Of a DNA stretch of 64,000 nucleotides, positions 1 to 64,000 are shown piece after piece (the stretch's first letter is position 1; every line of letters starts with the position of its first letter). Source of the DNA: Geodermatophilus poikilotrophus (lineage in GTDB: Bacteria; Actinomycetota; Actinomycetes; Mycobacteriales; Geodermatophilaceae); the NCBI RefSeq assembly GCF_900111455.1, contig NZ_FOIE01000005.1, forward strand, positions 372,001 through 436,000. Direction: 5' to 3'. A program made the translations under genes and the position numbers. The notes under the pieces are model-generated. The model worked only from the letters and a program-made list of their open reading frames with translations, was not told the DNA's origin and searched no databases.

Positions 1-10
1 GGTCACGACA

Positions 11-50
11 CCGTCCCCGCCGGCAGCCCGGGAGCTGCCGGCGGGGACGG
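11..50 (-). terminator. Intrinsic terminator hairpin
   Basis: A perfect 16-bp stem (arms 11-26 and 35-50, loop CCCGGGAG) lies 8 bases beyond the stop codon of the minus-strand transporter gene. There is no T-run, as is common in high-GC actinobacteria. Confidence 0.8.
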
Positions 51-58
51 GCGCGGGG

Positions 59-1768
59 TCACTCGCTGATGGAGACCGTGGAGAAGACCTCGGCGGTCAG
101 CGGGCTGGGCTCCAGACCCGAGACGTTCTCCGCGACGACCAGCGCCGGCGGCGAGTGGGAGATCGGGACACCCGGCAGGTAGTCCATGATCAGCCGGTTC
201 GCCTCCTGGTAGAGCCGGGTGCGGGTGGCCGCGTCCGGCTCCTGGTCAGCCCGGGCCAGCGCCTGGAAGATCTCCGGCGCGCTGAACGCCCCGAACTCCG
301 CCGACGCCTGGTTGTTCGACGCCTCGGCGAAGAAGGTGCCGATGAAGTTGTAGGCGTCGTTGTAGTCACCGGTCCACCCGAGCAGGTGGATGTCGGCCTG
401 ACCGGACTGGACGGCGTTCAGGTAGTCCGGGTTCCACGGCAGCGCGACCGGCTCGATGGTGAAGCCGGCGTCAGTCAGGTTCTGGCTGATGACCTGGAAC
501 ATCGCAGCCGGGTCCGGCAGATAGGGCCGGCTGACCTCGGTCGGGTAGTAGAACCGCAGGGTCGTGCCCTCGGCCCCGGCTTCCTGCAGCAACTGCCGCG
601 CCCGGTCCGGGTCGTGGTCGTAGGTGGTGACGTCCTCGGCGTAGCCGTCGACGGTCGGCGGCATGAACTCGATGGCCGCCTCGGCGCCCTCGGGGAGCAG
701 CGAGCTGACGATCGTGTCACGGTCGATCGCGTGCGCGATCGCCTGCCGCACCCGCGGGTCCTGCAGCGCCGGGTTGGCGCTGGTGCCGGGGACGTTCCCG
801 CCGTTGAAGCCCAGGTAGAGGATGTTGAACGGGTCGCGGACCAGGACCTGGAGACCCTCGTCCTGCAGCGACTGGTAGTCCGCCGGCGCCACGAAGTCGT
901 AGCCGTCGATCGAGCCGGCCTGCAGCTCCTGGCGGCGGGTGTTGCCGTCCGGGATGGTGCGGATGATGAGCTCGTCGAGCAGCGCCGGCTCGCCCCAGTA
1001 CTCCTCGTTGCGGACCAGGGTGACCCGACCGTTGCCGCGGTCCCAGCTCTCGAACCGGAAGGGTCCGGTGCCGGTCGGGTGCTCGAGGGCGTACTCGGGG
1101 TAGGTCAGCGCGTCCTCGGCACCGGACAGGTTGTCGGCGTCGTACTCCTGCAGGGCCGTCGGGCTCTGGATGGAGAACGCCGGCAGGGCCAGCGCGGCGG
1201 GGAACTTGGAGGTGACCTGGGTGAGCCGGATGACCGCGGTGTTCTCGTCGGTCGCCTCGCAGCTCTGGTAGATGCTCGGGGTGTCCGGCGTGCTGGCGAA
1301 GCCGCCGAAGACCGCCTGGTAGTAGTACGAGGCGCTCGGGCTGGTCGCCAGGCCCTCGAAGTTGTACCAGCGGTCGAAGTTGAAGCAGACAGCCTCGGCG
1401 TTGAACTGCGTGCCGTCGTGGAACTGGACGCCCTGCTGCAGGTTGAAGGTGTACTCCAGCCCGTCCTCGCTGACCTCCCAGTCCTCGGCCAGCTCGGGCA
1501 CCGGGTCGGTGCCGCCGAGCTCGTTGCCGAGCAGGCCCTCGAAGATCTGGCGGGAGACGCGGAAGGTCTCACCGTCGCTGCCGAACGCCGGGTCGAGCAT
1601 CGCGGGGTCGCCGGTGGCGCCGAAGACCATGGTGCCGCCGGACTGGGCCGCACCACCGCCCTCCCCGCCACCACCGGATTCCCGGTCGCTCGAGGCACAG
1701 GCAGCCAGGGTGACTGCGGTGAGCGTGGCCGCCGAGGCGGCGAGCACGCGTTGGGGACGACGCTGCAT
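59..1768 (-). CDS. ABC transporter substrate-binding lipoprotein (family 5)
   Basis: Predicted extracytoplasmic solute receptor of a peptide/nickel-type ABC importer (SBP_bac_5 family), 569 aa. I chose the ATG at 1768 because it gives a clean lipoprotein signal: Arg-rich start, hydrophobic core, and lipobox LAAC with Cys24. An upstream in-frame start at 1837 would bury this signal. After a Gly/Ser linker, the family-5 fold runs to the C-terminus, including the typical GTGPFRF segment and an NEEYWG motif. No permease or ATPase gene is adjacent on the right, so partners may lie left of the window or elsewhere. A perfect 6-bp hairpin (1828-1843) sits in the leader. The substrate cannot be told from sequence. 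Confidence 0.9.
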   Translation of the reverse strand: MQRRPQRVLAASAATLTAVTLAACASSDRESGGGGEGGGAAQSGGTMVFGATGDPAMLDPAFGSDGETFRVSRQIFEGLLGNELGGTDPVPELAEDWEVSEDGLEYTFNLQQGVQFHDGTQFNAEAVCFNFDRWYNFEGLATSPSASYYYQAVFGGFASTPDTPSIYQSCEATDENTAVIRLTQVTSKFPAALALPAFSIQSPTALQEYDADNLSGAEDALTYPEYALEHPTGTGPFRFESWDRGNGRVTLVRNEEYWGEPALLDELIIRTIPDGNTRRQELQAGSIDGYDFVAPADYQSLQDEGLQVLVRDPFNILYLGFNGGNVPGTSANPALQDPRVRQAIAHAIDRDTIVSSLLPEGAEAAIEFMPPTVDGYAEDVTTYDHDPDRARQLLQEAGAEGTTLRFYYPTEVSRPYLPDPAAMFQVISQNLTDAGFTIEPVALPWNPDYLNAVQSGQADIHLLGWTGDYNDAYNFIGTFFAEASNNQASAEFGAFSAPEIFQALARADQEPDAATRTRLYQEANRLIMDYLPGVPISHSPPALVVAENVSGLEPSPLTAEVFSTVSISE

Positions 1769-2063
1769 CGCGGAAGACCTGCCTTCTCGGCCCCCGTGGG
1801 CCGGATGAGTTCCCGACTTCGCGGCCGGAGGGCGCAAGCCCTCACGGACGTGCGTCGGACCCTAGGCGCGAGGTCGGCGCTGCGGTGAGCCGGGGAGCCG
1901 CATCGACACCATCCTGTGACCTGGTATCGGGCCTGGTCAGGCGGCACCCGGGCGCCACCCGCGCCCGGCCCCGCCCTGAGCCTGCGCAAGGCGCGGATGA
2001 CGGGCGACCCCCCGCAGGGTCCCCCCGCGAGCCTGCGACTGGCGGGGGGCAGGGAGTCCTCCC
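1769..2063. other. Intergenic region between recR and the SBP gene
   Basis: No gene is credible here. It contains the leader of the SBP gene with a GAGGGC-GCAA-GCCCTC hairpin (1828-1843) and, on the recR side, two hairpin-rich repeat units (about 1965-2063). Confidence 0.6.
1965..2063 (-). repeat. Gene-end nested-hairpin repeat (recR copy)
   Basis: Starts directly after the recR stop codon (minus strand). It has the shared opening TGAGGGAGGAC and the loop core TCGCAGGCTCG. An 8-bp stem (2021-2028 with 2042-2049) encloses the core. A second, weaker unit with GCGCAGGCTC follows near 1966-1990. It probably acts as the recR terminator. Confidence 0.6.
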
Positions 2064-2663
2064 TCAGGCGTCGATGCGGCGGCGGCCCTCGAACGCCCGA
2101 CCCAGCGTGACCTCGTCGGCGTACTCCAGGTCGCCGCCCACCGGGAGGCCGCTGGCCAGCCGGGAGACGGCCAGCCCGAGCGGGCCGACCAGCCGCGCCA
2201 GGTAGGCCGCGGTGGCCTCGCCCTCGAGGTTGGGGTCGGTGGCGATGATCAGCTCGGTGACCGCGCCGTTCATCAGCCGGGTCATCAGCTCCTTGACCCG
2301 CAGGTCGTCGGGGCCGACGCCCTCGATCGGGCTGATCGCGCCGCCGAGCACGTGGTAGCGGCCGCGGAACTCGCGGGTGCGCTCGATCGCGACGACGTCC
2401 TTGGGCTCCTCGACGACGCAGATGACGTCGTCGGCCCGGCGCGGGTCGCGGCAGATGCGGCACTGCTCGCCCTCGGCGACGTTGTAGCAGGTGCTGCAGA
2501 AGCGGACCTCGGCCTGCACGCGCTGCAGTGCGGCGACCAGCCGGCCGACGTCCGCCGACTCCGCCGCCAGCAGGTGGAAGGCGATGCGCTGGGCGCTCTT
2601 CGGCCCGACGCCGGGCAACCGGCCGAGCTCGTCGATGAGGTCCTGGACGGCCCCCTCGTACAC
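2064..2663 (-). CDS. recR: Recombination mediator RecR
   Basis: RecR acts with RecF/RecO in loading RecA at single-strand gaps. The 199-aa protein has full family length. In order it shows a helix-hairpin-helix with [13 protein letters not shown] (about residues 16-28), a four-cysteine zinc finger (Cys56, Cys59, Cys68, Cys71) and a Toprim domain beginning near residue 79 ([10 protein letters not shown]). It starts with GTG at 2663. It lies 33 bp downstream of ybaB on the same strand, the usual ybaB-recR pairing. A gene-end repeat follows its stop codon. Confidence 0.97.
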
Positions 2664-2696
2664 GGTGTCCCTCTCGTCAGGGGGGTCCGCCGCGGC

Positions 2697-3032
2697 TCAG
2701 AGGCCGGGCAACCCCAGGCCGCCGCCGAGGCCGCCGGCGAGCGGCCCCATGCGACTGGCAGTGAGTTCGTTGACGGCGCGGGAGGCGTCGCGGAAGGCCG
2801 CGACGATGAGGTCCTGCAGGCTCTCGACGTCGTCGGGGTCGACGGCCGCCGGCGCGATCGTCACCGCGGTGACCTCGCCCTGCCCGGTCATCGTCACGCT
2901 GACCAGGTTGCCGCCGGCCGTGCCGGTGACCTCCTCCTGCGCCAGCTGCTCCTGCGCGGCAGCCAGCTGCTGCTGCATCTGCTGCGCCTGCTCGAGCAGG
3001 CGTGCCATGTCGGGCTGGCCTCCGGGGAACAT
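2697..3032 (-). CDS. ybaB: YbaB/EbfC nucleoid-associated protein
   Basis: Small DNA-binding protein of the YbaB/EbfC family, which forms dimers that bind the nucleoid. The ATG at 3032 gives 111 aa starting [15 protein letters not shown], the family's normal N-terminus; the frame is open further upstream to 3131 but that extension is unlike the family. A Gln-rich helix (residues 10-30) is followed by the beta-sheet core ([19 protein letters not shown]) and a Gly-rich tail. A TACGCT box six bases before the ATG suggests a leaderless transcript. In most actinobacteria it lies directly after dnaX; here an opposing gene pair separates them. Confidence 0.95.
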
Positions 3033-3038
3033 GACCCG

Positions 3039-3044
3039 AGCGTA
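3039..3044 (-). promoter_or_regulatory. -10 box of leaderless ybaB promoter
   Basis: TACGCT on the minus strand, six bases upstream of the ATG at 3032, so the transcript would start at or near the start codon. No good -35 box is visible. Confidence 0.5.
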
Positions 3045-3080
3045 GGCCGAGGGACCGACACGTGCGGGGACGTCGGCATC

Positions 3081-3098
3081 GTCAACCAGGTGGTTGAC
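3081..3098. promoter_or_regulatory. Palindromic operator, copy 1 (likely ArsR site)
   Basis: GTCAACCAGGTGGTTGAC is a perfect palindrome (8-bp arms, GG centre) in the ybaB-arsR divergent region. A related copy lies at 3127-3144 (14 of 18 bases identical). Position and symmetry fit binding by the adjacent ArsR-type repressor. Confidence 0.65.
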
Positions 3099-3126
3099 AA
3101 CACCCACCCGCAGGTCCACGCTCTTC

Positions 3127-3144
3127 GTCAACTGAGTGGTTGAG
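3127..3144. promoter_or_regulatory. Palindromic operator, copy 2
   Basis: GTCAACTGAGTGGTTGAG is an imperfect copy of the operator at 3081-3098, 46 bp away centre to centre. It ends next to the Shine-Dalgarno of the arsR gene, so occupancy would block transcription of the arsR-SRPBCC pair. Confidence 0.6.
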
Positions 3145-3160
3145 GAAGGGAGGACACCTG

Positions 3161-3586
3161 ATGGCCGCCGATCCGCTCTCCCGGGTCTTCGCGGCCCTGG
3201 CCGACCCCACCCGGCGCGACATGGTCGCCCGGCTGGCGGTCACCGACGCCACCGTCGGCGAGCTCGCCGAGCCCTACGACGTCAGCGTCCAGGCGGTCTC
3301 CAAGCACCTGCGGGTGCTGGAGGACGCCGGCCTGGTCAGCCGCAGCCGCGACGCCCAGCGGCGTCCGGTGCACCTCGAGGCCGAGGTCCTCGACCTCATG
3401 ACCACGTGGATCGAGCGCTACCGGCGGCAGGCCGAGGAGCGCTACCGCCGTCTGGACGAGGTCCTCCGGTCCATGCCGGACGACGCCTCCCCCACCCACC
3501 CCACCGACGCCTCCCCCACCCAGCCCACCGACGCCTCCCCCACCCACCCCACCGACGCCACCCACCCAGGAGGGAACCCGTCATGA
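3161..3586 (+). CDS. ArsR-family winged-helix regulator
   Basis: DNA-binding repressor-type protein of 141 aa. The winged helix occupies about residues 5-85 ([14 protein letters not shown], then [19 protein letters not shown] as recognition helix and wing). No metal-binding Cys cluster is seen, so this is the metal-independent subgroup often paired with SRPBCC proteins. The start is ATG 3161 with GGAAGGGAGG upstream. The C-terminus is odd: three 8-residue repeats (DASPTHPT type) encoded by 24-bp DNA repeats. It overlaps the next gene by ATGA, so translation is coupled. Two copies of an 18-bp palindrome upstream suggest autoregulation. Confidence 0.9.
3482..3553 (+). repeat. Three 24-bp tandem repeats in arsR tail
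   Basis: Three near-identical 24-bp units (3482-3505, 3506-3529, 3530-3553) encode [16 protein letters not shown] and DASPTHPT, followed by a truncated unit. The unit length keeps the frame, so copy-number change would alter only tail length. Confidence 0.85.
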
Positions 3587-4065
3587 CCACCAGCACGCAC
3601 GAGACCCGCATCGACGTCGACCCCGAGGTCCCGCTGGTCCGCATCACCCGCGAGTTCGACGCGCCGCCCGAGAAGGTGTTCCGTGCGCACACCGACCCCG
3701 AGCTGTTCGCCCAGTGGGTCGGCCCGCGGGACACCGAGACCCGCGTCGACGTCTTCGAGTGCTGCACCGGCGGCTCGTACCGCTTCGTGACGATCAGCGA
3801 CGGCGAGGAGTACGGGTTCCGCGGTTGCTTTCACGAGGTGCGGCCCGACGAGCTGATCGTGCAGACCTTCACCTTCGAGGGCGACCCGGACGGCGTGGCG
3901 CTGGAGAAGCTGGTCCTCGAGGACCTGGGCGACGGGCGCACCCGGCTGACCTCGACGTCGCTGGTCGACTCCTTCGCCGGTCGGGACGCCTTCGTGGCCA
4001 GTGGCATGGAGGTCGGCGTCCGCGAGGGCTACGAGCGCCTGGACGAGGTCCTCACCCGCAGCTGA
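3583..4065 (+). CDS. SRPBCC-domain (AHSA1-like) protein
   Basis: 160-aa START/Bet v1-like protein of the activator-of-Hsp90 ATPase homologue 1 group. The fold is recognisable from ITREFDAPPEKVFRAHTDPELFAQWVGP near the N-terminus, the central GGSYRFV and the C-terminal long helix GMEVGVREGYERLDEVL. Such proteins bind small hydrophobic ligands in a cavity, and most are of unknown function. It is translationally coupled to the ArsR regulator by an ATGA overlap, a very common pairing. A hairpin terminator follows. The ligand cannot be inferred. Confidence 0.88.
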   Translation: MTTSTHETRIDVDPEVPLVRITREFDAPPEKVFRAHTDPELFAQWVGPRDTETRVDVFECCTGGSYRFVTISDGEEYGFRGCFHEVRPDELIVQTFTFEGDPDGVALEKLVLEDLGDGRTRLTSTSLVDSFAGRDAFVASGMEVGVREGYERLDEVLTRS

Positions 4066-4089
4066 GGGTTCGCGCCTGCTGGCGCTCCT

Positions 4090-4125
4090 CGTGGCTCACC
4101 GGTGCTGCAGGACCGGCGAGCCACG
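4090..4125. terminator. Hairpin terminator after SRPBCC gene
   Basis: Inverted repeat CGTGGCTCACCGGT / ACCGGCGAGCCACG (one mismatch, 8-nt loop) between the convergent SRPBCC gene and dnaX. It may serve both strands. Confidence 0.6.
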
Positions 4126-4250
4126 GGAGAGGCACCCCGTGCCCCCGGTCGCGTCAACCGGATCGAGGCACTCGCCGGTGGAGGTGACCTGCAGCGCGCC
4201 GACGACCGGCTGAGGACCCGGGGCAACCGCGGCCGCCCCGATCCCACCGG

Positions 4251-6578
4251 TCAGCCGTCGAGGGGGCGCGCACCCAGGTGGGTGCGCAGCAGCGACAGCG
4301 CCGCCTGCTCGGGGTCGACCGCCGGCTCGTGCGGGTGATCGCCCCCGGCTCCCTCGGCCGCCCGCTCGGCCATGAGCTCGCTCGCCTCGGCGGCCTCCGC
4401 GGCGCGCGCCGCCTCGCGCGCGGCCTCCGGCGAGACGGTGCGGCCGGGCGCGGGCCGGCCGGGTGCGTCGACGACGGCCTGCACCTTCCAGCGCACGCCG
4501 AGCAGCTCCTGCAGCGCCGTGCGGACGACGTCCTTGTTCAGGTCGTCGCCCAGCATCTTGGCCAGCGCCGGCGAGGTCATCGACAGGGTCAGCGTGCCGT
4601 TGGCGACGTCGTGCACCTGCGCGGACTTCAGCAGCGCCTCGGTGGTCCGCTTGTGCCGGCGGACGACGGCCAGCAGCTCCGGCCACACGCGGCGGACGTC
4701 ACCGGCGTCCAGCTCGCCGTCCGCGGCGTCCGGCTGCGGCGGGTTCGCCGTCACCACGGGCATCGGCTCGCTGCCACGTGGGGCCGGCGAGGACTCGGCC
4801 GCGGCCCGGGGTGCCGACGCCGTCGGCCGGGGCTGCTCCACGCGCGCCGCCGCAGCTGCGGCCGCTGCGGGCTGGGCCGGGTGCGGCCAGTCCTCGTCGT
4901 CGGTCGGCTCCGGCGGCAGCGGGATGTCGGGCTCACCCACGGCGACGGGGGCGCGGCGCGGCTCCTCGACCGCGGCCGGCGGGGTGGCGGCCGGCGCCGG
5001 CGGGGTGGCGGCTTGCGCCGGCGGGGTGGCGGCTTGCGCCGGCGAGGTGGCGGCCGGTGCCGGCGGGCGGGGCGGGGCGCCCGACCCCGGAGGGGTGGTC
5101 TGCGGCCAGCCGTCGTCGGCCGGCGCGCGGGCCGCGACCGGCTCCGGGCGCGCTGGCTCGGGCCGCTCCGGCTCGGCGCGCGGCGGCTCCGGCTCGGCGC
5201 GCGGCGGCTCCGGAGCGGGCCGCGGGGCCGGCTGCGCGGGTGCCGCCGGGGCGCTCGGCGCCTGCGCGGCCACCTGCGACCTGCGCACGAACTCGCGCAC
5301 CGGGCGACCCGGCTGGTCAGCCGGCGGCGGAGCGGCGGCGGGCTCCGGCCGCGACTCGCGCCCCGGCGCGTCGAGGACGGCGGGCTCGGCGACCGGCCGG
5401 CCCGCGTGCTCACCGGCGATCGACATCCGCCGCTCGAGGCGCTCCAGCCGCTGCAGGGTGGCCGCTGCGGAGCCGTCGGTCCCGGGCAGCAGCATCCGCG
5501 CGCACACGAGTTCGAGCAGCAGCCGCGGGCCCGTCGTCCCCCGCATCTCGGTCAGGCCCGCGTGCACCGTGTCGGCCATCCGCGACAGCGTCGCCGACCC
5601 CAGCGCCGAGGCCTGCGAGCTCATCAGGTCCAGCCGGTCGGGCGGGCAGTCGAGCAGCCCGTTGCCCCCCGCGTCCGGCACGGCGTCGAGCACGATGAGG
5701 TCCCGCAGCCGGTCGAGCAGGTCGGTGGCGAACCTGCGCGGGTCGTGCCCGGCCTCCACCACCCGGTCGACGGCGCGGAAGACGCCGGGCGCGTCGTGCG
5801 CGGCGAGCGCGTCGATCGTCTCGTCGAGCAGCGCGTCGTCGGTGACGCCGAGCAGCCCGACGGCGCTCTTGTAGGTGACGCCCTCCTCCCCGGCGCCGGC
5901 CAGCAGCTGGTCGAGGATCGACAGCGAGTCACGGACCGAGCCGCCGCCGGCCCGGACGACCAGCGGGAAGACGGTCGGCTCCACCTGCACGCCCTCGGCG
6001 GCGCAGGTCTTCTCCAGCAGGCCGCGCAGCGTCGTCGGCGGCACCAGCCGGAACGGGTAGTGGTGCGTGCGCGAGCGGATGGTGGGCAGCACCTTGTCCG
6101 GCTCGGTGGTCGCGAACACGAAGACGAGGAACTCCGGTGGCTCCTCGACCACCTTGAGCAGGGCGTTGAAGCCCTGCGTGGTGACCATGTGCGCCTCGTC
6201 GACGATGTAGACCTTGAAGCGGCTGTTCACCGGCGCGAAGAAGGCCCGCTCACGCAGGTCGCGGGCGTCGTCGACGCCACCGTGGCTGGCCGCGTCGATC
6301 TCAATGACGTCGAGCGAGCCGGGGCCGTCGGGCGCCAGGGCCACGCAGGAGCCGCAGGTGCCGCACGGGGTGGACGTCGGCCCCTGCTCGCAGTTCAGCG
6401 ACCGGGCGAGGATGCGCGCCGAGGAGGTCTTGCCGCACCCGCGCGGGCCGCTGAACAGATAGGCGTGGTTGACCCGCCCGCCGTCGACGGCGTTCACCAG
6501 CGGGGCCGTCACGTGCTCCTGACCGACCACCTCGGCGAAGGTCGCCGGGCGGTACTTCCGGTAGAGCGCCAGAGCCAC
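4251..6578 (-). CDS. dnaX: DNA polymerase III subunit gamma/tau
   Basis: Clamp-loader ATPase of the replicative polymerase, 775 aa. AAA+ features: Walker A GPRGCGKT (residues 44-51), zinc-binding cysteines 63, 72, 75 and 78, and Walker B DEAH at 127-130, followed by domains II-III to about residue 365. A long Pro/Ala-rich linker (about 395-625) leads to the C-terminal tau-like region with SPALAKMLGDDLNKDVV. The linker carries a 21-bp tandem repeat. It starts at GTG 6578, with TAACCT six bases upstream, so it is probably leaderless. The SRP RNA gene lies just upstream on the same strand, as in many actinobacteria. No frameshift signal for a short gamma form was identified. Confidence 0.97.
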   Translation of the reverse strand: MALALYRKYRPATFAEVVGQEHVTAPLVNAVDGGRVNHAYLFSGPRGCGKTSSARILARSLNCEQGPTSTPCGTCGSCVALAPDGPGSLDVIEIDAASHGGVDDARDLRERAFFAPVNSRFKVYIVDEAHMVTTQGFNALLKVVEEPPEFLVFVFATTEPDKVLPTIRSRTHHYPFRLVPPTTLRGLLEKTCAAEGVQVEPTVFPLVVRAGGGSVRDSLSILDQLLAGAGEEGVTYKSAVGLLGVTDDALLDETIDALAAHDAPGVFRAVDRVVEAGHDPRRFATDLLDRLRDLIVLDAVPDAGGNGLLDCPPDRLDLMSSQASALGSATLSRMADTVHAGLTEMRGTTGPRLLLELVCARMLLPGTDGSAAATLQRLERLERRMSIAGEHAGRPVAEPAVLDAPGRESRPEPAAAPPPADQPGRPVREFVRRSQVAAQAPSAPAAPAQPAPRPAPEPPRAEPEPPRAEPERPEPARPEPVAARAPADDGWPQTTPPGSGAPPRPPAPAATSPAQAATPPAQAATPPAPAATPPAAVEEPRRAPVAVGEPDIPLPPEPTDDEDWPHPAQPAAAAAAAARVEQPRPTASAPRAAAESSPAPRGSEPMPVVTANPPQPDAADGELDAGDVRRVWPELLAVVRRHKRTTEALLKSAQVHDVANGTLTLSMTSPALAKMLGDDLNKDVVRTALQELLGVRWKVQAVVDAPGRPAPGRTVSPEAAREAARAAEAAEASELMAERAAEGAGGDHPHEPAVDPEQAALSLLRTHLGARPLDG
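4976..5059 (-). repeat. 21-bp tandem repeat in dnaX linker
   Basis: Four 21-bp units with GGGTGGCGGC recurring at 4981, 5002, 5023 and (diverged) 5044 encode seven-residue Ala/Pro units (AATPPAQ type) in the flexible linker. The frame is preserved. Confidence 0.75.
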
Positions 6579-6584
6579 GGCAGC

Positions 6585-6590
6585 AGGTTA
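6585..6590 (-). promoter_or_regulatory. -10 box of leaderless dnaX promoter
   Basis: TAACCT on the minus strand, six bases before the GTG start of dnaX. Confidence 0.5.
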
Positions 6591-6741
6591 CGTGGAGGAG
6601 GCGACGGATCGGCGAACGCCGTTGTGGACCGGTCGCAGGGGCCCGGAGGGTCTCCCGACCGGGGACGCGGGCAGCGGCGCCACGCAGGCAGGGGACGGCA
6701 CCCGGCCGCGGTGTCGGCCGGTGGGCCGACAGGAAGAAAGG

Positions 6742-6829
6742 GACCCCCCGCGCACCCGCCAGAGCCCGCTTATCCTTGCTGCCTTCCGGCCCTGGGGAGG
6801 TTCACGGGGTGACGCCACACGAGGGGTCT
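6742..6829 (-). ncRNA. ffs: Signal recognition particle RNA (small, 4.5S type)
   Basis: The minus strand carries the domain IV signature GGGCCGGAAGGCAGCAAGG (apical tetraloop GGAA-type plus the asymmetric loop that binds Ffh). The ends pair: 5' AGACCCC with 3' GGGGGGTC, giving an 88-nt rod. The position just upstream of dnaX on the same strand is the usual actinobacterial arrangement. The exact ends are inferred from pairing and from a TACAGT box at 6836-6841. Confidence 0.93.
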
Positions 6830-6835
6830 GCACCC

Positions 6836-6841
6836 ACTGTA
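6836..6841 (-). promoter_or_regulatory. -10 box of the SRP RNA gene
   Basis: TACAGT on the minus strand, six bases before the inferred RNA 5' end. Confidence 0.5.
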
Positions 6842-6852
6842 GAGGAAACCGC

Positions 6853-6881
6853 GTGAGAGCCGGGCGCCCCCTCGCTACCCT
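6853..6881 (+). promoter_or_regulatory. Promoter of leader ORF / EamA gene
   Basis: GTGAGA (6853-6858, 4/6 to TTGACA), a 17-bp spacer, then TACCCT (6876-6881). Seven bases further is an ATG at 6889, so the transcript would begin at a start codon. Confidence 0.5.
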
Positions 6882-6888
6882 CCCTGCC

Positions 6889-6933
6889 ATGACGCCCCGG
6901 CACGCCCTCGTGCTGCCCCCGCCGCGCTCCTGA
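6889..6933 (+). CDS. Candidate 14-aa leaderless leader peptide
   Basis: Short ORF MTPRHALVLPPPRS beginning seven bases after a good promoter -10 box, with no Shine-Dalgarno, so it would be read from a leaderless transcript. It contains three consecutive prolines, a known ribosome-slowing sequence, preceded by ALVL. Two bases after the stop codon a nested stem-loop begins (6935-6997), and the EamA exporter follows at 7035. The layout resembles an attenuator, but there is no direct evidence of translation. Confidence 0.4.
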   Translation: MTPRHALVLPPPRS

Positions 6934-6934
6934 C

Positions 6935-6997
6935 CCGGAGCACCGCGGGCTGACCTGATCCCGGCACCACCTGCCGGGCCCCTGCGCTGTGCTCCGG
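6935..6997 (+). promoter_or_regulatory. Nested hairpin, possible attenuator
   Basis: Outer stem CCGGAGCAC / GTGCTCCGG (6935-6943 with 6989-6997) encloses an inner stem CCCGGCA / TGCCGGG (6960-6966 with 6972-6978). It sits between the leader ORF and the EamA Shine-Dalgarno (AGGAG near 7026). Confidence 0.5.
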
Positions 6998-7034
6998 ACC
7001 GCCTCTCCCCGATCCGGACCCGCCCAGGAGCGTC

Positions 7035-7994
7035 ATGCCCACCCCCTCGACCACCTCTGCCGTGTCGCGCGGCTTCCCGCTCGTCGTCCTCGCTGCCCTC
7101 TGCTGGGGCACCTCGGGCGTCAGCGCCCGCATCGTGACCGACCGCACCGACCTCGGCCCGCTCGACATCGCCTGGCACCGCATGGCCGTCGGCGCCGCCG
7201 TCCTGCTCGCCGGGTACCTGTTCACCCGGCACCGGCGGCCGTCGTCCGCCGTCCCGCTGACCCGACCGCTCGCCGTCCGGCTCGGTCTGGTCGGCGCCGG
7301 GCTGGCCGCTTACCAGCTGGCCTTCTTCGCCGCCGTCGAGGAGGCCGGGGTGAGCGTCTCGACCCTGGTCGCACTCGGCCTGGCCCCGTTGCTCATCGCG
7401 CTCGGCGCGGCGGCGCTCGGGCACGGCCGGCCGGACCGCGCCACGCTCGTGACCCTCGCCGTCGCGCTCGTCGGCCTGGGGCTGCTGGTCGGGCTCACCG
7501 CCGGGGCCTCGGCCGGGACGGCGGTGCTGCTGGGCGCGCTGCTGGCCAGCGGCTCGGCCCTCGGGTACGCCGTCGTCACGCTGGCCGGTGGCGGCGTCCC
7601 CGCCGGCGTCCCGGTGACGCTGACCGGCTTCGTGGGTGGCGCACTGCTGCTGACGCCGGTGGCCCTGGCCGCCGGCCTGCGCCTGACCACCGAGCCGGTC
7701 GCGCTGGCGACGCTGCTCTACCTGGGTGTGGTGCCGAGCGCCGCGGCCTACGCCCTGTTCTTCCGCGGGCTGCAGACGGTGCCCGGCGCGGTCGCCGGCA
7801 TCGTCACGCTGCTGGAGCCGGTGACGGCGACGGCGCTGGCGACGGCCTTCCTCGGCGAGAGGCTGCCGCTCGGCGCCCTGGCCGGCGGGCTGCTCGTGCT
7901 CGCCGCGGTGGCCGGCCTCTACCTCCGGCGTCCGGCCGTGGCCGAGCACGAGGCCCTGGCAGAGCACGAGGCCGTGGCGGAGCCGCACGGCTGA
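7035..7994 (+). CDS. EamA-family (DMT) exporter
   Basis: 319-aa inner-membrane transporter of the drug/metabolite superfamily. Two EamA repeats of about five helices each are visible: the first opens with FPLVVLAALCWGTSGVSARIV and the second with TAVLLGALLASGSALGYAVV. The second repeat has the family's PSAAAYALFFRGLQ and LLEPVTATALATAFLGERL signatures. These proteins usually export amino acids or other metabolites by proton antiport; the substrate here is unknown. ATG 7035 follows AGGAG by four bases. A short leader ORF and nested hairpin upstream suggest regulation by translation. A 12-bp hairpin terminator follows. Confidence 0.92.
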   Translation: MPTPSTTSAVSRGFPLVVLAALCWGTSGVSARIVTDRTDLGPLDIAWHRMAVGAAVLLAGYLFTRHRRPSSAVPLTRPLAVRLGLVGAGLAAYQLAFFAAVEEAGVSVSTLVALGLAPLLIALGAAALGHGRPDRATLVTLAVALVGLGLLVGLTAGASAGTAVLLGALLASGSALGYAVVTLAGGGVPAGVPVTLTGFVGGALLLTPVALAAGLRLTTEPVALATLLYLGVVPSAAAYALFFRGLQTVPGAVAGIVTLLEPVTATALATAFLGERLPLGALAGGLLVLAAVAGLYLRRPAVAEHEALAEHEAVAEPHG

Positions 7995-8011
7995 ACCGCC
8001 CGGAGACGACG

Positions 8012-8040
8012 GAGGCCGGGCCCGTGCGGGGCCCGGCCTC
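8012..8040. terminator. Strong hairpin terminator
   Basis: Perfect 12-bp stem GAGGCCGGGCCC / GGGCCCGGCCTC with a 5-nt loop, between the EamA gene and the opposing tRNA-Ser gene. It probably terminates both. Confidence 0.8.
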
Positions 8041-8045
8041 TGCTG

Positions 8046-8130
8046 CGGAGGATGGGAGATTCGAACTCCCGAGGGGTTGCCCCCAACCCGCTTTCCAAGC
8101 GAGCGCCATAGGCCACTAGGCGAATCCTCC
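8046..8130 (-). tRNA. tRNA-Ser (anticodon GGA)
   Basis: Class II cloverleaf: acceptor GGAGGAT / ATCCTCC with discriminator G, anticodon loop CTTGGAA, long variable arm, and T-arm GGGAGTTCGAATCTCCC. The 3' CCA is not encoded. Confidence 0.97.
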
Positions 8131-8279
8131 AACTGCGCCCGCCAGGGTACCGGGCCGGGTGCGGCCGGTCAGCCGGCGGTACCCGGGGCGCGGTACGGGG
8201 TGGTTACGCGTCCGTCCCTCAGGGCACGCTGGGGGCTGCGCCGGACCGACGGCGCGCCGACGACAGGAGAGCAGCCCCC

Positions 8280-8627
8280 ATGAGCGAGACCGACCGGCTC
8301 CGGCCCGACGTCGTGGAGGCGATCGTCGCGGTGCTCAAGGGAGCCGACCCCTCGGAGCTGCCGGCCTCCGCGACCAAGGAGGAGAAGGACGCCGCGAAGG
8401 ACCGGTACCTCTCGGAGTTCGTCGCCGAGCGCAGCAAGCGGGACCGGCAGACGCGCGCCTGGGAGCTGCTGCTGACCCGCAGCTACGACGAGCCCCCCAC
8501 CTGGGAGCGCCTCTTCGACGACCTCTCCTCCGACGTGGTCGAGGAGCTCGGCGAGCTCTACGACGTCCTGCCCGCGGGCGCCCAGGAGGAGTACGCCCGC
8601 CGGTACGGCGTCCCGACCGGCGTCTGA
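8280..8627 (+). CDS. Small acidic protein of unknown function
   Basis: I do not recognise this 115-aa protein. It is mostly helical and charged, rich in Glu, Asp and Lys, with no signal peptide, membrane segment or cysteine. Visible landmarks are SATKEEKDAAKDRYLSEFVA and TRAWELLLTRSYDEPPTWE. ATG 8280 is preceded by AGGAGA at a good distance. It lies 40 bp upstream of the Ser/Thr kinase gene on the same strand, so the two may be co-transcribed. The codon bias is normal for the window, which supports it being real. Confidence 0.75.
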   Translation: MSETDRLRPDVVEAIVAVLKGADPSELPASATKEEKDAAKDRYLSEFVAERSKRDRQTRAWELLLTRSYDEPPTWERLFDDLSSDVVEELGELYDVLPAGAQEEYARRYGVPTGV

Positions 8628-8667
8628 CCGCGGCTCCGGTGCCGGCGGCGAGCAGGGGGGACGCACG

Positions 8668-10332
8668 GTGAGCGGACCCGGTCACGTCGTGGCCGGGCGC
8701 TACCGCCTGCTCGAGCGCATCGGCGGGGGCGGCATGGGCGCCGTCTGGCTGGCCTCCGACGAGCTGCTCGGGCGCCGGGTCGCCGTCAAGCAGGTGCTGC
8801 CGCCGCCGACCGCCGACGAGACCGTCATCGCCCAGCAGCGCCAGCGGGCGCTGCGCGAGGGGCGGATCGCCGCGCGGCTGTCCCACCCGCACGCCGTCGT
8901 GGTCTACGACGTCGCCGTCGAGGACGACGCGCCGTGGCTGGTCATGGAGTACCTGCCCTCCCGCAGCCTGGCCGAGGTGCTGCACCAGGACGGCGTCCTG
9001 CCGGTCGACCAGGTCGCGCAGATCGGTGCCCAGGTCGCCGACGCCCTGTCCGCCACGCACGCGGCCGGCATCGTGCACCGCGACGTGAAGCCGGCCAACG
9101 TCCTCATCGGGCGGGGCCCGCGGATCGAGGGCCTGGTGAAGATCACCGACTTCGGCATCTCGCACGCCAGCGACGACGTGACGCTCACCCAGACCGGCCA
9201 GATCACCGGCACCCCGGCCTTCCTGGCCCCCGAGGTCGCCCGCGGCGGGGAGGTGACGCCGGAGAGCGACGTCTTCTCCCTCGGCGCGACGCTCTACACC
9301 TGCCTGGAGGGCCAGCCGCCGTTCGGCCTGGACGACAACGCCCTGCGGCTGCTGCACCGCGTCGCCGGTGGGGAGGTGGTGCCGCCGCGGCGGGCCGGCT
9401 CGATGACCGCGCCGCTGGTGCGGATGCTGGCCGCCGACCCCGCGGATCGGCCGACGACGACCGAGGTCCGCGACGAGCTCGCCCGGCTGGCGGTCGGCCG
9501 GGACGGCGACCCGACGACCGTGCTGATGGCGCGCACCAAGCTGCGGTCGTCGAGCAACCGTGAGCGCACCGAGGAGCTGGCCAGCGGGGTGCTGCCGGCC
9601 GCGGGAGCGGGCGCCGCGGCCGCCGCCGGGTCCCGGGACCCGGACACCGCCGTCCAGGTCGCCCCCGTCGGGCCGGCCACGCCGCCTCCGCCCGGCCGGG
9701 CGGAGGACCGGCCTCCCGCTGCTCCGGTGCCGAGCCCCCGACGCCGCCGCGGGCCACTGCTGGCCGCCGTGCTGCTGCTCGCCGTGCTGCTGCTCGGCGG
9801 CGGGCTCTGGCTCGGCACCCGGGGCGACGCTGGGACCAGCGCCGACGCCCCCGCGGCGGCGTCGTCCCCGCCCGTCGACGACGCGACGCCCCCGGCCGAG
9901 GACACCCCCGCCCCGGAGACCCCGGATGCCGAGCCGACGCCGTCCACCGGCGCGGAGGCGCCGTCGAGCGAGCCGTCGTCCGACGAGCCGACCGACGAGG
10001 CGACCGACGACCCGGCCGAGGTCGTCGAGGAGACGTTGGACCGGTACTACGAGCTGCTCCCCGGCGACCCCGACGCCGCCTACGACATGACCGGTCCGTA
10101 CCTGCGGGCACAGGCCAGCCGGAGCTACTACCGCGACTTCTGGGCGACCTGGGAGGAGGTGGACCTGCGCGAGGTGCGCGCGGCGCAGCAGTCGGGGGAC
10201 GGCGTCGTCACGGCCACGACCGAGGTGGAGTTCACCGGGGACGACGGACGCGAGCAGACCGAGCGCCACCAGGTCCGCCTGGTGCAGGACGACGACGGGG
10301 ACTGGCTGGTCGACCTGGACCTGGTCGCCTGA
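8668..10332 (+). CDS. Membrane Ser/Thr protein kinase (PknB-like)
   Basis: 554-aa Hanks-type kinase. The cytoplasmic kinase domain (about residues 10-275) has Gly-loop IGGGGMGAVW (18-27), catalytic Lys41, HRDVKPANVL with Asp139, and DFG at 161-163; all catalytic residues are present. A juxtamembrane linker leads to one transmembrane helix (about 362-383). Outside is an acidic Pro/Glu/Thr-rich stalk (about 390-440) and a final 110-residue alpha/beta domain with a TATTEVEFTG-type NTF2-like pattern in place of PASTA repeats. Ligand sensing by that domain is inference. The start is GTG 8668. A gene-end repeat follows the stop codon. Confidence 0.94.
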   Translation: MSGPGHVVAGRYRLLERIGGGGMGAVWLASDELLGRRVAVKQVLPPPTADETVIAQQRQRALREGRIAARLSHPHAVVVYDVAVEDDAPWLVMEYLPSRSLAEVLHQDGVLPVDQVAQIGAQVADALSATHAAGIVHRDVKPANVLIGRGPRIEGLVKITDFGISHASDDVTLTQTGQITGTPAFLAPEVARGGEVTPESDVFSLGATLYTCLEGQPPFGLDDNALRLLHRVAGGEVVPPRRAGSMTAPLVRMLAADPADRPTTTEVRDELARLAVGRDGDPTTVLMARTKLRSSSNRERTEELASGVLPAAGAGAAAAAGSRDPDTAVQVAPVGPATPPPPGRAEDRPPAAPVPSPRRRRGPLLAAVLLLAVLLLGGGLWLGTRGDAGTSADAPAAASSPPVDDATPPAEDTPAPETPDAEPTPSTGAEAPSSEPSSDEPTDEATDDPAEVVEETLDRYYELLPGDPDAAYDMTGPYLRAQASRSYYRDFWATWEEVDLREVRAAQQSGDGVVTATTEVEFTGDDGREQTERHQVRLVQDDDGDWLVDLDLVA

Positions 10333-10333
10333 T

Positions 10334-10390
10334 GAAGGACCCCGTCCTCCCCGCCCCTCGCAGGCTCGGGGCGGTGCCCTGGACGGGGCC
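10334..10390 (+). repeat. Gene-end nested-hairpin repeat (kinase copy)
   Basis: Best-formed copy. It begins one base after the kinase stop codon. Outer stem CCCCGTCC / GGACGGGG (10340-10347 with 10381-10388); inner stem CCGCCCC / GGGGCGG (10351-10357 with 10368-10374); loop TCGCAGGCTC. It probably functions as a terminator. Confidence 0.7.
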
Positions 10391-10397
10391 AGAACCA

Positions 10398-10432
10398 CGA
10401 CGGCGGCGCCCCGAGTCGGGACGCCGCCGTCG
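10398..10432 (-). terminator. Hairpin terminator of tRNA-Ser(CGA)
   Basis: Perfect 11-bp stem CGACGGCGGCG / CGCCGCCGTCG (10398-10408 with 10422-10432), ten bases beyond the 3' end of the minus-strand tRNA gene. Confidence 0.7.
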
Positions 10433-10441
10433 ATCTGTCTG

Positions 10442-10526
10442 CGGTGGCGGTGGGATTTGAACCCACGGAGGCTTGCACCTCACACGCTTTCGAGGCGTGC
10501 TCCTTCGGCCGCTCGGACACGCCACC
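10442..10526 (-). tRNA. tRNA-Ser (anticodon CGA)
   Basis: Class II tRNA with acceptor GGTGGCG / CGCCACC, discriminator G, anticodon loop CTCGAAA (CGA), long variable arm, and T-arm GTGGGTTCAAATCCCAC. CCA is not encoded. Confidence 0.96.
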
Positions 10527-10536
10527 GTCGAACAGA

Positions 10537-11001
10537 CTACAGGCCCCGCTGACGGCGGAAGAACGCGCGTAGCAGCGTGGCGGACTCCTCGGCGCGGACC
10601 CCGCCGGTGACCTGCGGACGGTGGTTGAGCCGCCGGTCGCGGACGACGTCCCACAGCGACCCGGCCGCACCCGCCTTGGGGTCGTCCGCGCCGTACACGA
10701 TCCGGTCCACGCGGGCCAGCACGCTCGCGCCGGCGCACATGGTGCAGGGCTCGAGGGTGACCACGAGCGTCGTCCCGGTCAGCCGCCAGCCGTCGCCGTG
10801 CACCCGCGCGGCGACGCGCAGCGCCAGGACCTCGGCGTGCGCGGTCGGGTCGCCCTGCTTCTCCCGCTCGTTGGCGGCCTCGGCGAGCACGGCGCCGTCC
10901 GGCCCGAGGACGACGGCACCGATGGGCGTGTCACCCCACTCGACGGCGGCCGCGGCCAGCGCGAGCGCCCGCCCCATCGCGGCGTCGACGTCCGGGGTCA
11001 C
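10537..11001 (-). CDS. tadA: tRNA-specific adenosine deaminase TadA
   Basis: Deaminates A34 to inosine in tRNA-Arg(ACG), which is itself encoded at 28.7 kb. The 154-aa protein has the zinc deaminase signatures HAE (residues 55-57; His55 zinc ligand, Glu57 proton shuttle) and PCTMC (85-89; Cys86 and Cys89 ligands). I prefer GTG 11001, preceded by AGGGGG, over upstream in-frame starts that would run through a hairpin repeat. A typical TadA core TPIGAVVLGPDG follows. The minus-strand genes at 11153-12962 include the TadA-associated protein. Confidence 0.95.
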   Translation of the reverse strand: MTPDVDAAMGRALALAAAAVEWGDTPIGAVVLGPDGAVLAEAANEREKQGDPTAHAEVLALRVAARVHGDGWRLTGTTLVVTLEPCTMCAGASVLARVDRIVYGADDPKAGAAGSLWDVVRDRRLNHRPQVTGGVRAEESATLLRAFFRRQRGL

Positions 11002-11020
11002 CGAGTGCCCCCTGCGGTGC

Positions 11021-11054
11021 TCGTGCTCTGCCCAGCACCGTGGGCAGAGCACGA
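11021..11054. repeat. 34-bp hairpin element, copy 1
   Basis: Perfect 14-bp stem TCGTGCTCTGCCCA / TGGGCAGAGCACGA with loop GCACCG. An identical 34-bp copy lies 65 bp away (11086-11119). It sits in the tadA leader. Confidence 0.85.
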
Positions 11055-11076
11055 CGGGGCCGCCACCGATCCGATC

Positions 11077-11128
11077 CCCGGGCGCTCGTGCTCTGCCCAG
11101 CACCGTGGGCAGAGCACGAGCGCCCGGG
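11077..11128. repeat. 34-bp hairpin element, copy 2 (23-bp stem)
   Basis: Contains the identical 34-bp unit at 11086-11119, but its flanks also pair, extending the perfect stem to 23 bp (11077-11099 with 11106-11128). It lies between tadA and the HAD gene. Confidence 0.85.
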
Positions 11129-11152
11129 AGGGGAGGTGTGCCGGGAGCGGGG

Positions 11153-11812
11153 TCACGAGGCTGCGCCGTCCAGCAGGTCGATGCCGACCAGCGCGGACAG
11201 CTCGGCCAGCGCGACGGCCGGGTCGACGACCTTGATCGTGTGCATCCCCATCGCGCGGGCCGGCTTGAGGTTGATGCCCAGGTCGTCGAGGTAGGCGCAG
11301 TCCGAGGCGGCCACCTCCCTGCCGACCGCCTCGGACAGCCGGGCCAGCGCGCGGCGGTAGATCTCCGGCTCGGGCTTGCGCACGCCCTCCACCGACGACT
11401 CCACGACCGCGTCGAACAGCTCCAGCAGCTCGCCCAGCCGCCCGGTGCGCTCCATCGGCGCCACGTTGTTCGACAGCAGGGCCAGCGGTACGCCGGCCGC
11501 GCGCAGCCGCCGCACCGCGTCGACCACCTGCGGGCGCACCTCGCCGGCCAGCGCGGCCAGCACCCGCCGAGCGTCCAGGCGGTGCCCCGCGGCCAGGGCC
11601 TCGGCCTCGAAGGCGTCGGTGAACCCGGCGGCGTCGAGCTCGTTGCGCTCGAAGCGGGCCCAGGCGTTGGTGTCGGGGTCGGTGCTGTTCAGCCGCACGA
11701 TGAGCCCCTGGGGCAGCCCTGCCTCGGCCTCGTAGGCGGTGAAGGCGGTCATCGGGCTCTCGGTGATCACCCCGCCGAGGTCGAAGACGACCGCGGTCGC
11801 CACGGCGCTCAC
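11153..11812 (-). CDS. HAD-superfamily (subfamily IA-like) hydrolase
   Basis: 219-aa predicted phosphatase. Motif I is FDLGGVI (nucleophile Asp11; the usual second Asp is Gly, as in YihX-type members), motif II LLSNN, motif III KPEPEIY, and motif IV CAYLDDLGINL. The helical cap lies between motifs I and II. GTG 11812 overlaps the stop codon of the upstream gene (GTGA), so it is coupled to the TadA-associated protein gene. The substrate is unknown. Confidence 0.88.
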   Translation of the reverse strand: MSAVATAVVFDLGGVITESPMTAFTAYEAEAGLPQGLIVRLNSTDPDTNAWARFERNELDAAGFTDAFEAEALAAGHRLDARRVLAALAGEVRPQVVDAVRRLRAAGVPLALLSNNVAPMERTGRLGELLELFDAVVESSVEGVRKPEPEIYRRALARLSEAVGREVAASDCAYLDDLGINLKPARAMGMHTIKVVDPAVALAELSALVGIDLLDGAAS

Positions 11813-12303
11813 CGGCCCACCGCCGCGGCCAGCTCGTCGGCGAAGCCCAGCCGCGCGGCGATCGCGGTGACCATCTCGTCGGCCCACAGGTCGTCGGCGG
11901 TGACGATCGGCCGCAGCTGGTCGGCCGGCAGCCCGTCGTCGGCGAAGACGTCCAGGTCGCCGCCGGGCCAGCCGGTCTCGTCGTCGAACGCGCTCTCGGC
12001 GTCGACCGCGATGCCGTAGCGCTCCACCACCTCGGCGGCGAGCAGCCACTCCTGCATGGTGGCGTCGGAGATCAGCGCCCGCACCAGCCCGCCCGGCCCG
12101 TGCCGGAGGACGACGAAGTACAGCCGCGAGTCGACGACCACGACGAACGGCCCGGGCCAGTCCTCGGCGCCCGGGTCGCCGAGCGCCCGCTCCAGCGCCG
12201 GCAGCTCGTCCCCGGCGTCCGCGGCGAGCAGCTCCACCCGCCAGGTCCCGCCCGGACGGCTCACCCGCACCGCCCAGCTGGCCGGCGTGTCCGGTCCGCT
12301 CAT
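11809..12303 (-). CDS. TadA-associated protein
   Basis: 164-aa actinobacterial protein resembling the family annotated as tRNA adenosine deaminase-associated. It shows WAVRVSRPGGTWRVELLA, DWPGPFVVVVD and an acidic C-terminal half with a DDLWADEMV helix. It has no catalytic motif that I recognise. It overlaps the O-methyltransferase upstream and the HAD gene downstream by 4 bp each, forming a three-gene operon next to tadA. The link to TadA rests on gene neighbourhood. Confidence 0.82.
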   Translation of the reverse strand: MSGPDTPASWAVRVSRPGGTWRVELLAADAGDELPALERALGDPGAEDWPGPFVVVVDSRLYFVVLRHGPGGLVRALISDATMQEWLLAAEVVERYGIAVDAESAFDDETGWPGGDLDVFADDGLPADQLRPIVTADDLWADEMVTAIAARLGFADELAAAVGR

Positions 12304-12962
12304 CGCCGCCGCAGCACCGTCAGGCCGTCGGACAGCGGCAGCAGCACCGTCTCCCAGCGGGGGTCGGTCGCCAGCGCGGCGTTGAGCGCCACGAGCGCCC
12401 GGTCGTCGTCGTTCCGCGGGTCGAGCACGCGACCGCCGCGCAGGGTGTTGTCCAGCAGCACGACGCCGCCGTCGGTCATCCGCGGGTGCAGCTGGTCGAC
12501 GTAGTCGGCGTAGCCGGCCTTGTCCGCGTCGACGAAGGCCAGGTCGAAGGTCGGCTCGGCCGGCAGCGCCCGCAGCGACTCGTGCGCGTCACCCAGCCGC
12601 AGCCCGATGCGGTCGGCCAGCCCGGCGCGGGCCCAGTACCGCCGGGCCACCGCCGTCCACTCCTCGCTGGTGTCCAGGCACAGCAGCGAGCCGTCCTCCG
12701 GCAGCCCGCGGGCCACGCACAGCGCCGAGTACCCGGTGAAGGTGCCGATCTCGACCGCCCGGCGGACGCCGAGAGCGCGGGTGAGCAGCTGCATGAAGGT
12801 GCCCTGCTCGGGCGCGATCTGGAAGGTCGGCGGCGCGTCGCCGCGGTCGGCCAGCGCCGCGGTCTCGGCGAGCAGGTCGGCGGCGACGTCGTCGGGCGGC
12901 TCGGAGCTGGCCCGGACGTAGTCGGCCAGCTCCGGGGTGAGCAGGAACGAGCGGGGGGTCAT
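12300..12962 (-). CDS. SAM-dependent O-methyltransferase (family 3)
   Basis: 220-aa class I methyltransferase of the catechol/caffeoyl-CoA O-methyltransferase-like family. SAM motif I is VEIGTFTGYSALCVARGLP, with an acidic ribose-binding LDTSEEW, the metal-site segment FDLAFVDADKAGYADYVD, and LLDNTLRGG. The start is ATG 12962, 58 bp from a divergent thioesterase gene, with no clear Shine-Dalgarno. First gene of a three-gene minus-strand operon. The methyl acceptor is unknown. Confidence 0.92.
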   Translation of the reverse strand: MTPRSFLLTPELADYVRASSEPPDDVAADLLAETAALADRGDAPPTFQIAPEQGTFMQLLTRALGVRRAVEIGTFTGYSALCVARGLPEDGSLLCLDTSEEWTAVARRYWARAGLADRIGLRLGDAHESLRALPAEPTFDLAFVDADKAGYADYVDQLHPRMTDGGVVLLDNTLRGGRVLDPRNDDDRALVALNAALATDPRWETVLLPLSDGLTVLRRR

Positions 12963-13008
12963 GCCGCGGAGGCCTGGGCGCGCGGGGGCCGGAGGAGCGC
13001 GTGGGTCA

Positions 13009-13014
13009 TAGCCT
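13009..13014 (+). promoter_or_regulatory. -10 box of leaderless thioesterase promoter
   Basis: TAGCCT six bases before the ATG at 13021; no Shine-Dalgarno is present. Confidence 0.5.
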
Positions 13015-13020
13015 CTGATC

Positions 13021-13461
13021 ATGGCCGATCCCGCTCCGGACGACGGAGCCGACGTCGCCCCCGCGCTGTTCTCCCGGCTGGCCGCCGACCCGCTGGCCGA
13101 CCTGCTGGGGATCGTCCTGGAGCAGGTCCGCCCCGGGTACGCCCGCGCGGCGATGACGGTGGGCCCGCAGCTGCTCAACGCGGTCGGCACCGCGCACGGC
13201 GGGGCGACGATGGCCCTGCTCGACGTCGTCCACGCGGCGGTCAGCAACAGCCACGGCACCGTCGCGGTGGCCCAGGACGTGCACACCGAGTTCCTCGCCC
13301 CCGGCCGGCCGGGTGACCGGCTGGTCGCCGAGGGCACCGAGGTCCACCGCAGCCGCCGCACCGCCGTCTACCGCATCGAGGCCCGCGCCCAGGACGGCCG
13401 GCTGGTGGCCACCGCGCTGGCCCGGGTGTTCCGCACCGGGACCGCCTGGGAGGACCGGTGA
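13021..13461 (+). CDS. PaaI-type hotdog thioesterase
   Basis: 146-aa hotdog-fold acyl-CoA thioesterase. The signature VGTAHGGATMALLDVVHAA includes the HGG turn and the general-base Asp on the central helix. The C-terminal strands VHTEFLAPGRPGDRLVAEG and AVYRIEARAQDG complete the fold. The start at 13021 appears leaderless. Its stop overlaps the GTG start of tyrA by 4 bp, so the two are coupled; PaaI-type proteins often remove aromatic or aliphatic CoA dead-end products. The substrate is not known. Confidence 0.9.
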   Translation: MADPAPDDGADVAPALFSRLAADPLADLLGIVLEQVRPGYARAAMTVGPQLLNAVGTAHGGATMALLDVVHAAVSNSHGTVAVAQDVHTEFLAPGRPGDRLVAEGTEVHRSRRTAVYRIEARAQDGRLVATALARVFRTGTAWEDR

Positions 13462-14378
13462 CCTCCTTCCCCGTGCCGACGGTGCCCGCTCCCCCGGTGG
13501 GCGTCGTCGGCCTGGGCCAGCTGGGCGGGTCGCTGGCAGCCGCCCTCGTCGCGGCCGGCCGGCAGGTGACCGGCTGGGACGTCGACCCCGCAGCCCGGGA
13601 CGCCGCCGCCGCACGCGGGGTGCGGATCGCCCGCGAGCTGACCGGCGTCGTCGTCCTCGCCGTCCCGCTGCCGGCGATGGCCGCGGCACTCGAGGGTCTC
13701 GACGTCGACCCGGACGCCACCGTCACCGACCTGGGCTCGGTCAAGGCACCGGTCCTCGCCGAGCTGGGGCCGACGCTGGGTGGTCGCTACGTCGGCGGGC
13801 ACCCCATGTGCGGCACCGAGCGCTCCGGGTACGAGGCGACCGACCCCGGCCTGTTCACCGGTGCCCGCTGGGCGCTGTGCCTGGAGCCGGGCACCGAGCT
13901 GCCGCGCTGGCTGCGGGTGGCCGAGGTCGCGCTGGCCGTCGGCGCCGAGGTGGTCCCGGCGACCGCCGCCGAGCACGACGACGCCGTCGCCGCGGTCAGC
14001 CACGTGCCGCACCTGCTGGCCGCGGCCCTGGCCGCCACCGCCGGGGAGGCCGGCCCGCTGGCGCTGGCGCTGGCCGCCGGGAGCTTCCGCGACGGCACCC
14101 GGGTGATCGGCAGCGACCCGGGCTTCGTCACCGCGATGGTGCAGGGCAACGCCGGCCCGACGACCGCCGCGCTGGCCCGCGTGCTGGAGCAGCTGGCGCG
14201 CCCGTGGCCGGAGCTGGTGGCCGCCGGGCACGCCGTGCGCGCGGGCGGCCCGGCGGGACGGCGTCCGGTGCGGGTGCCGCTGGAGCGGGCCGCGCTGCTG
14301 TCGCTGGGCCGGGCCGGTGGCGCGGTCACCCGGCGGCTGGCGGCGTTCGTCGAGGGCTACGTGCCGGCCGTCGGCTGA
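13458..14378 (+). CDS. tyrA: Prephenate dehydrogenase
   Basis: Oxidatively decarboxylates prephenate (or arogenate) in tyrosine synthesis. 306 aa: N-terminal Rossmann motif VGVVGLGQLGGSLAAAL (14-30) for NAD(P), the catalytic-region GGHPMCGTERSGYEA with the conserved His, and the all-helical dimer domain containing HDDAVAAVSHVPHLLAAAL. No ACT or chorismate mutase domain is fused. GTG start 13458 overlaps the thioesterase stop by 4 bp. It is followed at 86 bp by a small DUF2630 gene. Confidence 0.94.
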   Translation: MTSFPVPTVPAPPVGVVGLGQLGGSLAAALVAAGRQVTGWDVDPAARDAAAARGVRIARELTGVVVLAVPLPAMAAALEGLDVDPDATVTDLGSVKAPVLAELGPTLGGRYVGGHPMCGTERSGYEATDPGLFTGARWALCLEPGTELPRWLRVAEVALAVGAEVVPATAAEHDDAVAAVSHVPHLLAAALAATAGEAGPLALALAAGSFRDGTRVIGSDPGFVTAMVQGNAGPTTAALARVLEQLARPWPELVAAGHAVRAGGPAGRRPVRVPLERAALLSLGRAGGAVTRRLAAFVEGYVPAVG

Positions 14379-14464
14379 CGCCGCGGGGAGCGGCCGGGGG
14401 TGGCAGCCGGCCGGTGGCACCGCGCTGACCGTTTCGCCCGCCCCGCGCCGGGCAGGGAGCGTCC

Positions 14465-14698
14465 ATGGACGACAGCGAGATCCGCGGCCGCATCGAGGCG
14501 CTGGTCGAGGAGGAGCGCCGACTGCGGGACAGCGGCGAGCACTCCGACGAGCAGCGCGCCCGCCTCCGGCAGATCGAGGAGGACCGCGACCAGCTCTGGG
14601 ACCTGCTGCGCCAACGGGACGCCAAGCGCCAGTACGGCGAGGACCCCGACGAGGCCTCCCCCCGCCCCGAGCAGCAGGTGGAGGGTTACCTGCAGTGA
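14465..14698 (+). CDS. DUF2630 family protein
   Basis: 77-aa, highly charged, helical actinobacterial protein. The N-terminus MDDSEIRGRIEALVEEERRL and the central EEDRDQLWDLLRQRDAKR match the DUF2630 pattern. It has no known function. ATG 14465 follows GGGAG. A gene-end repeat begins directly after its stop codon. Confidence 0.9.
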   Translation: MDDSEIRGRIEALVEEERRLRDSGEHSDEQRARLRQIEEDRDQLWDLLRQRDAKRQYGEDPDEASPRPEQQVEGYLQ

Positions 14699-14753
14699 GC
14701 GGACCCGTCCTGCGCACCGTTCGGGGGCGCACGGCGAGCCGCTGGACGGGGTC
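14699..14753 (+). repeat. Gene-end nested-hairpin repeat (DUF2630 copy)
   Basis: Begins right after the stop codon. Outer arms GACCCGTCC (14702-14710) and GGACGGGGTC (14744-14753) pair with a one-base bulge. The interior is diverged from the TCGCAGGCTCG core. Confidence 0.6.
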
Positions 14754-14786
14754 AACCGATAGGGGGCCGCCGTCCCCCCGGGCCGG

Positions 14787-14806
14787 ACACTTAAACGCCG
14801 AAGTGT
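14787..14806 (+). promoter_or_regulatory. ACACT-N10-AGTGT operator upstream of UXS gene
   Basis: Palindrome ACACT-N10-AGTGT. Together with its 5' GG it is identical at 18 of 22 positions, in the same orientation, to the site at 25468-25487 ahead of the heptose operon. The start codon of the SDR gene is 70 bp downstream. Confidence 0.65.
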
Positions 14807-14876
14807 GCGGCGGTGATCTTCGGGTAGGAGCCGCCGCGGCGCGCACGGTCGCGCGTCCGGTGCGGAGGGAGCAGGC

Positions 14877-15854
<978 letters not shown>

Positions 15855-15945
15855 TCCACAGCGGGTCAGGGATCGCATCTACTGTGTAGTGGGCGGTCGC
15901 GAGGGTCGCCGGAGACGCTGACCACTTCGACGGGGGAGCTGCTCG

Positions 15946-17589
15946 ATGGGCCGCCACGCCGACACCTCTGCCTCGCGCCGGTCGCTGCAGCTGACGCCGC
16001 AGGTGCTGATCGCGCTGGCGGTGGCCGCGGTGGTGCTGCTGGCCGGTGGCATCACCGTGTGGGCGATGAACGCGGGGGACGGCGACTGCGAGAGCACCGC
16101 GGTGGTACGGCTCGCCGTCGCCCCCGAACTCGTACCCGTCGCCGAGCAGGTGCTCACCGGCGCCGAGGGCCTTCGTCCCGAGGACTGCGCGTCCGCCGAG
16201 GTGACCGCGCAGCAGCCGGTGCAGACCGTGGGCGACCTGGGCGCGCTGGATGCCGCGGACCTGCCGCACCTGTGGGTGCCCGACTCCTCGCTGTGGGTGG
16301 CCCGCGCCGGGGACGCCGCGCTGGAGAGCACCGGATCGGTCGCCACCTCCCCCGTGGTGCTGGCCACCAGCCGCGCGGCCGTGGACGCGCTGGGCTGGAC
16401 CGACGCGGCGCCGGGGTGGGGTGCGGCGCTGGTCAGCCAGCAGGGCATCGCCGTCCCGGACCTGGCGACCAGCGCCGAGGCCCTCGCCGCGCTGGGCGCA
16501 GTGCGGACGTCGCTGGGCGGCGGCGAGGACGCCGACAACGCCGTGGTGCAGGCGGTGCTCGCGGCCGAGCGCGGACCGTCGGTCTCGCCGGCCGACGCGC
16601 TGACCGCCGGCCGCGAGGGCGCGGTCGATGCGCCGCTGGTGCCGGTCAGCGAGCAGGAGGTGTGGTCGGCCAACGCCGACGCGGAGGACCCGCAGCTGGT
16701 GGCCGTCTACCCGGCGGAGGGCTCGCCAGGGCTGGACTACCCGCTGGTGCGGGTCGGCACCGCCGCCGCCACCGACGCCGCCGCCGTGGACGCCGCCGTG
16801 CGGGCGCTCACCTCGGACGCCGCGCGGTCCGCCGTCATCGAGGCCGGTTTCCGCGATGCCGACGGCACCGCGCCGGCCGGCGCGGAGGCGGCGGGGATCC
16901 GCGAGGCCGCCCCGCAGGCCCTGCAGCTCGACCCCGCCGGGGTGCAGGCGCTGCTGGCGCAGCTGTCGGAGCTGGCCGCGCCGTCCCGGATCCTCACCGT
17001 CTTCGACGTCTCCACCTCGATGGAGGCCCCGGCCGGCGACGGCACCCGGGCCACGCTCGCCCGGGACGCCGCCAAGAGCACGCTCACGCTGGTGCCGGGC
17101 AACTTCGCGCTCGGGCTGTGGTTCTTCGCCGCCGAGCTGGACGGCGAGCGCGACTGGACCGAGGTGGTGCCCACGCGGCAGCTCGAGGCACAGGTCGAGG
17201 GCACCGTCCAGCGGGACCTGCTCGACCAGGAGCTCGACACCATCCCCGCCCGGCTCAGCCCCGGCGGCACCGGCCTGTACGACACCACGCTGGACGCGGT
17301 GCGGGCGGCGCGCGCGGACTTCGACCCGCGCGCGGTCAACAGCGTGCTGGTGGTGACCGACGGGACGAACGAGGACAGCCAGGGCGTGGACCTCGACGAG
17401 CTGCTGGACACGCTGCGCGGCGAGGCCGACCCCGACCGGCCGATCAAGGTCATCGGTGTCGCGCTCGGCCCGGACGCCGACCTGGGTGCCCTCGAGCAGA
17501 TCGCGGACGTGACCGGCGGCGCGGCCTACTCCGCGGTCGACCCGACGGACCTGCAGACCGTCCTGTTCGACGCCCTCCGGCAGCGCTGA
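15946..17589 (+). CDS. Membrane-anchored VWA protein with substrate-binding-like N-terminus
   Basis: 547 aa. A single N-terminal transmembrane helix (about 19-43) anchors an extracellular protein. The middle (about 50-330) looks like a diverged periplasmic-binding fold (VRLAVAPELVPVAEQVL, then LPHLWVPDSSLWVARAG). The C-terminal third is a von Willebrand A domain with MIDAS motif DVSTS (Asp354, Ser356, Ser358) and VVTDGTNEDSQG. Such actinobacterial fusions are probably extracellular binding or adhesion proteins; the ligand is unknown. ATG 15946 follows GGGGGAG. A TACTGT box at 15890-15895 may be its -10. Confidence 0.88.
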   Translation: MGRHADTSASRRSLQLTPQVLIALAVAAVVLLAGGITVWAMNAGDGDCESTAVVRLAVAPELVPVAEQVLTGAEGLRPEDCASAEVTAQQPVQTVGDLGALDAADLPHLWVPDSSLWVARAGDAALESTGSVATSPVVLATSRAAVDALGWTDAAPGWGAALVSQQGIAVPDLATSAEALAALGAVRTSLGGGEDADNAVVQAVLAAERGPSVSPADALTAGREGAVDAPLVPVSEQEVWSANADAEDPQLVAVYPAEGSPGLDYPLVRVGTAAATDAAAVDAAVRALTSDAARSAVIEAGFRDADGTAPAGAEAAGIREAAPQALQLDPAGVQALLAQLSELAAPSRILTVFDVSTSMEAPAGDGTRATLARDAAKSTLTLVPGNFALGLWFFAAELDGERDWTEVVPTRQLEAQVEGTVQRDLLDQELDTIPARLSPGGTGLYDTTLDAVRAARADFDPRAVNSVLVVTDGTNEDSQGVDLDELLDTLRGEADPDRPIKVIGVALGPDADLGALEQIADVTGGAAYSAVDPTDLQTVLFDALRQR

Positions 17590-17591
17590 GC

Positions 17592-17661
17592 GCCCCGTCC
17601 CGCGACCCCCGCCAGGGCCCCGCACCACGCCCACGAGGTGTGGGGAGGGGTGGGTCCTCCC
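17592..17661 (-). repeat. Gene-end repeat (GT9 copy)
   Basis: On the minus strand it starts with the stop codon of the GT9 gene as TGAGGGAGGACCC and ends in GGGACGGGGCG next to the VWA gene stop codon. Its interior has CTCGTGGGCG in place of the usual loop core. It could serve both convergent genes. Confidence 0.55.
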
Positions 17662-18621
17662 TCAGGTCCGGGTCAGCAGGTCGTCGAGCGCAGCGACGAC
17701 CTCCTCGACGGTCACCTCTGCCAGCGCCGGGTCGAGCTCGGTGCCCCACGGGTCCCCGGTCCCGTCGCCGTGCCAGAGGACGACGTGCAGTGGCCCGTGC
17801 GCCCCGGCCCTGAGCGGTGGCCCCCACAGCGCCGGGGACACCGGGCCGAACAGCACCACCGAGGGACGGCGGTAGGCGGTCGCCAGGTGCGCCAGGCCGG
17901 TGTCGCCGCTGACCACGACGCGGGCCCCGGCGACCACCGCGGCCAGCTCGAGCGTCGTCGTCCGCCCGGCCAGGACGCACCCCTGCCCGAGGCCGGCGCC
18001 CTCGGCCACCGCCCGCGCGAGGGGCACCTCGGCCGGGCCCCCGGTGATCCGCACGTCCAGCCCGCGCGCGGCCAGGTTCCGTGCCACGGCGGCGAACCGG
18101 TCGGCGGGCCAGCGCCGTCCGGGGAACGCCGCGCCCGGGTGCACCAGCGCCACACCGGCCGGGGCGGGCGGAGGCACGGAGGGCACGGCGAGGTCGAGCG
18201 CGTCGGGGTCGGCGTCCACGCCCAGTCCCTCGGCGACCAGCCGGCACCAGCGCCGCACCTCGTGCTCGTCGGGGTACCAGGTCGGCCCGGGGTAGCCGGG
18301 GCTGTCGAAGGTCAGCAGCCGGTGCGGGTGCAGGTCGGCGACCACGACGTGCGAGGCCGGCCCCTTGCCGTGCAGGTCGACGGCGAGCTCGGGCGGCGGG
18401 CCCGACCAGTCCAGCGGCTCCAGCTCGCGGGCGGGCAGCACCTCGTCGACCGCGTCGACCAACGAGGCCAGCGGCTCGAGCGCCGCGGTGGTGGCCAGCA
18501 CCAGCCGGTGGCCGGGGACGGCCGCCCGCACGGCGCGGATCGCGGGCACGCCGGTGAGCAGGTCGCCGAGCCCCAGCGGCCGGAGTACCACCGCGGCTGG
18601 CCGCTCCCCCGGGCCTGTCAA
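17662..18621 (-). CDS. Glycosyltransferase family 9 (heptosyltransferase-like)
   Basis: GT-B fold transferase of about 319 aa, likely using ADP-heptose made by the neighbouring enzymes. N-terminal VVLRPLGLGDLLTGVPAIRA, central GVALVHPGAAFPGRRWPADRF, and C-terminal VVSGDTGLAHLATAYRRPSV are GT9 landmarks. The start is uncertain: TTG 18621 (MTGPGERPAAVVLRP) or GTG 18591, which has a GGGGGAG upstream. Last gene of a seven-gene operon; the gap to hldE holds a gene-end repeat, unlike the 4-bp overlaps elsewhere in the operon. The acceptor is unknown because no LPS core is expected. Confidence 0.87.
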   Translation of the reverse strand: MTGPGERPAAVVLRPLGLGDLLTGVPAIRAVRAAVPGHRLVLATTAALEPLASLVDAVDEVLPARELEPLDWSGPPPELAVDLHGKGPASHVVVADLHPHRLLTFDSPGYPGPTWYPDEHEVRRWCRLVAEGLGVDADPDALDLAVPSVPPPAPAGVALVHPGAAFPGRRWPADRFAAVARNLAARGLDVRITGGPAEVPLARAVAEGAGLGQGCVLAGRTTTLELAAVVAGARVVVSGDTGLAHLATAYRRPSVVLFGPVSPALWGPPLRAGAHGPLHVVLWHGDGTGDPWGTELDPALAEVTVEEVVAALDDLLTRT

Positions 18622-18623
18622 CG

Positions 18624-18680
18624 CCCCGTTCCGGGTCCCGCGCCGAGCCTGCGACGCGTGGGGGGCAGCGGGGTCCTCCC
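18624..18680 (-). repeat. Gene-end repeat (hldE copy)
   Basis: Begins immediately after the hldE stop codon (TGAGGGAGGACCCCG) and contains CGCG-TCGCAGGCTCGG-CGCG, the shared loop core between 4-bp arms. It lies between two genes of the same operon, so it may reduce rather than end transcription. Confidence 0.65.
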
Positions 18681-20066
18681 TCACACCCGTGAGCGCTCCA
18701 CCAGGGCGGTCGTGGAGTGCCCGTCGAGGTAGGGCAGCACGACGGCCTGGCCACCCCAGCGCCGCAGCACGGCGGCCTCGGGCAGGTCGGCGCCGGCGTA
18801 GTCCCCGCCCTTGGCCCACACGTCCGGGCGCAGCCGGCCGATCACCTCGGCCGGGGTGTCCTCGTCGAAGACGACGACGGCGTCGACGAACTCCAGCGCC
18901 TCGAGCACCCGCGCCCGGTCTGCGGCGGTCACCAGCGGCCGCGACGGGCCCTTGAGCCGGCGCACCGAGTCGTCGGAGTTGATGCACACCACCAGGCAGT
19001 CGCCCAGCCCGCGGGCGGCCCGCAGCGTCGCCACGTGGCCGGGGTGCAGCAGGTCGAAGCAGCCGCCGGTCGCGACCACCGTCCCGCCCGCCGCGCGGAC
19101 CCGGGCGATCACCCCGTCGGCCCCGGGCTCGGTGACCACGTCCGGCTCGACGGCGTCCCACGCCGAGGCGCCACCGCGGGCCACGAAGCCCCCGGCGAAC
19201 GCGACCGCGGCCGCGACCGCCTCGCCGGTCACCGCCCCCTCCGCCAGGGCCAGCGCTGCCGCGGCGGCGAACGCGTCCCCGGCTCCGCACGGGTCCCCGC
19301 CGGTCACCGGGGTCGCGGGCACCACCATCGGCGCGCCCTCGCCGTAGGAGAGCAGCGCACCGCGGGCGCCGAGGGTCACCGAGACCGCGCCGACGCCCCA
19401 GTGCCGGATCAGCGCCTCGGCCCGCGCGCCGACCGCCGCCAGGCCCTCGCCCTCGGCGGCCACCCCGGCCGACGAGGCCACGCGGGCGGCCTCGGCGCCG
19501 TTGGGCGTCACCAGCCGCGCGTTGGGCACCGGGTCCGCGCCACGCGGGTGCGGGTCCCAGACCACCGGCCCACCGGCCTCGGCCAGCACCGCGCGGACGG
19601 CGGGGTCGGCCGTCGTCCCCCGGCCGTAGTCGGCGACGAGCACCGCGGCGGCGTCGCGCAGGACGGCAGCCGCCTCGTCGGGCAGCGTGCCCAGCTCGGC
19701 CACCGGGGCGCCGCTGTCGATGCGCGCCACCGAGTGGTCGCCCACCCGGACCCGGCGCTTGACGGCCGTCCCGCCGGTCGCCGGGATCTCCACCAACCGC
19801 ACCCGGCCGGCGAGCAGCGCGCGCAGCCGGTCGGCGTCCGCGTCGTCGGCCATCGGGGTGACCAGCACGACCTCCCGGCGGGTGGCCCGCGCCGCGATGA
19901 CCGCCGCCAGGGCCGCCCCGCCGGGGCGCTCGCGGGTCTCGACGTCCTCGACGACCGGCACCGGCGCGTCGGGGGTGAGCCGCGAGGCCGTCCCGACCAG
20001 GTCGACGTCGAGCAGCGCGTCGCCGACGACGACGATCGCTCCCCCACCCACCCCGGTCGCGCTCAC
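18681..20066 (-). CDS. hldE: Bifunctional heptose-7-P kinase / heptose-1-P adenylyltransferase
   Basis: 461 aa. The N-terminal ribokinase (PfkB) domain has GDALLDVDLVG, PDAPVPVVED, RPGGAALAA, and the catalytic GGDPCGAGDAFAAA; it phosphorylates D-glycero-D-manno-heptose 7-phosphate at C1. The C-terminal nucleotidyltransferase domain has TGGCFDLLHPGHVATLRAAR with the HPGH site and INSDDSVRRLKGPSRPL; it forms ADP-heptose. The length is close to Gram-negative HldE (about 477 aa), and both active sites look intact. GTG 20066 overlaps gmhA by 4 bp. This is a key member of the ADP-heptose pathway in this operon. Confidence 0.95.
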   Translation of the reverse strand: MSATGVGGGAIVVVGDALLDVDLVGTASRLTPDAPVPVVEDVETRERPGGAALAAVIAARATRREVVLVTPMADDADADRLRALLAGRVRLVEIPATGGTAVKRRVRVGDHSVARIDSGAPVAELGTLPDEAAAVLRDAAAVLVADYGRGTTADPAVRAVLAEAGGPVVWDPHPRGADPVPNARLVTPNGAEAARVASSAGVAAEGEGLAAVGARAEALIRHWGVGAVSVTLGARGALLSYGEGAPMVVPATPVTGGDPCGAGDAFAAAAALALAEGAVTGEAVAAAVAFAGGFVARGGASAWDAVEPDVVTEPGADGVIARVRAAGGTVVATGGCFDLLHPGHVATLRAARGLGDCLVVCINSDDSVRRLKGPSRPLVTAADRARVLEALEFVDAVVVFDEDTPAEVIGRLRPDVWAKGGDYAGADLPEAAVLRRWGGQAVVLPYLDGHSTTALVERSRV

Positions 20067-20728
20067 CGGGCGACCCCGAGCCGGGTCTCGGGCACGCGGG
20101 CGGGCTCGGCGAGCACTGCCGCGTCGAAGGCGGCGCAGACCAGGTGCAGCGCGACCAGGTGGCACTCCTGGACGGTCGCCGTCCACGGGGAGTCGATGCA
20201 GACCGCGTCGTCGGCCACGGCGGCCAGCGGGTTGGGTGCCGGGCCGGTCATCGCCAGCACGGTGATGCCGCACTCGCGGGCCCGGCGCGCGGCGGCGACG
20301 GCGTTGGGGCTGCGGCCGGACGTCGACAGCAGCACCAGCACGTCGCCGGCCCGGCCGTGCGCCTCCACCTGGCGGGCGAACAGCTCGTCGGCCGGGTAGT
20401 CGTTGGCGATCGCGGTCAGCGACGAGGTCTCGGCGGTCAGGCAGATCGCGGAGAACGGCGGCCGGTCGGCCCGGTAGCGGCCGACCAGCTCGGCGGTCAG
20501 GTGCTGCGCCTGGGCCGCGCTGCCCCCGTTGCCCGCCGCGAGCAGCCGGCCGCGGCTCTCCCCGCAGAGCACGTCGGCGATGAGCCGGCCCCAGCGGTCC
20601 AGCGCGTCGAGCTGCCCGTTCAGCGACCCCAGCGCGGCGGCCAGCGACGCGACGTGGTCCGCGCCGGTGAGGTGCGTGCACGTGTCGGGCGAGACGACCT
20701 CGCCGGCGGAGTGCGGCGGAACGGTCAT
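20063..20728 (-). CDS. gmhA: Phosphoheptose isomerase
   Basis: 221-aa SIS-domain isomerase converting sedoheptulose 7-phosphate to D-glycero-D-manno-heptose 7-phosphate, the first step toward ADP-heptose. Signatures are LLAAGNGGSAAQAQHLTAELVGRY near the N-terminus, LVLLSTSGRSPNAVAAA in the sugar-phosphate loop, and a C-terminal VQECHLVALHLVCAAFD with Glu and His. ATG 20728 overlaps the upstream glycosyltransferase by 4 bp; the stop overlaps hldE. The N-terminus is about 25 residues longer than typical GmhA. Confidence 0.94.
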   Translation of the reverse strand: MTVPPHSAGEVVSPDTCTHLTGADHVASLAAALGSLNGQLDALDRWGRLIADVLCGESRGRLLAAGNGGSAAQAQHLTAELVGRYRADRPPFSAICLTAETSSLTAIANDYPADELFARQVEAHGRAGDVLVLLSTSGRSPNAVAAARRARECGITVLAMTGPAPNPLAAVADDAVCIDSPWTATVQECHLVALHLVCAAFDAAVLAEPARVPETRLGVAR

Positions 20729-21951
20729 CGGGCGGCCTCCACGGGGCTCCTGTCGCTGCCATCGGTGCGTACCGGGCCGGCCAGGACCTGCCGGTAGACG
20801 GTGTCGGTGTCGGCGACCACGCGGGCCCACCGGTACCGGTGGCGGGCGCGCCGCACCCCGGCCGTGCCGTAGGCCGCACGGCGGGCGTCGTCGGCCAGCA
20901 GCGCGGCGAGCACCTCGCCGAGCCTGGCCGGGTCCCGCGCGGGGACCAGGTCGCCGGTGACCCCGTCGGCGACGGAGTCCTGCAGCCCGCCGACCGCGGT
21001 GGCGACCACCGGGCGGCCGCAGGCCATGGCCTCCAGCGGGGTGATGCCGAACGGCTCGTACCAGGGCACGGCCAGCACGACGTCGGCCGAGCGGATCCAC
21101 GCCGGGACGTCGGCGCGGGCCACCGCGCCCGTGAACACCAGCCGGTCCGCCACCCCGAGGGAGGCGGCGACCGCGCGCAGCCGGCGCACCTCGGCGTCGC
21201 CGTCCAGCTGCGCGGCCGGAGGCCCGCCGACGACGACCAGCTCGGCGTCGGGGACGGCGGCCAGCGCGCGGACGGCGTCCTCCTGCCCCTTGCGCTCGAC
21301 CAGCCGGCCGAGGACGAGCAGCCGCTTCCGGTCGCCGCGCGGCGCGACCGGTCCGCGCGGGGTGAACACCGTGGTGTCCACCCCGCAGGGCACGACCGTG
21401 ACGCGGTCGCTGTCCAGGCCGAGCCGGCGCAGCTCGAAGACCTCGTCGGAGCAGGTGGCGACCACGTGGCGAAGGGTCCGGCACAGCGACCGCTCCAGCT
21501 CGACGCGCTGCGGCGGCGAGGTGTCGGCGGCACCCTGGTGGCGCCGCTTGACCGAGCCGAGTGCGTGGAAGGTCTGCACGACCGGGATCGCCCCTGCGGC
21601 GGCGACCGCGGCCAGCCCGCTCATCCAGAAGTGCGCGTGCACCAGGTCCGGGGGCCGCTGCGCCCACTCGCGGCGCAGCACCGACGCGAACTCGGGCATG
21701 TGCTGCAGCAGGTCGTCCTTGGGCAGCACCCGGGCCGGCCCCGCGGTCACGTGCGCGACGTCGTAGCCGTCGGCGGTGGTCACGCGGTCGGGCTGGTCCG
21801 GGTCCTCCCGGCGGGTGTGCACGGTCACCGCGTGCCCGCGGCGGGCCAGGCCCGCGGCGAGCGCGGCGACGTGCACGTTCTGCCCGCCGGCGTCCACTCC
21901 GCCGATCGCGGCGAGCGGGCTCGCGTGCTCGCTGACCAGGTCGATGATCAT
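20725..21951 (-). CDS. Glycosyltransferase family 4
   Basis: 408-aa GT-B enzyme. The N-terminus has the donor-domain glycine loop AIGGVDAGGQNVHVAALA, similar to sucrose-phosphate-synthase-like and MshA-like GT4 proteins, followed by LVHAHFWMSG. The C-terminal half has RLLVLGRLVERKGQEDAVRA and the retaining E-x7-E region PWYEPFGITPLEAMACGRPVV. ATG 21951 overlaps the preceding gene by 4 bp. It is the fourth gene of the heptose operon. Sugar and acceptor are not inferable. Confidence 0.91.
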   Translation of the reverse strand: MIIDLVSEHASPLAAIGGVDAGGQNVHVAALAAGLARRGHAVTVHTRREDPDQPDRVTTADGYDVAHVTAGPARVLPKDDLLQHMPEFASVLRREWAQRPPDLVHAHFWMSGLAAVAAAGAIPVVQTFHALGSVKRRHQGAADTSPPQRVELERSLCRTLRHVVATCSDEVFELRRLGLDSDRVTVVPCGVDTTVFTPRGPVAPRGDRKRLLVLGRLVERKGQEDAVRALAAVPDAELVVVGGPPAAQLDGDAEVRRLRAVAASLGVADRLVFTGAVARADVPAWIRSADVVLAVPWYEPFGITPLEAMACGRPVVATAVGGLQDSVADGVTGDLVPARDPARLGEVLAALLADDARRAAYGTAGVRRARHRYRWARVVADTDTVYRQVLAGPVRTDGSDRSPVEAAR

Positions 21952-22940
21952 CGCGTCACCTCTCCGAGGAGTCGGTCCCAGTCGGTGAGGAACCGGGGAA
22001 GCCCGTACCGCTCCAGCGCGGCGGCGCGTGCCGCCTTGCCGGCCAGCCGGGCGGCGTCCTCGTCGTGCAGGTAGGTGCGGACGGCGTCCCACAGGACGCC
22101 GGGCCGGGTGGAGAGCACGCCGGCCTCGGCCGGCACCGCCTCCACCGCCTCGGTGGTCGCCAGGGCGACCACCGGCAGGCCCAGGTGCATCGCCTCGAGC
22201 AGGGAGAGCCCGAGGGAGGTCCACCGGACCGGGTGCACGTAGACCCGGCGGCGGGCCAGCTCGGTGTGCATCGCGGCCTGCGGCGGGTCGTCGTGCAGCG
22301 CGACCCGGCCGGGGTCGAGGCCGTAGCGCTCGTGCAGCCCGGCCAGCCCCATGCCGAACACGTCGACCGGCGCGACCGCGGCCAGCCCGGGCAGCAGGTC
22401 GGCGCCGACCGTCCGGCCGCGGCGGACCGGCTCGTTGGTGACGACGGCGGCCCGCGCCAGCTCGCCGGTCCAGCGCTCGCCGGGGTCGACGATGCCGTGC
22501 TCGACGACCGTCGTCGGCGCCCGGCCGTTGTCGTAGAAGAGCTGGTTGAAGTGCGTGACGTGCACGATCGGGATGTCCGAGCGGTCGGCCAGCGGGTGCC
22601 GGGTGTGCGGCACCGGCCCGTCGCCGGGCTCCAGACCCGGCGCGTTGTGCTCGAGGAAGACCGCGGGCAGGTCCCGTCCGGGCTCGCGGCCCAGCCACTC
22701 GCGCACCAGGTCCAGGTCGCGGGTCCGCTGCAGCACCACCACGTCGACACCGCCGTCGACGCTGATCTCCCTCAGCTGCTCCGGGGTCACCTCGCGGGCC
22801 GATGCCGGCCAGTCCCAGGTGCGCGCCCGCCCGAGCCCGTCCGGGCCGCGGTCCGGGGTGACCGGGATGAGGTACTCGTGCCGCCCCTGGACGAACGCCG
22901 TCGTCCACGAGCCGTGCACGTGCCACAGCAGGACCCTCAC
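21948..22940 (-). CDS. Glycosyltransferase (GT-B, group 1 type)
   Basis: 330 aa, starting with GTG 22940 as VRVLLWHVHGSWTTAFVQG. The N-terminal half is diverged, with VFLEHNAPGLEPGDGPVPHT and HVTHFNQLFYDNG. The C-terminal half has a recognisable group-1 acceptor loop RVYVHPVRWTSLGLSLLEAM followed by HLGLPVVALATTEAVEAVP. It is coupled at both ends by 4-bp overlaps inside the heptose operon. The substrate is unknown. Confidence 0.87.
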   Translation of the reverse strand: MRVLLWHVHGSWTTAFVQGRHEYLIPVTPDRGPDGLGRARTWDWPASAREVTPEQLREISVDGGVDVVVLQRTRDLDLVREWLGREPGRDLPAVFLEHNAPGLEPGDGPVPHTRHPLADRSDIPIVHVTHFNQLFYDNGRAPTTVVEHGIVDPGERWTGELARAAVVTNEPVRRGRTVGADLLPGLAAVAPVDVFGMGLAGLHERYGLDPGRVALHDDPPQAAMHTELARRRVYVHPVRWTSLGLSLLEAMHLGLPVVALATTEAVEAVPAEAGVLSTRPGVLWDAVRTYLHDEDAARLAGKAARAAALERYGLPRFLTDWDRLLGEVTR

Positions 22941-23938
22941 GCGGCCATCACCTTCTCCACAGCGGCGACGACGTCGGCGGCGGTCACCGACGCGAGACAG
23001 GGGTGGCCGGGCACCGGGCACTCCCGGGCCCGGGTCAGCCGGCAGGCGGCGTCCTGGTCGCCGAGCAGCACGGTCGGTACGCCGTAGGGCGCCCACCGGA
23101 CGGCCGGCACGACCGGGGAGAAGAGCGAGACGACCGGCGTGCCGACGGCGGCGGCCAGGTGGGCCGGGCCGGTGTTGCCGACGACCACCGCGGCCGCCCC
23201 CTCCAGCACGGCGGCCAGCTCGGCCAGGCCCAGCGCGCCACCGAGGTCGACGCCGCGGGTACCGGCGACGGCCGCGGTGAGCGCCCGCTCGCCCGGCCCG
23301 CCGGTGACCAGCACCCGGTGACCGGCGTCGGCCAGCGCCTCGACCGCCTCGGCGCAGCGGTGCGCCGGCCAGGCCCGGGCGGGGACCGAGGCGCCCGGGT
23401 GGACGACGACGTGACCCGGTTCGGGCGCGACCGGGGGCAGGGGCCGGCGCACGGCGAGCCGGCCGTCGTCGCCGGCCGGCAGGTCGAAGCCCGCGGCGCG
23501 GGCGAGGGACAGGGCGCGCTCGGGTTCGGGGAGGTCGTCGTCCACCCGGTGGCGGACGTCGAGCAGCGACCCGGGGTAGTCGACGCTGATCGCGGAGACC
23601 CGCCGCACGCCGGCGGTGCGCAGCACCAGCGCCAGGGGCAGGGGCGACTGGTGGAAGGACGTGGAGACGACGGCCTCGTCGGGGGCGAGGGCCCGGATCC
23701 GCTCGGTCAGCCCGGCGAGGTCGTCCGCGTCGACCGGCGGCGGGTCGCCGAGGATCCAGGGGCAGGCCCAGGTCTCCACCTCGTCGACGCCGGGCAGCAG
23801 CCGGGCCGCCTCGGCGCCGGCCGGGCCGGCGAGGAACACGACGCGGTCGGCGCCGGCGGCCACGGCGCGCACCAGCGGCCCCTGGACCAGGACGTCGCCG
23901 ACCGAGTCCAGCCGCGCGACCAGGACCGTGCGGCTCAC
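22937..23938 (-). CDS. Glycosyltransferase family 9 (heptosyltransferase-like)
   Basis: 333-aa GT9 protein. The N-terminus TVLVARLDSVGDVLVQGPLVR is the classic family start; HVVVHPGASVPARAWPAHR and VVGNTGPAHLAAAVGTPVVSLF are the C-terminal donor-site motifs. A cluster of cysteines near the end (CRLTRARECPVPGHPC) is typical of WaaF-like proteins. It starts at GTG 23938 with a 4-bp overlap with the GT2-GmhB gene. Second of two GT9 enzymes in the operon, so at least two heptose transfers are plausible. Confidence 0.92.
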   Translation of the reverse strand: MSRTVLVARLDSVGDVLVQGPLVRAVAAGADRVVFLAGPAGAEAARLLPGVDEVETWACPWILGDPPPVDADDLAGLTERIRALAPDEAVVSTSFHQSPLPLALVLRTAGVRRVSAISVDYPGSLLDVRHRVDDDLPEPERALSLARAAGFDLPAGDDGRLAVRRPLPPVAPEPGHVVVHPGASVPARAWPAHRCAEAVEALADAGHRVLVTGGPGERALTAAVAGTRGVDLGGALGLAELAAVLEGAAAVVVGNTGPAHLAAAVGTPVVSLFSPVVPAVRWAPYGVPTVLLGDQDAACRLTRARECPVPGHPCLASVTAADVVAAVEKVMAA

Positions 23939-25434
23939 CACCCACCCGCCAGGACCCGCTCGACCGCCTCGGTGATCGTCGCTGCGCGGCGGGGTGCCGC
24001 CTCGACCTCGGCCCGGCGCGTGACCGGCGTCGGCACGAGGATCCCCGACGCGCCGGCGGCGGCCGCGGCCTCGACGTCGGCCCCGATGTCGCCGACGACC
24101 ACGCAGCGGGCGGGGTCGACGTCGAGCTCGGCGCAGGCGGCCTTTACCATCCCGGGCGCGGGCTTGCGGCAGGTGCAGCCGTCGTCCGGCCCGTGCGGGC
24201 AGACCTGGACGGTGTCGAAGGGACCGAGCAGCTCGTCGAGGCGGGCCATGCAGGCGTCGACCTGCGCGCGGGTGATCAGCCCGCGGGCCACACCGGACTG
24301 GTTGCTCACCACGCCGACCCGGACGCCGCGGGCGCGCAGCGCGTCGACGGCCTCGCGGGCCCCGGGCACCGGCTTCACCAGCGCCGGGTCGCCGTTGTAG
24401 GGGTAGTCGCGCACCAGGGTGCCGTCGCGGTCGAACAGCACCAGGTCGGGCAGCCCGCGCCAGGGTCGCACCCGCCGGTGCTGCACCGCGCCGCGGAGGA
24501 AGTGCCAGGTGGCCAGCGGCGGGATCAGCGCGCTGGTGGCGAGCATGGTGCCGACCTCGGCCCGGTCGCGCGGGCCGGGGGCGATCCGCGCCCAGGCGAA
24601 CTCGCCGGTGCCGGCCGCCCAGGCCGCGGCGGCGCCGAGCGCGGCGCGTGGCCGCCGGGCGGCGGCGAGGCCGACGGCGGCCAGCCCGGCGGCGGTGACG
24701 GCCAGGTGCCGCGGCCGGCGGCCCAGCGGGGCGTCGGCGCGGTCGCGCCAGCCGGGGCCGTGCAGCCGCCGCATGAGGACGTCGTCGGCGTTGCCGGCCT
24801 GCACCCGGACGCTCACCCAGCGGTCGACCGGGCGCACCGGGTGGGTGATCCGGCGCTGACCGCGGACCAGCCGGGCGCCGGTGTCCATGACCCGGAGGGC
24901 CAGGTCGGAGTCCTCGCGGAAGGCGCGGGGGAAGCGCTCGTCGAAGCCGCCGACGGCGGCCAGGGCGGCGCGGCGGTAGGCGAGGTCGGCGGTGATCCAG
25001 GAGCTGGTGGCCAGGCCCGCGGTGCCGCGCTCCCAGTCGGTGGGCCGGCGGTCCGCGGGCAGCGGCACCCCCACCCGGCCCTGGCTGCCGGCGACGTCGG
25101 CCGGCAGGTCGGAGAGGTCCTCGGCCAGCCGCCGGTACCAGTCGGGGTCGGGGACGACGTCGTCGTCGAGGAAGGCCACCCACTCGGTGCGCACGCTGCG
25201 CCAGCCGAGGTTGCGCGCGCGGGCGGGGCCACCGCCGCCGGTGCGCACCACGCGCAGGGGTGGCAGGCCGGGCCGCGCCGGCCTCAGCGGTTCCCCGGCG
25301 GGCCGGTCGTCGACGAGGACCAGCTCGGCCGGACGCGGCCCGGGGGCCTCCGCGAGGGCGTCGAGCAGCACGTCCAGGGACGGCCGGCCGACGGTCGGCA
25401 CGACCACGGAGCACTGCTCGATCCCCACCTGCAT
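23935..25434 (-). CDS. GT2 glycosyltransferase fused to heptose-bisphosphate phosphatase (GmhB)
   Basis: 499-aa two-enzyme fusion. Residues 1-230: family-2 glycosyltransferase with SVVVPTVGRPSLDVLLDAL, FLDDDVVPDPDWY (DXD) and an RAFREDSDLALRV acceptor motif. About 235-320: hydrophobic segments that may anchor it to the membrane. About 330-499: HAD-IIIA phosphatase with DRDGTLV, VVSNQSGVARG, the zinc loop CPHGPDDGCTC followed by RKP, and VVGDIGADV, all features of GmhB. It removes the 7-phosphate of heptose 1,7-bisphosphate. First gene of the operon, 33 bp downstream of a palindromic promoter motif. The fusion may channel heptose supply to transfer. Confidence 0.92.
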   Translation of the reverse strand: MQVGIEQCSVVVPTVGRPSLDVLLDALAEAPGPRPAELVLVDDRPAGEPLRPARPGLPPLRVVRTGGGGPARARNLGWRSVRTEWVAFLDDDVVPDPDWYRRLAEDLSDLPADVAGSQGRVGVPLPADRRPTDWERGTAGLATSSWITADLAYRRAALAAVGGFDERFPRAFREDSDLALRVMDTGARLVRGQRRITHPVRPVDRWVSVRVQAGNADDVLMRRLHGPGWRDRADAPLGRRPRHLAVTAAGLAAVGLAAARRPRAALGAAAAWAAGTGEFAWARIAPGPRDRAEVGTMLATSALIPPLATWHFLRGAVQHRRVRPWRGLPDLVLFDRDGTLVRDYPYNGDPALVKPVPGAREAVDALRARGVRVGVVSNQSGVARGLITRAQVDACMARLDELLGPFDTVQVCPHGPDDGCTCRKPAPGMVKAACAELDVDPARCVVVGDIGADVEAAAAAGASGILVPTPVTRRAEVEAAPRRAATITEAVERVLAGGW

Positions 25435-25467
25435 GTTCGCGTCCTGCCCGCCGTGAGTGGAGAGGAA

Positions 25468-25487
25468 ACACTACGGGCTTGAAGTGT
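25468..25487 (-). promoter_or_regulatory. ACACT-N10-AGTGT operator of the heptose operon
   Basis: Palindrome matching the one at 14787-14806. On the minus strand its distal arm forms TAGTGT (25473-25468), a fair -10 box giving a leader of about 27 nt. The overlap of -10 and palindrome suggests a repressor or regulator site. Confidence 0.65.
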
Positions 25488-25523
25488 CCCCGGACGAGTG
25501 GCGGCAGGCCGGGAGTCCCCCGT

Positions 25524-26039
25524 TCAGCGGCGGGTGCGGGCCGCCGCTGAGACGCGGGCGAGGGCGTCGGTCACGACGGGCGCGTCGTCCCCCAGCAGGG
25601 TGAGCAGGTGGGCGACCAGGCCGTCGTGGGTGGGGCGGGCCTCCTCGACCTTGGTCCGCCCGGCCGGGGTGAGCCGGGCGTGCAGCAGCCGCTTGTCCCC
25701 GGAGGAGCGCTCCCGGACGACGTAGCCCTCGGCGACCAGCCGGCTGACGGTGCTGGTCACCCCGGCGCGGGAGATCCCGAGGGCCTCGGCGAGCTCGCCC
25801 ATGGTGGCCCGCTCGCCGGGGGCCTCGGCGATCCGCCGCAGCGCCTCGTACCCGGTGAGCGAGAGGTCGTGCCGGCGGTGCAGCGCCGAGTCGACGCGGC
25901 GGGTGATGCGGTCGTGCACCTGCACGATGCGCAGCCAGGTCTCGGCCGGACCGGGTGCCGCGCCCGGGACGTCGGCCACGTCCCCGGGCACGTGCTCGAC
26001 GGGGAGGTCCGGTGCCAGGGCGTCCTCGGGGCGGGCCAC
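25524..26039 (-). CDS. MarR-family transcriptional regulator
   Basis: 171-aa winged-helix dimer protein. The HTH is visible as GYEALRRIAEAPGERATMGELAEALGI spread over helices 2-3, the recognition helix SRAGVTSTVSRLVAEGYV and the wing RERSSGDKRLLHARLTPAG. The first 30 residues are acidic and Pro-rich. The GTG 26039 start is chosen to keep the dimerisation helix; no strong Shine-Dalgarno is visible. It lies just upstream of, and in the same direction as, the heptose operon (90 bp gap), so control of that operon is possible but not shown. Confidence 0.88.
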   Translation of the reverse strand: MARPEDALAPDLPVEHVPGDVADVPGAAPGPAETWLRIVQVHDRITRRVDSALHRRHDLSLTGYEALRRIAEAPGERATMGELAEALGISRAGVTSTVSRLVAEGYVVRERSSGDKRLLHARLTPAGRTKVEEARPTHDGLVAHLLTLLGDDAPVVTDALARVSAAARTRR

Positions 26040-26064
26040 CCGTCCATCGTCGCCGACGGAGCGC

Positions 26065-26760
26065 TCAGGCGCTCCCGAAGGACCGAGGTGCCCGGGCGCG
26101 GCCGCCCGGCCGGCGGCTCCCGGCGACGAGGACCAGGCCCGTGCCGGTGGCGACCAGCGCGCCGCCGGCGGCCAGCACCGGCCAGGGGACGCCGTCGGGA
26201 ACCGCGGCAGCCTCCCGCGCGGAGACCGGGGCGGCGAGCGGGCCGTCGGAGGTCCCGGCGGGCGCGGGGCTGTCCGGGTCGGGCAGGCCCGGGACCGGCA
26301 TCGGCACCGTCTCACCGTGCTGCGGCACCACTGCTGCGCCGGCGGGCGGGCTGATGGCGGCGCAGTCCTCGGCGGCCGGCCGGGTGAAGTCGTAGCCCGT
26401 CAGCTCGTCGACCCAGCCGGCGCCCGAGCCGTCCAGGGCCGTGTACCGCAGGAACGGGTCGATGGTCTCGCCCCAGTCGACCGGGCCGGTGCTGAGGACG
26501 ACGACGGCGCCGGGGGCGACCTCCGCGCTCTGCTCCCCCGCGGGACGGCGGCTGGTGCCCAGCGTGACCGCGTGGCCGACGGTGCCGCCGGCGACCTCGA
26601 TGACCACACCGCCCGGGCGGCAGCTGGGCCCGTGGGTGACGCGGGCGTCGGGGCGGGCGTCGTCGTCGACGGCGGCCGCCGGGCCCGCGAGGGCGGTGCC
26701 GGTGCACAGCAGGGCGAGCGCCATGACGGCGACGGACGCCGGCCGAGTGGCCACCTGCAC
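26065..26760 (-). CDS. Secreted surface protein with C-terminal membrane anchor
   Basis: About 231 aa, family not recognised. It has an N-terminal signal peptide (VAVMALALLCTGTALAGPAAA, cleavage after an Ala-rich site), an extracellular domain with two spaced cysteines (SCRPGG and EDCAAI), a Pro-rich stalk (about 150-185), and a C-terminal transmembrane helix PVLAAGGALVATGTGLVLVA with a basic tail. There is no LPXTG motif. I prefer GTG 26760, eight bases after AGGGGG, though GTG 26766 is in frame. It may be a cell-surface protein; the function is unknown. Confidence 0.8.
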   Translation of the reverse strand: MQVATRPASVAVMALALLCTGTALAGPAAAVDDDARPDARVTHGPSCRPGGVVIEVAGGTVGHAVTLGTSRRPAGEQSAEVAPGAVVVLSTGPVDWGETIDPFLRYTALDGSGAGWVDELTGYDFTRPAAEDCAAISPPAGAAVVPQHGETVPMPVPGLPDPDSPAPAGTSDGPLAAPVSAREAAAVPDGVPWPVLAAGGALVATGTGLVLVAGSRRPGGRARAPRSFGSA

Positions 26761-26933
26761 GTGCACTTCCCCCTGGTTCTGCGCCGGCGCGCCCGCGGTG
26801 CACCGGTGCCGCCCATGATGCCGGGGGAACCGGACCGTCGACCTCGGGTTACCGGCCGGTCGGGCGTGTCGCTACGGCGTGTCGGTGAAAAGGCGCCCCG
26901 GGCCCGTCTGACGGGCTGTGATCCAGCGCTCAC

Positions 26934-26939
26934 TACGGT
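26934..26939 (+). promoter_or_regulatory. -10 box of leaderless oxidase promoter
   Basis: TACGGT six bases before the GTG start at 26946. The 11-mer CTCACTACGGT recurs at 31603-31613 ahead of the DoxX gene. Confidence 0.5.
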
Positions 26940-26945
26940 GGCGTC

Positions 26946-28262
26946 GTGGACTCAGCAGCGGGCACCGGACGCCGCCGGCAGGACGAGGTCTACCGCGCCG
27001 GGGTGTACGGCCACCGGCCGCGGGTGCCCACCGCTGCCCGGGCGCTGCAGCGCCGCGCGCGCGAGCGGCTGGGCGGCCGCGCGTACTCCTACGTCGCCGG
27101 TGGGGCCGGGGGCGAGACCACGCAGCGCGCCAACCGCACGGCGTTCGACCGGTACGCCGTCGTCCCACGGGTGCTGCGGGACGTCAGCGTCCGGGACACC
27201 TCGGTGCAGCTGTTCGGACGGCGGCTGCCCGCTCCCCTGCTGCTCGGCCCGGTCGGCGCGCTGGAGCTGGTGCACCCTGCGGCGGACCTCGCGGTGGCGC
27301 GCGCGGCGGCGTCCCTCGGCGTGCCCATGGTCTTCTCCAACCAGGCCTCCGTGTCGATGGAGGAGTGCGCCGCGGTCATGGGCTCGTCGCCGCGCTGGTT
27401 CCAGCTCTACTGGTCGACCTCGGACGAGCTGGTGGAGAGCCTGGTCGGGCGCGCGGAGGCCAGCGGCTGCGACGCGCTGGTGGTCACCCTCGACACCACG
27501 ATGCTCGGCTGGCGCCCCCGCGACCTGGACCTGGGGCACCTGCCCTTCGCGCTGGGCAAGGGGATCGCGCAGTACACCTCCGACCCGGTGTTCCGCCGGC
27601 TGACCGAGGAGCGGGCCGCAGCGTCCGCGGCGCCCGCCCCGGCCCGGCCCGGCGCCGCGGCCGGCCGGGACCGGCAACCGCGGCCCACGCTGGCGGCCGT
27701 GCGCGCGCTGGTCGGGATGGCGCGGGCCTGGCCGGGACAGCTGCTGGAGAACCTGCGCTCGCCGCTGCCGCGGGCCGCGGTCGAGACGTTCCTGTCCATC
27801 TACTCCCGGCCCTCGATCACCTGGGCCGACCTGGCCTGGCTGCGGGCCCGCACCCGGCTGCCCATCGTGCTCAAGGGCGTGCTGCACCCCGACGACGCCC
27901 GCCGGGCGCTCGACGAGGGCGTGGACGGCGTGGTGGTCAGCACGCACGGCGGCCGGCAGGTGGACCGCTCGATCGCGGCGCTCGACGCGCTCCCCGACGT
28001 GGTGGCCGCAGTGGGTGGCCGGGCGCCGGTGCTGCTCGACAGCGGGGTGCGCAGCGGCGCCGACGTCCTCACCGCGGTCGCGCTCGGCGCGCGGGCGGTG
28101 CTGCTCGGCCGGCCGTTCGCCTGGGGGCTCGCCCTGGCCGGCGAGGAGGGCGTGCGCCAGGTGGTGTCCGACGTGCTGGGCGAGTTCGACCTGACGCTCG
28201 GGCTCAGCGGCCACACGGCGGTCGACCAGCTCTCCCCCGACGTGCTGCGCCGGGTCGGCTGA
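26946..28262 (+). CDS. FMN-dependent alpha-hydroxy-acid oxidase/dehydrogenase
   Basis: 438 aa, TIM-barrel flavoenzyme of the lactate 2-monooxygenase/lactate oxidase family. Key features: AYSYVAGGAGGE near the N-terminus, GPVGALELVHPAADLAVARA, PRWFQLYWSTSDELV, active-site Lys in LPIVLKGVLHPDDA, catalytic His in VVSTHGGRQVD, phosphate-binding LLDSGVRSGADVLTAVALGA, and LLGRPFAWGLA. It oxidises 2-hydroxy acids such as lactate to keto acids. An Ala/Pro-rich insert (about 220-245) is longer than usual. It appears leaderless, starting at GTG 26946. A gene-end repeat follows. Confidence 0.93.
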   Translation: MDSAAGTGRRRQDEVYRAGVYGHRPRVPTAARALQRRARERLGGRAYSYVAGGAGGETTQRANRTAFDRYAVVPRVLRDVSVRDTSVQLFGRRLPAPLLLGPVGALELVHPAADLAVARAAASLGVPMVFSNQASVSMEECAAVMGSSPRWFQLYWSTSDELVESLVGRAEASGCDALVVTLDTTMLGWRPRDLDLGHLPFALGKGIAQYTSDPVFRRLTEERAAASAAPAPARPGAAAGRDRQPRPTLAAVRALVGMARAWPGQLLENLRSPLPRAAVETFLSIYSRPSITWADLAWLRARTRLPIVLKGVLHPDDARRALDEGVDGVVVSTHGGRQVDRSIAALDALPDVVAAVGGRAPVLLDSGVRSGADVLTAVALGARAVLLGRPFAWGLALAGEEGVRQVVSDVLGEFDLTLGLSGHTAVDQLSPDVLRRVG

Positions 28263-28263
28263 C

Positions 28264-28324
28264 GGACGGCCCCGTCCCCTCCGCCCCTCGCCGGCCCGGG
28301 ACGGTGCCCTGGACGGGGCCGTCC
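28264..28324 (+). repeat. Gene-end nested-hairpin repeat (oxidase copy)
   Basis: Starts one base after the stop codon. The outer stem is a perfect 14 bp (GGACGGCCCCGTCC, 28264-28277, with 28311-28324); the interior has CCTCGCCGGCCCGGG. The strongest outer stem of the family. Confidence 0.7.
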
Positions 28325-28655
28325 CGACACGCCGGTGCGGCCTTGACCCGGCCGTGTGACGGGGGTCACAGTGGAGGCAGGGCGGGGGCAGCCGGTAACG
28401 AGTGGCCTCCCACTGCTGGGAGGACCGACCAACGCGGCCAGACCGTCAGGACCGGCCCCCCGCCCCTCACGCCTCCACCTCGTCGTGGACGACGGCTGCG
28501 CGTGGCACCCACCTGGCCGACGACCGACGTCCTCCCGGCAGACCCCTCCGGCGCAGGAGTGAGCCGGCGGACCCGCGACGACCGTCGCCCGAGGCCGGCG
28601 AGCGTGCGCAGCCGGGCCGGTGGAGGGGCTGCTCGCGCACGCTCCCGAGAGGAGG
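28325..28655. other. Gene-free region before the tRNA pair
   Basis: No credible protein gene. It contains a TTGACC (28342-28347), a CRP-type palindrome (28355-28370) and a perfect 7-bp hairpin CCTCCCA-CTGC-TGGGAGG (28406-28423). A small RNA is conceivable but unproven. Confidence 0.45.
28355..28370. promoter_or_regulatory. CRP/GlxR-type palindrome
   Basis: TGTGACGGGGGTCACA matches TGTGA-N6-TCACA, the consensus of CRP/GlxR-type regulators, at all ten outer positions. No gene begins close downstream on either strand, so its target is unclear. Confidence 0.45.
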
Positions 28656-28689
28656 ACAGCGGCCCCGTCCCGGAGGACGGAGCCGCTGT
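28656..28689 (-). terminator. Terminator of the tRNA-Ser/tRNA-Arg unit
   Basis: Hairpin ACAGCGGC...GCCGCTGT continued by CCGTCC / GGACGG with a 4-nt loop, 17 bases beyond the tRNA-Arg 3' end on the minus strand. Confidence 0.75.
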
Positions 28690-28706
28690 GCTGTCTCAAC
28701 CAGACG

Positions 28707-28779
28707 TGCACCCGAAGGGATTCGAACCCCTAACCTTCTGATCCGTAGTCAGATGCTCTATCCGTTGAGCTACGGGTGC
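28707..28779 (-). tRNA. tRNA-Arg (anticodon ACG)
   Basis: 73-nt cloverleaf: acceptor GCACCCG / CGGGTGC, D-arm GCTCAACGGATAGAGC, anticodon stem TCTGA-CTACGGA-TCAGA, and T-arm GGGGTTCGAATCCC. A34 would be the TadA substrate. CCA is not encoded. Confidence 0.97.
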
Positions 28780-28800
28780 CTGCTGTTCAGTTGTCGTGCG

Positions 28801-28889
28801 CGGAGGCTCCGGGATTTGAACCCGGGATGGGGATTAACCCAAACCGCATTAGCAGTGCGGCGCCATAGACCGGACTAGGCGAAGCCTCC
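28801..28889 (-). tRNA. tRNA-Ser (anticodon GCU)
   Basis: Class II tRNA, 89 nt: acceptor GGAGGCT / AGCCTCC, discriminator G, anticodon stem-loop CCGCA-CTGCTAA-TGCGG, long variable arm, and T-arm CCGGGTTCAAATCCCGG. It lies 21 bp upstream of tRNA-Arg and is probably co-transcribed. Confidence 0.97.
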
Positions 28890-28974
28890 CGGGGTCCGAG
28901 TCCCCCCGGAACCACCGAGGAGAGACTACCAGCGCCCCGGGAGGCGGTCCGCCAGGGGTCCCCCGACCTCCCGG

Positions 28975-29024
28975 TGCGCAGGGAGGGACGCGTCGACAGG
29001 ACCTGGCACGTCCCTCCCTGCGCA
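28975..29024 (-). terminator. 16-bp hairpin terminator of the MFS gene
   Basis: TGCGCAGGGAGGGACG (28975-28990) pairs perfectly with 29009-29024 across an 18-nt loop, nine bases after the MFS stop codon. Confidence 0.8.
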
Positions 29025-29033
29025 ACGGCGGAC

Positions 29034-30239
29034 TCAGGCGGCGACGGGCTCGGGCACCCGCTCGCGGGCCGGACGCCGGCCCGGGACCAGCGTCACCAGC
29101 ACCGCGAGGGCGGCCCCGGCGACGGCGAGCAGCAGGCTGCCGCTCACCCCGGCCGGGCCCTCGATCAGCGCCCCGCCGAGCGCGGCCCCCACCGCCGAGG
29201 CACCGGTGGCCATCGTCGACAGCCAAGTGAAGGCCTCCGTGGTGGCGTGCGCCGGAGCGATCGCGCCCACCAGCGAGTTCTGCACCGTCAACGTGGGCGC
29301 GATGGCCGTCCCGCCGAGGAAGAGCAGCGCACCGAGGACCCACGGGTCGGACGCCGCGGCGAGCGGCGCCAGGCCGATGGTCACGCCGAGCAGCAGCCAG
29401 CGGTACTGCCGCGGTAGCGAGACGCTGACCACCCGGGCGCCGAACCACAGCCCGCCGGCCACCGAGCCCAGCGACCACAGGGCCAGCAGGACGCCGGACA
29501 TCCCGGGCGCCCCGGCGGCGTCGGCGAACGCGGGGACGGCGACCTCGAGCGCACCGAAGCCGAGCATCAGCGCCGCGCCGCTGAGCAGCACCCGGGGCAT
29601 GCCGGGGGCGAGCACCGTGGCGAAGGCGCTGGTGCGGTGCACCACGGGCACCGACACCCAGCCGCGCATCGCCCCCGAGGCCGCGATGCCGAGTGCGCCG
29701 GCCACGGCCAGCACCCCGGCGACGGCGATCGCCCACGCCGGGGTGGCCAGCACGGCGAGCGCGGCGACGAGCGTCGGGCCGGCCACGAAGACCAGCTCGG
29801 TGGCGGTGGCGTCGAGGGCGTAGGCGGTGCCCCGCACCCGCGGGTCGACCCGGGACCACAGCGCACGGACCGCACCGGACACCAGCGGGGTCCCGGCACC
29901 GGCGACGGCCGAGGCGGCCACGATCGCCGCGGTGGGAGCGCCGCCGAGGACGACGGCCACGAGCAGGGTCAGCAGCAGCGGATAGGCCGCGGCCTGCGCC
30001 ACCAGGACCGGGCGCGGACTGCGACGGTCGGCCAGCCGACCGAGCACCGGCGCCATCCCGGCCATCGCCAGGCCGTAGGTGGCCGCCGCGAGGCCGGCGA
30101 CGGCGTAGGAACCGGTCTGCTGCTGCACCATGAGCAGCAGTGCGAGCGGGACCATGGCCGAGGGGAGACGGCCGGCGAAACCGGCGACGAGCAGCACCGG
30201 GGCGGACGGCAGGCGCCAGACGGACAGGTACGAACGCAC
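29034..30239 (-). CDS. MFS transporter
   Basis: About 401 aa, 12 predicted membrane helices. The N-terminal half has FAGRLPSAMVPLALLLMV and, between helices 2 and 3, GLAMAGMAPVLGRLADRRSPR, the MFS motif-A loop. The C-terminal half repeats the six-helix plan, with VSLPRQYRWLLLGV at a central loop. I prefer GTG 30239 with GAAGTGAG upstream; the frame is open to 30287. It is divergent from a CGNR regulator gene with duplicated 12-bp elements between them, suggesting regulator-exporter pairing. The substrate is unknown. Confidence 0.9.
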   Translation of the reverse strand: MRSYLSVWRLPSAPVLLVAGFAGRLPSAMVPLALLLMVQQQTGSYAVAGLAAATYGLAMAGMAPVLGRLADRRSPRPVLVAQAAAYPLLLTLLVAVVLGGAPTAAIVAASAVAGAGTPLVSGAVRALWSRVDPRVRGTAYALDATATELVFVAGPTLVAALAVLATPAWAIAVAGVLAVAGALGIAASGAMRGWVSVPVVHRTSAFATVLAPGMPRVLLSGAALMLGFGALEVAVPAFADAAGAPGMSGVLLALWSLGSVAGGLWFGARVVSVSLPRQYRWLLLGVTIGLAPLAAASDPWVLGALLFLGGTAIAPTLTVQNSLVGAIAPAHATTEAFTWLSTMATGASAVGAALGGALIEGPAGVSGSLLLAVAGAALAVLVTLVPGRRPARERVPEPVAA

Positions 30240-30275
30240 GACGAACTCACTTCGGTAGCACGCGGACGGGAAGAG

Positions 30276-30334
30276 GTAGGGGGTCAAACACCGTTGACTG
30301 CCTACACGCTACGGACAGACACGTAGGGGGTCAA
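30276..30334. promoter_or_regulatory. Direct repeats GTAGGGGGTCAA in divergent promoter
   Basis: Two identical 12-mers at 30276-30287 and 30323-30334 (47-bp period) and a partial third (GTAGGGG, 30376-30382) lie between the MFS and CGNR genes. They are likely operator half-sites, probably for the CGNR protein. Confidence 0.55.
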
Positions 30335-30387
30335 GTGACTGACGACGCCTACGGCGTGTCGACGGCACACCAGCGGTAGGGGATTCC

Positions 30388-30921
30388 ATGGACTACGACA
30401 CCTACGGGTCCACCGCGGTCGAGCTGGCCATCGACCTGGCCAACGCCGACCGGGACGCCGGACCGGACTGGGCCACGGCCTTCCTGCGCACCCACGACGA
30501 GTGGTTCGAGCCGGGCACGGTCGTCGAGCTCTCCCGCGCCGAGACCGGGCAGGCCGCCACGACCGCCGACCTGGTGCGGGCGGTGGCCGTGGCCACCACG
30601 CAGCCCGAGGTGCTCGAGCGGCTCAACTCGCTGCTCGCCCTGGCGCACCCGCAGCCCTACGCCACCGACCACGACGGCGAGCTGCACCTGCACTACGCGC
30701 GCCCCGACGCGCCACTGCTGGAGCAGCTGACGACGACGGTGGCGATGGGCCTGTCGCAGGTCGTCGTCCAGCACGGGTGGCAGCGGATCGGCGTCTGCTC
30801 GGCCGAGGGGTGCGACGACGTCTACGTCGACACCTCGCGCAACGCCAGCCGCCGGTACTGCTCCAACACCTGCGCCAGCCGCTCGACGGTCGCCGCCTAC
30901 CGCGCCCGCCAGAAGACCTGA
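30388..30921 (+). CDS. CGNR zinc-finger transcriptional regulator
   Basis: 177-aa regulator. The N-terminal stress-response A/B barrel-like domain (ABATE type) includes VELAIDLANADRDAG; the C-terminal zinc finger has CSAEGCDDVYVD and RRYCSNTCASRSTVAAYRAR, the CGNR-type motif with four Cys (CGNR itself reads CASR). ATG 30388 has AGGGGA just upstream. It is divergent from the MFS transporter and probably controls it. A gene-end repeat starts one base after the stop codon. Confidence 0.93.
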   Translation: MDYDTYGSTAVELAIDLANADRDAGPDWATAFLRTHDEWFEPGTVVELSRAETGQAATTADLVRAVAVATTQPEVLERLNSLLALAHPQPYATDHDGELHLHYARPDAPLLEQLTTTVAMGLSQVVVQHGWQRIGVCSAEGCDDVYVDTSRNASRRYCSNTCASRSTVAAYRARQKT

Positions 30922-30923
30922 CG

Positions 30924-30977
30924 AAGGGCCCGTTCCCCTCACCACTCGCAAGCTCGCGGTGAGCCTCTGGACGGGGC
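30924..30977 (+). repeat. Gene-end nested-hairpin repeat (CGNR copy)
   Basis: Starts three bases after the stop codon with GAAGGGCCCGTTCC, has inner arms TCACC / GGTGA around ACTCGCAAGCTCGC, and ends with GGACGGGGCC. Matches the family consensus with a few substitutions. Confidence 0.65.
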
Positions 30978-31031
30978 CTGGCGCGGGCGTGCGAGTGGTG
31001 GGGGCAGGGAGGTCCTTCTAGCGTCGCGCGC

Positions 31032-31649
31032 ATGGTGAGCGCCCGGCACTGGGACGCGCGCCTGCACACCCTCGTCGGCGGGCTGCCGAACTCCCCTGCC
31101 GACCGCTGGCTGCGCCGGCTCACCACCGCCGCCGACCACGGCCGTCTCTGGACGGTCGCCGGCGTGCTCATGGCCCTGCGTCGCGGTGCGCCGCGACGCG
31201 GCGCCGTCCGCGGGCTGGCGTCGATGGCGGTGTCCAGCGGACTGGTGAACACCGCGCTCAAGCCGGTGTTCGGCCGCCGGCGTCCCGACCTCGGCGCCCA
31301 CCCGGTGCACCGCCTGCTGCAGCAGGCGATGACCACGCACTCGTTCCCGAGCGGCCACTCCTCCTCGGCCGGGGCCTTCGTCACCGGCGTCGCCCTGGAG
31401 TGCCCGGCGGCGGGGGTCGTGCTCGCACCCCTCGCACTCGCGGTCGGCTACTCGCGGGTGCACGTCGGCGTGCACTACCCGGGGGACGTCGTCGCCGGGT
31501 TGGCGGTGGGCGCCGCGGTCGCCGTGGGCCTCCGACGCCGGTGGCCGGGGAGGACCGGTCGACTGCCGTCGCCCGCCGTTGACCCAGCGGAGTGGCGGCG
31601 ATCTCACTACGGTCCGGTCAGGGTGTCCCGGCGCGGGTCGGGGCACTGA
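31032..31649 (+). CDS. PAP2-family lipid phosphatase
   Basis: 205-aa membrane phosphatase. The three catalytic motifs are present: KPVFGRRRP (KX6RP), PSGHSSSAG (with the catalytic His), and SRVHVGVHYPGDV (SRX5HX3D). Hydrophobic segments surround them. Family members dephosphorylate undecaprenyl pyrophosphate or phosphatidic acid, which would fit the carrier recycling needed for polysaccharide synthesis; this link is inference. ATG 31032 follows TAGCGT by seven bases, suggesting a leaderless transcript. Confidence 0.92.
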   Translation: MVSARHWDARLHTLVGGLPNSPADRWLRRLTTAADHGRLWTVAGVLMALRRGAPRRGAVRGLASMAVSSGLVNTALKPVFGRRRPDLGAHPVHRLLQQAMTTHSFPSGHSSSAGAFVTGVALECPAAGVVLAPLALAVGYSRVHVGVHYPGDVVAGLAVGAAVAVGLRRRWPGRTGRLPSPAVDPAEWRRSHYGPVRVSRRGSGH

Positions 31650-31684
31650 GCAGACCTGCAGTCCCCGACGGAAAGAGGTCCTCC

Positions 31685-32233
31685 ATGTTGGTCCGCCGGA
31701 TCGCCCGGCCGCTGCTGGCGTCGTCGTTCGTCTACGGCGGCATCGACACCCTGCGCAACCCGCAGAGCAGGGTGCCGGGTGCCGCGCCGGTCGTCGACCA
31801 GATCGCCGCCAAGGCCGACGAGCAGCTGCCGGTGCAGGTGCCCCGCGACGTCGAGCAGTACGTCAAGATCAACGCCGGCGCGCAGGTCGCGGCCGGCTCC
31901 CTGCTCGCCCTGGGCCGGCTGCCCCGGCTGTCGGCGCTGGTCCTCTCGGCGAGCCTGGTGCCGACGACGCTGGCCGGGCACCGCTTCTGGGAGCACGACG
32001 ACCCCAAGGAGCGCTTCGGCCAGACCGCGCACTTCCTCAAGAACCTGAGCATGCTGGGCGGGCTGCTGATCGCCGCCGTCGACACCGAGGGCAAGCCGTC
32101 GGTGGGCTACCGCGCCCGCCGCGCGGCGTCCCGGGCCGCCGACAGCACCGAGAAGAGCGTGCAGAGGGCGCAGAAGCGCGCGGCGAGGGCCCAGCGGAAG
32201 GCCGAGAAGAAGTACCAGAAGGGCTCCCGCTGA
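31685..32233 (+). CDS. DoxX-family membrane protein
   Basis: 182 aa. N-terminal MLVRRIARPLLASSFVYGGIDTL is typical of DoxX-like proteins, followed by hydrophobic helices (NAGAQVAAGSLLALGRLPRL, ALVLSASLVPTTLAGHRFWE, LKNLSMLGGLLIAAVD). The last 45 residues are Lys/Arg/Ala-rich and probably cytoplasmic. The family's role is generally unclear, possibly redox-linked. ATG 31685 follows AGAGG. Its stop codon overlaps the proposed CTG start of the PHP gene, so the two are coupled. Confidence 0.88.
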   Translation: MLVRRIARPLLASSFVYGGIDTLRNPQSRVPGAAPVVDQIAAKADEQLPVQVPRDVEQYVKINAGAQVAAGSLLALGRLPRLSALVLSASLVPTTLAGHRFWEHDDPKERFGQTAHFLKNLSMLGGLLIAAVDTEGKPSVGYRARRAASRAADSTEKSVQRAQKRAARAQRKAEKKYQKGSR

Positions 32234-33282
32234 GTTCCCCGCTCCCGCCCGCGGCCGCGCTCCGGAGGATCGCCTTCCTCCTGGAGCGCGCCCGCGAGCC
32301 CACCCACCGAGTCGCGGCGTTCCGCACCGCCGCGGCCGTCGTCGACACCCTCGGTCCCGAGGAGCTCGACCGGCGGATCCGGACGCGGACGCTCACCGAC
32401 CTGCGCGGCATCGGGCCCAAGACCGGCGCGGCGATCGTGCAGGCGCACGCCGGCGAGGTGCCCGAGTACCTGGCCCGCCTCGAGGAGTCCCACGGCGAAC
32501 TGGTGCCGCTGGCCGACGACGTCGCCGAGTTCCGCGCCCTGCTGCGCGGCGACCTGCACGTGCACTCGGACTGGTCCGACGGCGGCAGCCCGATCCGCGA
32601 GATGGCGGAGGCGGCGATCGGGCTGGGCCACGAGTACGTGGCCCTGACCGACCACTCGCCCCGGCTGACCGTCGCCAACGGGCTGTCCGCCGAGCGGCTG
32701 GAGCGGCAGCTGGACGTCGTCGCCGCGCTGAACGAGGAGCTGGCGCCCTTCCGGATCCTCACCGGCATCGAGTGCGACATCAACGTCGACGGCAGCCTCG
32801 ACCAGACCGACGAGCTGCTCGGGCGCCTGGACGTCGTCGTCGCGAGCGTCCACTCCGACCTGCGCGCGGACTCCACCGCGATGACCGAGCGGATGCTCAC
32901 CGCGGTCGCGGACCCGCACACCGACGTCCTCGGGCACTGCACCGGCCGGCTGCTGGTCCCCCGCGAGCAGCGGGAGGGACGCCGGCAGCGGCCGCGCCCG
33001 GAGAGCACCTTCGACGCCGAGGCCGTCTTCTCCGCCTGCGTCGAGCACGGCACCGCCGTGGAGATCAACTCCCGGCCCGAGCGGCTCGACCCGCCGCTGC
33101 GGCTGCTCAACCTGGCCGTCGACCTCGGCTGCGAGTTCGCCGTCGACACCGACGCGCACGCCCCCGGCCAGCTGGACTGGCAGGGCAACGGCTGCGAGCG
33201 GGCGGTCGAGTGCGGCGTCCCGCCCGAGCGCGTGGTCAACACCCGCACCGCTGAGGACCTGCTGGCCTGGACCGCCGGCTGA
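32230..33282 (+). CDS. PHP-domain phosphoesterase with N-terminal HhH (PolX-like, no polymerase)
   Basis: About 350 aa. The N-terminus has the PolX-style helical region ALRRIAFLLERAREPTHRVAAF and a helix-hairpin-helix DLRGIGPKTGAAIV. The PHP domain has RGDLHVHSDWSDGG, ALTDHSP, GIECDIN, VASVHSDL, LGHCTG, INSRPERLDPP and DTDAHAP, giving a complete metal-binding set. The polymerase palm is absent. No ATG, GTG or TTG lies near the expected start; CTG 32230 overlaps the DoxX stop (CTGA) and follows AGAAGGG by six bases, so I propose a CTG start. A role in DNA repair or nucleotide/phosphate ester hydrolysis is inferred. Confidence 0.88.
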   Translation: MSSPLPPAAALRRIAFLLERAREPTHRVAAFRTAAAVVDTLGPEELDRRIRTRTLTDLRGIGPKTGAAIVQAHAGEVPEYLARLEESHGELVPLADDVAEFRALLRGDLHVHSDWSDGGSPIREMAEAAIGLGHEYVALTDHSPRLTVANGLSAERLERQLDVVAALNEELAPFRILTGIECDINVDGSLDQTDELLGRLDVVVASVHSDLRADSTAMTERMLTAVADPHTDVLGHCTGRLLVPREQREGRRQRPRPESTFDAEAVFSACVEHGTAVEINSRPERLDPPLRLLNLAVDLGCEFAVDTDAHAPGQLDWQGNGCERAVECGVPPERVVNTRTAEDLLAWTAG

Positions 33283-33297
33283 GCGTCCGTCCCTCGT

Positions 33298-34476
33298 TCA
33301 GCGACGCCGCAGTCGTCCCCACTCGGAGCGGAGGACCGCCCAGGCCGGGCCGGGGTCCCGCCAGCTGAGCACACCGGCGTTCCGCACCCCGGCCAGCGAC
33401 CGGACGGCCTGCGTCACCGTGATCTCGCCGCGGCGGCGCAGCCCCCGGACCACGTGCAGGTCGTGCTGCGGCAGCCACACCCGCGCGCCCTCCCGCGCCG
33501 GGGGCTGTTCCCCGACGGGCAGCCCGGCCAGCGTGGCGTAGACCCGCCAGGACGCGTCGAGGCCCGCGGCGTCGTACACCCCGAAGTTCTGCGGCACGCG
33601 CACGTTGACCTCGATGAGGTGCAGCTCGCCCGTGACCGCGTGCCGCTTGAACTCGGTCGCGGCGAGCCCGACGTAGTTGGCGGCATCCAGCAGCCGACGG
33701 GCCAGCGCCATGGCCTCCGGCAGGGCGGTCGCCTCGGCGAGCGACCCGACCCCGTGGTCGTAGGCCCGGATCTTGCGCCGGCTCCCCTCGAGCGGGTACC
33801 TCCCGTCCGCGGTGCGGAGACTGATCACCCCTTCGAGGGCGGTGGCGGGCCCGGGGATCTCCTCGGAGACCAGCATGTCCACCCCGGCGGCGAGCGCGGC
33901 GCCGAGGTGCCCGCGGACGGCGTCGGCGTCCGGCAGCAGTCGCGTGGCGAAGTCGCCCGACCGCCGGCCGACGTGCCCCAGGACCGGCTTGGCGACGCAC
34001 GGTGCGGCCGCCACGGCTAGGTCCACTAGGCGGTCGTCCCCAGGAGCGTCGATGCGGAAGGTGTGGGGCAGACGGACGCCCGCCTCCTCCGCGACGGCCC
34101 GCATGGTGTCCTTCTGCATCAGGGCCAGGTGCGCGCCGTCCACGCTCTCGAAGCTGCGCAGCGCAGACGGGATCTCGTGGCGTCGGGTGGCGATGAACTC
34201 CGATGCGGCGTCCGAGCCGCTGACCAGCACCCCCGGCCGGTCGCCGAGCGCCGTCAGGGCCGGCAGCCACGGCCGGTCGGCGCCGTCGGCGACCGGCCCC
34301 ACGGCGATCTCCCTGAGGGCCCGGCTCCGTCCGACCCACGCGCTCGTCGGCGGGCAGAGGGCGACCACCTCGACCCCCCGGAGCGCCAGCCGGCGGGCCA
34401 TCGTGAGACAGCCGTCGTTCGGTTCCAGCAGCACCAGCCGCGGCAACCCGGTCACTGTGTCCGCCGGCCGCACCAT
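33298..34476 (-). CDS. ATP-grasp family ligase
   Basis: 392 aa. The N-terminal pre-ATP-grasp domain has LVLLEPNDGCLTMARRLALRG. The ATP-binding region includes KDTMRAVAEEAGVRLPHTF, PCVAKPVLGHVG, MLVSEEIPGP and the magnesium-binding LHLIEVNVRVPQNFG. The family forms acyl-phosphate intermediates to make amide or thioester bonds. At the edge of the exopolysaccharide locus it may attach an amino acid or acid substituent to a sugar. The ATG 34476 was chosen with GAGGAGG upstream. It is convergent with the PHP gene and not closely related to the second ATP-grasp at 54.6 kb. Confidence 0.87.
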   Translation of the reverse strand: MVRPADTVTGLPRLVLLEPNDGCLTMARRLALRGVEVVALCPPTSAWVGRSRALREIAVGPVADGADRPWLPALTALGDRPGVLVSGSDAASEFIATRRHEIPSALRSFESVDGAHLALMQKDTMRAVAEEAGVRLPHTFRIDAPGDDRLVDLAVAAAPCVAKPVLGHVGRRSGDFATRLLPDADAVRGHLGAALAAGVDMLVSEEIPGPATALEGVISLRTADGRYPLEGSRRKIRAYDHGVGSLAEATALPEAMALARRLLDAANYVGLAATEFKRHAVTGELHLIEVNVRVPQNFGVYDAAGLDASWRVYATLAGLPVGEQPPAREGARVWLPQHDLHVVRGLRRRGEITVTQAVRSLAGVRNAGVLSWRDPGPAWAVLRSEWGRLRRR

Positions 34477-34768
34477 GAGTTCATGATCCTCCTCGCCCCG
34501 GTCCGCGGTGGACCGGGGCAGACAGTCTGCGCCCTGGACCTGCGGGGGAACCGTGGCCGGCGGGTGATGCTCGGCACACCCCGCGAGGTGGCCGGGCGGT
34601 CCGCCGTCCATCGCCCCGGCGCCGGGATCACCCAGCCGGATGACCCGTCCCTCGGATCCCGCCGGGCCGAACTAGTGTGGCGGCGCCCCGTCCGGCCCGG
34701 CCCCAAGCCGTCGGCCGAGGGGGGAGCCGGTCCGCCGATCGGGTCCGGGGACGAGTGGACGGAGCGTC
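34477..34768. other. Divergent intergenic region of EPS locus
   Basis: No gene seen. A TAGTGT at 34673-34678 may be the -10 of the plus-strand glycosyltransferase (leader of about 85 nt). No convincing -35. Confidence 0.35.
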
Positions 34769-35944
34769 GTGGTCGAGGATGTCGTCGCAGGGGAGTCCGG
34801 CTCGTCCCCTCCGCTGCGGGTCGCGCACCTCATCCACTCGCTGGCTCCCGGCGGGGCCGAGAGCGTGCTGGTGGAGCTGGCCTGTGCGGCTCCCGCAGCC
34901 GGCCTCGCGCTGACCGTGATCGCGCTGTCCCCCGCGTCCCGCTCCACCCACGCCGACGCGCTGCGCGCCCGGGGCGTGCCCGTCGTCGAGCTCGACCTGC
35001 CGCGGTGGGACCCGCGCGCCGTCCCGCAGGCCATCGCCGCGCTGCGCGCCTTCGCCCCCCACGTGGTGCACACCCACCTCAAGCACGCCGACATCGTGGG
35101 CGGGGTGGCGGGTCGGGTCCTCGGGGTGCCCGTGGTGTCCACGCTGCACGTGGTCGAGGACGCGCCGGTCGGCACGCTCGGCCGGTTCAAGCGCAGCGCC
35201 GGACTGGCGGTGCGCCGGCGCGCCGCGGCGCGGACCATCGCCCTCTCGTCGGCGCAGCACCGCTGGTACCAGGAGCTCACCGGCTCCGCCGACCGCGTCG
35301 TGGTCCTCCCCAACGGGGTCGCCGACCCCGGCGTCCCCGACCCCGCCGAGCGGGACCGGATCCGCGCCGAGCTGGGCCTCCGCGACGGCCGGCCGCTGGT
35401 CGTCACCGCCTCCCTCATGCGGCCGGAGAAGGGCCACCGGCTCCTGCTGGACGCCGTCGCGCAGCTGCCGGCCGACACCTGCCCGCTGGTCGCGCTGGCC
35501 GGCGACGGCGAGCTGCGCGGGGACCTGGAGGCCCGCGTGGCCGCCGATCCGGCCCTGCGGGAGCGGGTGGCCTTCCTCGGCTACCGCGACGACGTCCCGC
35601 GCCTGCTCGGTGCGGCCGACCTGGTCCTGCACCCGAGCCTGGCCGACGCGCTGCCGACCACCCTCATGCAGGCACTGGCCGTGGGCGTCCCGGTGCTGGC
35701 GACCGACGTGGGCGGCATCCCGGACATCGTCGGGACCGACGCCGGCGTCCTGGTGCCGCCCGAGCCCAGCGCACTGGCGACCGCCCTCACCCGGCTGCTC
35801 GCCGACGACGCCGCCCGCGACCGTCTGGGCTCGGCCGGCCGGGCCCGCTTCCTCGACCGGTTCGAGGCCGTGGCGTGGGCGGGACGGCTCCGCGGTCTCT
35901 ACGAGACCGTGCTGGCGGACGCCGGCCGCCCGTCCGCGGGCTAG
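34769..35944 (+). CDS. Glycosyltransferase family 4
   Basis: 391-aa GT-B enzyme. It has LRVAHLIHSLAPGGAESVLVE at the N-terminus, HVVHTHLKHADIVGG, PNGVADPGVPD, LVVTASLMRPEKGHRLLLDA, and the donor-site HPSLADALPTTLMQALAVGV followed by PVLATDVGGIPDIV. It is the common capsular/exopolysaccharide type. GTG 34769 follows GGAG. It is divergent from the ATP-grasp gene and convergent with the ligase/Wzz gene. Sugar specificity is unknown. Confidence 0.92.
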   Translation: MVEDVVAGESGSSPPLRVAHLIHSLAPGGAESVLVELACAAPAAGLALTVIALSPASRSTHADALRARGVPVVELDLPRWDPRAVPQAIAALRAFAPHVVHTHLKHADIVGGVAGRVLGVPVVSTLHVVEDAPVGTLGRFKRSAGLAVRRRAAARTIALSSAQHRWYQELTGSADRVVVLPNGVADPGVPDPAERDRIRAELGLRDGRPLVVTASLMRPEKGHRLLLDAVAQLPADTCPLVALAGDGELRGDLEARVAADPALRERVAFLGYRDDVPRLLGAADLVLHPSLADALPTTLMQALAVGVPVLATDVGGIPDIVGTDAGVLVPPEPSALATALTRLLADDAARDRLGSAGRARFLDRFEAVAWAGRLRGLYETVLADAGRPSAG

Positions 35945-36022
35945 CGGGCCGGTCGACGGGCCACCCGGTCCAGGACTCCGACGGGGGACGGCAGCACGCC
36001 GTCCGCCGGCCGCTGACGCCGG

Positions 36023-38158
36023 TCAGGACGTCGGCACGGGCTGCTGCGACGCCGCGCGGTCCCGCTCCCGTCGCGTCCGCCACGCCAGCGCGCCCGCCCC
36101 GGCAGCGACCAGCACGCCGAGCGCGAGGGGTACGAGGGCGAGCCGGCGGTCGTAGGGCGCCGCGGCCTCGGTCACCACGGGAGGCCCAGGCACCGGCTGC
36201 GTGACGTAGAGCGCGCTGACCTCGTCGAGGAAGCGCTGCGCGGCCGCGCGCACGGCGTCGGCGGCCGCCGCTGCCGCCGCGGGGTCCGGACCGGTCGCGG
36301 TGAAGACGAACAGCCCCGACCGCACCGACCCGGACACCTCGATGGTGATGCCGTCGGTCGGCAGGCCCGCGGCCGCGACCTGCGCCAGCCCCTCGTCGGT
36401 GAACCGCTGGCTGGCCGCGATGCCGCCCATCGTCCGGACCAGCCCGTCGCGGCTGAGGGTGTCGAGGTCGTAGGCGGGCGAGTCGGTGTCCTGCGTGTAG
36501 TTGACCGCCATCTGCATCCCCGCCGACGCCGACCAGGTCGGCTCCGAGGGCTCGGCGCGCAGCCACAGCGCCCCGGCCAGCACGAGCAGGGCCGCGGTGA
36601 GCAGCACTGCCGTGGAGCGGGCGCCCGCGGACAACCCGGCCGAGCGCCGGGGACGGACGGTCGGGCCGGAGCCGGCCGGGGTCCTCTGCCGGTGCCGGTC
36701 CGCCCGGCGCGCACGGATGTCGAGGGCCGCCGCCAGCGCGGCGACGAAGAGGAACGTCCGGAAGGTCGCCAGGTGCAGGAACACGCTGGCCACCGCCCAC
36801 CCGGCGAACGCGGCCAGCACCGCGTTGGACATCGCCACCGGTGCCTCGCGGTCGACCGCGGGGCCGCCGGCGCGCGCCAGGGTGCGGGCACGGGCGGCGC
36901 TGAACGCGGCGACGCCGAGCAGCAGCAGCCACGCCGCCAGCCCGACCACCCCGCCCTCGGCCGTCGCCTCCAGGTACTGGTTGTGCGGGGCCAGCGGCAC
37001 GCTGTCGATGGCTAGCTGCTGGAGGTACTCCGGGGTCAGCGCGAGGAAGTTGCCGGGACCGATGCCGAGGACGGGGTGGTCCACGACCATCTCCAGCGCC
37101 ACCCGCTGCGCGGCCACGCGTCCCTCGAGCGAGGGGTCGGCGACCGCCAGCCCGTCCGCGCCGACGGCGGAGAGGGTCAGCAGGCGGCTGCCGACCCCGG
37201 GGACCAGCAGGACCAGCCCGGCGAGGAGCGGGGCCAGCGCGACGGCCTTGGCGACCCGGCCGCCGGTGAGCAGCGCCCAGAGGCAGAGGACGACGAAGGC
37301 GGCCAGCAGCGTGCCGCGGGATCCGGTGAGCACCACACCCGCACCGATGGACAGCGCGGAGCAGATCCAGAGCACGGCCCCGCGGCGCGACGTCGCCGTG
37401 TGCGCCAGGGAGAAGGCGAAGGGCAGCCCCAGGAGCAGGACCCGTCCCCAGAAGTTGGGGTCCCCCTGCGGGCCCGAGTGCCGCGCGGTGGCGCCACCGA
37501 TGTCGGCCTCCACGGGGACGTTGGACAGGCCGGCCAGGGTCGTCCCGTTGTCGAGGACGAACTCCTGGAACACGGTCAGCGCGGAGAGCACGGCGAGGGT
37601 GAGCACGATGGCGCGGGCCATCGCGACCGGCGCGCGCCGGTGCGTCAGCAGGAGGAGGCACACGACGACGGGCCAGAGCAACGCCTTGGCCACCTCCGCC
37701 ACCACGGCCAGGCTCGCCGTCGGGTCCTCGGCGGTGACGGAGGCGAGCAGCTGGGCGGCCAGGTAGAGCAGCCCGGCGACCACGAGGGGCGAGGACGCCG
37801 GCCGCACCTCGCCGCGCAGCCAGGCCAGGCCGACCGCCAGGAGGGCCAGCCCCAGCAGCGCCGTCTCCAGCCGGGGCACGCCGTTGGCGGCGGCGACGTC
37901 CGAGAGGTTGCCGACCTCGACGACGGTCGCGACGACCACGAACGCCACCGGGCGCACCAGCAGGAGCGGGATGGCGAGGACCCCCGCGGCGATCAGCGGG
38001 GCGAGCAGCGGGAGCCCGAGGGCGGTGGCCGCCACCAGGACACCCAGCGCCACACCGGCGCAGGCGACCGCCACGGCGACCGGGAGGAGGGGCCGCCCCG
38101 TGGGCGGGGCGTCGTCCCGCGTCGGGGCGGCGACCGCGGGGAGGAGGTCCTGGCTCAC
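36023..38158 (-). CDS. O-antigen ligase/polymerase fused to Wzz-like domain
   Basis: 711 aa. The first 510 residues form a Wzy/WaaL-type polytopic membrane protein with about 11-12 helices; the Wzy_C signature GSRGTLLAAFVVLCLWALL and the periplasmic loop HPVLGIGPGNFLALTPEY with PHNQYLEATAEGGVVGL are present. After a basic cytoplasmic stretch, a second part (about 520-700) has one helix, a Wzz-type extracytoplasmic domain (SASAGMQMAVNYTQDT) and a last transmembrane helix. The fusion of polymerase/ligase and chain-length domain is unusual. GTG 38158 overlaps the separate Wzz gene by 4 bp, so they act together. Confidence 0.88.
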   Translation of the reverse strand: MSQDLLPAVAAPTRDDAPPTGRPLLPVAVAVACAGVALGVLVAATALGLPLLAPLIAAGVLAIPLLLVRPVAFVVVATVVEVGNLSDVAAANGVPRLETALLGLALLAVGLAWLRGEVRPASSPLVVAGLLYLAAQLLASVTAEDPTASLAVVAEVAKALLWPVVVCLLLLTHRRAPVAMARAIVLTLAVLSALTVFQEFVLDNGTTLAGLSNVPVEADIGGATARHSGPQGDPNFWGRVLLLGLPFAFSLAHTATSRRGAVLWICSALSIGAGVVLTGSRGTLLAAFVVLCLWALLTGGRVAKAVALAPLLAGLVLLVPGVGSRLLTLSAVGADGLAVADPSLEGRVAAQRVALEMVVDHPVLGIGPGNFLALTPEYLQQLAIDSVPLAPHNQYLEATAEGGVVGLAAWLLLLGVAAFSAARARTLARAGGPAVDREAPVAMSNAVLAAFAGWAVASVFLHLATFRTFLFVAALAAALDIRARRADRHRQRTPAGSGPTVRPRRSAGLSAGARSTAVLLTAALLVLAGALWLRAEPSEPTWSASAGMQMAVNYTQDTDSPAYDLDTLSRDGLVRTMGGIAASQRFTDEGLAQVAAAGLPTDGITIEVSGSVRSGLFVFTATGPDPAAAAAAADAVRAAAQRFLDEVSALYVTQPVPGPPVVTEAAAPYDRRLALVPLALGVLVAAGAGALAWRTRRERDRAASQQPVPTS

Positions 38159-38892
38159 CGAGCCGGTCGCGACGACAGCGGCCCCACGGGGAGTCGCGCC
38201 TCGGCGGGGCCGTCCGCGGTGCCGCCGTCGGTGCGGACCGGGACGGTGGTGGGCTGCTGCACCGGGGTCGGGCCGTTGACGACCTCCGTCTCCCGCTGCG
38301 GCACGGCCGTGCCCGCACGGGCCTGCTGCAGCCCGCGGACCGCGACGTACGCGGCCAGGCCCGCGATGACGGCCAGACCGGCCACCACCCCGGCCAGCAG
38401 CGCCGGTGTCAGCCCGGTCGGCTCGGCCGTACCGACGGCCGACTGCACGGTGGTCAGGTCGTAGGGCGCGCTGAGCTGGTCGAAGTAGGGACGGGCGCGT
38501 TCCAGCGCGGCGTCGGCCTCGGCCTCGGCCGTCGCCGCGTCGCCGGCGGTCGCGGTGACCTTGATCAGGGAGGTCTCCGGCACCACGTCGACGTCGACCG
38601 CGACGCCCGACGGCGCCCCCTCCCCCGCGCGCAGCCCGACGATCTGGGCGAACGTCGTGGCGATCTGGCCGCTGCTCAGGGTGTCGTAGTAGCTGGCCAC
38701 CTCGACCCCGGAGGCGTCGGGGAGGACGACGAGGGTGCTGGTCGCCCGCTGCTCGGCCGGCCACAACTGCCAGAACACACCCCCGCCGACGAGGACGAGG
38801 AGGCCCACCAGGACACCGCTCAGGAGGGCGGTGCGGCTGCGCCGACGACGGGCGGGACGGACCACCACGGAGGGCGCTCGATCGACAGTCAC
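38155..38892 (-). CDS. Wzz/YveK-like chain-length determinant protein
   Basis: 245 aa. Two transmembrane helices (about 22-46 and 163-187) flank an extracytoplasmic domain with ATSTLVVLPDASGVEVASYY, VPETSLIKVTATAGD and a helical hairpin; the C-terminal tail is cytoplasmic and Pro-rich, without a kinase domain. Such proteins regulate polysaccharide chain length and export. GTG 38892 appears leaderless (TAACCT six bases upstream). The following gene is the ligase-Wzz fusion. Confidence 0.87.
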   Translation of the reverse strand: MTVDRAPSVVVRPARRRRSRTALLSGVLVGLLVLVGGGVFWQLWPAEQRATSTLVVLPDASGVEVASYYDTLSSGQIATTFAQIVGLRAGEGAPSGVAVDVDVVPETSLIKVTATAGDAATAEAEADAALERARPYFDQLSAPYDLTTVQSAVGTAEPTGLTPALLAGVVAGLAVIAGLAAYVAVRGLQQARAGTAVPQRETEVVNGPTPVQQPTTVPVRTDGGTADGPAEARLPVGPLSSRPAR

Positions 38893-38979
38893 CGGGCCAG
38901 GTTAACCACGGGATTTGCGGATCCGGCCCGTCGAGGACCCCTTGTGACCACGGCAACGCGCACGATCACCGTGCCGGGT

Positions 38980-39005
38980 GTCCCCCGTCCACCCGCCTGG
39001 GGGAC
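38980..39005 (-). terminator. Hairpin terminator after secreted protein gene
   Basis: GTCCCCC / GGGGGAC (38980-38986 with 38999-39005), two bases beyond the stop codon of the minus-strand gene at 39008. Confidence 0.5.
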
Positions 39006-39007
39006 GG

Positions 39008-40009
39008 TCAGCCGCCGTCCCACGCCCGGAGGACCCGGAGCCGGTCCCACGGGATGTGCGGCATGTCGTAGTAGTCCCACGGGAAGCCCGCGACCTCGGG
39101 GTAGGGGTTCTCCTCGCCCTCGGCCGGGGCCTCGAAGGCCACGGCCAGCGCGCTGCCGGAGACGTCCCGGACGTAGCCGCCGTGGGTCTGCAGCGCCTCG
39201 GCCACCGCGATCTCCCCCGGCGTGATGTCCGGGATGCTGCGCACGTCGATCGACGGGTCGAGCTGCAGCCGGCTGCCCTGGGGGACGCACGTGCCGTCGT
39301 CGACGTTGCCGTCGGTCTTGGTCGCGGGATAGCGGAACTCGTCGGCGCAGCTGAGGCTCGAGGCGAACGCCAGGGCGTGCGGGATCACCCCGTCCCGGAT
39401 CTCCCGCAGCCGCACCACGCCCGCCAGCAGGTTGATGCCCGCGCCGGTCGCGCCGCCGTCCACGGCCTCGTCCGGGGCATTGCCCCAGCCGTCGTAGTCG
39501 GCCCAGGTACCCCAGGACACCGACCACTGCCCCGAGTTCAGCTCGCGGGCCTGCCAGAAGTCGTACACCCGGCCGGCCTGGCGGTCGATGACGACGAGGG
39601 CGCCGTCGTCGCCCGGAGCGGCCTGCGCGCCCGCGGGGATCGGGACCTCCTCAGCCTCGACGGGGCACTGCCCCCAGTCCTGGGTGCAGGTCACCGTCAC
39701 CCGCGGGGTGTCGGCATCGGCCTCGTAGACGGGGACGCCGAAGTCGTAGAGCAGGGCGCTGGCCCCGCCGTCCCGCGCCAGCGCGGCGACGATCGCCTCG
39801 CTGTCGCCGTCGAGCACCGGGGAGTCCGGGATGGGGAGGTTCCACGGGCTGTCCGACGCGAAGGGCAGACCGCCGCTGTCGGGCACCGGCGCGGGATCGG
39901 GCTCGGGCTCCGGCTGGGGTGCCGGTGCGCCGCCGCACACGGCGACCGTGAGCAGCGCAGCCGCCAGGGCCGCCCACCGCAGCGCACGCCGGCGGGGCGC
40001 GGCGCTCAC
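39008..40009 (-). CDS. Secreted protein of unrecognised family (EPS-associated)
   Basis: 333 aa. An N-terminal signal sequence (RWAALAAALLTVAVCGG; Cys could be a weak lipobox) and a Pro/Glu stalk lead to a globular domain of about 280 residues. This domain is paralogous to the C-terminal half of the protein at 41256-43013; shared landmarks are DFWQAR, WGTW/WGTC, IPHAL, PATKTDG, RLQLDPSIDV, AxALQ and IPWxRLRV. I know no function for it. GTG 40009 overlaps the GT2 gene by 4 bp. Tight linkage to transferases suggests a role in processing or binding the exported polysaccharide. Confidence 0.8.
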   Translation of the reverse strand: MSAAPRRRALRWAALAAALLTVAVCGGAPAPQPEPEPDPAPVPDSGGLPFASDSPWNLPIPDSPVLDGDSEAIVAALARDGGASALLYDFGVPVYEADADTPRVTVTCTQDWGQCPVEAEEVPIPAGAQAAPGDDGALVVIDRQAGRVYDFWQARELNSGQWSVSWGTWADYDGWGNAPDEAVDGGATGAGINLLAGVVRLREIRDGVIPHALAFASSLSCADEFRYPATKTDGNVDDGTCVPQGSRLQLDPSIDVRSIPDITPGEIAVAEALQTHGGYVRDVSGSALAVAFEAPAEGEENPYPEVAGFPWDYYDMPHIPWDRLRVLRAWDGG

Positions 40010-41091
40010 GCCCGCCGCCCGGTCAGCCGGCGGACGGCGGCCACGGCGGTCCGGGCGCCGCGGGCCAGCCCGCGGAGGACCGGCCCCCGGGGACGGCTCA
40101 GCAGCACCAGCTCGGCCACGGGCAGCAGCGCCGGGCGGGGCAGCACGGCGACGAGCAGCAGGGCGAGGGCGGTGACCGCGCGCTGCACCGGGTCCGGGGC
40201 GGACCCGCCCGCCGCCACGGCCCGCAGGCCCGCACGGGCGAGGGGGAGGACCCGGTCGCCGGACGCCGGGTGCCCGGTGCGGTCGGTGCGCAGCGAGACC
40301 AGGCGCTGCAGCACGTGCTCGGGGTCGCGCAGCGGGATGTCGTCGTCCACCGTGCGGCCGTGGGCGGTCGCGGTCTGGACCAGGTACCGCTGCCGGGTGA
40401 GGTCGTAGCGGACCCGCTGCCGGATCCCGGCCAGGTCGACCCCGCCGGAGTAGGCCCAGAGGTTGGTGCCGTGCAGCCGGTAGGAGCCCAGTTCCCGGTC
40501 GAGGGACAGGACCGGGCCGTGGAACGGGGTGACGAGGTTGAGGTACCCGTCGTTGGTGTTGCGGAAGTCGTCCTCGGGGATGGGCAGCACCCGCTCGAGC
40601 ACCGCGCGGCTGAAGGCGTTGCCCGTGGTCACCGGTGTGACGTAACGCCCGGTGCTGGTCAGCTCGCCGACGACGTCCCCGGTGGGCAGGTCGACGTCGA
40701 GCGGCGGGTCGACCGCGCTGCGCCGTCCCGCCGCGTCGATCAGCGAGAGCCGGAACTGGACCTTGCTGAGGTCCGGGCGCCACACCCGGGCGACCTCCTC
40801 GGCCGCCTCCGGGTGCAGCAGGTCGTCGGCGTCGAGGAACATCACCACGTCCCCGGAGGTCAGCGGGACGGCCGTGTTGATGACCGAGGAGTTGCCGCCG
40901 TTCTCCTTGGAGACGGCGCGGATCCGGTCGCCGTACCCGCGGATGACCTCGGGTGAGGAGTCGGTCGAGCCATCGTCGACGACCAGCACCTCCACCGGGC
41001 GGGTCTGCGCCAGGGCGCTGTCGATCGCCAGGGGGAGGTAGTCGGCGTAGTCGTGGCTGATGACGACGATGCTGATGCGCGGGCCGGTCAT
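40006..41091 (-). CDS. Glycosyltransferase family 2
   Basis: 361 aa. GT-A fold with ISIVVISHDYADYLPLAIDSA, VLVVDDGSTDSS, ENGGNSSVINTAV and VVMFLDADDLLHPEAAEEVAR (DXD). The C-terminal 80 residues hold hydrophobic helices that may lie at the membrane. ATG 41091. It overlaps the next gene by 4 bp. A possible -10 (TACCGT) lies about 80 bp upstream. Confidence 0.92.
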   Translation of the reverse strand: MTGPRISIVVISHDYADYLPLAIDSALAQTRPVEVLVVDDGSTDSSPEVIRGYGDRIRAVSKENGGNSSVINTAVPLTSGDVVMFLDADDLLHPEAAEEVARVWRPDLSKVQFRLSLIDAAGRRSAVDPPLDVDLPTGDVVGELTSTGRYVTPVTTGNAFSRAVLERVLPIPEDDFRNTNDGYLNLVTPFHGPVLSLDRELGSYRLHGTNLWAYSGGVDLAGIRQRVRYDLTRQRYLVQTATAHGRTVDDDIPLRDPEHVLQRLVSLRTDRTGHPASGDRVLPLARAGLRAVAAGGSAPDPVQRAVTALALLLVAVLPRPALLPVAELVLLSRPRGPVLRGLARGARTAVAAVRRLTGRRA

Positions 41092-41224
41092 GCACGTCCA
41101 AGGTCGGAGGGGGTGCCGGTCGGCCACGGAACCGTGCGCGCCGTCTCCCCCGCCACCGAGCTCGTGCCGCCACGGTAACCCATCCCGCGCGCCCGACGGG
41201 GGCCTCACACCCGACCGGGTGGGT

Positions 41225-41244
41225 GAGCGGCCCGCGGGCCGCTC
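41225..41244 (-). terminator. Palindromic terminator after malectin-domain gene
   Basis: Perfect 20-bp palindrome GAGCGGCCCGCGGGCCGCTC, 11 bases beyond the stop codon. Confidence 0.6.
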
Positions 41245-41255
41245 CCCCACCGTGC

Positions 41256-43013
41256 TCAGCCGGCGATCACGCGCAGCCGGGTCCAGGGGATGTTGGGCAT
41301 CGTGTGGTAGTCCCGGTCGAGCCCGACCGCCGGGTAGGGGTCCGCCTCGCCGATGGGCGCCTCGAACGCCACGCAGATGTTCGAGCCGCAGTTGTCGCGG
41401 TTGATGGCCCCGTACACCTGCAGCGCACGGGCCACGGCCTTCTCGGCGGGCGTGATGCCGGGGATCGCGTCGACGTCGATCGACGGGTCCAGCTGCAGCC
41501 GCGCACCCTCGGGGACGCAGTCCGACCGGGTCGAGCTGCCGTCGGTCTTCGTGGCCGGGGAGCGGAACTGACCGGCGCAGGAGTTGTTCGTGGCGATCGA
41601 CAGGGCGTGCGGGATGGTCAGGTTGCGCATCTCGAACGTCCGGATGACGCCGGCGAGGGCGTTCACCCCACCGCCCGTCGCCCCGCCCTGCGGGCCGGCA
41701 CCGTTGCCGGTGAGCGGAGCGCAGGTGCCCCAGCTCGTGGTCCACCGCCCCGTCCCGGCCTTGCGGGCCTGCCAGAAGTCGCAGGACGTGCCGGCGGCCA
41801 GGTCGACGACGATCATGCGACCGTCCGACCCGCTGGTCGGCTGCGCGTCGGCCGGGATGCGGATCGGCGCCTTCTCCAGGTCGCAGGTCCCCCAGTTCTC
41901 CGTGCAGTCGACGGCGGCCGTCGGGGTGCCCGCCACCGCGGTGAAGACCGGGTCGCCGTACGCGTAGAGGTTCGCCGTGGCGCGGTCGGCCGGTGCGACG
42001 CTGCGCACCATCGCGGCGCTGCGCGGGTCGAGGACGGGGTTGGCCGCGACGGGGGTGTTCCAGGCGCTGGCCGCCGCGAAGGGGCGTCCGGCGTCGACGG
42101 TCAGCATCCCCATCGCGGCACCGGCGGCAGCCGGCAGGGAGGAGCCCGGCTTCGCCGGCACGGCCCCCGACGGGGCCTGGTCGGCCGGCACGGGGGACGA
42201 CGGGACCGGGGGCGTCGGTGCGGACGACGGCGCCTGCTGCGGGGCCGGTGCCGAGGGGGCCGGGGCGACGGGCGCGGCGGGCGCCACCCCGGCGGCGGCC
42301 GCACCGGGGCTCACCGGACGGCAGGTGCCGCGCGAGAGCTGCTGGAACACCTCGACGGCGCTGATGACGGGCCGGCCGACGGATCCGCGGCCGACGATGG
42401 TCAGCTCGCCGTCGCGGACCTGGTTCGCGGAGTCGATGACGACCGCCCGGCGCACCCCGTGCGACGCCGCGAGGTCGAGGTCGCGCACCTCGGGCCGGCC
42501 ACCCTCCACGTTCACCGAGAAGACGCGCCGGCCCTCCCGCCACGACCCCCCGCCGTCCGCGAGCTCGGCGAAGTGGAGCCGGGTCACGTACCGGCCCCGG
42601 GCGGGGACGGCGACCTCGTAGGCGAAGTCGCCCTCGTGGGCGGTGCGGTAGAGCTCGTCGGCCTCGGTGCCCGCGATGTCGCCGCCCGTGGCCGCAGCGG
42701 CACCGCCGGAGGACAGGTACGGGTCGGCCGACCAGGTCTGCCCGGCCACCGTCACGGCGGCACCGCCCAGGTTGACGCGGGCCACCGGCACCCGGTCGGT
42801 CGTGCCCTGGGGACAGCTGCTGGAGGCGCGCGCGGTCTCCAGGTCGGTGATCAGGCCGGGGACGCCGAGGCCCGGGACGCCGAGACCGGCGACGACCGCG
42901 GCCAGCCCGAGGAGCAGACCGCTCCACCAGAACGCCGACCGGCGGGCGGGGCGGGCGGGCCGAGCAGCGCGGACCGGGTGGGCTCCGGAGCGCGGGCGGG
43001 CGTGGCGGGGCAT
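41256..43013 (-). CDS. Secreted malectin-domain protein with EPS-associated C-terminal domain
   Basis: 585 aa. A signal-anchor helix (about 26-50) is followed by a malectin-like carbohydrate-binding domain (about 70-225; VARVNLGGAAVTVAGQTWSAD, YVTRLHFAELADGG, VFSVNVEG, ISAVEVFQ). A Pro/Ala-rich linker (about 235-300) connects to the same unrecognised domain found at 39008-40009 (SAWNTPVAANPVLD, PHALSIATNNSC, PATKTDG, RLQLDPSIDV, NIPWTRLRV). Malectin domains bind di-glucose-type glycans, so the protein probably contacts the polysaccharide made here. ATG 43013; an in-frame ATG at 43055 is less likely. Confidence 0.85.
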   Translation of the reverse strand: MPRHARPRSGAHPVRAARPARPARRSAFWWSGLLLGLAAVVAGLGVPGLGVPGLITDLETARASSSCPQGTTDRVPVARVNLGGAAVTVAGQTWSADPYLSSGGAAAATGGDIAGTEADELYRTAHEGDFAYEVAVPARGRYVTRLHFAELADGGGSWREGRRVFSVNVEGGRPEVRDLDLAASHGVRRAVVIDSANQVRDGELTIVGRGSVGRPVISAVEVFQQLSRGTCRPVSPGAAAAGVAPAAPVAPAPSAPAPQQAPSSAPTPPVPSSPVPADQAPSGAVPAKPGSSLPAAAGAAMGMLTVDAGRPFAAASAWNTPVAANPVLDPRSAAMVRSVAPADRATANLYAYGDPVFTAVAGTPTAAVDCTENWGTCDLEKAPIRIPADAQPTSGSDGRMIVVDLAAGTSCDFWQARKAGTGRWTTSWGTCAPLTGNGAGPQGGATGGGVNALAGVIRTFEMRNLTIPHALSIATNNSCAGQFRSPATKTDGSSTRSDCVPEGARLQLDPSIDVDAIPGITPAEKAVARALQVYGAINRDNCGSNICVAFEAPIGEADPYPAVGLDRDYHTMPNIPWTRLRVIAG

Positions 43014-43397
43014 GGAGGACCTCGGAGTTCGACGACCGACGGGGTGCGGGCTCACGGCTCCACCCCGGGCGGGGGAGCCGTCGTGCGTCGTGCTGCGGCG
43101 GGGCCACGGTCGGAAACCGGTTGGTCACGCTGTGCAGCAGTACGGCAGACACAAGGTCACAGATCAATTACGGTGTGTCAATACTCGATGTCAGACGCCC
43201 GTCCGGGACGCGCTGTGACGTGGCTCTCGCCGCGTACGGCCGAGCGCCGGGTTCATCCCGCCCGTTCGGGTGAGCCGGCCACCTCCCGGCCTGCGACCGC
43301 GTTCTCACTGGCACGATGCCGGTGACGGGCGAGGGATCCGGCTGCGCCGGAGCGCGTGGACGACGTCGATGCCGACGGCCCGCGAGGAGGCGGGGAA
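43014..43397. other. Divergent control region of the EPS locus
   Basis: No gene. It contains a hairpin (ACGGCTCC / GGAGCCGT near 43054-43082) and a noticeably AT-richer stretch at about 43145-43195 with TTGACA (minus strand) and TACGGT (43169-43174), likely promoters for the two outward-facing gene sets. Confidence 0.45.
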
Positions 43398-44495
43398 GTG
43401 TTGGAACGGACCACGGGGCGTCTCGTCGTGCGGGCGGTCGACCCCTCCACGCCGGCGCTCGCGACCCAGTGGCGACGGCTGCAGGAGCGCGGCGGTGTCG
43501 GCACCCCCTTCCTGACGTGGGAGTGGTTCTCGGCGTTCGCCGAGAGCCCCACCCTCGGACGCCACTGCGTCGTCCTGGTGGTCGACGGTCCCGGCGGGCA
43601 GACCGTCGGGGTCCTCCCGCTCGAGGTCGGGCCCGACCCGCAGGGCCTGCGGGTGGTCCGCTGCGCGGCGGCCGCCGACCTGGGCGCCGACCACCTCGAC
43701 GTCGTCGCGGCGTCCCGGGACCGCGAGGAGGTGGCCGCGGCCGCGGCGCGGTACGTGACGCGGGTGCTGCGCTGGGACATGGCCGACTTCGAGGGGCTGT
43801 TGCAGGGCGGCGCGCTCGACCGCGCCCTGCAGCGCGAGCTGCGGTGGCCCCGGTGCCTCTCGCTGCCCCCGGAGGTGGAGCAGGTGGCGGTGCTGGACCT
43901 GCGGTCCGAGGACGCCCGGCAGCGCCTGGCCCGCCGCAGCGCCCGTGGGCTGAAGTGGGTCCGCCGGGCGGGAGGCGGTTTCTCGAGCGTGACCGACCCC
44001 GCCCGCGTGGGTCCGGCGCTCGAGACGCTGATGGACCTGCACAACGAGCGCTTCGGCGAGCGGTCCGTGGTCTTCTCCACGCCCGAACGGCGGGCCTTCC
44101 ACCTGACCGCCGCGACCCGCCTGGCGGAGGCGGGGATGGCGCGGGTGGACCGCCTGTCGACGGCGGACGACGACCTCGCGCTGGAGTACGTCCTGCTCCA
44201 CGGGGAGCGGGCGTACGGCTACCAGAGCGCCTTCCGCCCGGGCGCCGGGCACTCCCCGGGGCGCACCGTGATGTGCCAGTCCATCCTCGCCGCGGCCGGC
44301 GAGGGCCGGGTCGAGTACGACTTCCTCCGCGGTGACGAGGACTACAAGGCCGACTACGCCACGGGGAGCCGCCCCGACGTGCGGTTGCGGGCCCTGCGCC
44401 CCACCCCGCGAGCCGCCGGCTGGCTCGCCGGGCGGCTGGGGCGCCGCCTGGTCAGGACGCTGGACCGGCGCCGGCCGGGAGTCACGGATGACTGA
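43398..44495 (+). CDS. CelD/BcsL-type GNAT acyltransferase (1)
   Basis: 365 aa, Acetyltransf_6/FemAB-like double GNAT fold. It has PFLTWEWFSAFAES, VLVVDGPGGQTVGVLPLEV, DHLDVVAASRD, GLKWVRRAGGGFSSVTDP, the acyl-CoA region ALEYVLLHGERAYGYQSAF, and the typical YDFLRGDEDYKADYATG near the end. Such enzymes acylate sugars of exopolysaccharides or use aminoacyl donors. I chose GTG 43398 with GGAGG seven bases upstream. Its end overlaps the flippase start by 8 bp, coupling the two. Confidence 0.88.
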   Translation: MLERTTGRLVVRAVDPSTPALATQWRRLQERGGVGTPFLTWEWFSAFAESPTLGRHCVVLVVDGPGGQTVGVLPLEVGPDPQGLRVVRCAAAADLGADHLDVVAASRDREEVAAAAARYVTRVLRWDMADFEGLLQGGALDRALQRELRWPRCLSLPPEVEQVAVLDLRSEDARQRLARRSARGLKWVRRAGGGFSSVTDPARVGPALETLMDLHNERFGERSVVFSTPERRAFHLTAATRLAEAGMARVDRLSTADDDLALEYVLLHGERAYGYQSAFRPGAGHSPGRTVMCQSILAAAGEGRVEYDFLRGDEDYKADYATGSRPDVRLRALRPTPRAAGWLAGRLGRRLVRTLDRRRPGVTDD

Positions 44496-45987
44496 CCCCC
44501 AGGGCGAGGGGCAGCTCCGGGCCCCCGCGACGCCCGAACCGGCGCGGCGCGGCGACCGCACCGCGTGGCACAGCTTCGCGTGGGCGGGGCTGTCCTTCGG
44601 CACGACCAAGCTGGCCGTGTTCGTGTCGACGCTGGTCCTGGCCCGGATCCTCGTGCCCGAGGACTTCGGTGTCGTCGCCGCGGCGATGACCGTCGTCGCA
44701 CTGTTCGAGATCGGCCTGGACCTGGGTGTCGGCTCGGCCCTGATCCACGACCAGGAGCAGGGCATCACGAACCGGGTCCAGACCGCTTTCACGCTCAACC
44801 TCGCGGTCGCCGCGCTCCTGACCGGGGTCTTCGTCGCCGTCGCCCCCGCGGTGGCGGCCTACTTCCGCATCCCCGAGCAGGTCGACGTCTTCCGGGCCAT
44901 CGCCTTCTTCCTGCTGATCAGGGGGCTGGGACAGGTCCACGACGCCGTGCTCCGCCGGGACCTGGACTTCCGGCGCCGCACCCGGGCGGAGATCGCCCGG
45001 GCGCTGACCCGCTTCGCCGTCTCGGTGCCCCTGGCGCTCCTCGGCCACGGGGTCTGGGCGCTGGTCTGGGGCCTGCTCGCCGCCGAGGTCGCCGGGACCG
45101 TCGTCAACTGGCTGCTGGTGCGGTTCCGACCGCGGCTGACGATCGACCGCACCGCCGTGCGCACCCTCCTGCACTTCGGCCTGGCCGTCGTGGGGGTGCA
45201 GGCGCTCTCGGTGGTGTCCTCGAACGCCGACTACCTCGCGGTGGGCCGCCTCCTCGGCCCGGACGACCTCGGCCAGTACACGATCGCCTACCGGCTGCCC
45301 GAGCTGCTCATCGACAACGTGTACTGGATCTTCTCGAGCATCGCGCTGCCCTGGTACTCCCGGGCCCGCACCGAGTCGGCGGACTCCTTCAAGGACACCA
45401 TGCTCCGGGCGCTGACCCTCCTCACCCTCTTCGGCTTCCCGATGGGGACCGCGCTGGCGCTGGTCGCGCGGGACGCCGTCCCGGCGTTCTTCTCCGAGCA
45501 GTGGCTGCCCGCGGTCGGGCCGATGGTGCTGCTGTCGCTGTCGGCCGGCATCGCCGCCATCGGCTTCGCCTCCGGTGACATCTTCCCGGCCCTGGGACGC
45601 CCCGGCCTGCTGCTCCGCCTGGACGTCGTGGTGGCCACCGTCGAGATCGCCGCCTACTTCCTGCTCGCCCGCCACGGGATCCTCGTGGTCGCGGCCGTCA
45701 ACCTCTCCGTGCTCGCCGTGTACATGCTGGTGCGGGTGTTCATCGCCAACCGCCTGGTCGGCGCGACGCTGGGCGAGAGCGCACGGGCCGTGCTCCCCGC
45801 GGTGTCGGTGTCGGTCGGCATGGCCGCCTGCGGAGTGCCCGTCCTCCTCCTCGTGGAGCCGGGGATCGCCTCGCTGGCCGCGGTGATCGGCGCCGGCGCC
45901 GTGGGTGCGCTGGCCGGGGCGGCGCTCGGCGGCCGCGCGGTGATCGCCGACCTGGTCCGGACCGTGGTGGCGGCCCGTGCCCGCTGA
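44488..45987 (+). CDS. Oligosaccharide flippase (Wzx-like) 1
   Basis: 499-aa MOP-superfamily flippase with about 12-14 helices. Family landmarks are FGTTKLAVFVSTLVLARIL then VPEDFGVVAAAMTVVALFE, RVQTAFTLNLAVAALL, LGPDDLGQYTIAYRLPELL and ASGDIFPALGRPGLLLRLD. It moves lipid-linked repeat units across the membrane. It is a clear paralogue of the protein at 57325. ATG 44488 overlaps the upstream acyltransferase, and its end overlaps the next acyltransferase start by 11 bp. Confidence 0.93.
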   Translation: MTDPQGEGQLRAPATPEPARRGDRTAWHSFAWAGLSFGTTKLAVFVSTLVLARILVPEDFGVVAAAMTVVALFEIGLDLGVGSALIHDQEQGITNRVQTAFTLNLAVAALLTGVFVAVAPAVAAYFRIPEQVDVFRAIAFFLLIRGLGQVHDAVLRRDLDFRRRTRAEIARALTRFAVSVPLALLGHGVWALVWGLLAAEVAGTVVNWLLVRFRPRLTIDRTAVRTLLHFGLAVVGVQALSVVSSNADYLAVGRLLGPDDLGQYTIAYRLPELLIDNVYWIFSSIALPWYSRARTESADSFKDTMLRALTLLTLFGFPMGTALALVARDAVPAFFSEQWLPAVGPMVLLSLSAGIAAIGFASGDIFPALGRPGLLLRLDVVVATVEIAAYFLLARHGILVVAAVNLSVLAVYMLVRVFIANRLVGATLGESARAVLPAVSVSVGMAACGVPVLLLVEPGIASLAAVIGAGAVGALAGAALGGRAVIADLVRTVVAARAR

Positions 45988-47056
45988 ACCCACCGTCCGC
46001 CTGCTCGCCCCCGCCGACGTCACCCCGGCCGTCGAGGCCGCCTGGCGCGCGTTGGCCGACCGGGCCGCCGAGCCCAACCCCTGCAACGAACCCGACATGC
46101 TGCTGCCGGCGATGCGCCTGCTGCCGGACGGGGACCGGGTGCGCCTGCTCACGGTCACCGACGGGGACCGCCTCGACGCCCTCCTGCCCGTCGTGCCGGT
46201 GCGCCGGTGGCGGGGACGGGTGCCGCTGCCCGCGCTGGTGTCCTGGGCGCACGACTTCCAGGTGCTGGGCACACCGCTCGTCGACGCCGAGCACGCGACC
46301 CGCGCGCTCACCGCGGTGCTGCGCGCCCCGTGGCGCGGCCGCCGGGGTGCGGCAGTGCTGGAGATCGAGGACCTCGGGGACGACGGTCCGGTCGCGGCCG
46401 CGCTCGACGGGGCCGCGGCCTCGCTGGGCCTCACCGCCCGGCGCTGGGACGGCTTCGAGCGCCCCGTGCTGGCGCGGGACGGGGACGGCGCGCCCGTCGG
46501 GGACGACCGCCGCGAGCGCCGCCGGCGCGCCCGCCGCACGCTGGAGCGGGCACTCGGCCCGACGACCTCGGTCGACCGGTCGGCGGACCCGGGAGCCGTC
46601 GACCTCCTCCTGCGGATGGAGGCGGCCGGCTGGAAGGGCAGGGAGGGCACCGCGATGGCCTGCGACCCGGCGGCGACGGCGTTCTTCCGCGAGGTCTGCG
46701 ACCGCTTCCGGGCCGCCGGGCGTCTCGAGCTGCGCTCCCTCGACGTCCCCGCCGGCCCGGTGTCCATGGAGGCGGTGCTGCACGCGGGCGACGGGGCGTT
46801 CCACCTGAAGACCGCCTACGACGAGGAGTACCGGGAGTACTCACCCGGCATGCTGGCGATGGTCGGGTACGCCGACCGCTTCGCCGCCGAGCCGACCGGC
46901 TTCCGCGACGTGTGCACCGGCGGGCCGGCGGAGGCCGAGGGCCGGCTGTGGCCCGGGCGGCGCCGCATCTCCACCGTGGTGCTCCCGTTCGCCGACCCGG
47001 TCAGCCGCGTGGCGGTCGGCGCGCTGGCTGCTCTGCGGTCCAGCCGTGCGCGCTGA
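45977..47056 (+). CDS. CelD/BcsL-type GNAT acyltransferase (2)
   Basis: 359 aa. It has the N-terminal half with EPNPCNEPDMLLPAMRLL and LPALVSWAHDFQVLGTPLVD, and the C-terminal half with MEAAGWKGREGTAMACDP, FHLKTAYDEEYREYSPGML and the final WPGRRRISTVV. This is a polysaccharide-acylation type enzyme. GTG 45977 overlaps the flippase by 11 bp. It is a tandem duplicate of the next gene (same motifs in the same order), but the two have diverged. Confidence 0.87.
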   Translation: MPAEPTVRLLAPADVTPAVEAAWRALADRAAEPNPCNEPDMLLPAMRLLPDGDRVRLLTVTDGDRLDALLPVVPVRRWRGRVPLPALVSWAHDFQVLGTPLVDAEHATRALTAVLRAPWRGRRGAAVLEIEDLGDDGPVAAALDGAAASLGLTARRWDGFERPVLARDGDGAPVGDDRRERRRRARRTLERALGPTTSVDRSADPGAVDLLLRMEAAGWKGREGTAMACDPAATAFFREVCDRFRAAGRLELRSLDVPAGPVSMEAVLHAGDGAFHLKTAYDEEYREYSPGMLAMVGYADRFAAEPTGFRDVCTGGPAEAEGRLWPGRRRISTVVLPFADPVSRVAVGALAALRSSRAR

Positions 47057-48134
47057 GCCGGCCGCCGCCCTCCTGGGCCGAGCGGACCTCACCCCCGACG
47101 TCGTCGCCGCCTGGCGGGACCTCGTCGCCCGGGCCGCCGAACCCAACCCCTGCCTCGAGCCGGACTTCGCGCTGCCCGCGATGGCGCACCTGCGGGGCGA
47201 CGACGCCCGGCTGCTCGTGGTGCGGCGGGGCGCAGAGCTCGACGCGCTCCTGCCGGTCCGGTACACCCCGCGGTGGCGACCCAGGGTCCCCGTGCCGGCC
47301 CTGGTGTCGTGGACCCACCCCTACCAGCTCCTCGGCACGCCGCTGGTCGACCGCGACCGGGCTGGGGACACCTGGACGACGTTGCTGCGCACGCCGTGGC
47401 GGCTGCGCGGTGCGGCGGCCCTGCTCGACGTCCACGGCGCCGGGGACGACGGGCCGGTGTCCGCGGCTCTCGACGAGGCGCTCGCAGCGACCGGTGGCCG
47501 GGCAGTGCGCTGGGACGGTCACGAGCGCGCCGCCCTGGTCCGCGGCGCGGAGGCCATGACCGAGGCGCCGTCGGGCAGCCGGTACAAGCGGGTACGCCGC
47601 TCTCGCCGGGCCCTCGAGCGGGCAGCCGGCCCCGTCACCGTGGTGGACCGCGCCGGCGACCCGGCTGCGGTCGAGCGCTTCCTCGCCTTCGAGGCGGCGG
47701 GGTGGAAGGGGCGGGCCGGCACGGCGGTGCTCTCGGACCCTGCGAGCGCCGCGTTCTTCCGCGAGGTGTGCGCCCGCTTCGCCGGCGCGGGCCGGCTGGA
47801 GGTGCGCTCCCTGGAGGTCCCCGCCGGGCCGGTGGCCGTGCAGGTCGCCCTGCGCGCGGGGGATGCGGTGTTCCACATGAAGGTCGCCTACGACGAGCAG
47901 TACGGCGACCACTCGCCCGGCGTGCAGCTGCTCGTGGACTACGCCGACCGCTTCGCCGAGGAGGGCCTCGCCCTGCGCGACTCCTGCACGGCGGCCGGGA
48001 ACGTCACCGAGAGCCAGGTCTGGCCCGGGCGGCGCCGGGTGTCCGACGTCGTCGTGCCGTTCGCCGGCCCGGTCAGCCGAGCCGCCGTCAGCGGGCTGGG
48101 CCGCCTCCGGGCCCGCCGCCGTCCGCCCGCGTGA
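47046..48134 (+). CDS. CelD/BcsL-type GNAT acyltransferase (3)
   Basis: 362 aa, paralogue of the preceding gene: EPNPCLEPDFALPAMAHL, LVSWTHPYQLLGTPLVDRD, FEAAGWKGRAGTAVLSDP, FHMKVAYDEQYGDHSPGVQ and WPGRRRVSDVV align with it. The start (GTG 47046) overlaps the previous stop by 11 bp, exactly the geometry of the preceding junction, which supports tandem duplication. The 3' end overlaps the opposing glycosyltransferase gene by 47 bp. Confidence 0.87.
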   Translation: MRAEPAAALLGRADLTPDVVAAWRDLVARAAEPNPCLEPDFALPAMAHLRGDDARLLVVRRGAELDALLPVRYTPRWRPRVPVPALVSWTHPYQLLGTPLVDRDRAGDTWTTLLRTPWRLRGAAALLDVHGAGDDGPVSAALDEALAATGGRAVRWDGHERAALVRGAEAMTEAPSGSRYKRVRRSRRALERAAGPVTVVDRAGDPAAVERFLAFEAAGWKGRAGTAVLSDPASAAFFREVCARFAGAGRLEVRSLEVPAGPVAVQVALRAGDAVFHMKVAYDEQYGDHSPGVQLLVDYADRFAEEGLALRDSCTAAGNVTESQVWPGRRRVSDVVVPFAGPVSRAAVSGLGRLRARRRPPA

Positions 48135-49170
48135 CGGCAGGCGCCCGGCCGGTGCGGGCGCGCACGACGTCCCGCACGCCCTCCCAGAAGCCCAGTCCCC
48201 AGCCCACCTGCATGGCCACCAGCGCCAGGGGCACGGCCCTGCGGTCGGTGCCGGGCGGGGTGCTGCGGTCGATCACCGCGGCGGCCGTACCGACCGCGGC
48301 CGCGTAGGGCGCCACGGCGAGCGCCGCCAGCCGAGGCCGCCGGAGGGCGGTGGCCGCTGCGGCACCCAGCCAGAGGACCAGGGCCGGGGGCGCCAGGTGC
48401 CGGAGCTTCACGCTGCCCGGGTGCCGCAGCGCGACCTGCGGCTTGCCGCGGCCGTAGCGCCGGTACTGGGTGAACAGCTGCCGGACGTCGTCACGGGCCT
48501 GCCAGGCGATCTCCAGCTCGGGGTCGAACAGCAGCTCGCCCCGCGAGCGCAGGCGCTGGTCGAACTCGAAGTCCTCGTTGTTCGGGATCGACTCGTCCCA
48601 GCCGCCCAGCTCGCGCACCAGCGCGGTCGGGTAGGCGCCGAAGGGGATGTGGTCGACCACGGTCTCGCGGGTCCCGTAGTGGTACGTCGACCCGCCCACC
48701 GCCAGCCGCGAGTTGAGCACCGCGGCCACCGCCCGCCCGGCCGGCGTGCGCCCGACCGCGCTCTTGCGGCCGCCCACCCCGACCCAGCGCCCCTCCGCCA
48801 GCCGGGAGACCGCCCGGGCGACGTAGCTGGGCGGGACGGTCGAGTGGGCGTCGACGCGCACCAGCCACCGCCCGCGGGCGGCGGCCACCGCGGCGTTGAG
48901 GCTCGCGGGGATAGACGGGACCGGGTTGTGCAGCACCCGGAGCCGCGGGTCGGTGGCCGCCCGGGCCGCCAGCCGCTCGGCCGTGCCGTCGTCCGAGCCG
49001 TTGTCCACCACGACGACCTCGAGGTCGACGCCCTGCTGGTCCAGGACGGCGTCCAGGCACGCGTCGATCGTCCGGACCTCGTTCCGCGCGGGCACGACGA
49101 CCGTCACCTCAGGCGAGGCCGGGGCCCCGCCCGTCGGGTCCGGCTGCGGGTCCCGGGTCTGCTGCCTCAT
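48088..49170 (-). CDS. Glycosyltransferase family 2 (ExoA-like)
   Basis: 360 aa. GT-A domain with VTVVVPARNEVRTIDACLDA, VVVVDNGSDDGTAERLA, LVRVDAHSTVPPSYVARAV and PNNEDFEFDQRLRSRGELL, matching succinoglycan ExoA-type transferases. The last 110 residues contain several membrane helices (PPALVLWLGAAAATALRRPR, VAPYAAAVGTAAAVI). ATG 49170 overlaps the deacetylase gene by 4 bp. The 3' end overlaps the convergent acyltransferase by 47 bp. Confidence 0.9.
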   Translation of the reverse strand: MRQQTRDPQPDPTGGAPASPEVTVVVPARNEVRTIDACLDAVLDQQGVDLEVVVVDNGSDDGTAERLAARAATDPRLRVLHNPVPSIPASLNAAVAAARGRWLVRVDAHSTVPPSYVARAVSRLAEGRWVGVGGRKSAVGRTPAGRAVAAVLNSRLAVGGSTYHYGTRETVVDHIPFGAYPTALVRELGGWDESIPNNEDFEFDQRLRSRGELLFDPELEIAWQARDDVRQLFTQYRRYGRGKPQVALRHPGSVKLRHLAPPALVLWLGAAAATALRRPRLAALAVAPYAAAVGTAAAVIDRSTPPGTDRRAVPLALVAMQVGWGLGFWEGVRDVVRARTGRAPAVTRADGGGPGGGPAR

Positions 49171-50117
49171 CGCCGTCCGCCCAGCGCCGGGACGCGGTGG
49201 GCCACCACCCGCTTGGCCACGCTCGCCGCGCGCCGGACCAGCTGCTGCAGGTCGGTCTCGGCGTCGACGAGGACGCGCGGGACCTCGATGGCCGACGACT
49301 CCGGGCGGGCGAGCGCCGGGTGGGTGGTGACGGCGAAGGCGTAGCCGGCCTCGCGGACGAGGTCGAGCGTCGCCGGCGAGTAGTCCTGCGCCCGGCCGTT
49401 GGGGTAGGCGAGGACGTCGACGGGGCGGTCGAAGTGGGCCTCCAGCGCCCGCCGCGAGTCAGTGAGCTCGGTGGCCTGCGCGGCGACGGTCTCCCGGCTG
49501 AGGATGGGGTGGGCACAGGTGTGCGAGGCGACGTCGTGCCCGTGCTCGACGAGTCCGCGGGCCTCGTCCCAGTCCATGAACTGGCGCGCGGGCGGCTCGG
49601 GCCCCTCGGCGGCGAGCCGGCCGCGCAGCTCGGTCACCGCCGCCTCCCGGTCGCTGCGGTCGACCAGCTTGAGCGAGTCGGCGACGGTGGCCGCGACGGT
49701 CCGCCGCGCGGCCGGGGTCGAGGTGTCGTACCGCTGCCCGTCCCAGTCGAGGACGGGGGAGGTGGCGTGCGCGAAGGCCCAGCCCAGCTCCTCCCACCAG
49801 ACGCGGGAGGTGTCGGACAGGAAGCCGGGGACCAGGAAGAACGTGGCCGGCAGGCCGGCGTCGTGCAGCACCGGCGACGCCACCGTGGCGTTGTCGAGGT
49901 AGCCGTCGTCGAAGGTCAGGGCCACCGCGCGCGGGGGCAGGGGCCGGCCGGCGGCCAGGTCCTCGAGCGCCGACCGGAGCGGGACGACGGTGGTCCAGCG
50001 CCGCAGGAAGCGGACCTGCGCCGCGAACTTCCGCCGGGCGACCTCGGGGGACGTGCCGTCGAAGGCCCAGGTCGGGTCGATGTTGTGCCAGCCGAGGACC
50101 AGCAACCGCCGGCTCAT
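49167..50117 (-). CDS. Polysaccharide deacetylase (NodB domain)
   Basis: 316 aa. The NodB catalytic motifs are present: AVALTFDDGYLDNATVASPV (Asp-Asp), HDVASHTCAHPILS (zinc His pair, HX4H), and DVLAYPNGRAQDYSP for the later motif. There is no signal peptide, so it may act on cytoplasmic lipid-linked intermediates or be exported otherwise. It probably removes N- or O-acetyl groups from the polysaccharide. ATG 50117 has GGAGG upstream. It is coupled to the GT2 gene downstream. Confidence 0.92.
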   Translation of the reverse strand: MSRRLLVLGWHNIDPTWAFDGTSPEVARRKFAAQVRFLRRWTTVVPLRSALEDLAAGRPLPPRAVALTFDDGYLDNATVASPVLHDAGLPATFFLVPGFLSDTSRVWWEELGWAFAHATSPVLDWDGQRYDTSTPAARRTVAATVADSLKLVDRSDREAAVTELRGRLAAEGPEPPARQFMDWDEARGLVEHGHDVASHTCAHPILSRETVAAQATELTDSRRALEAHFDRPVDVLAYPNGRAQDYSPATLDLVREAGYAFAVTTHPALARPESSAIEVPRVLVDAETDLQQLVRRAASVAKRVVAHRVPALGGRR

Positions 50118-50160
50118 CGTGCGTCCTCCAGTCGGGTGGTGCTCGGGGTGCGGTCGGGGG

Positions 50161-51330
50161 TCATGCCGGCTCCGGGGTGCGGCCGGCGGCCACGGCGGCG
50201 TAGCGGTCGGTGAGTCGCTCGGCCCACTGCCGGGAGCCGAAGCGCTCCTCGGCTCGGCGCCGGGCGGCCGCACCCCGCGCGCGCAGGCGTGCCGGGTCCC
50301 GCAAGGCGTCCCGCAGGGCCGTGGCGAACGACCCGGGGTCGGGGAGCACCCCGGGGGCGGGGGCCGGCACCAGCCAGCCCGTCTCGCCGTCGACGACGAC
50401 CTCGGGCACCCCGCCCACGTCGGTGGCCACGCTGGGCACGCCGGAAGCGGCGGCCTCGAGCAGCACCGTCGGGAGGGCCTCCATCCGGGTGGGCAGGGCG
50501 ACCAGCGTCGTGCACCGGAGGATCCGCGCGACGTCGTCGCGGGCGCCGGCGAAGACCACCCGCGACGCGACGCCGAGGTCGCGGGCGAGGGCTCGCAGTT
50601 CCTCCTCGCGGGGGCCGTTCCCGATGAGCAGCAGCCGCGCCTCGGGGTGCTCGGCGAGCACCTGCGGCCACGCCCGGACGGCGACGTCCTGCCCCTTGCC
50701 GATCCGCATGTGCCCGACGACGGTGACGACCGGCACGCCCGCCGGGACGCCGAGCTCGGCGGGGAGGTCGGTCGGCTCCCCGGGCGCCGTGGGGTGGAAG
50801 CGCTCGAGGTCGACGCCGTTGTGGACGACGCTCCAGTGCCCGTGCCGGGCGCTGCGCCGGTAGCGGGCGGCGAAGCCGTCGCGCGAGGCCTGCGAGACGA
50901 GGAGCAGGCCGGCTGACCGGCTGCCGGCCAGGACAGCCAGCCGCTCGCGGAGCGCCTCGCGGCCGCGCAGCGGGACGGGCACGTGGTGCAGCGTGCAGAG
51001 CACCGGCCGGCGCGCCAGCCGCCCGGCCACGGGGGCCAGCGTGGTGGCGTCCTCCAGGTGCGCGTGCACGACGTCGCAGCCGGACTCGCGGATGGCGCGG
51101 GCCAGCCGGGCGACGGCGTCGGGCTGTGCGAGCCGGTCGACGCCGAGGAAGTGCGGCTCCAGGCCGGCGGCGCGCAGCCGGGGCAACCAGGCCGCACGGC
51201 CGTTCGTCGGCGGCGCCAGCGAGAGGACGTCGAGCTCCAGGCCGAGCGCCGGGGCCTCCGCGGCGAGGGTCACCAGGACGTTCTCGGCGCCACCGAAGTT
51301 CAGCGAGTCGATGACGACCAGGACCTTCAC
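50161..51330 (-). CDS. Glycosyltransferase family 4
   Basis: 389 aa, GT-B. VKVLVVIDSLNFGGAENVLVT, DVVHAHLEDATTLAPVAG, VVHNGVDLERFHPTAPGEPT, VVTVVGHMRIGKGQDVAVRA and the donor site LPTRMEALPTVLLEAAASGV are clear. GTG 51330 overlaps the preceding GT4 by 4 bp. There is a 43-bp gap to the deacetylase. It resembles the GT4 at 34769 in motif order. Sugar unknown. Confidence 0.92.
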   Translation of the reverse strand: MKVLVVIDSLNFGGAENVLVTLAAEAPALGLELDVLSLAPPTNGRAAWLPRLRAAGLEPHFLGVDRLAQPDAVARLARAIRESGCDVVHAHLEDATTLAPVAGRLARRPVLCTLHHVPVPLRGREALRERLAVLAGSRSAGLLLVSQASRDGFAARYRRSARHGHWSVVHNGVDLERFHPTAPGEPTDLPAELGVPAGVPVVTVVGHMRIGKGQDVAVRAWPQVLAEHPEARLLLIGNGPREEELRALARDLGVASRVVFAGARDDVARILRCTTLVALPTRMEALPTVLLEAAASGVPSVATDVGGVPEVVVDGETGWLVPAPAPGVLPDPGSFATALRDALRDPARLRARGAAARRRAEERFGSRQWAERLTDRYAAVAAGRTPEPA

Positions 51331-52550
51331 GCCGGCTCCTCCCCCGCGACCGGCGCGGAGTCCCGCCGGGCGAGGGCGCGCAGGTGGACCTCCTCGATCC
51401 GCTCGGCCACCGTCGCCCAGGACGCCCCGGTCACGGAGCGGGACCGGCCGGCCTCGCCCATCCGCCGGGCCTCCTCGGGGCGGTCGAGCAGGTCCAGCAG
51501 CGCCTCGGCCAGCGCGCCGGCGTCCCCCGGTGGGACGAGCAGGCCGGTCTCCCCGTGCTCGATGACGGCCGGGAGGTCGCCGACCCGCGTGCCGACCGTC
51601 GGCCGGCCGAAGGTGCGGGCGAGCTCCACGACGCCGCTGGCGTTGGCGTAGCGGTACGGCGCCGCGACGACGCGCGCCTGCTCGAAGAGGACCGGGACCT
51701 CCTCGACCGGCACGTAGCCGGCCCGGAAGTCGACCCCGCCGATCCGCTGGGCGGTGCTCCGCAGCCCCTCGAGGTCCGTGTCGCCGGACGGCGCCCCGGC
51801 CAGGACCAGCCGGGCGTCGGGGCGACGCGCCCGGACGGTCGCAAAGGCCTCCAGCAGCAGGTCGATGCCCTTGTAGGCCTGCATCGTCCCGAAGAACAGC
51901 ACCACCGGGTCGGTCCCGTCGGCCGGCCCCGGCGTCCCCCGCAGGAACACGCCCTCGTCGCCGTGGGGGACGACCGTGACCTCGTCGACGTCGGGCCAGG
52001 CGGCGCGCAGGTCGGCGGCCGACTGCTCGCCGAGCACCACCACCGCGTCGACGCTGCGGTAGCCGAGACCGAACGAGGCGTACAGCAGCCGGTTCTGCCG
52101 CAGCACCTCCCCGGTGGCCCGCTGCTCGTTGAACGGCAGCGGCGAGTGGGCGATCGTGACGAGCGCAGGACGACCGGTGAGCCGGGCCATCAGCGCCAGG
52201 ACGGCCCCGTCGGCCGGGAAGCGCCCTCCGGAGAACTGCACGACGTCCGGCCGGGTGCGCCGGACGTGCCGGAGCACCGCCAGCCACGCGGCGTGGTACT
52301 GCGCCGCGCGGCGCACCCGCCGGGCCCTGCGGCGCAGCGGGTGGTCCCCCGCACCCTCGCTGGGGTGCCAGGTCGGCAGCACCGGCAGGATCGACAGGCC
52401 GGGACTGCGCGAGGGCAGCTCGGGGTCGGGGCCGGTGAGCAGCTCCACCCGGTGCCCGCGGTCGGCCAGCGCCTCACCGAGCTGGACGGCGAACTGGAAC
52501 AACCCGCCCGAGGGGTTGAACTCCACGAGCGTGACCTTCAGACCAGCCAG
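51327..52550 (-). CDS. Glycosyltransferase family 4 (apparent CTG start)
   Basis: About 407 aa, GT-B. It has VTLVEFNPSGGLFQFAVQLG near the start, DVVQFSGGRFPADGAVLAL, VTVVPHGDEGVFLRG, VLFFGTMQAYKGIDLLLEAF, and AAPYRYANASGVVELARTFG as donor site. No ATG, GTG or TTG is in frame near the family's normal start; CTG 52550 has GGAGG nine bases upstream, and CTG 52541 is an alternative. A longer start would run into unrelated sequence. The pattern resembles transferases of the GumH or PimB type. Coupled to the next GT4. Confidence 0.86.
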   Translation of the reverse strand: MAGLKVTLVEFNPSGGLFQFAVQLGEALADRGHRVELLTGPDPELPSRSPGLSILPVLPTWHPSEGAGDHPLRRRARRVRRAAQYHAAWLAVLRHVRRTRPDVVQFSGGRFPADGAVLALMARLTGRPALVTIAHSPLPFNEQRATGEVLRQNRLLYASFGLGYRSVDAVVVLGEQSAADLRAAWPDVDEVTVVPHGDEGVFLRGTPGPADGTDPVVLFFGTMQAYKGIDLLLEAFATVRARRPDARLVLAGAPSGDTDLEGLRSTAQRIGGVDFRAGYVPVEEVPVLFEQARVVAAPYRYANASGVVELARTFGRPTVGTRVGDLPAVIEHGETGLLVPPGDAGALAEALLDLLDRPEEARRMGEAGRSRSVTGASWATVAERIEEVHLRALARRDSAPVAGEEPA

Positions 52551-52767
52551 GACCGTCCACCTCCGTGTGCCGCGACGACAGCCGCTCTCCCTCTGCGGCC
52601 GCTGACGGCACCGGGAGCTCAGGGGCCGGCCGGCAGGACCTCGGCGTCCGGCGGTGATCGACCTCGTGCACGGCGAGACTAGCCTCCGCCTCCGCTCTCC
52701 CGGCTCCCGCGCGGGCACATCACCGGATCGGTGGACGCTGCGACGCCCCCGGTCGGGTGGGTGTGAC

Positions 52768-53886
52768 TCAGCGGGAGGACAGGCGGAGGACGGCCCGCAG
52801 CAGCTGCTCCGGGGGCACGTCGTCGCGGCACTCCAGCGTCGCCGGCACGGCCGCGAGCCGCTGCGCGGCGGTCGGGCCCGTGACGGCGACGACCACGACC
52901 GCGGGCTCCCGCAGGCCACGGAGCACCCCCCGCAGGTGCCGGAGCGGCGACGGGTCGACCAGCGACACCACATCGACCGCCGCGCGGCGCAGGCTCGCCG
53001 TCACCGTGGCGGCACGGTCGGCCGCACCCGGTCCCCGGAGCGTCACCCGCACCCCCCGTCGCCACCGGTCCTGCGGGGTGGACCGGTCCGGCGACCGCAG
53101 GCGTCGTCGCGGCGACGGCCGGACGCCGAGTTCCCCGAGTGACAACGGCCGCGGCATCGGCGCCCGCTCCAGCCAGAGGGAGGCCGCACGGAGGGCGGAC
53201 CAGCCCGAGCGCGCCGAGGGATCGGACGGCACGTCCGGCCGGTCGGGTCCCAGGGACTCGACGTCGGCCAGGTCCCGCAGCCGGACGACGCCACGAGCGG
53301 CGACCGACCGCGCCAGCCGCGCCGCCTCGGCCTCGGGGCGCAGGCGCGCGAGGTCCGGTGGCGCGCCGGGGCTCCTCCGGCCGTCGGGCGGTTCCAGGGC
53401 CGACGGGTCGACCACCTCGACGTCGACCAGGTCCACGACCGCACCACCAGCGGTCCGGACCAGCGCGGCGCGGCCGGGGCCGGCGTGCCAGCCGACCTCG
53501 AGCAGCCCGGCAGCCGTGAGCCGGTCCACCGTCTCCGTCAGGCGCGCCGCCGGCACGAGGAGGTCCACGTCGGAGCCGAGGACCGGCCGCCAGGGCGGTC
53601 CGGCCACCGCGACCTCGGATGCGATCGCCCCGAGTGCCCGGCGCACCCCCTCGAGCGTGCCGGCCCGGACGGCGGCCGACCCCCGCTCGGCCGCCACCGC
53701 AGCCGCCCAGTCGGGGGACCCGCCCAACCCGGTCGCCACCGCGGTCAGGGCCAGGGGCAGGCGGTGCTCCTGCGCCACCCGCAGCGCCCGGGCGGGCTCC
53801 CGGTCGGGCGGCTGCGCGAGCGCGCCGGCCAGCAGCCGCCCGAGGTCCGGGACGACGACGCCGGCCACGCGCGCAGCCTGCCACAA
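52768..53886 (-). CDS. Nucleotidyltransferase-family protein
   Basis: About 372 aa. A nucleotidyltransferase motif, WRPVLGSDVDLLVPAARL, gives the GSDxD metal site, and VDLVDVEVVD may supply the third acidic residue; it resembles the putative nucleotidyltransferase group often found in polysaccharide loci. The start is uncertain: TTG 53886 or GTG 53868. It is divergent from the P-loop kinase gene with only 8 bp between the proposed starts. Substrate unknown; a sugar-phosphate or protein target is conceivable. Confidence 0.78.
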   Translation of the reverse strand: MWQAARVAGVVVPDLGRLLAGALAQPPDREPARALRVAQEHRLPLALTAVATGLGGSPDWAAAVAAERGSAAVRAGTLEGVRRALGAIASEVAVAGPPWRPVLGSDVDLLVPAARLTETVDRLTAAGLLEVGWHAGPGRAALVRTAGGAVVDLVDVEVVDPSALEPPDGRRSPGAPPDLARLRPEAEAARLARSVAARGVVRLRDLADVESLGPDRPDVPSDPSARSGWSALRAASLWLERAPMPRPLSLGELGVRPSPRRRLRSPDRSTPQDRWRRGVRVTLRGPGAADRAATVTASLRRAAVDVVSLVDPSPLRHLRGVLRGLREPAVVVVAVTGPTAAQRLAAVPATLECRDDVPPEQLLRAVLRLSSR

Positions 53887-53887
53887 T
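53882..53887 (+). promoter_or_regulatory. -10 box of leaderless kinase promoter
   Basis: CACAAT seven bases before the GTG start at 53895. It lies at the start codon of the divergent gene. Confidence 0.4.
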
Positions 53888-53894
53888 CGAGCTG

Positions 53895-54680
53895 GTGATC
53901 CCCCGAGCAGCCGGTGACGCCGGTGTCCGGCGCGACACCCGGCCGGAGGGCCTCACCGTCGCGCTCATCGGGCCCGACGGGTCGGGCAAGACCACGGTGG
54001 CCGACCGCCTGGTGCGGGAGTTCCCGCAGCCGACCGTGCGGGTCTACATGAGCATCAACCCGGCCTCCAGCCGGCACATGCTGCCGACCACGCGGCTGTC
54101 GTGGGTCCTGCGGGGACGTCCCGAGCACATCGGCAACGTCGGCCGGGAGCACTCCCACCGGCTCACCGCGTTCCTGGCCACCCTGGCCGAGGTGGTCAAC
54201 CGGATCGCCGAGGAGTGGTACCGGGTCCTCGTCGCCCGCTGGCACGTGGCACGCGGCCGGGTCGTGGTCTTCGACCGCCACTTCTACTTCGACTACCACG
54301 CCACGGACGTGGCCGGCGGGAGCCGGCGCTGGGAGGACCGGTTGCACGGGGCCTCCCTCCGGCGGCTGCCCCGGCCGGACCTGACCGTCTACCTCGACGC
54401 GCCACCGGCTGTGCTCTTCGCCCGCAAGGGCGAGGGCACGCTCGAGTCGCTCACCACGGTGCGCGGCGAGCTGCTGGCCGCCGTCCGGACCGAACCGGGG
54501 AGCGTGGTCCTCGACGGGACCGCGCCGACGGACGACGTGGTCCGCGGGGTGGCCACGGCGGTGCAGGACCTCGGACGACGGCGGGCCGCCGGCACTCAGC
54601 CGGCCGCCCGCTCCCGCCTGCGGAGGACCGCCCGTGCGCAGCGACGGGCCAGCTCCCGGGTCTCGGCACGCAGCAGCTGA
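53895..54680 (+). CDS. Thymidylate-kinase-like P-loop kinase
   Basis: 261 aa. The Walker A motif IGPDGSGKTTVADRLV, VVVFDRHFYFDYHA and the lid-like PDLTVYLDAPPAVLFARKGEG followed by SLTTVRGELLAAV resemble thymidylate kinases, but the protein has long inserts (FLATLAEVVNRIAEEWYRVL) and is in an exopolysaccharide locus, so a different phosphate acceptor is likely. It starts with GTG 53895, possibly leaderless. Its 3' end overlaps the convergent ATP-grasp gene by 85 bp. Confidence 0.86.
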   Translation: MIPRAAGDAGVRRDTRPEGLTVALIGPDGSGKTTVADRLVREFPQPTVRVYMSINPASSRHMLPTTRLSWVLRGRPEHIGNVGREHSHRLTAFLATLAEVVNRIAEEWYRVLVARWHVARGRVVVFDRHFYFDYHATDVAGGSRRWEDRLHGASLRRLPRPDLTVYLDAPPAVLFARKGEGTLESLTTVRGELLAAVRTEPGSVVLDGTAPTDDVVRGVATAVQDLGRRRAAGTQPAARSRLRRTARAQRRASSRVSARSS

Positions 54681-55798
54681 CGGCTGCGGCGCAGCGCCGG
54701 CCGCGGGTCGTCGGCCGACCACGTGGAGTGCACCGCGCCGCGCGCGGTGCGCAGCGTGTCCGTGACGTCCCGGACCAGCCCGCCACGCCGTTCGACGACG
54801 GCGCGCCTCAGGTCCTCCTCCAGCGACTGGTAGCGGACGCCGGGGGTGCCGGTCAGGGGCTCCCCCGGGGACGTCGACGGGTCGAGCGCAGCCCGGGCCC
54901 ACAGGACGGGCAGGTCGCAGCCGGCCGCCCCGGCCAGCGCCAGGGACCCGTAGAACCGCCCGTTGAAGTCGATCAGCCGCGGCGCGCCGCCGTCGGGAGG
55001 CGCCAGGAACTGCAGGTTCGCCAGGCCCCACCAATCGAGGTCGTGCAGCACCTGCTCGCAGGCCGCGGCCAGGGCCGGGTCGACCGGCACGGTCTCGGCC
55101 AGGACGCTGTTGTGCCAGTACGGGGAGATGCGTCGCGCGCGCTGCTGCACGACGGCCAGGCGGCGGCCGGACCGGTCGAGCAGCAGCGTCACGGCCATGA
55201 GGTCGCCCTGGACCACCTCCTGGACGACGGCCGCTCCCCCGGCGGCGGCGATGCGCGCCACCGCCCGGTCGACCTCGTCCGCGGTGGCGCAGAACGACCG
55301 GTCCAGCCGCGCGGGGACGCCGCGTTGCCCCGGGGTCCAGTGCACCCGCGCCTTGACCACCACGGGCAGGGGCAGGTCCGTCGGGCCCTGGGCCGGGTCC
55401 GTCGTCCGGGGCACCGCGAGGCCGGCCGCCTCGGCGGCCCGCGTCAGCGTCAGCTTGTCGACGGCGCGGAGCACGCTGTCGTGCGCCGCGTAGGGGAACA
55501 GCGCCCCGAGGGTGTCGCGGCCGGCCGAGAGCGCCAGCACCTCCACGTCGTCGGCGCCGAAGACCAGGTCGTAGCCGCCCTCGGCGACGGCCTCCCGCGT
55601 GGCCGCGAGGAACGCCTCCCAGTCCTCCTCCGCGGGAGGGACGTGGTGCCAGGCGGCAGCCCACCGGGAGGAGCCGGCTCGTCCACCGGGCGTGGGCGAG
55701 CCGATGCCGACGTGCCACCCCGCCGCTCCGAAGGACCGGGTGGCGGCCAGCGGGTGCGGGCCGAGGCCGTCCTCGACGATCAGGACTCGGGGGGTCAT
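54596..55798 (-). CDS. ATP-grasp family ligase (2)
   Basis: 400 aa. RVLIVEDGLGPHPLAATRSF opens the N-terminal domain; DKLTLTRAAEAAGLAVPRT, LPVVVKARVHWTPGQ, AAVVQEVVQGDLMAVTL and the metal-binding APRLIDFNGRFYGSLALA form the ATP-grasp core. Probable carboxylate-amine ligase that modifies a sugar or peptide. Coupled by an ATGA overlap to the CelD-type acyltransferase, which suggests the two enzymes act in sequence. A large 3' overlap with the kinase gene. Confidence 0.88.
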   Translation of the reverse strand: MTPRVLIVEDGLGPHPLAATRSFGAAGWHVGIGSPTPGGRAGSSRWAAAWHHVPPAEEDWEAFLAATREAVAEGGYDLVFGADDVEVLALSAGRDTLGALFPYAAHDSVLRAVDKLTLTRAAEAAGLAVPRTTDPAQGPTDLPLPVVVKARVHWTPGQRGVPARLDRSFCATADEVDRAVARIAAAGGAAVVQEVVQGDLMAVTLLLDRSGRRLAVVQQRARRISPYWHNSVLAETVPVDPALAAACEQVLHDLDWWGLANLQFLAPPDGGAPRLIDFNGRFYGSLALAGAAGCDLPVLWARAALDPSTSPGEPLTGTPGVRYQSLEEDLRRAVVERRGGLVRDVTDTLRTARGAVHSTWSADDPRPALRRSRQLLRAETRELARRCARAVLRRRERAAG

Positions 55799-56907
55799 GC
55801 GCTGACGTCCGGGCCGACCGCGGCCACCGTCTGGGCGGCACCGCGCAGGTGGCGGGCCACCGCCCGCGTCACGGACGCCTCCCGCAGTCGGATCGCGGCC
55901 ATCGCGGCTCGACCGCCCGGCCCGACACCCACGCGCAGCCGCAGCAGCCGGCGGGTGCCGGCCGCCCACTGCATCTTGTAGGGCTCGGTGCCGCGCAGGA
56001 AGTCGACCTCGGTCATGCCGGCCTCGCACGCCCAGCGGAAGCCGTTGGCCATCAGGACCGTCCCCGCGCCGCTGTGCCGGTCCTCGAGGCTGCGGCCGCC
56101 CTGGTAGTAGCTCATCCGCCCGGCCACGGTGAACACCACGTCGACGGCGGCCACCTCGTCGCCGACCCGGAGCTCGAAGAGCTGCATCTCGCCGGCGGCG
56201 TGACCGGCGCGGGCGGCCGCGCAGAACCTGTCCCACTCGCGGATCAGCCCCGAGTCGTCGCCGAACTGACCGGCGTGGAGTGCGCGCAGCCGGACCAGGG
56301 TGTCCTCGAGGCCGGCCGGTTCCACGACCGCGAACGAGACCCCGCCGCGCCGGTCCAGCTTGCGGGTGGACCGGCGGATGGAGTTCCGCATGATCGGCGG
56401 CAGGGTGGTCAGGTAGGCGTCGAAGTCCTCGGGGAGGGCGACGTGCGGAGCCGCCTCCTCGACCTCCACCACCACCCTCCGGCCCAGCGCCTCGTGCAGC
56501 CGGTTGCCCTCCGCCACGCCCGCCAGGTCGACCAGCCGGGACCCGCGCCGGTGGAGCCACCGTCCGAGCGCCTCGACGACGCGCGCCTCCTCGCCCGGTG
56601 CGGCGAGCAGGTCGAGGTGGTCCGGGCTCAGCGGTCCGGCGCCCAGGTTGACCAGGACCGGCAGTCCGCGGAGCCGTCGCCGCTCCAGCGCCAGCCCCCC
56701 GACCAGGTCGTCCCCGGAGCGCACCAGGACCAAGCAGGAGTCCGCGGACGGGGCCATCGCGGCTAACCACCAGGACCGCAGGAACGGCGAGGGCACCGCG
56801 CACTGCTCCACGAGCCGGTCCCAGGCGGCGGCATCGGCCTCCAGGCCGGCCGTGACGAGCGTGCGGCGCTCGCGGTCTTCCACCGGCGGGGCGGCAGGGG
56901 TCTGCAT
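55795..56907 (-). CDS. CelD/BcsL-type GNAT acyltransferase (4)
   Basis: 370 aa. It has VPSPFLRSWWLAAMAPSADS, GDDLVGGLALERRRL, SPDHLDLLAAPGEEA, PIMRNSIRRSTRKLDRRGGV, the acyl-donor region VAAVDVVFTVAGRMSYYQGG, and TEVDFLRGTEPYKMQWAAGT. It is closer to the first enzyme (43398) than to the tandem pair. ATG 56907, or GTG 56910 directly before it; no strong Shine-Dalgarno. Operon with the ATP-grasp gene. Confidence 0.88.
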   Translation of the reverse strand: MQTPAAPPVEDRERRTLVTAGLEADAAAWDRLVEQCAVPSPFLRSWWLAAMAPSADSCLVLVRSGDDLVGGLALERRRLRGLPVLVNLGAGPLSPDHLDLLAAPGEEARVVEALGRWLHRRGSRLVDLAGVAEGNRLHEALGRRVVVEVEEAAPHVALPEDFDAYLTTLPPIMRNSIRRSTRKLDRRGGVSFAVVEPAGLEDTLVRLRALHAGQFGDDSGLIREWDRFCAAARAGHAAGEMQLFELRVGDEVAAVDVVFTVAGRMSYYQGGRSLEDRHSGAGTVLMANGFRWACEAGMTEVDFLRGTEPYKMQWAAGTRRLLRLRVGVGPGGRAAMAAIRLREASVTRAVARHLRGAAQTVAAVGPDVSA

Positions 56908-57324
56908 CACGGCGACGGGCGTCCTCGGGTCGTGGCGGTCAGGCGGCGGCACCCCTCGGTCGCGAGGCGGAGGAGCAGGCACCACGGCGTCGGGTTGCGG
57001 AGAGTAGTCGACGGTACCCGCCGACAGCCCGTCGACGCCGCACACCTGACCGGGTGACCAGCGACCACCCCGTCGTCCCGCCCGCCCATCAGTGACTCTG
57101 CGTGACAGTCGGACGACCGGTCGTGCTCCACCGGACACCTCCCCGGGGGACCGGGGTGCCCAGCCGCAGCACCCGGAGCGGACCGGTCCCCCGGGCGGGT
57201 GACCACCCGACCGGCCACCCCCTGGTAGAACGGCAACGGACTCTGTTCGGATCGAGCCCACGGGCGTGCGCGATCCCCGACCGGTTGGGGGATCCGGACC
57301 ACTCAGCGGAAGAGGACCGACGCC
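56908..57324. other. Gene-free divergent region
   Basis: No credible gene. Short inverted repeats occur around 57090-57170. TACTCT (minus strand, 57006-57001) may be a promoter box for the acyltransferase/ATP-grasp operon. The flippase has GGAAGAGGA just before its ATG. Confidence 0.4.
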
Positions 57325-58890
57325 ATGAGCCCGATCACGCGGGGAGGCCCGAGCGCGCAAGGAGGGCCGGAGCCCGACACCACTGTCGCGGAGGCGGTCG
57401 ACGCGGCCGAGGCACCGGCGCGGGTCGACGCGCGCACCGCCGGTTCCAGCTTCCTCTGGTCGGCCGCCTCGTTCGGGTCCAGCAAGCTGCTGGTCTTCCT
57501 CACGACCCTCGTGATGGCCCGGCTGCTGGTCCCCGAGGACTTCGGCGTGGTGGCCGTGGGTCTGGCGATCGTCTCGTTCCTCGAGGTCGCCCTCGATCTC
57601 GGCGTCGGGTCCGCCCTCGTCTACGAGCAGGAGCGCGGGATCACCCGGCGGGTGCAGACCGCCTTCACCCTCAACGTCGCCATCGCCTCGGCCTGCACCG
57701 CCGCGGGGGTGCTGGCGGGCCCCCTGGTCGCCCGGGTCTTCGACGTCCAGGACACCACCCTGCTGCAGGTCCTCTTCCTCTACTTCCTGCTCCGCGGCCT
57801 GGTCCAGGTCCCGGACGCGGTGCTGCGCCGCGACCTGGCCTTCCGGCGCCGGGCACTGATCGAGGTCGCGCGCGCCGTCGTCCGCGGGGTGGTGTCGATC
57901 GCCCTGGCGGCCACCGGCGCGGGGGCCTGGGCGCTCGTCGCGGGCATCCTCGCCAGCGAGGCGGTGGGCGTCGTCCTCACCTGGGTGGCGGTGCGCTTCG
58001 TCCCCGTCCTGGCGTTCGACCGGTCGGCCGCCAGGGCGCTGCTCGGGTTCGGGACGGCCGTGCTCAGCCTGAAGGTCCTCGGCGCGGTGTCGGAGAACGC
58101 CGACTACTTCATCATCGGTGCCCAGCTGGGGACCGCGGCGCTGGGCATCTACACGCTGGGCTACCGGATCCCGGAGATCGTCCTCGCGAACGTCTTCTGG
58201 ATCTTCTCCAGCGTCGCGTTCTCCATCTACGCGCGCGCCCGCTCCGAGGACCTGCAGGAGCTCAGGACGGCGGTCCTGCGCGCGATGCGGATCATCACGC
58301 TCTTCGCCTTCCCGACGGGCGTGGGCATCGCCGTGGTCTCCACCAGCCTGACGCCGACGTTGCTCGGTCCCGGGTGGGAGGCGGCCGCCGCGCCGATGGC
58401 CTTCATCGCCCTGTCGATGGCCGCCTCCTCCATCGGCTACGCGTCCGGGGACGTGTTCCCCGCCGTGGGTCGACCCGGCCTGCTGATCAAGATCGTGGCG
58501 CCCACCACGGCGGTCAAGGTGGTCGGTCTGCTGCTCGCCGCCCCGTACGGGCTGACGGCGATGGCGGCGACCGCGTGCGGACTCAGTGCGGTGTTCGCCA
58601 CCATCCGGCTGCTCGTGGTGGACCGGCTGCTCGGGCTCCGGCTGACCACCAGCCTCGAGGCCATGTCCCCCGGTCTGGTCGCCGCCGCCGGCGCCGCCCT
58701 GGGGGCGCTGCCCGTGGTGCTGCTCCGGCCGACCGGGGTGGTCACGCTGGTCGGCGCGGTGGCCGCGGGGGTCCTCGGCGCCGTGGCGCTGCTCGTCCTC
58801 CTGCGCCGGGCCGCGCTCCGGGACCTGTGGCAGCTCATCGGCGCCATGCGCCCACGGAGGTCCGGGGACGCGGCGGCCGGCGCCCGCTGA
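57325..58890 (+). CDS. Oligosaccharide flippase (Wzx-like) 2
   Basis: 521 aa, MOP-superfamily. It is strongly similar in layout to the flippase at 44488: SSFLWSAASFGSSKLLVFLT, VPEDFGVVAVGLAIVSFLE, QERGITRRVQTAFTLNVA, ENADYFIIGAQLGTAALGIY, YASGDVFPAVGRPGLLIK. It has a longer, acidic N-terminus. Two flippases suggest two different repeat units or lipid-linked substrates. ATG 57325 with GGAAGAGGA upstream. It has no 4-bp-coupled partner. Confidence 0.93.
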   Translation: MSPITRGGPSAQGGPEPDTTVAEAVDAAEAPARVDARTAGSSFLWSAASFGSSKLLVFLTTLVMARLLVPEDFGVVAVGLAIVSFLEVALDLGVGSALVYEQERGITRRVQTAFTLNVAIASACTAAGVLAGPLVARVFDVQDTTLLQVLFLYFLLRGLVQVPDAVLRRDLAFRRRALIEVARAVVRGVVSIALAATGAGAWALVAGILASEAVGVVLTWVAVRFVPVLAFDRSAARALLGFGTAVLSLKVLGAVSENADYFIIGAQLGTAALGIYTLGYRIPEIVLANVFWIFSSVAFSIYARARSEDLQELRTAVLRAMRIITLFAFPTGVGIAVVSTSLTPTLLGPGWEAAAAPMAFIALSMAASSIGYASGDVFPAVGRPGLLIKIVAPTTAVKVVGLLLAAPYGLTAMAATACGLSAVFATIRLLVVDRLLGLRLTTSLEAMSPGLVAAAGAALGALPVVLLRPTGVVTLVGAVAAGVLGAVALLVLLRRAALRDLWQLIGAMRPRRSGDAAAGAR

Positions 58891-59294
58891 CGCAGGTGCC
58901 AGGCGTCCCGCCCCGCGTGGACGCGGAGCCGTGACTGCCGCCGGTGGATCCGCCCGCCGTCCGGTCGGCGCGGGCCGGAGCGGGCCGTCGGCCAGGGACC
59001 TCCTGCGCCCCCGCCACGTTTGTGACCACGGGCCTCCGGCCGGAGTGACCTCCGTCCTGGCTCGACCGTGCTCGCGCCCGAGCCGCGGGCGTCCACCCGC
59101 CACCGGCTGCGCCGCTGGTGCTGTTTCCCCGGGGGCCTTACGACCTTCCGCTGCGGTCCTCGGGTGGCCTACGTTGTGTCCACCCCTGCAGGCTGCAGGG
59201 CGAGGTGCAGCGTCGGGGAGGAGGCGGCGACTCCCGTCCGGCCCCGACGCCGGGCAGGGGCGTCAGCGCCTCCCGCCATGGAAGGCGGACGCCG
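58891..59294. other. Gene-free region after flippase 2
   Basis: No convincing gene. It contains palindromes CTCCGGCCGGAG (59034-59045) and CCCTGCAG-G-CTGCAGGG (59184-59200), and TACGTT (59169-59174) as a weak -10 candidate for the following small membrane ORF. Confidence 0.4.
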
Positions 59295-59570
59295 GTGGTC
59301 GTGCTGTGGATCGTCGTCGCGTGGTTCGTGCTCGCGTGCCTCGTGGCGCTACCCCTGGCGCGGCTGCTCAGGGAGCCGGGCGAGCAGGAGCATGCCGCAG
59401 CCCCGGTCGCCGCCCGTCGCACGTCGCCCCCGGGTCCGCACCGGTTCCCCACCGCACGCCGCGGGCCCGCCACCGGAGGGCGACGGCGGGCGGCTACTCC
59501 CGCTCGCCGCTGGGTACACGCGCCCCCCGCGCCGTCCACCCGGCCCACGCTGAGGCCACCATCTCCCTGA
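59295..59570 (+). CDS. Small single-pass membrane protein
   Basis: Possible 91-aa protein. The first 25 residues form one hydrophobic helix (VVVLWIVVAWFVLACLVALP) followed by a basic, Pro/Arg-rich tail. GTG 59295 follows GGAAGGCGG. The tail is encoded antisense to the end of galE, and its composition is no better than a shadow there, so the real stop or even the existence of the gene is uncertain. Confidence 0.4.
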   Translation: MVVLWIVVAWFVLACLVALPLARLLREPGEQEHAAAPVAARRTSPPGPHRFPTARRGPATGGRRRAATPARRWVHAPPAPSTRPTLRPPSP

Positions 59571-60492
59571 CGCCGTAGCGCGCCTGCCACCCGAGCGCGT
59601 CCCGGATGGTGTCGGCCGATGCGACGACCCGGGCCGGGTCCCCGGGACGGCGCGGCTCGACGACCGGCTCCGCCCAGGACTGGTCGGCCGTCCCGGTGAC
59701 CTCGCGGATCGTCGAGACCATCTCCCGCACCGAGACCCCCTCGCCCCGGCCGATGTTGGCCGTGAGCGCATCCACCCGTCCGGCCGCGAGCGCCTGCGCC
59801 GCGGCGAGGTGTGCCGAGGCGATGTCCCCGACGTGGATGAAGTCGCGGACGCACGTCCCGTCCGGCGTGTCGTAGTCGTCGCCGAAGACCAGCGGCGGAC
59901 GTCGCTCGGACAGCCGCTGGAACACCATGGGGACGAGGTTGGACACCCCCCGGTCGGTCAACGCCGGGTCCACGGCGCCCGCGACGTTGAAGTACCGCAG
60001 GTTGACGTAGCGCAGGCCGGTGGCCGCGGCGACGTCCCGCACCAGCCACTCGCCCACCAGCTTCGTCGTCCCGTAGGGGTTGACCGGGCGGCACTCGGTG
60101 TCCTCGACGACGGTGTCGACGTCCGGGGCGCCGTAGACGGCCGCGCTGGAGGAGAAGATGAACGACTCGACCCCGGCCTCGGTGGCCGCCTCGAGCAGGA
60201 CGCGCAGCGCCTCGACGTTCTCCCGGTAGTAGTGCAGCGGCCGGCGCACGGACTCCTCAACCTGCTTCTTGGCCGCGATGTGGACGATGCCCCGGACGTC
60301 GTGGCCGCGCAGCGTCTCGGCGACGAGACCGGCGTCGAGGACGCTGCCCACCACCAGCGGCGTGCCGGGGATGCGGGCCGGATCCCCGGACGAGAGGTCG
60401 TCGAGCACGACGACACGCTCACCCGCCTCACGCATGACGGAGACGACGTGCGCCCCGATGTACCCCGCTCCCCCGGTCACCAGCCAAGTCAC
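59494..60492 (-). CDS. galE: UDP-glucose 4-epimerase
   Basis: 332-aa extended SDR interconverting UDP-glucose and UDP-galactose. NAD-binding VTGGAGYIGAHVVSVM, SSSAAVYGAPD with the active-site Ser, YGTTK supplying the catalytic Tyr and Lys, and YFNVAGAVDPALTDRG are typical. It supplies UDP-Gal for the polysaccharide. GTG 60492 is preceded by TAGCCT at six bases, so it is probably leaderless. Its C-terminal end overlaps the small membrane ORF by 77 bp. Confidence 0.94.
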   Translation of the reverse strand: MTWLVTGGAGYIGAHVVSVMREAGERVVVLDDLSSGDPARIPGTPLVVGSVLDAGLVAETLRGHDVRGIVHIAAKKQVEESVRRPLHYYRENVEALRVLLEAATEAGVESFIFSSSAAVYGAPDVDTVVEDTECRPVNPYGTTKLVGEWLVRDVAAATGLRYVNLRYFNVAGAVDPALTDRGVSNLVPMVFQRLSERRPPLVFGDDYDTPDGTCVRDFIHVGDIASAHLAAAQALAAGRVDALTANIGRGEGVSVREMVSTIREVTGTADQSWAEPVVEPRRPGDPARVVASADTIRDALGWQARYGVREMVASAWAGWTARGARVPSGERE

Positions 60493-60815
60493 CCCGGCAG
60501 GCTATCCACCGACGGCGGCCCCACCAGCCCACCGGGACCCAGGTCATCCCGTCGGGGGACGCCGGGACGCAACGGAGGGTGACGGGCGACACAGGGGGTC
60601 TTAGGTCCCGGGCGTGGCTGGCACCAGCCGATTCTCACCAGAACCTGCACGTTCCGGTCCAAGCCCCAACACGGAGAGTGAGACGTGGCCGAGTGGCGTC
60701 ACAGTTCGTGGCCGATCGGGTTGCACGTGGTCGACGGTCTACGGAAGGTCGGTGTGCGAGCGCGACGAACGCTCCCGCGACCAGACCCGCACCCGGGGAC
60801 GACACAGGGGGGATC
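60493..60815. other. Leader region between galE and Pro-rich protein gene
   Basis: No gene seen. It holds a perfect hairpin GGCTGG-CA-CCAGCC (60616-60629) and the 12-mer CGACACAGGGGG twice, near 60588 and 60800, the second acting as the Shine-Dalgarno region of the next gene. The long leader may be regulatory; no known riboswitch was recognised. Confidence 0.4.
60499..60504 (-). promoter_or_regulatory. -10 box of leaderless galE promoter
   Basis: TAGCCT on the minus strand, six bases before the GTG start of galE. Confidence 0.5.
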
Positions 60816-62123
60816 GTGCCCATCGGAGGCAGCACGGTGTGGCCGGACGGCGACGGTGTGTCGCTGCCCGTCGCCGACGCCGTACCTGGCCCCGAGGTCA
60901 GCGGCTGGTCGTGGCGCCGCCGCCTGATGGGCGGTGCGGTCCTCCTGTCGGGCGCGTGGCTCGCGCTGACCGCCGTCGACGGGACCGCCCGGGCCGACGA
61001 GGCCGCCACGGCGGTCGACGAGCCCGCCGTCGTGGTCGCGGAACAGGTTCCGCAGACCGAGCAGCCCGCACCGGCGGCCGCCCCGTCCTCGGTCGTCCCC
61101 ACACCCGCCCCGAGCCCCGCGCCCCCGGCGGTCGTGAGCGACCCGACGACCGAGGTGCCGGTCGCCGAACCTGCTCCGGTCGCGCCGGCCCCCGTCACGC
61201 CGGCTCCCGCCGAGCCGGCCGTCGAGGCCCCGAGCACGCCGGCGGCCCCGGCCCCGGTGACGCCCAGGCCCGTGACGTCGAAGCCCGCCGCGCCGGGATC
61301 CGCCTCGGCCGTGCCCGGCTCGCCCGCGCCGGGCACGGCCACCGGCGGCAGCGCCTCACCGGACACCGCCACCGGCGGCAGCGCCTCACCGGACACCGCC
61401 ACCGGCGGCAGCGCCTCGCCGGACACCGTCACGGGCGGCAGCGCCGGACAGGGCACCTCCTCGGGCGGCACCAGCTCGCCCGGCGGCGCCGCTCCGCCGG
61501 ACACCGCCACCGAGGCCACCGCTGACCCGGGCGTCGCCGGTGGCACCACGCCACCTGACCTCGCCGACAGCGGGTCGGCCACGACCGCGGAGCCGGCCGT
61601 CCCGGCGCAGGGCGTCACCGTCCCCCCCGTCGGACCCGTCCTCGCACTGCCGCTCGCAGATGCGGACAGCGGCGTGGACGCCCTCACGGCATCGTCACCG
61701 CCGACGGTCCCCGTCCCGACGGTGCAGCTGTCGCGGGGCGCCCCTGCCGACGTGACGGTCCCCGCCGCGGACGTCCGCAGCCCGCGCGACGGCCCGGGGC
61801 AGCCGCCGGTCCAGGTGGTCACCCAGACCACGCCGGCGCCGGTGACCCCGGTCCCGCCACCCGTGCCGACCCCGTTCGCCCCCGTCCCGGCCCCAGCTCC
61901 GGCCGGACCCGTGGGACCGACCGGGCCGACCGGTCACGGCGGCTCGTCCACCACCGTGTCCAGTGGTGGTGGGGGGCACGGCCACGACACGCACGTGCTG
62001 GTGGCCGGACTGGCGGGCGACACCCTGGGGGCCTCCGCGGCTCCGGGCTCGGCCCGGTTCGGCTCCGCCCCGGACCGCTCCCCGGCCGGTGCGGCCCAGA
62101 ACCCGGGCGCCCGTCCCGACTGA
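60816..62123 (+). CDS. Secreted Pro/Ala/Thr-rich repeat protein
   Basis: About 435 aa, no known domain. Residues 1-30 are polar, then a basic patch and hydrophobic helix (WRRRLMGGAVLLSGAWLALT) form a signal peptide or anchor with ARADEA near cleavage. The rest is low-complexity: Pro-Ala-rich (about 75-170), three exact ten-residue TATGGSASPD-like repeats (about 175-205), then more Pro/Thr/Gly-rich sequence and a GGHGHDTH stretch near the end. GTG 60816 follows a run of G. Such proteins can be surface stalks. It lies between galE and the priming sugar transferase. Confidence 0.7.
   Translation: MPIGGSTVWPDGDGVSLPVADAVPGPEVSGWSWRRRLMGGAVLLSGAWLALTAVDGTARADEAATAVDEPAVVVAEQVPQTEQPAPAAAPSSVVPTPAPSPAPPAVVSDPTTEVPVAEPAPVAPAPVTPAPAEPAVEAPSTPAAPAPVTPRPVTSKPAAPGSASAVPGSPAPGTATGGSASPDTATGGSASPDTATGGSASPDTVTGGSAGQGTSSGGTSSPGGAAPPDTATEATADPGVAGGTTPPDLADSGSATTAEPAVPAQGVTVPPVGPVLALPLADADSGVDALTASSPPTVPVPTVQLSRGAPADVTVPAADVRSPRDGPGQPPVQVVTQTTPAPVTPVPPPVPTPFAPVPAPAPAGPVGPTGPTGHGGSSTTVSSGGGGHGHDTHVLVAGLAGDTLGASAAPGSARFGSAPDRSPAGAAQNPGARPD
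61338..61427 (+). repeat. Three 30-bp tandem repeats
   Basis: Units at 61338-61367, 61368-61397 and 61398-61427 (one base differs in the last) begin GCCACCGGCGGCAGCGCCTC and encode ATGGSASPDT; a diverged fourth follows. The frame is preserved. Confidence 0.9.
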
Positions 62124-62269
62124 GCCCGCAGCGCTGATCCGCGTACCGCTCAGCGCCTCGCCGATCCGCTGCCCGGGCACCGTGCTGCCCAGGAACCGGA
62201 ACGCGGCCACTCACTCCCGCGCGCCCTCGCCCGCGCCGTCCGTGCTCGCCCCCTGCCAAGGACCAGTCG

Positions 62270-63808
62270 ATGAGGTCAGTCGAACCACCCGAAGCCGCTC
62301 ACGCCCGTCGCGGCACCCCGATCACCGTCCCCGTCTCCCGTGTGGCCGAGGCGCACGACCAGCCGCACGCCGCCTCCGCCTCCGCCGTGCGCGAGGCGGC
62401 ACCCGCTCGCCGGGCGTTCCGCGCACCGTGGACCCTGCTGAGCCGCCTGGGCACCCCGCCGCTGCTGGTCGCGCTCGACGGGCTCGCCGTCGTCATGGGC
62501 GTCGTCGGCATGGAGGTCGTCAGCCGCCAGGTCGGGCTGGACGCCCCGGCGCGCAAGACCGCCGCCTTCGGCGCGCTGCTGATCGTGCTGCTCTGGCAGG
62601 CCGGGCTGCACCGCTCGCGCCTGTCCCTGTCCATCCTCGACGACCTGCCCGTGCTGCTGGGCCGGTGGCTCGCGGCCGCGGCCGTGGCCGTGCTCGGCCA
62701 GATCGCCTGGTCGCAGACCCTGTGGCAGGACTACGTCGTCAACTGGGCCTTCCTGTGGGGGGCCGTGACGACCGGGGTCGCCGTCGTCGTCCTCCGGGCG
62801 ATCGGTTACGCGACGATCCGGCAGCTGCGGTCGCGCGGCCTGGTGCAGCACCGCACGGTGGTCGTCGGCGCGGGCCGCGTGGGCGCGCAGGTCACCGAGA
62901 TCCTGCAGGCGCACCCGGAGTACGGGCTGCACCCGATCGGCTTCCTGGACGACGACCCCCCGGTGTTCGACAGCATCCTGCCGCTGCCCGTCCTGGGCGG
63001 GCCGCAGTCGCTGACCGACGTCCTGCGGGAGCGGCGGGTCAACAACGTCGTCGTCGCCTTCTCCTCGATGAAGGAGTCGGAGATGGTCAGCGTCATCCGG
63101 ACCTGCGACCGCTTCGACTGCGAGCTGTTCGTCGTCCCCCGGCTCTACGAGCTGTCCCACGTGGACACCGCGATGGACGCCGCCTGGGGCTTCCCCCTCG
63201 TGCGCCTGCGCCGGGCGACGTACCGCAGCCCCGCCTGGCGGGTGAAGCGCCTGCTCGACGTCCTCGTCTCCGGTCTGGCGATCCTCGTCATCGCGCCGCT
63301 GCTGCTTCTCCTGGCCGCCGCGGTGCGCCTGGACGGCGGTCCGGGGATCCTCTTCCGGCAGGAGCGGGTCGGCGTCGACGGCCGGCACTTCGACGTCCTC
63401 AAGTTCCGGTCGATGCGCCCGGTGGACGACACCGAGTCCGCGACCAACTGGAGCATCGCCCAGGACGACCGGGTCAGCCGGTTGGGGCGCTTCCTTCGCA
63501 TGACCTCGCTGGACGAGCTGCCCCAGCTCTTCAACATCCTGCGCGGGGACATGAGCCTGGTGGGTCCGCGTCCGGAGCGGCCGTACTTCGTCGACCAGTT
63601 CCGCGGGCTCTACCCCAGCTACGAGGCGCGCCACCGGGTGCCCTCGGGGCTGACCGGGTGGGCGCAGGTGCACGGCCTGCGGGGCGACACGTCGATCGCC
63701 GACCGGGCGCGCTTCGACAACTACTACATCGAGAACTGGTCGCTGTGGCTGGACCTGAAGATCATGCTGCGGACGGTGAGCTCCGTCCTGCGGGGTGCCG
63801 GGCGCTGA
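62270..63808 (+). CDS. Polyprenyl-phosphate sugar phosphotransferase (priming enzyme)
   Basis: 512-aa WbaP/CpsE-type transferase that starts repeat-unit assembly on undecaprenyl phosphate. Four N-terminal membrane helices, a CoA-binding-like Rossmann domain (TVVVGAGRVGAQVTEILQA, IGFLDDDPPVFD), then a membrane helix and the bacterial sugar transferase domain: YRSPAWRVKRLLDVLVSGLA, GPGILFRQERVGVDGRHF, LKFRSMRPVDDTE, SLDELPQLFNILRGDMSLVG, PRPERPYFVDQF and SGLTGWAQVHGLRG. ATG 62270 with AGGACC upstream. It is the last plus-strand gene of the exopolysaccharide locus. The first sugar (often glucose or galactose) cannot be told. Confidence 0.95.
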   Translation: MRSVEPPEAAHARRGTPITVPVSRVAEAHDQPHAASASAVREAAPARRAFRAPWTLLSRLGTPPLLVALDGLAVVMGVVGMEVVSRQVGLDAPARKTAAFGALLIVLLWQAGLHRSRLSLSILDDLPVLLGRWLAAAAVAVLGQIAWSQTLWQDYVVNWAFLWGAVTTGVAVVVLRAIGYATIRQLRSRGLVQHRTVVVGAGRVGAQVTEILQAHPEYGLHPIGFLDDDPPVFDSILPLPVLGGPQSLTDVLRERRVNNVVVAFSSMKESEMVSVIRTCDRFDCELFVVPRLYELSHVDTAMDAAWGFPLVRLRRATYRSPAWRVKRLLDVLVSGLAILVIAPLLLLLAAAVRLDGGPGILFRQERVGVDGRHFDVLKFRSMRPVDDTESATNWSIAQDDRVSRLGRFLRMTSLDELPQLFNILRGDMSLVGPRPERPYFVDQFRGLYPSYEARHRVPSGLTGWAQVHGLRGDTSIADRARFDNYYIENWSLWLDLKIMLRTVSSVLRGAGR

Positions 63809-63821
63809 GCGACCGGTCCGG

Positions 63822-64000
63822 TCAGCCGCGGAGGGGGTCGGCGAGCCGCTCGCGGACGGGGGCCGCGGCGGCGTCGTCGCCGCGGCGGAGCACCCAGGAG
63901 GCGGGCAGCACCAGGCGCGGCGCGACACCGACGAGGACGGCGACCAGGACGGCGACGCCGGCCAGCGCCTCCCCGGACTCCTCGAGGTAGGTGGCGGTCA
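63822..64000 (-). CDS. Partial membrane protein, C-terminus only
   Basis: The minus strand encodes an open C-terminal fragment running off the window. Its last 59 residues include one hydrophobic helix (ALAGVAVLVAVLVGVAPRLV) followed by a charged tail ending ERLADPLRG. Convergent with the sugar transferase, 13 bp apart. The family cannot be named from this piece. Confidence 0.6.
   Translation of the reverse strand, partial: TATYLEESGEALAGVAVLVAVLVGVAPRLVLPASWVLRRGDDAAAAPVRERLADPLRG

Follow-up and report, generated by a model that had tools for sequence, protein, structure and literature searches.

The seven-gene operon and its predicted ADP-heptose pathway

The window, a 64,000-nt stretch of a contig of Geodermatophilus poikilotrophus, has in its ORF list a run of seven minus-strand ORFs that occupies exactly positions 17662–25434. 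All six junctions within this run overlap by 4 bp, and from A to G the gene order is a GT2–GmhB fusion, GT9, GT4, GT4, GmhA, HldE and GT9. Closely similar gene sets, in which HldE is 48–95% identical, recur across the class, so the arrangement is more than chance, and the ADP-heptose operon that an earlier note had proposed for this stretch is confirmed as real. That account placed GmhA, HldE and GmhB together in one operon with 4-bp overlaps, along with two GT9 enzymes and five transferase activities, all of which stands: the three enzyme families keep their key active-site residues, Pfam assigns both genes B and G to Glyco_transf_9, and the figure of five is right if glycosyltransferases were meant (GT2, GT9, GT4, GT4, GT9). 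It was correct as far as it went but overlooked the fusion of GmhB to GT2, the commonness of the operon, and two partner genes, one UXS-like and the other encoding a carbamoyltransferase at an unlinked site.

Gene A (23935–25434, minus strand, 499 aa) combines, by Pfam, a GT2 domain (residues 9–120) with a HAD phosphatase domain (about residues 330–490). The best NCBIfam name for the phosphatase half is GmhB; this half scores below the curated cut-offs (NF006506, 119.9 versus 178 bits; TIGR00213, 65.1 versus 149.6) and over two broader ones (HAD-IIIA, 111.2 versus 44.6; histidinol-phosphatase-domain, 105.6 versus 84.15). Its PDB relatives include the D,D-heptose 1,7-bisphosphate phosphatases 4pnh, 3l8e and 2gmw, the top relative, 3l8h, being labelled a putative HAD hydrolase. 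Ten residues, covering the HAD Asp pair, the zinc Cys-His-Cys-Cys loop and Arg-Lys, are kept in 98/98 loci, and the HAD half is predicted to be a heptose 1,7-bisphosphate 7-phosphatase. Among loci with both halves, the two are fused in 64 of 65 from Geodermatophilaceae and 14 of 20 distant ones. A membrane anchor in gene A was considered and rejected, as a hydropathy scan found no membrane helix (Kyte–Doolittle values over 19 residues never exceed 1.5).

Gene E (20063–20728, minus strand) has a SIS_2 domain and the best NCBIfam name GmhA (sedoheptulose-7-phosphate isomerase), with a score that does not reach the TIGR00441 cut-off (149.4 versus 209.45 bits). Its PDB relatives include 5i01, 2xbl and 2x3y. 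The zinc-ligand positions (His, Glu, Gln and His), which according to the available text of PMC5705639 are H64, E68, Q175 and H183 in Burkholderia pseudomallei GmhA, are kept in 98/98 loci; two of 30 distant loci (L139 and L141) have no GmhA match. At the position of B. pseudomallei Asp61, which belongs to a water channel, gene E and 70/70 family loci carry Gln, while 28 distant loci carry Gln (12), Glu (15) or Pro (1). Asp61 is not taken here as defining GmhA, because the available portions of the same paper (PMC5705639) name the four zinc ligands as fully conserved, with Asp61 not listed among them, and report that the Ala mutant has 6% of its activity left.

Gene F (18681–20066, minus strand) carries PfkB kinase and CTP_transf_like (cytidylyltransferase-like) domains in one protein by Pfam, and its best NCBIfam name is HldE (heptose-7-phosphate kinase and heptose-1-phosphate adenylyltransferase). 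It passes TIGR02199, the adenylyltransferase-domain model (186.3 versus 181.5), and falls under TIGR02198 (121.4 versus 345) and NF008454 (261 versus 521); TIGR02199 is the sole specific equivalog model passed in the operon, those for GmhA, GmhB, the HldE kinase domain and full-length HldE all failing. The motifs are GAGD in the kinase domain and HxGH, KGGDY and STT in the adenylyltransferase domain. Six residues (Gly and Asp of GAGD, two His, Lys and Ser) are kept in 100/100 loci, and one further Arg in 70/70 family loci and 24/30 distant loci. Even though most equivalog cut-offs were missed, the residues kept lead to the prediction that genes E and F encode GmhA and HldE, respectively.

The sub-cut-off scores of GmhB, GmhA and the HldE kinase domain would also suit an operon that makes an NDP-heptose other than ADP-D,D-manno-heptose, such as CDP- or UDP-heptose, another stereoisomer or an alpha-anomer. 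In many relatives a classical SDR that might alter the sugar lies between HldE and GT9-G, and 25/30 distant relatives have Arg at position 5 of the STT motif, a residue said to permit CTP/UTP use (PMC11461863). In the present genome, however, that SDR has no close match, the adenylyltransferase domain of gene F passes the HldE-domain cut-off, and STT position 5 is His, as it is in 70/70 Geodermatophilaceae loci, although Arg is also said not to be strictly required for wider nucleotide use (PMC11461863). A different nucleotide or isomer is thus considered unlikely, and ADP-heptose is retained as the predicted product.

Genes B (22937–23938) and G (17662–18684), both on the minus strand, match PF01075 with 82.4 and 91.9 bits, respectively, against a cut-off of 22. 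The PDB relatives of gene B are heptosyltransferases and those of gene G are LPS heptosyltransferases I and II, while neither protein reaches the cut-off of any LPS heptosyltransferase model (I, II or III), the best scores being 62.1 versus 170.2 for B and 78.2 versus 185.3 for G. GT9-B is present in 68 of 69 HldE-bearing genomes of the class sample versus 2 of 227 others, and from motifs and this co-occurrence both proteins are predicted to use ADP-heptose as donor. A GTG at 18684 gives gene G its 4-bp overlap, with a TTG at 18621 as the alternative start. The third GT9 of the genome, on contig C7, is unlinked to the operon and was set aside as a candidate member of the system. Gene C (21948–22940, minus strand) has by sequence a GT4 match in its C-terminal part only, but its AlphaFold model (mean pLDDT 90.6) matches the structures of BshA, PimB' and TarM at 13–16% identity, indicating a divergent GT4-fold glycosyltransferase. 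Gene D (20725–21951, minus strand) is a GT4 glycosyltransferase by Pfam, the nearest MshA model, TIGR03449, being missed (227.8 versus 462.5 bits).

Absence of HldD and LpxC

The earlier statement that no HldD epimerase is present was borne out by a whole-genome search, in which nothing scored over the curated cut-off (best 109.8 versus 274.6 bits); the candidates were five sub-cut-off SDRs, one of them the UXS-like gene described below. The classical SDR of relatives was rejected as the missing epimerase of this genome, where its 22 matches reach at best 40% identity. LpxC, for lipid A, was not found in the genome by a search that was positive in 4 of 14 control genomes, in agreement with the expected lack of LPS. 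A role in LPS core biosynthesis was rejected, there being neither HldD over cut-off nor LpxC, and we infer that the heptose is destined for a non-LPS glycan. The parts of the earlier interpretation that can be checked by sequence are all supported, including the alignment of catalytic residues, with no loss at the key positions of GmhA, HldE and GmhB, and the survey of synteny, with similar gene sets recurring in the family and the class.

Distribution and partner genes

HldE was found in 26/26 genomes of the genus (83–100% identity), 95/112 of the family (62–100% for full-length matches, some matches being partial) and 69/296 of the class, about a quarter of the sample, with the source genome included in each count; because each genome was scored on a handful of top candidates only, genes may have been missed in some of those counted as lacking them. 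Cassette genes accompany HldE in both family and class relatives, and the operon is no oddity but common in the family and also present in roughly one in four of the class genomes sampled.

Septacidin and hygromycin B obtain their heptose in Streptomyces by a supply route reportedly described by Tang et al. in 2018, and the operon might likewise serve a secondary metabolite such as these heptose antibiotics. The Gram-positive Streptomyces makes and uses ADP-heptose, according to the available text of PMC10221265, just as is proposed here. The genus and family counts, with the same gene set, nevertheless point to a shared family trait and not a scattered cluster, the conserved cassette includes five glycosyltransferases, and a scan of 10 proteins from the window and 10 from distant loci turned up no nucleoside-, aminocyclitol- or other antibiotic-type family, making an antibiotic function very improbable and a glycan the preferred destination of the heptose.

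A gene for a UDP-glucuronate decarboxylase (UXS)-like SDR lies at 14877–15854 on the plus strand, opposite to the operon and 1.8 kb past its end. Aligned along almost its entire length, its product scores 351 bits against human UXS1; four positions that we take to be catalytic (Glu, Tyr, Lys and Ser) are kept in 78/78 loci, whereas the Arg277-equivalent varies in 5/19 distant loci. Of the distant loci, 19 of the 21 that have GT2 contain the gene, against none of the seven that lack it, and its product is predicted to be a UXS-like member of the system. Two nucleotide-sugar dehydrogenase genes of the genome score over the TIGR03026 cut-off and might be the source of UDP-glucuronate for this enzyme.

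A NodU-type carbamoyltransferase is encoded on another contig, adjoining what appear by eye to be RecQ-like and GGDEF/EAL-like frames and outside any glycan cluster. Like known NodU-type O-carbamoyltransferases it has PF02543, with 194.6 bits to the NodU model (under the cut-off of 1000), and here it co-occurs with a heptose cassette; its counterparts in distant loci match PF02543/PF16861. Of 28 such loci, 21 contain the gene, these being exactly the ones with GT2 (21/21 versus 0/7 without). Two genomes among the seven GT2-less loci have a close carbamoyltransferase elsewhere, in the other cassette of one (G307) and some 27 kb outside the extracted region in the other (G360). By tests that ignore shared ancestry, HldE and the carbamoyltransferase are discordant in 7 of 112 family genomes (93 both, 12 neither, 2 HldE only, 5 carbamoyltransferase only), and the class sample (n = 296, E < 1e-190) gave 54 with both, 223 with neither, 15 with HldE only and 4 with carbamoyltransferase only. 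This part is considered optional, since no close carbamoyltransferase occurs in 15 of 69 HldE genomes and one does occur in 4 of the 227 genomes without HldE.

A MarR-type gene (Pfam MarR_2; 25524–26039, minus strand) lies just upstream of the operon across an 89-bp gap and is a possible regulator; matches occur in 52/80 named loci but in 0/10 of those outside Geodermatophilaceae. A neighbour cluster of about 480–535 aa in seven loci is aldehyde dehydrogenase (two members scanned). Several other neighbour clusters run antisense to genes already identified and were treated as probable shadow frames.

A proposed heptose glycan and its relation to known systems

Sequence supports the gene families, active-site residues, operon structure, conservation and co-occurrence on which the following scheme is built. 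GmhA would isomerise sedoheptulose 7-phosphate, the kinase domain of HldE would form the 1,7-bisphosphate, the GmhB half of gene A would take off the 7-phosphate, and the adenylyltransferase domain of HldE would yield ADP-heptose, expected to stay D,D because there is no HldD. The GT9 proteins B and G would transfer heptose, and other sugars would be attached by C, D and the GT2 domain of A. Here and in most relatives, the UXS-like enzyme would provide UDP-xylose or a related sugar for attachment by GT2, and the NodU-type enzyme would carbamoylate the chain. What the scheme says about substrates, the order of the sugars, the site of carbamoylation, the acceptor and where the product is located is what we infer. 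Overall, it is fairly probable that the system makes ADP-heptose and an oligosaccharide that is heptosylated and probably xylosylated and carbamoylated.

Several glycosyltransferases per operon are common in polymer loci, and the heptose could instead end up in an extended polymer (a capsule, an S-layer or exopolysaccharide). The recurrent neighbours that were identified include no flippase, polymerase or ligase, and Wzx, Wzy, ABC exporter and ligase are all missing from the recurrent neighbour families identified in 28 distant loci (10 proteins scanned), although polymer export genes could be unlinked. A polymer seems rather unlikely, and a discrete oligosaccharide or glycolipid is preferred. 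A wider and more tentative suggestion is that the cassette could specify an undescribed glycoconjugate, widespread in Actinomycetia, with an LPS-style heptosyl core and, in most lineages sampled, a carbamoylated pentose added via the UXS/GT2/NodU-type submodule.

If so, many Gram-positive actinobacteria would make a heptose glycan so far unnamed, and the cassette would be a defined gene set for deletion and assay. ADP-heptose is a ligand of the ALPK1 innate immune pathway, and these bacteria would hold a precursor that animal cells sense through it. The proposal would also help to explain what producers use manno-heptose for, a question on which a commentary, in its available text, notes limited studies only (PMC11573728). 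A literature search found no publication on this cassette, nor any linking carbamoyltransferase, heptose and actinobacterial glycosyltransferases, a weak absence given that subscription journals were thinly covered and largely outside its scope. The one paper retrieved for Geodermatophilus and heptose deals, judging by title and abstract, with the microbiota of cancer patients.

The Gram-negative LPS core pathway (GmhA–HldE–GmhB–HldD, WaaC/WaaF) has the three enzyme families, their active-site residues and two GT9 proteins in common with the operon, which differs in having GmhB fused to GT2 and the pathway genes together with two GT4s. The literature already covers NDP-heptose synthesis in actinobacteria: Tang et al. 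in 2022 reportedly described tridomain isomerase/kinase/nucleotidyltransferase synthetases with the same activities. In the present operon, by contrast, GmhA and HldE are encoded by two genes that overlap by 4 bp, while five of 144 loci with both (L047, L050, L052, L053 and L083), from a set in which loci overlap in genomes, have them in one frame.

The operon and its enzymes

Seven ORFs lie on the minus strand, running from 25434 to 17662 with a 4-bp overlap at each of the six junctions. Domain model matches identify these, from the first gene, as a fusion of a GT2 glycosyltransferase with a GmhB-type HAD phosphatase (A, 23935-25434), a GT9 (B, 22937-23938), a GT4-fold enzyme (C, 21948-22940), a GT4 (D, 20725-21951), GmhA (E, 20063-20728), HldE (F, 18681-20066) and another GT9 (G, 17662-18684). 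Upstream, at a distance of 89 bp, is a MarR-type gene; beyond the operon end, the plus strand carries a UDP-glucuronate decarboxylase-like (UXS-like) SDR gene (14877-15854) and one whose product weakly matches VWA (15946-17589). The latter is matched in 64/80 named loci and, in Geodermatophilaceae, separates the operon from the UXS-like gene. The host genome (4.83 Mb, 18 contigs, computed completeness 99.87%) has a third GT9 gene at a separate locus (C7:760865-761416; L001, L169), adjoining a GT4-like stretch.

PDB sequence searches matched E to GmhA structures (5i01, 2xbl, 2x3y), the C-terminal part of A to D,D-heptose 1,7-bisphosphate phosphatases (4pnh, 3l8e, 2gmw), F to heptose 7-phosphate kinase 4e84 and the putative cytidylyltransferase 5x9q, and both G and B to LPS heptosyltransferases. 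Most equivalog cut-offs were not reached in profile searches, as may be expected in a distant lineage. Key residues were compared over 70 Geodermatophilaceae loci and 30 distant loci, the latter comprising 20 further loci hand-picked from 19 of the 69 class genomes with HldE and ten named loci from outside the family; n varies by gene, some loci being cut. The loss of catalytic residues that the earlier note had raised against its own pathway was not seen at the key positions of three enzymes: the Zn ligands of GmhA, and the Asp pair, Zn ligands and Arg-Lys of GmhB, are kept in 98/98 loci, and the GAGD, HxGH, Lys and STT Ser of HldE in 100/100. One departure from the reference is the Asp61 position of GmhA, which is occupied by Gln; PMC5705639 describes Asp61 as a channel residue whose Ala mutant had 6% activity left. 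The GD, HPG, GGPxE and (D/N)TGxxH positions of the GT9s are almost invariant, with Glu replaced by Asp in B of 3/30 distant loci and a few exceptions or unaligned cases in G.

By sequence, C matches GT4 in its C-terminal part only. A structure model built from 26 aligned homologues (mean pLDDT 90.6) matches BshA, PimB' and TarM structures, and so C is, on this model, a GT-B enzyme of GT4 type. For D the nearest model is MshA, at about half of the MshA cut-off. In Candidatus Blastococcus massiliensis (L071:4479-6018), the sole case among 65 family loci, the GT2 and GmhB halves are out of one frame, perhaps through a sequencing error.

Distribution of the cassette

HldE homologues occur in 26/26 genus genomes, 95/112 family genomes (E<=1e-60; 87/96 good-quality ones, some matches being partial) and 69/296 class-sample genomes (E<=1e-40), while GT9-B was found in 70/296 of the last at the same threshold, 68 of them also with HldE. 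These counts take in the window's genome and share genomes with the named loci, so the sets are not independent. Among the best 80 of 186 named loci, D, E, F and G are present in 80, B and GmhB in 79, C in 78 and GT2 in 75. Six of these lack a gene, five of which end at a contig end (L072, L100, L104, L124, L131); C was not found in L136 (20 kb), nor at its usual site between B and D in L124. The closest named loci belong to Geodermatophilus species, own-genome records possibly having been left out of that comparison. Those from outside Geodermatophilaceae are Streptomyces (L123, L125, L128), Actinoallomurus (L127, L132), Virgisporangium (L136) and MAGs labelled Marmoricola (L120), Aeromicrobium (L124), Cellulomonas (L137) and Conexibacter (L131). 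The operon is real and conserved, and most likely functional.

Tridomain NDP-heptose synthetases of actinobacteria were reportedly described by Tang et al. in 2022, and the proteins of 5/144 loci in which E and F share one frame may be of this type, whereas E and F of the window are separate genes. No GmhA match was found between D and HldE in the cassettes of L139 and L141, where the isomerase may be located elsewhere. Within a few kb of the cassette, a further HldE-like gene with about 39% identity to F occurs at L152:13151-14572, adjoining an aldehyde dehydrogenase, and at L153:5334-6740; second copies of about 40–44% identity occur in other class genomes.

A carbamoyltransferase, GT2 and UXS submodule

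Residual ORFs were clustered in 28/30 distant loci. The recurrent neighbours were a carbamoyltransferase of the NodU type (PF02543/PF16861), another GT2, and a classical SDR located between HldE and G. Gene order was compared over all 30 loci; among the 28 of at least 17.5 kb, the carbamoyltransferase is present in 21/21 loci with GT2 and 0/7 without (Fisher 8e-7, ancestry ignored), and the UXS-like gene in 19/21 and 0/7 (Fisher 3e-5, ancestry ignored). Two genomes with GT2-less loci carry a close carbamoyltransferase elsewhere (G307, G360), and the other five have none at E<=1e-80. Since both genes track GT2, the three act as a submodule added to a core made up of GmhB, B, C, D, GmhA, HldE and G.

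The window is of the extended kind, with GT2 fused to GmhB, a UXS-like gene and an unlinked carbamoyltransferase (C15:18603-20267), which shares about 70% identity with its distant-locus counterparts. Across 112 family genomes, HldE and carbamoyltransferase are both present in 93 and both absent in 12, with two HldE only and five carbamoyltransferase only (Fisher 1e-10); completeness is below 90% in six of these seven discordant genomes. Among 296 class genomes the corresponding numbers are 54, 223, 15 and 4 for close carbamoyltransferase homologues (E<1e-190), and 56, 215, 13 and 12 for all matches at E<=1e-80. The operon of the earlier note stands, but the note overlooked two partners, the UXS-like gene and the carbamoyltransferase.

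Predicted product and pathway

The absence of HldD, previously proposed from the window, held when the whole genome was searched with TIGR02197: it matched five SDRs, none above the cut-off, the best scoring 109.8 bits against 274.6. The same model passed its cut-off in 2/14 control genomes. The D,D form is therefore the expected epimer. PMC11461863, which comments on Tang et al. 2024, states that enzymes with Arg at the fifth position of (F/L)XXGXSTT can use CTP and UTP as well, and that this Arg is not strictly required for such use. This position of HldE is Arg in 25/30 distant loci and His in 70/70 Geodermatophilaceae loci and in the window. His may narrow nucleotide use, making ADP-heptose the likeliest product here, while relatives may make other NDP-heptoses besides.

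E, F and the GmhB half of A would convert sedoheptulose 7-phosphate to ADP-D,D-manno-heptose, from which B and G would transfer heptosyl, with C, D and GT2 adding further sugars. UXS would supply xylose, its own substrate perhaps coming from one of two nucleotide-sugar dehydrogenases in the genome, and the C15 enzyme would carbamoylate. The first four steps are predicted from well-defined families with kept sites, and the later ones from co-occurrence. No export gene tied to the cassette was seen. The product may therefore stay inside the cell, be moved by a shared flippase or be linked to a lipid.

Streptomyces uses ADP-heptose for septacidin and hygromycin B, as stated in PMC10221265, and PMC11573728 notes that few studies have shown the function of manno-heptose in producers. 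A literature search found no published account of a heptose/carbamoyl cassette from actinobacteria, a weak negative since most subscription papers lay outside its reach. The chemistry of the operon is known and its setting unusual; the gene set is conserved, the product predicted. Two fragments with equal scores to the NDP-sugar dehydrogenase model lie in opposite orientation at the two ends of a contig of this genome (C13:13-327 and 436919-437233), and are perhaps a repeat that terminates the assembly.
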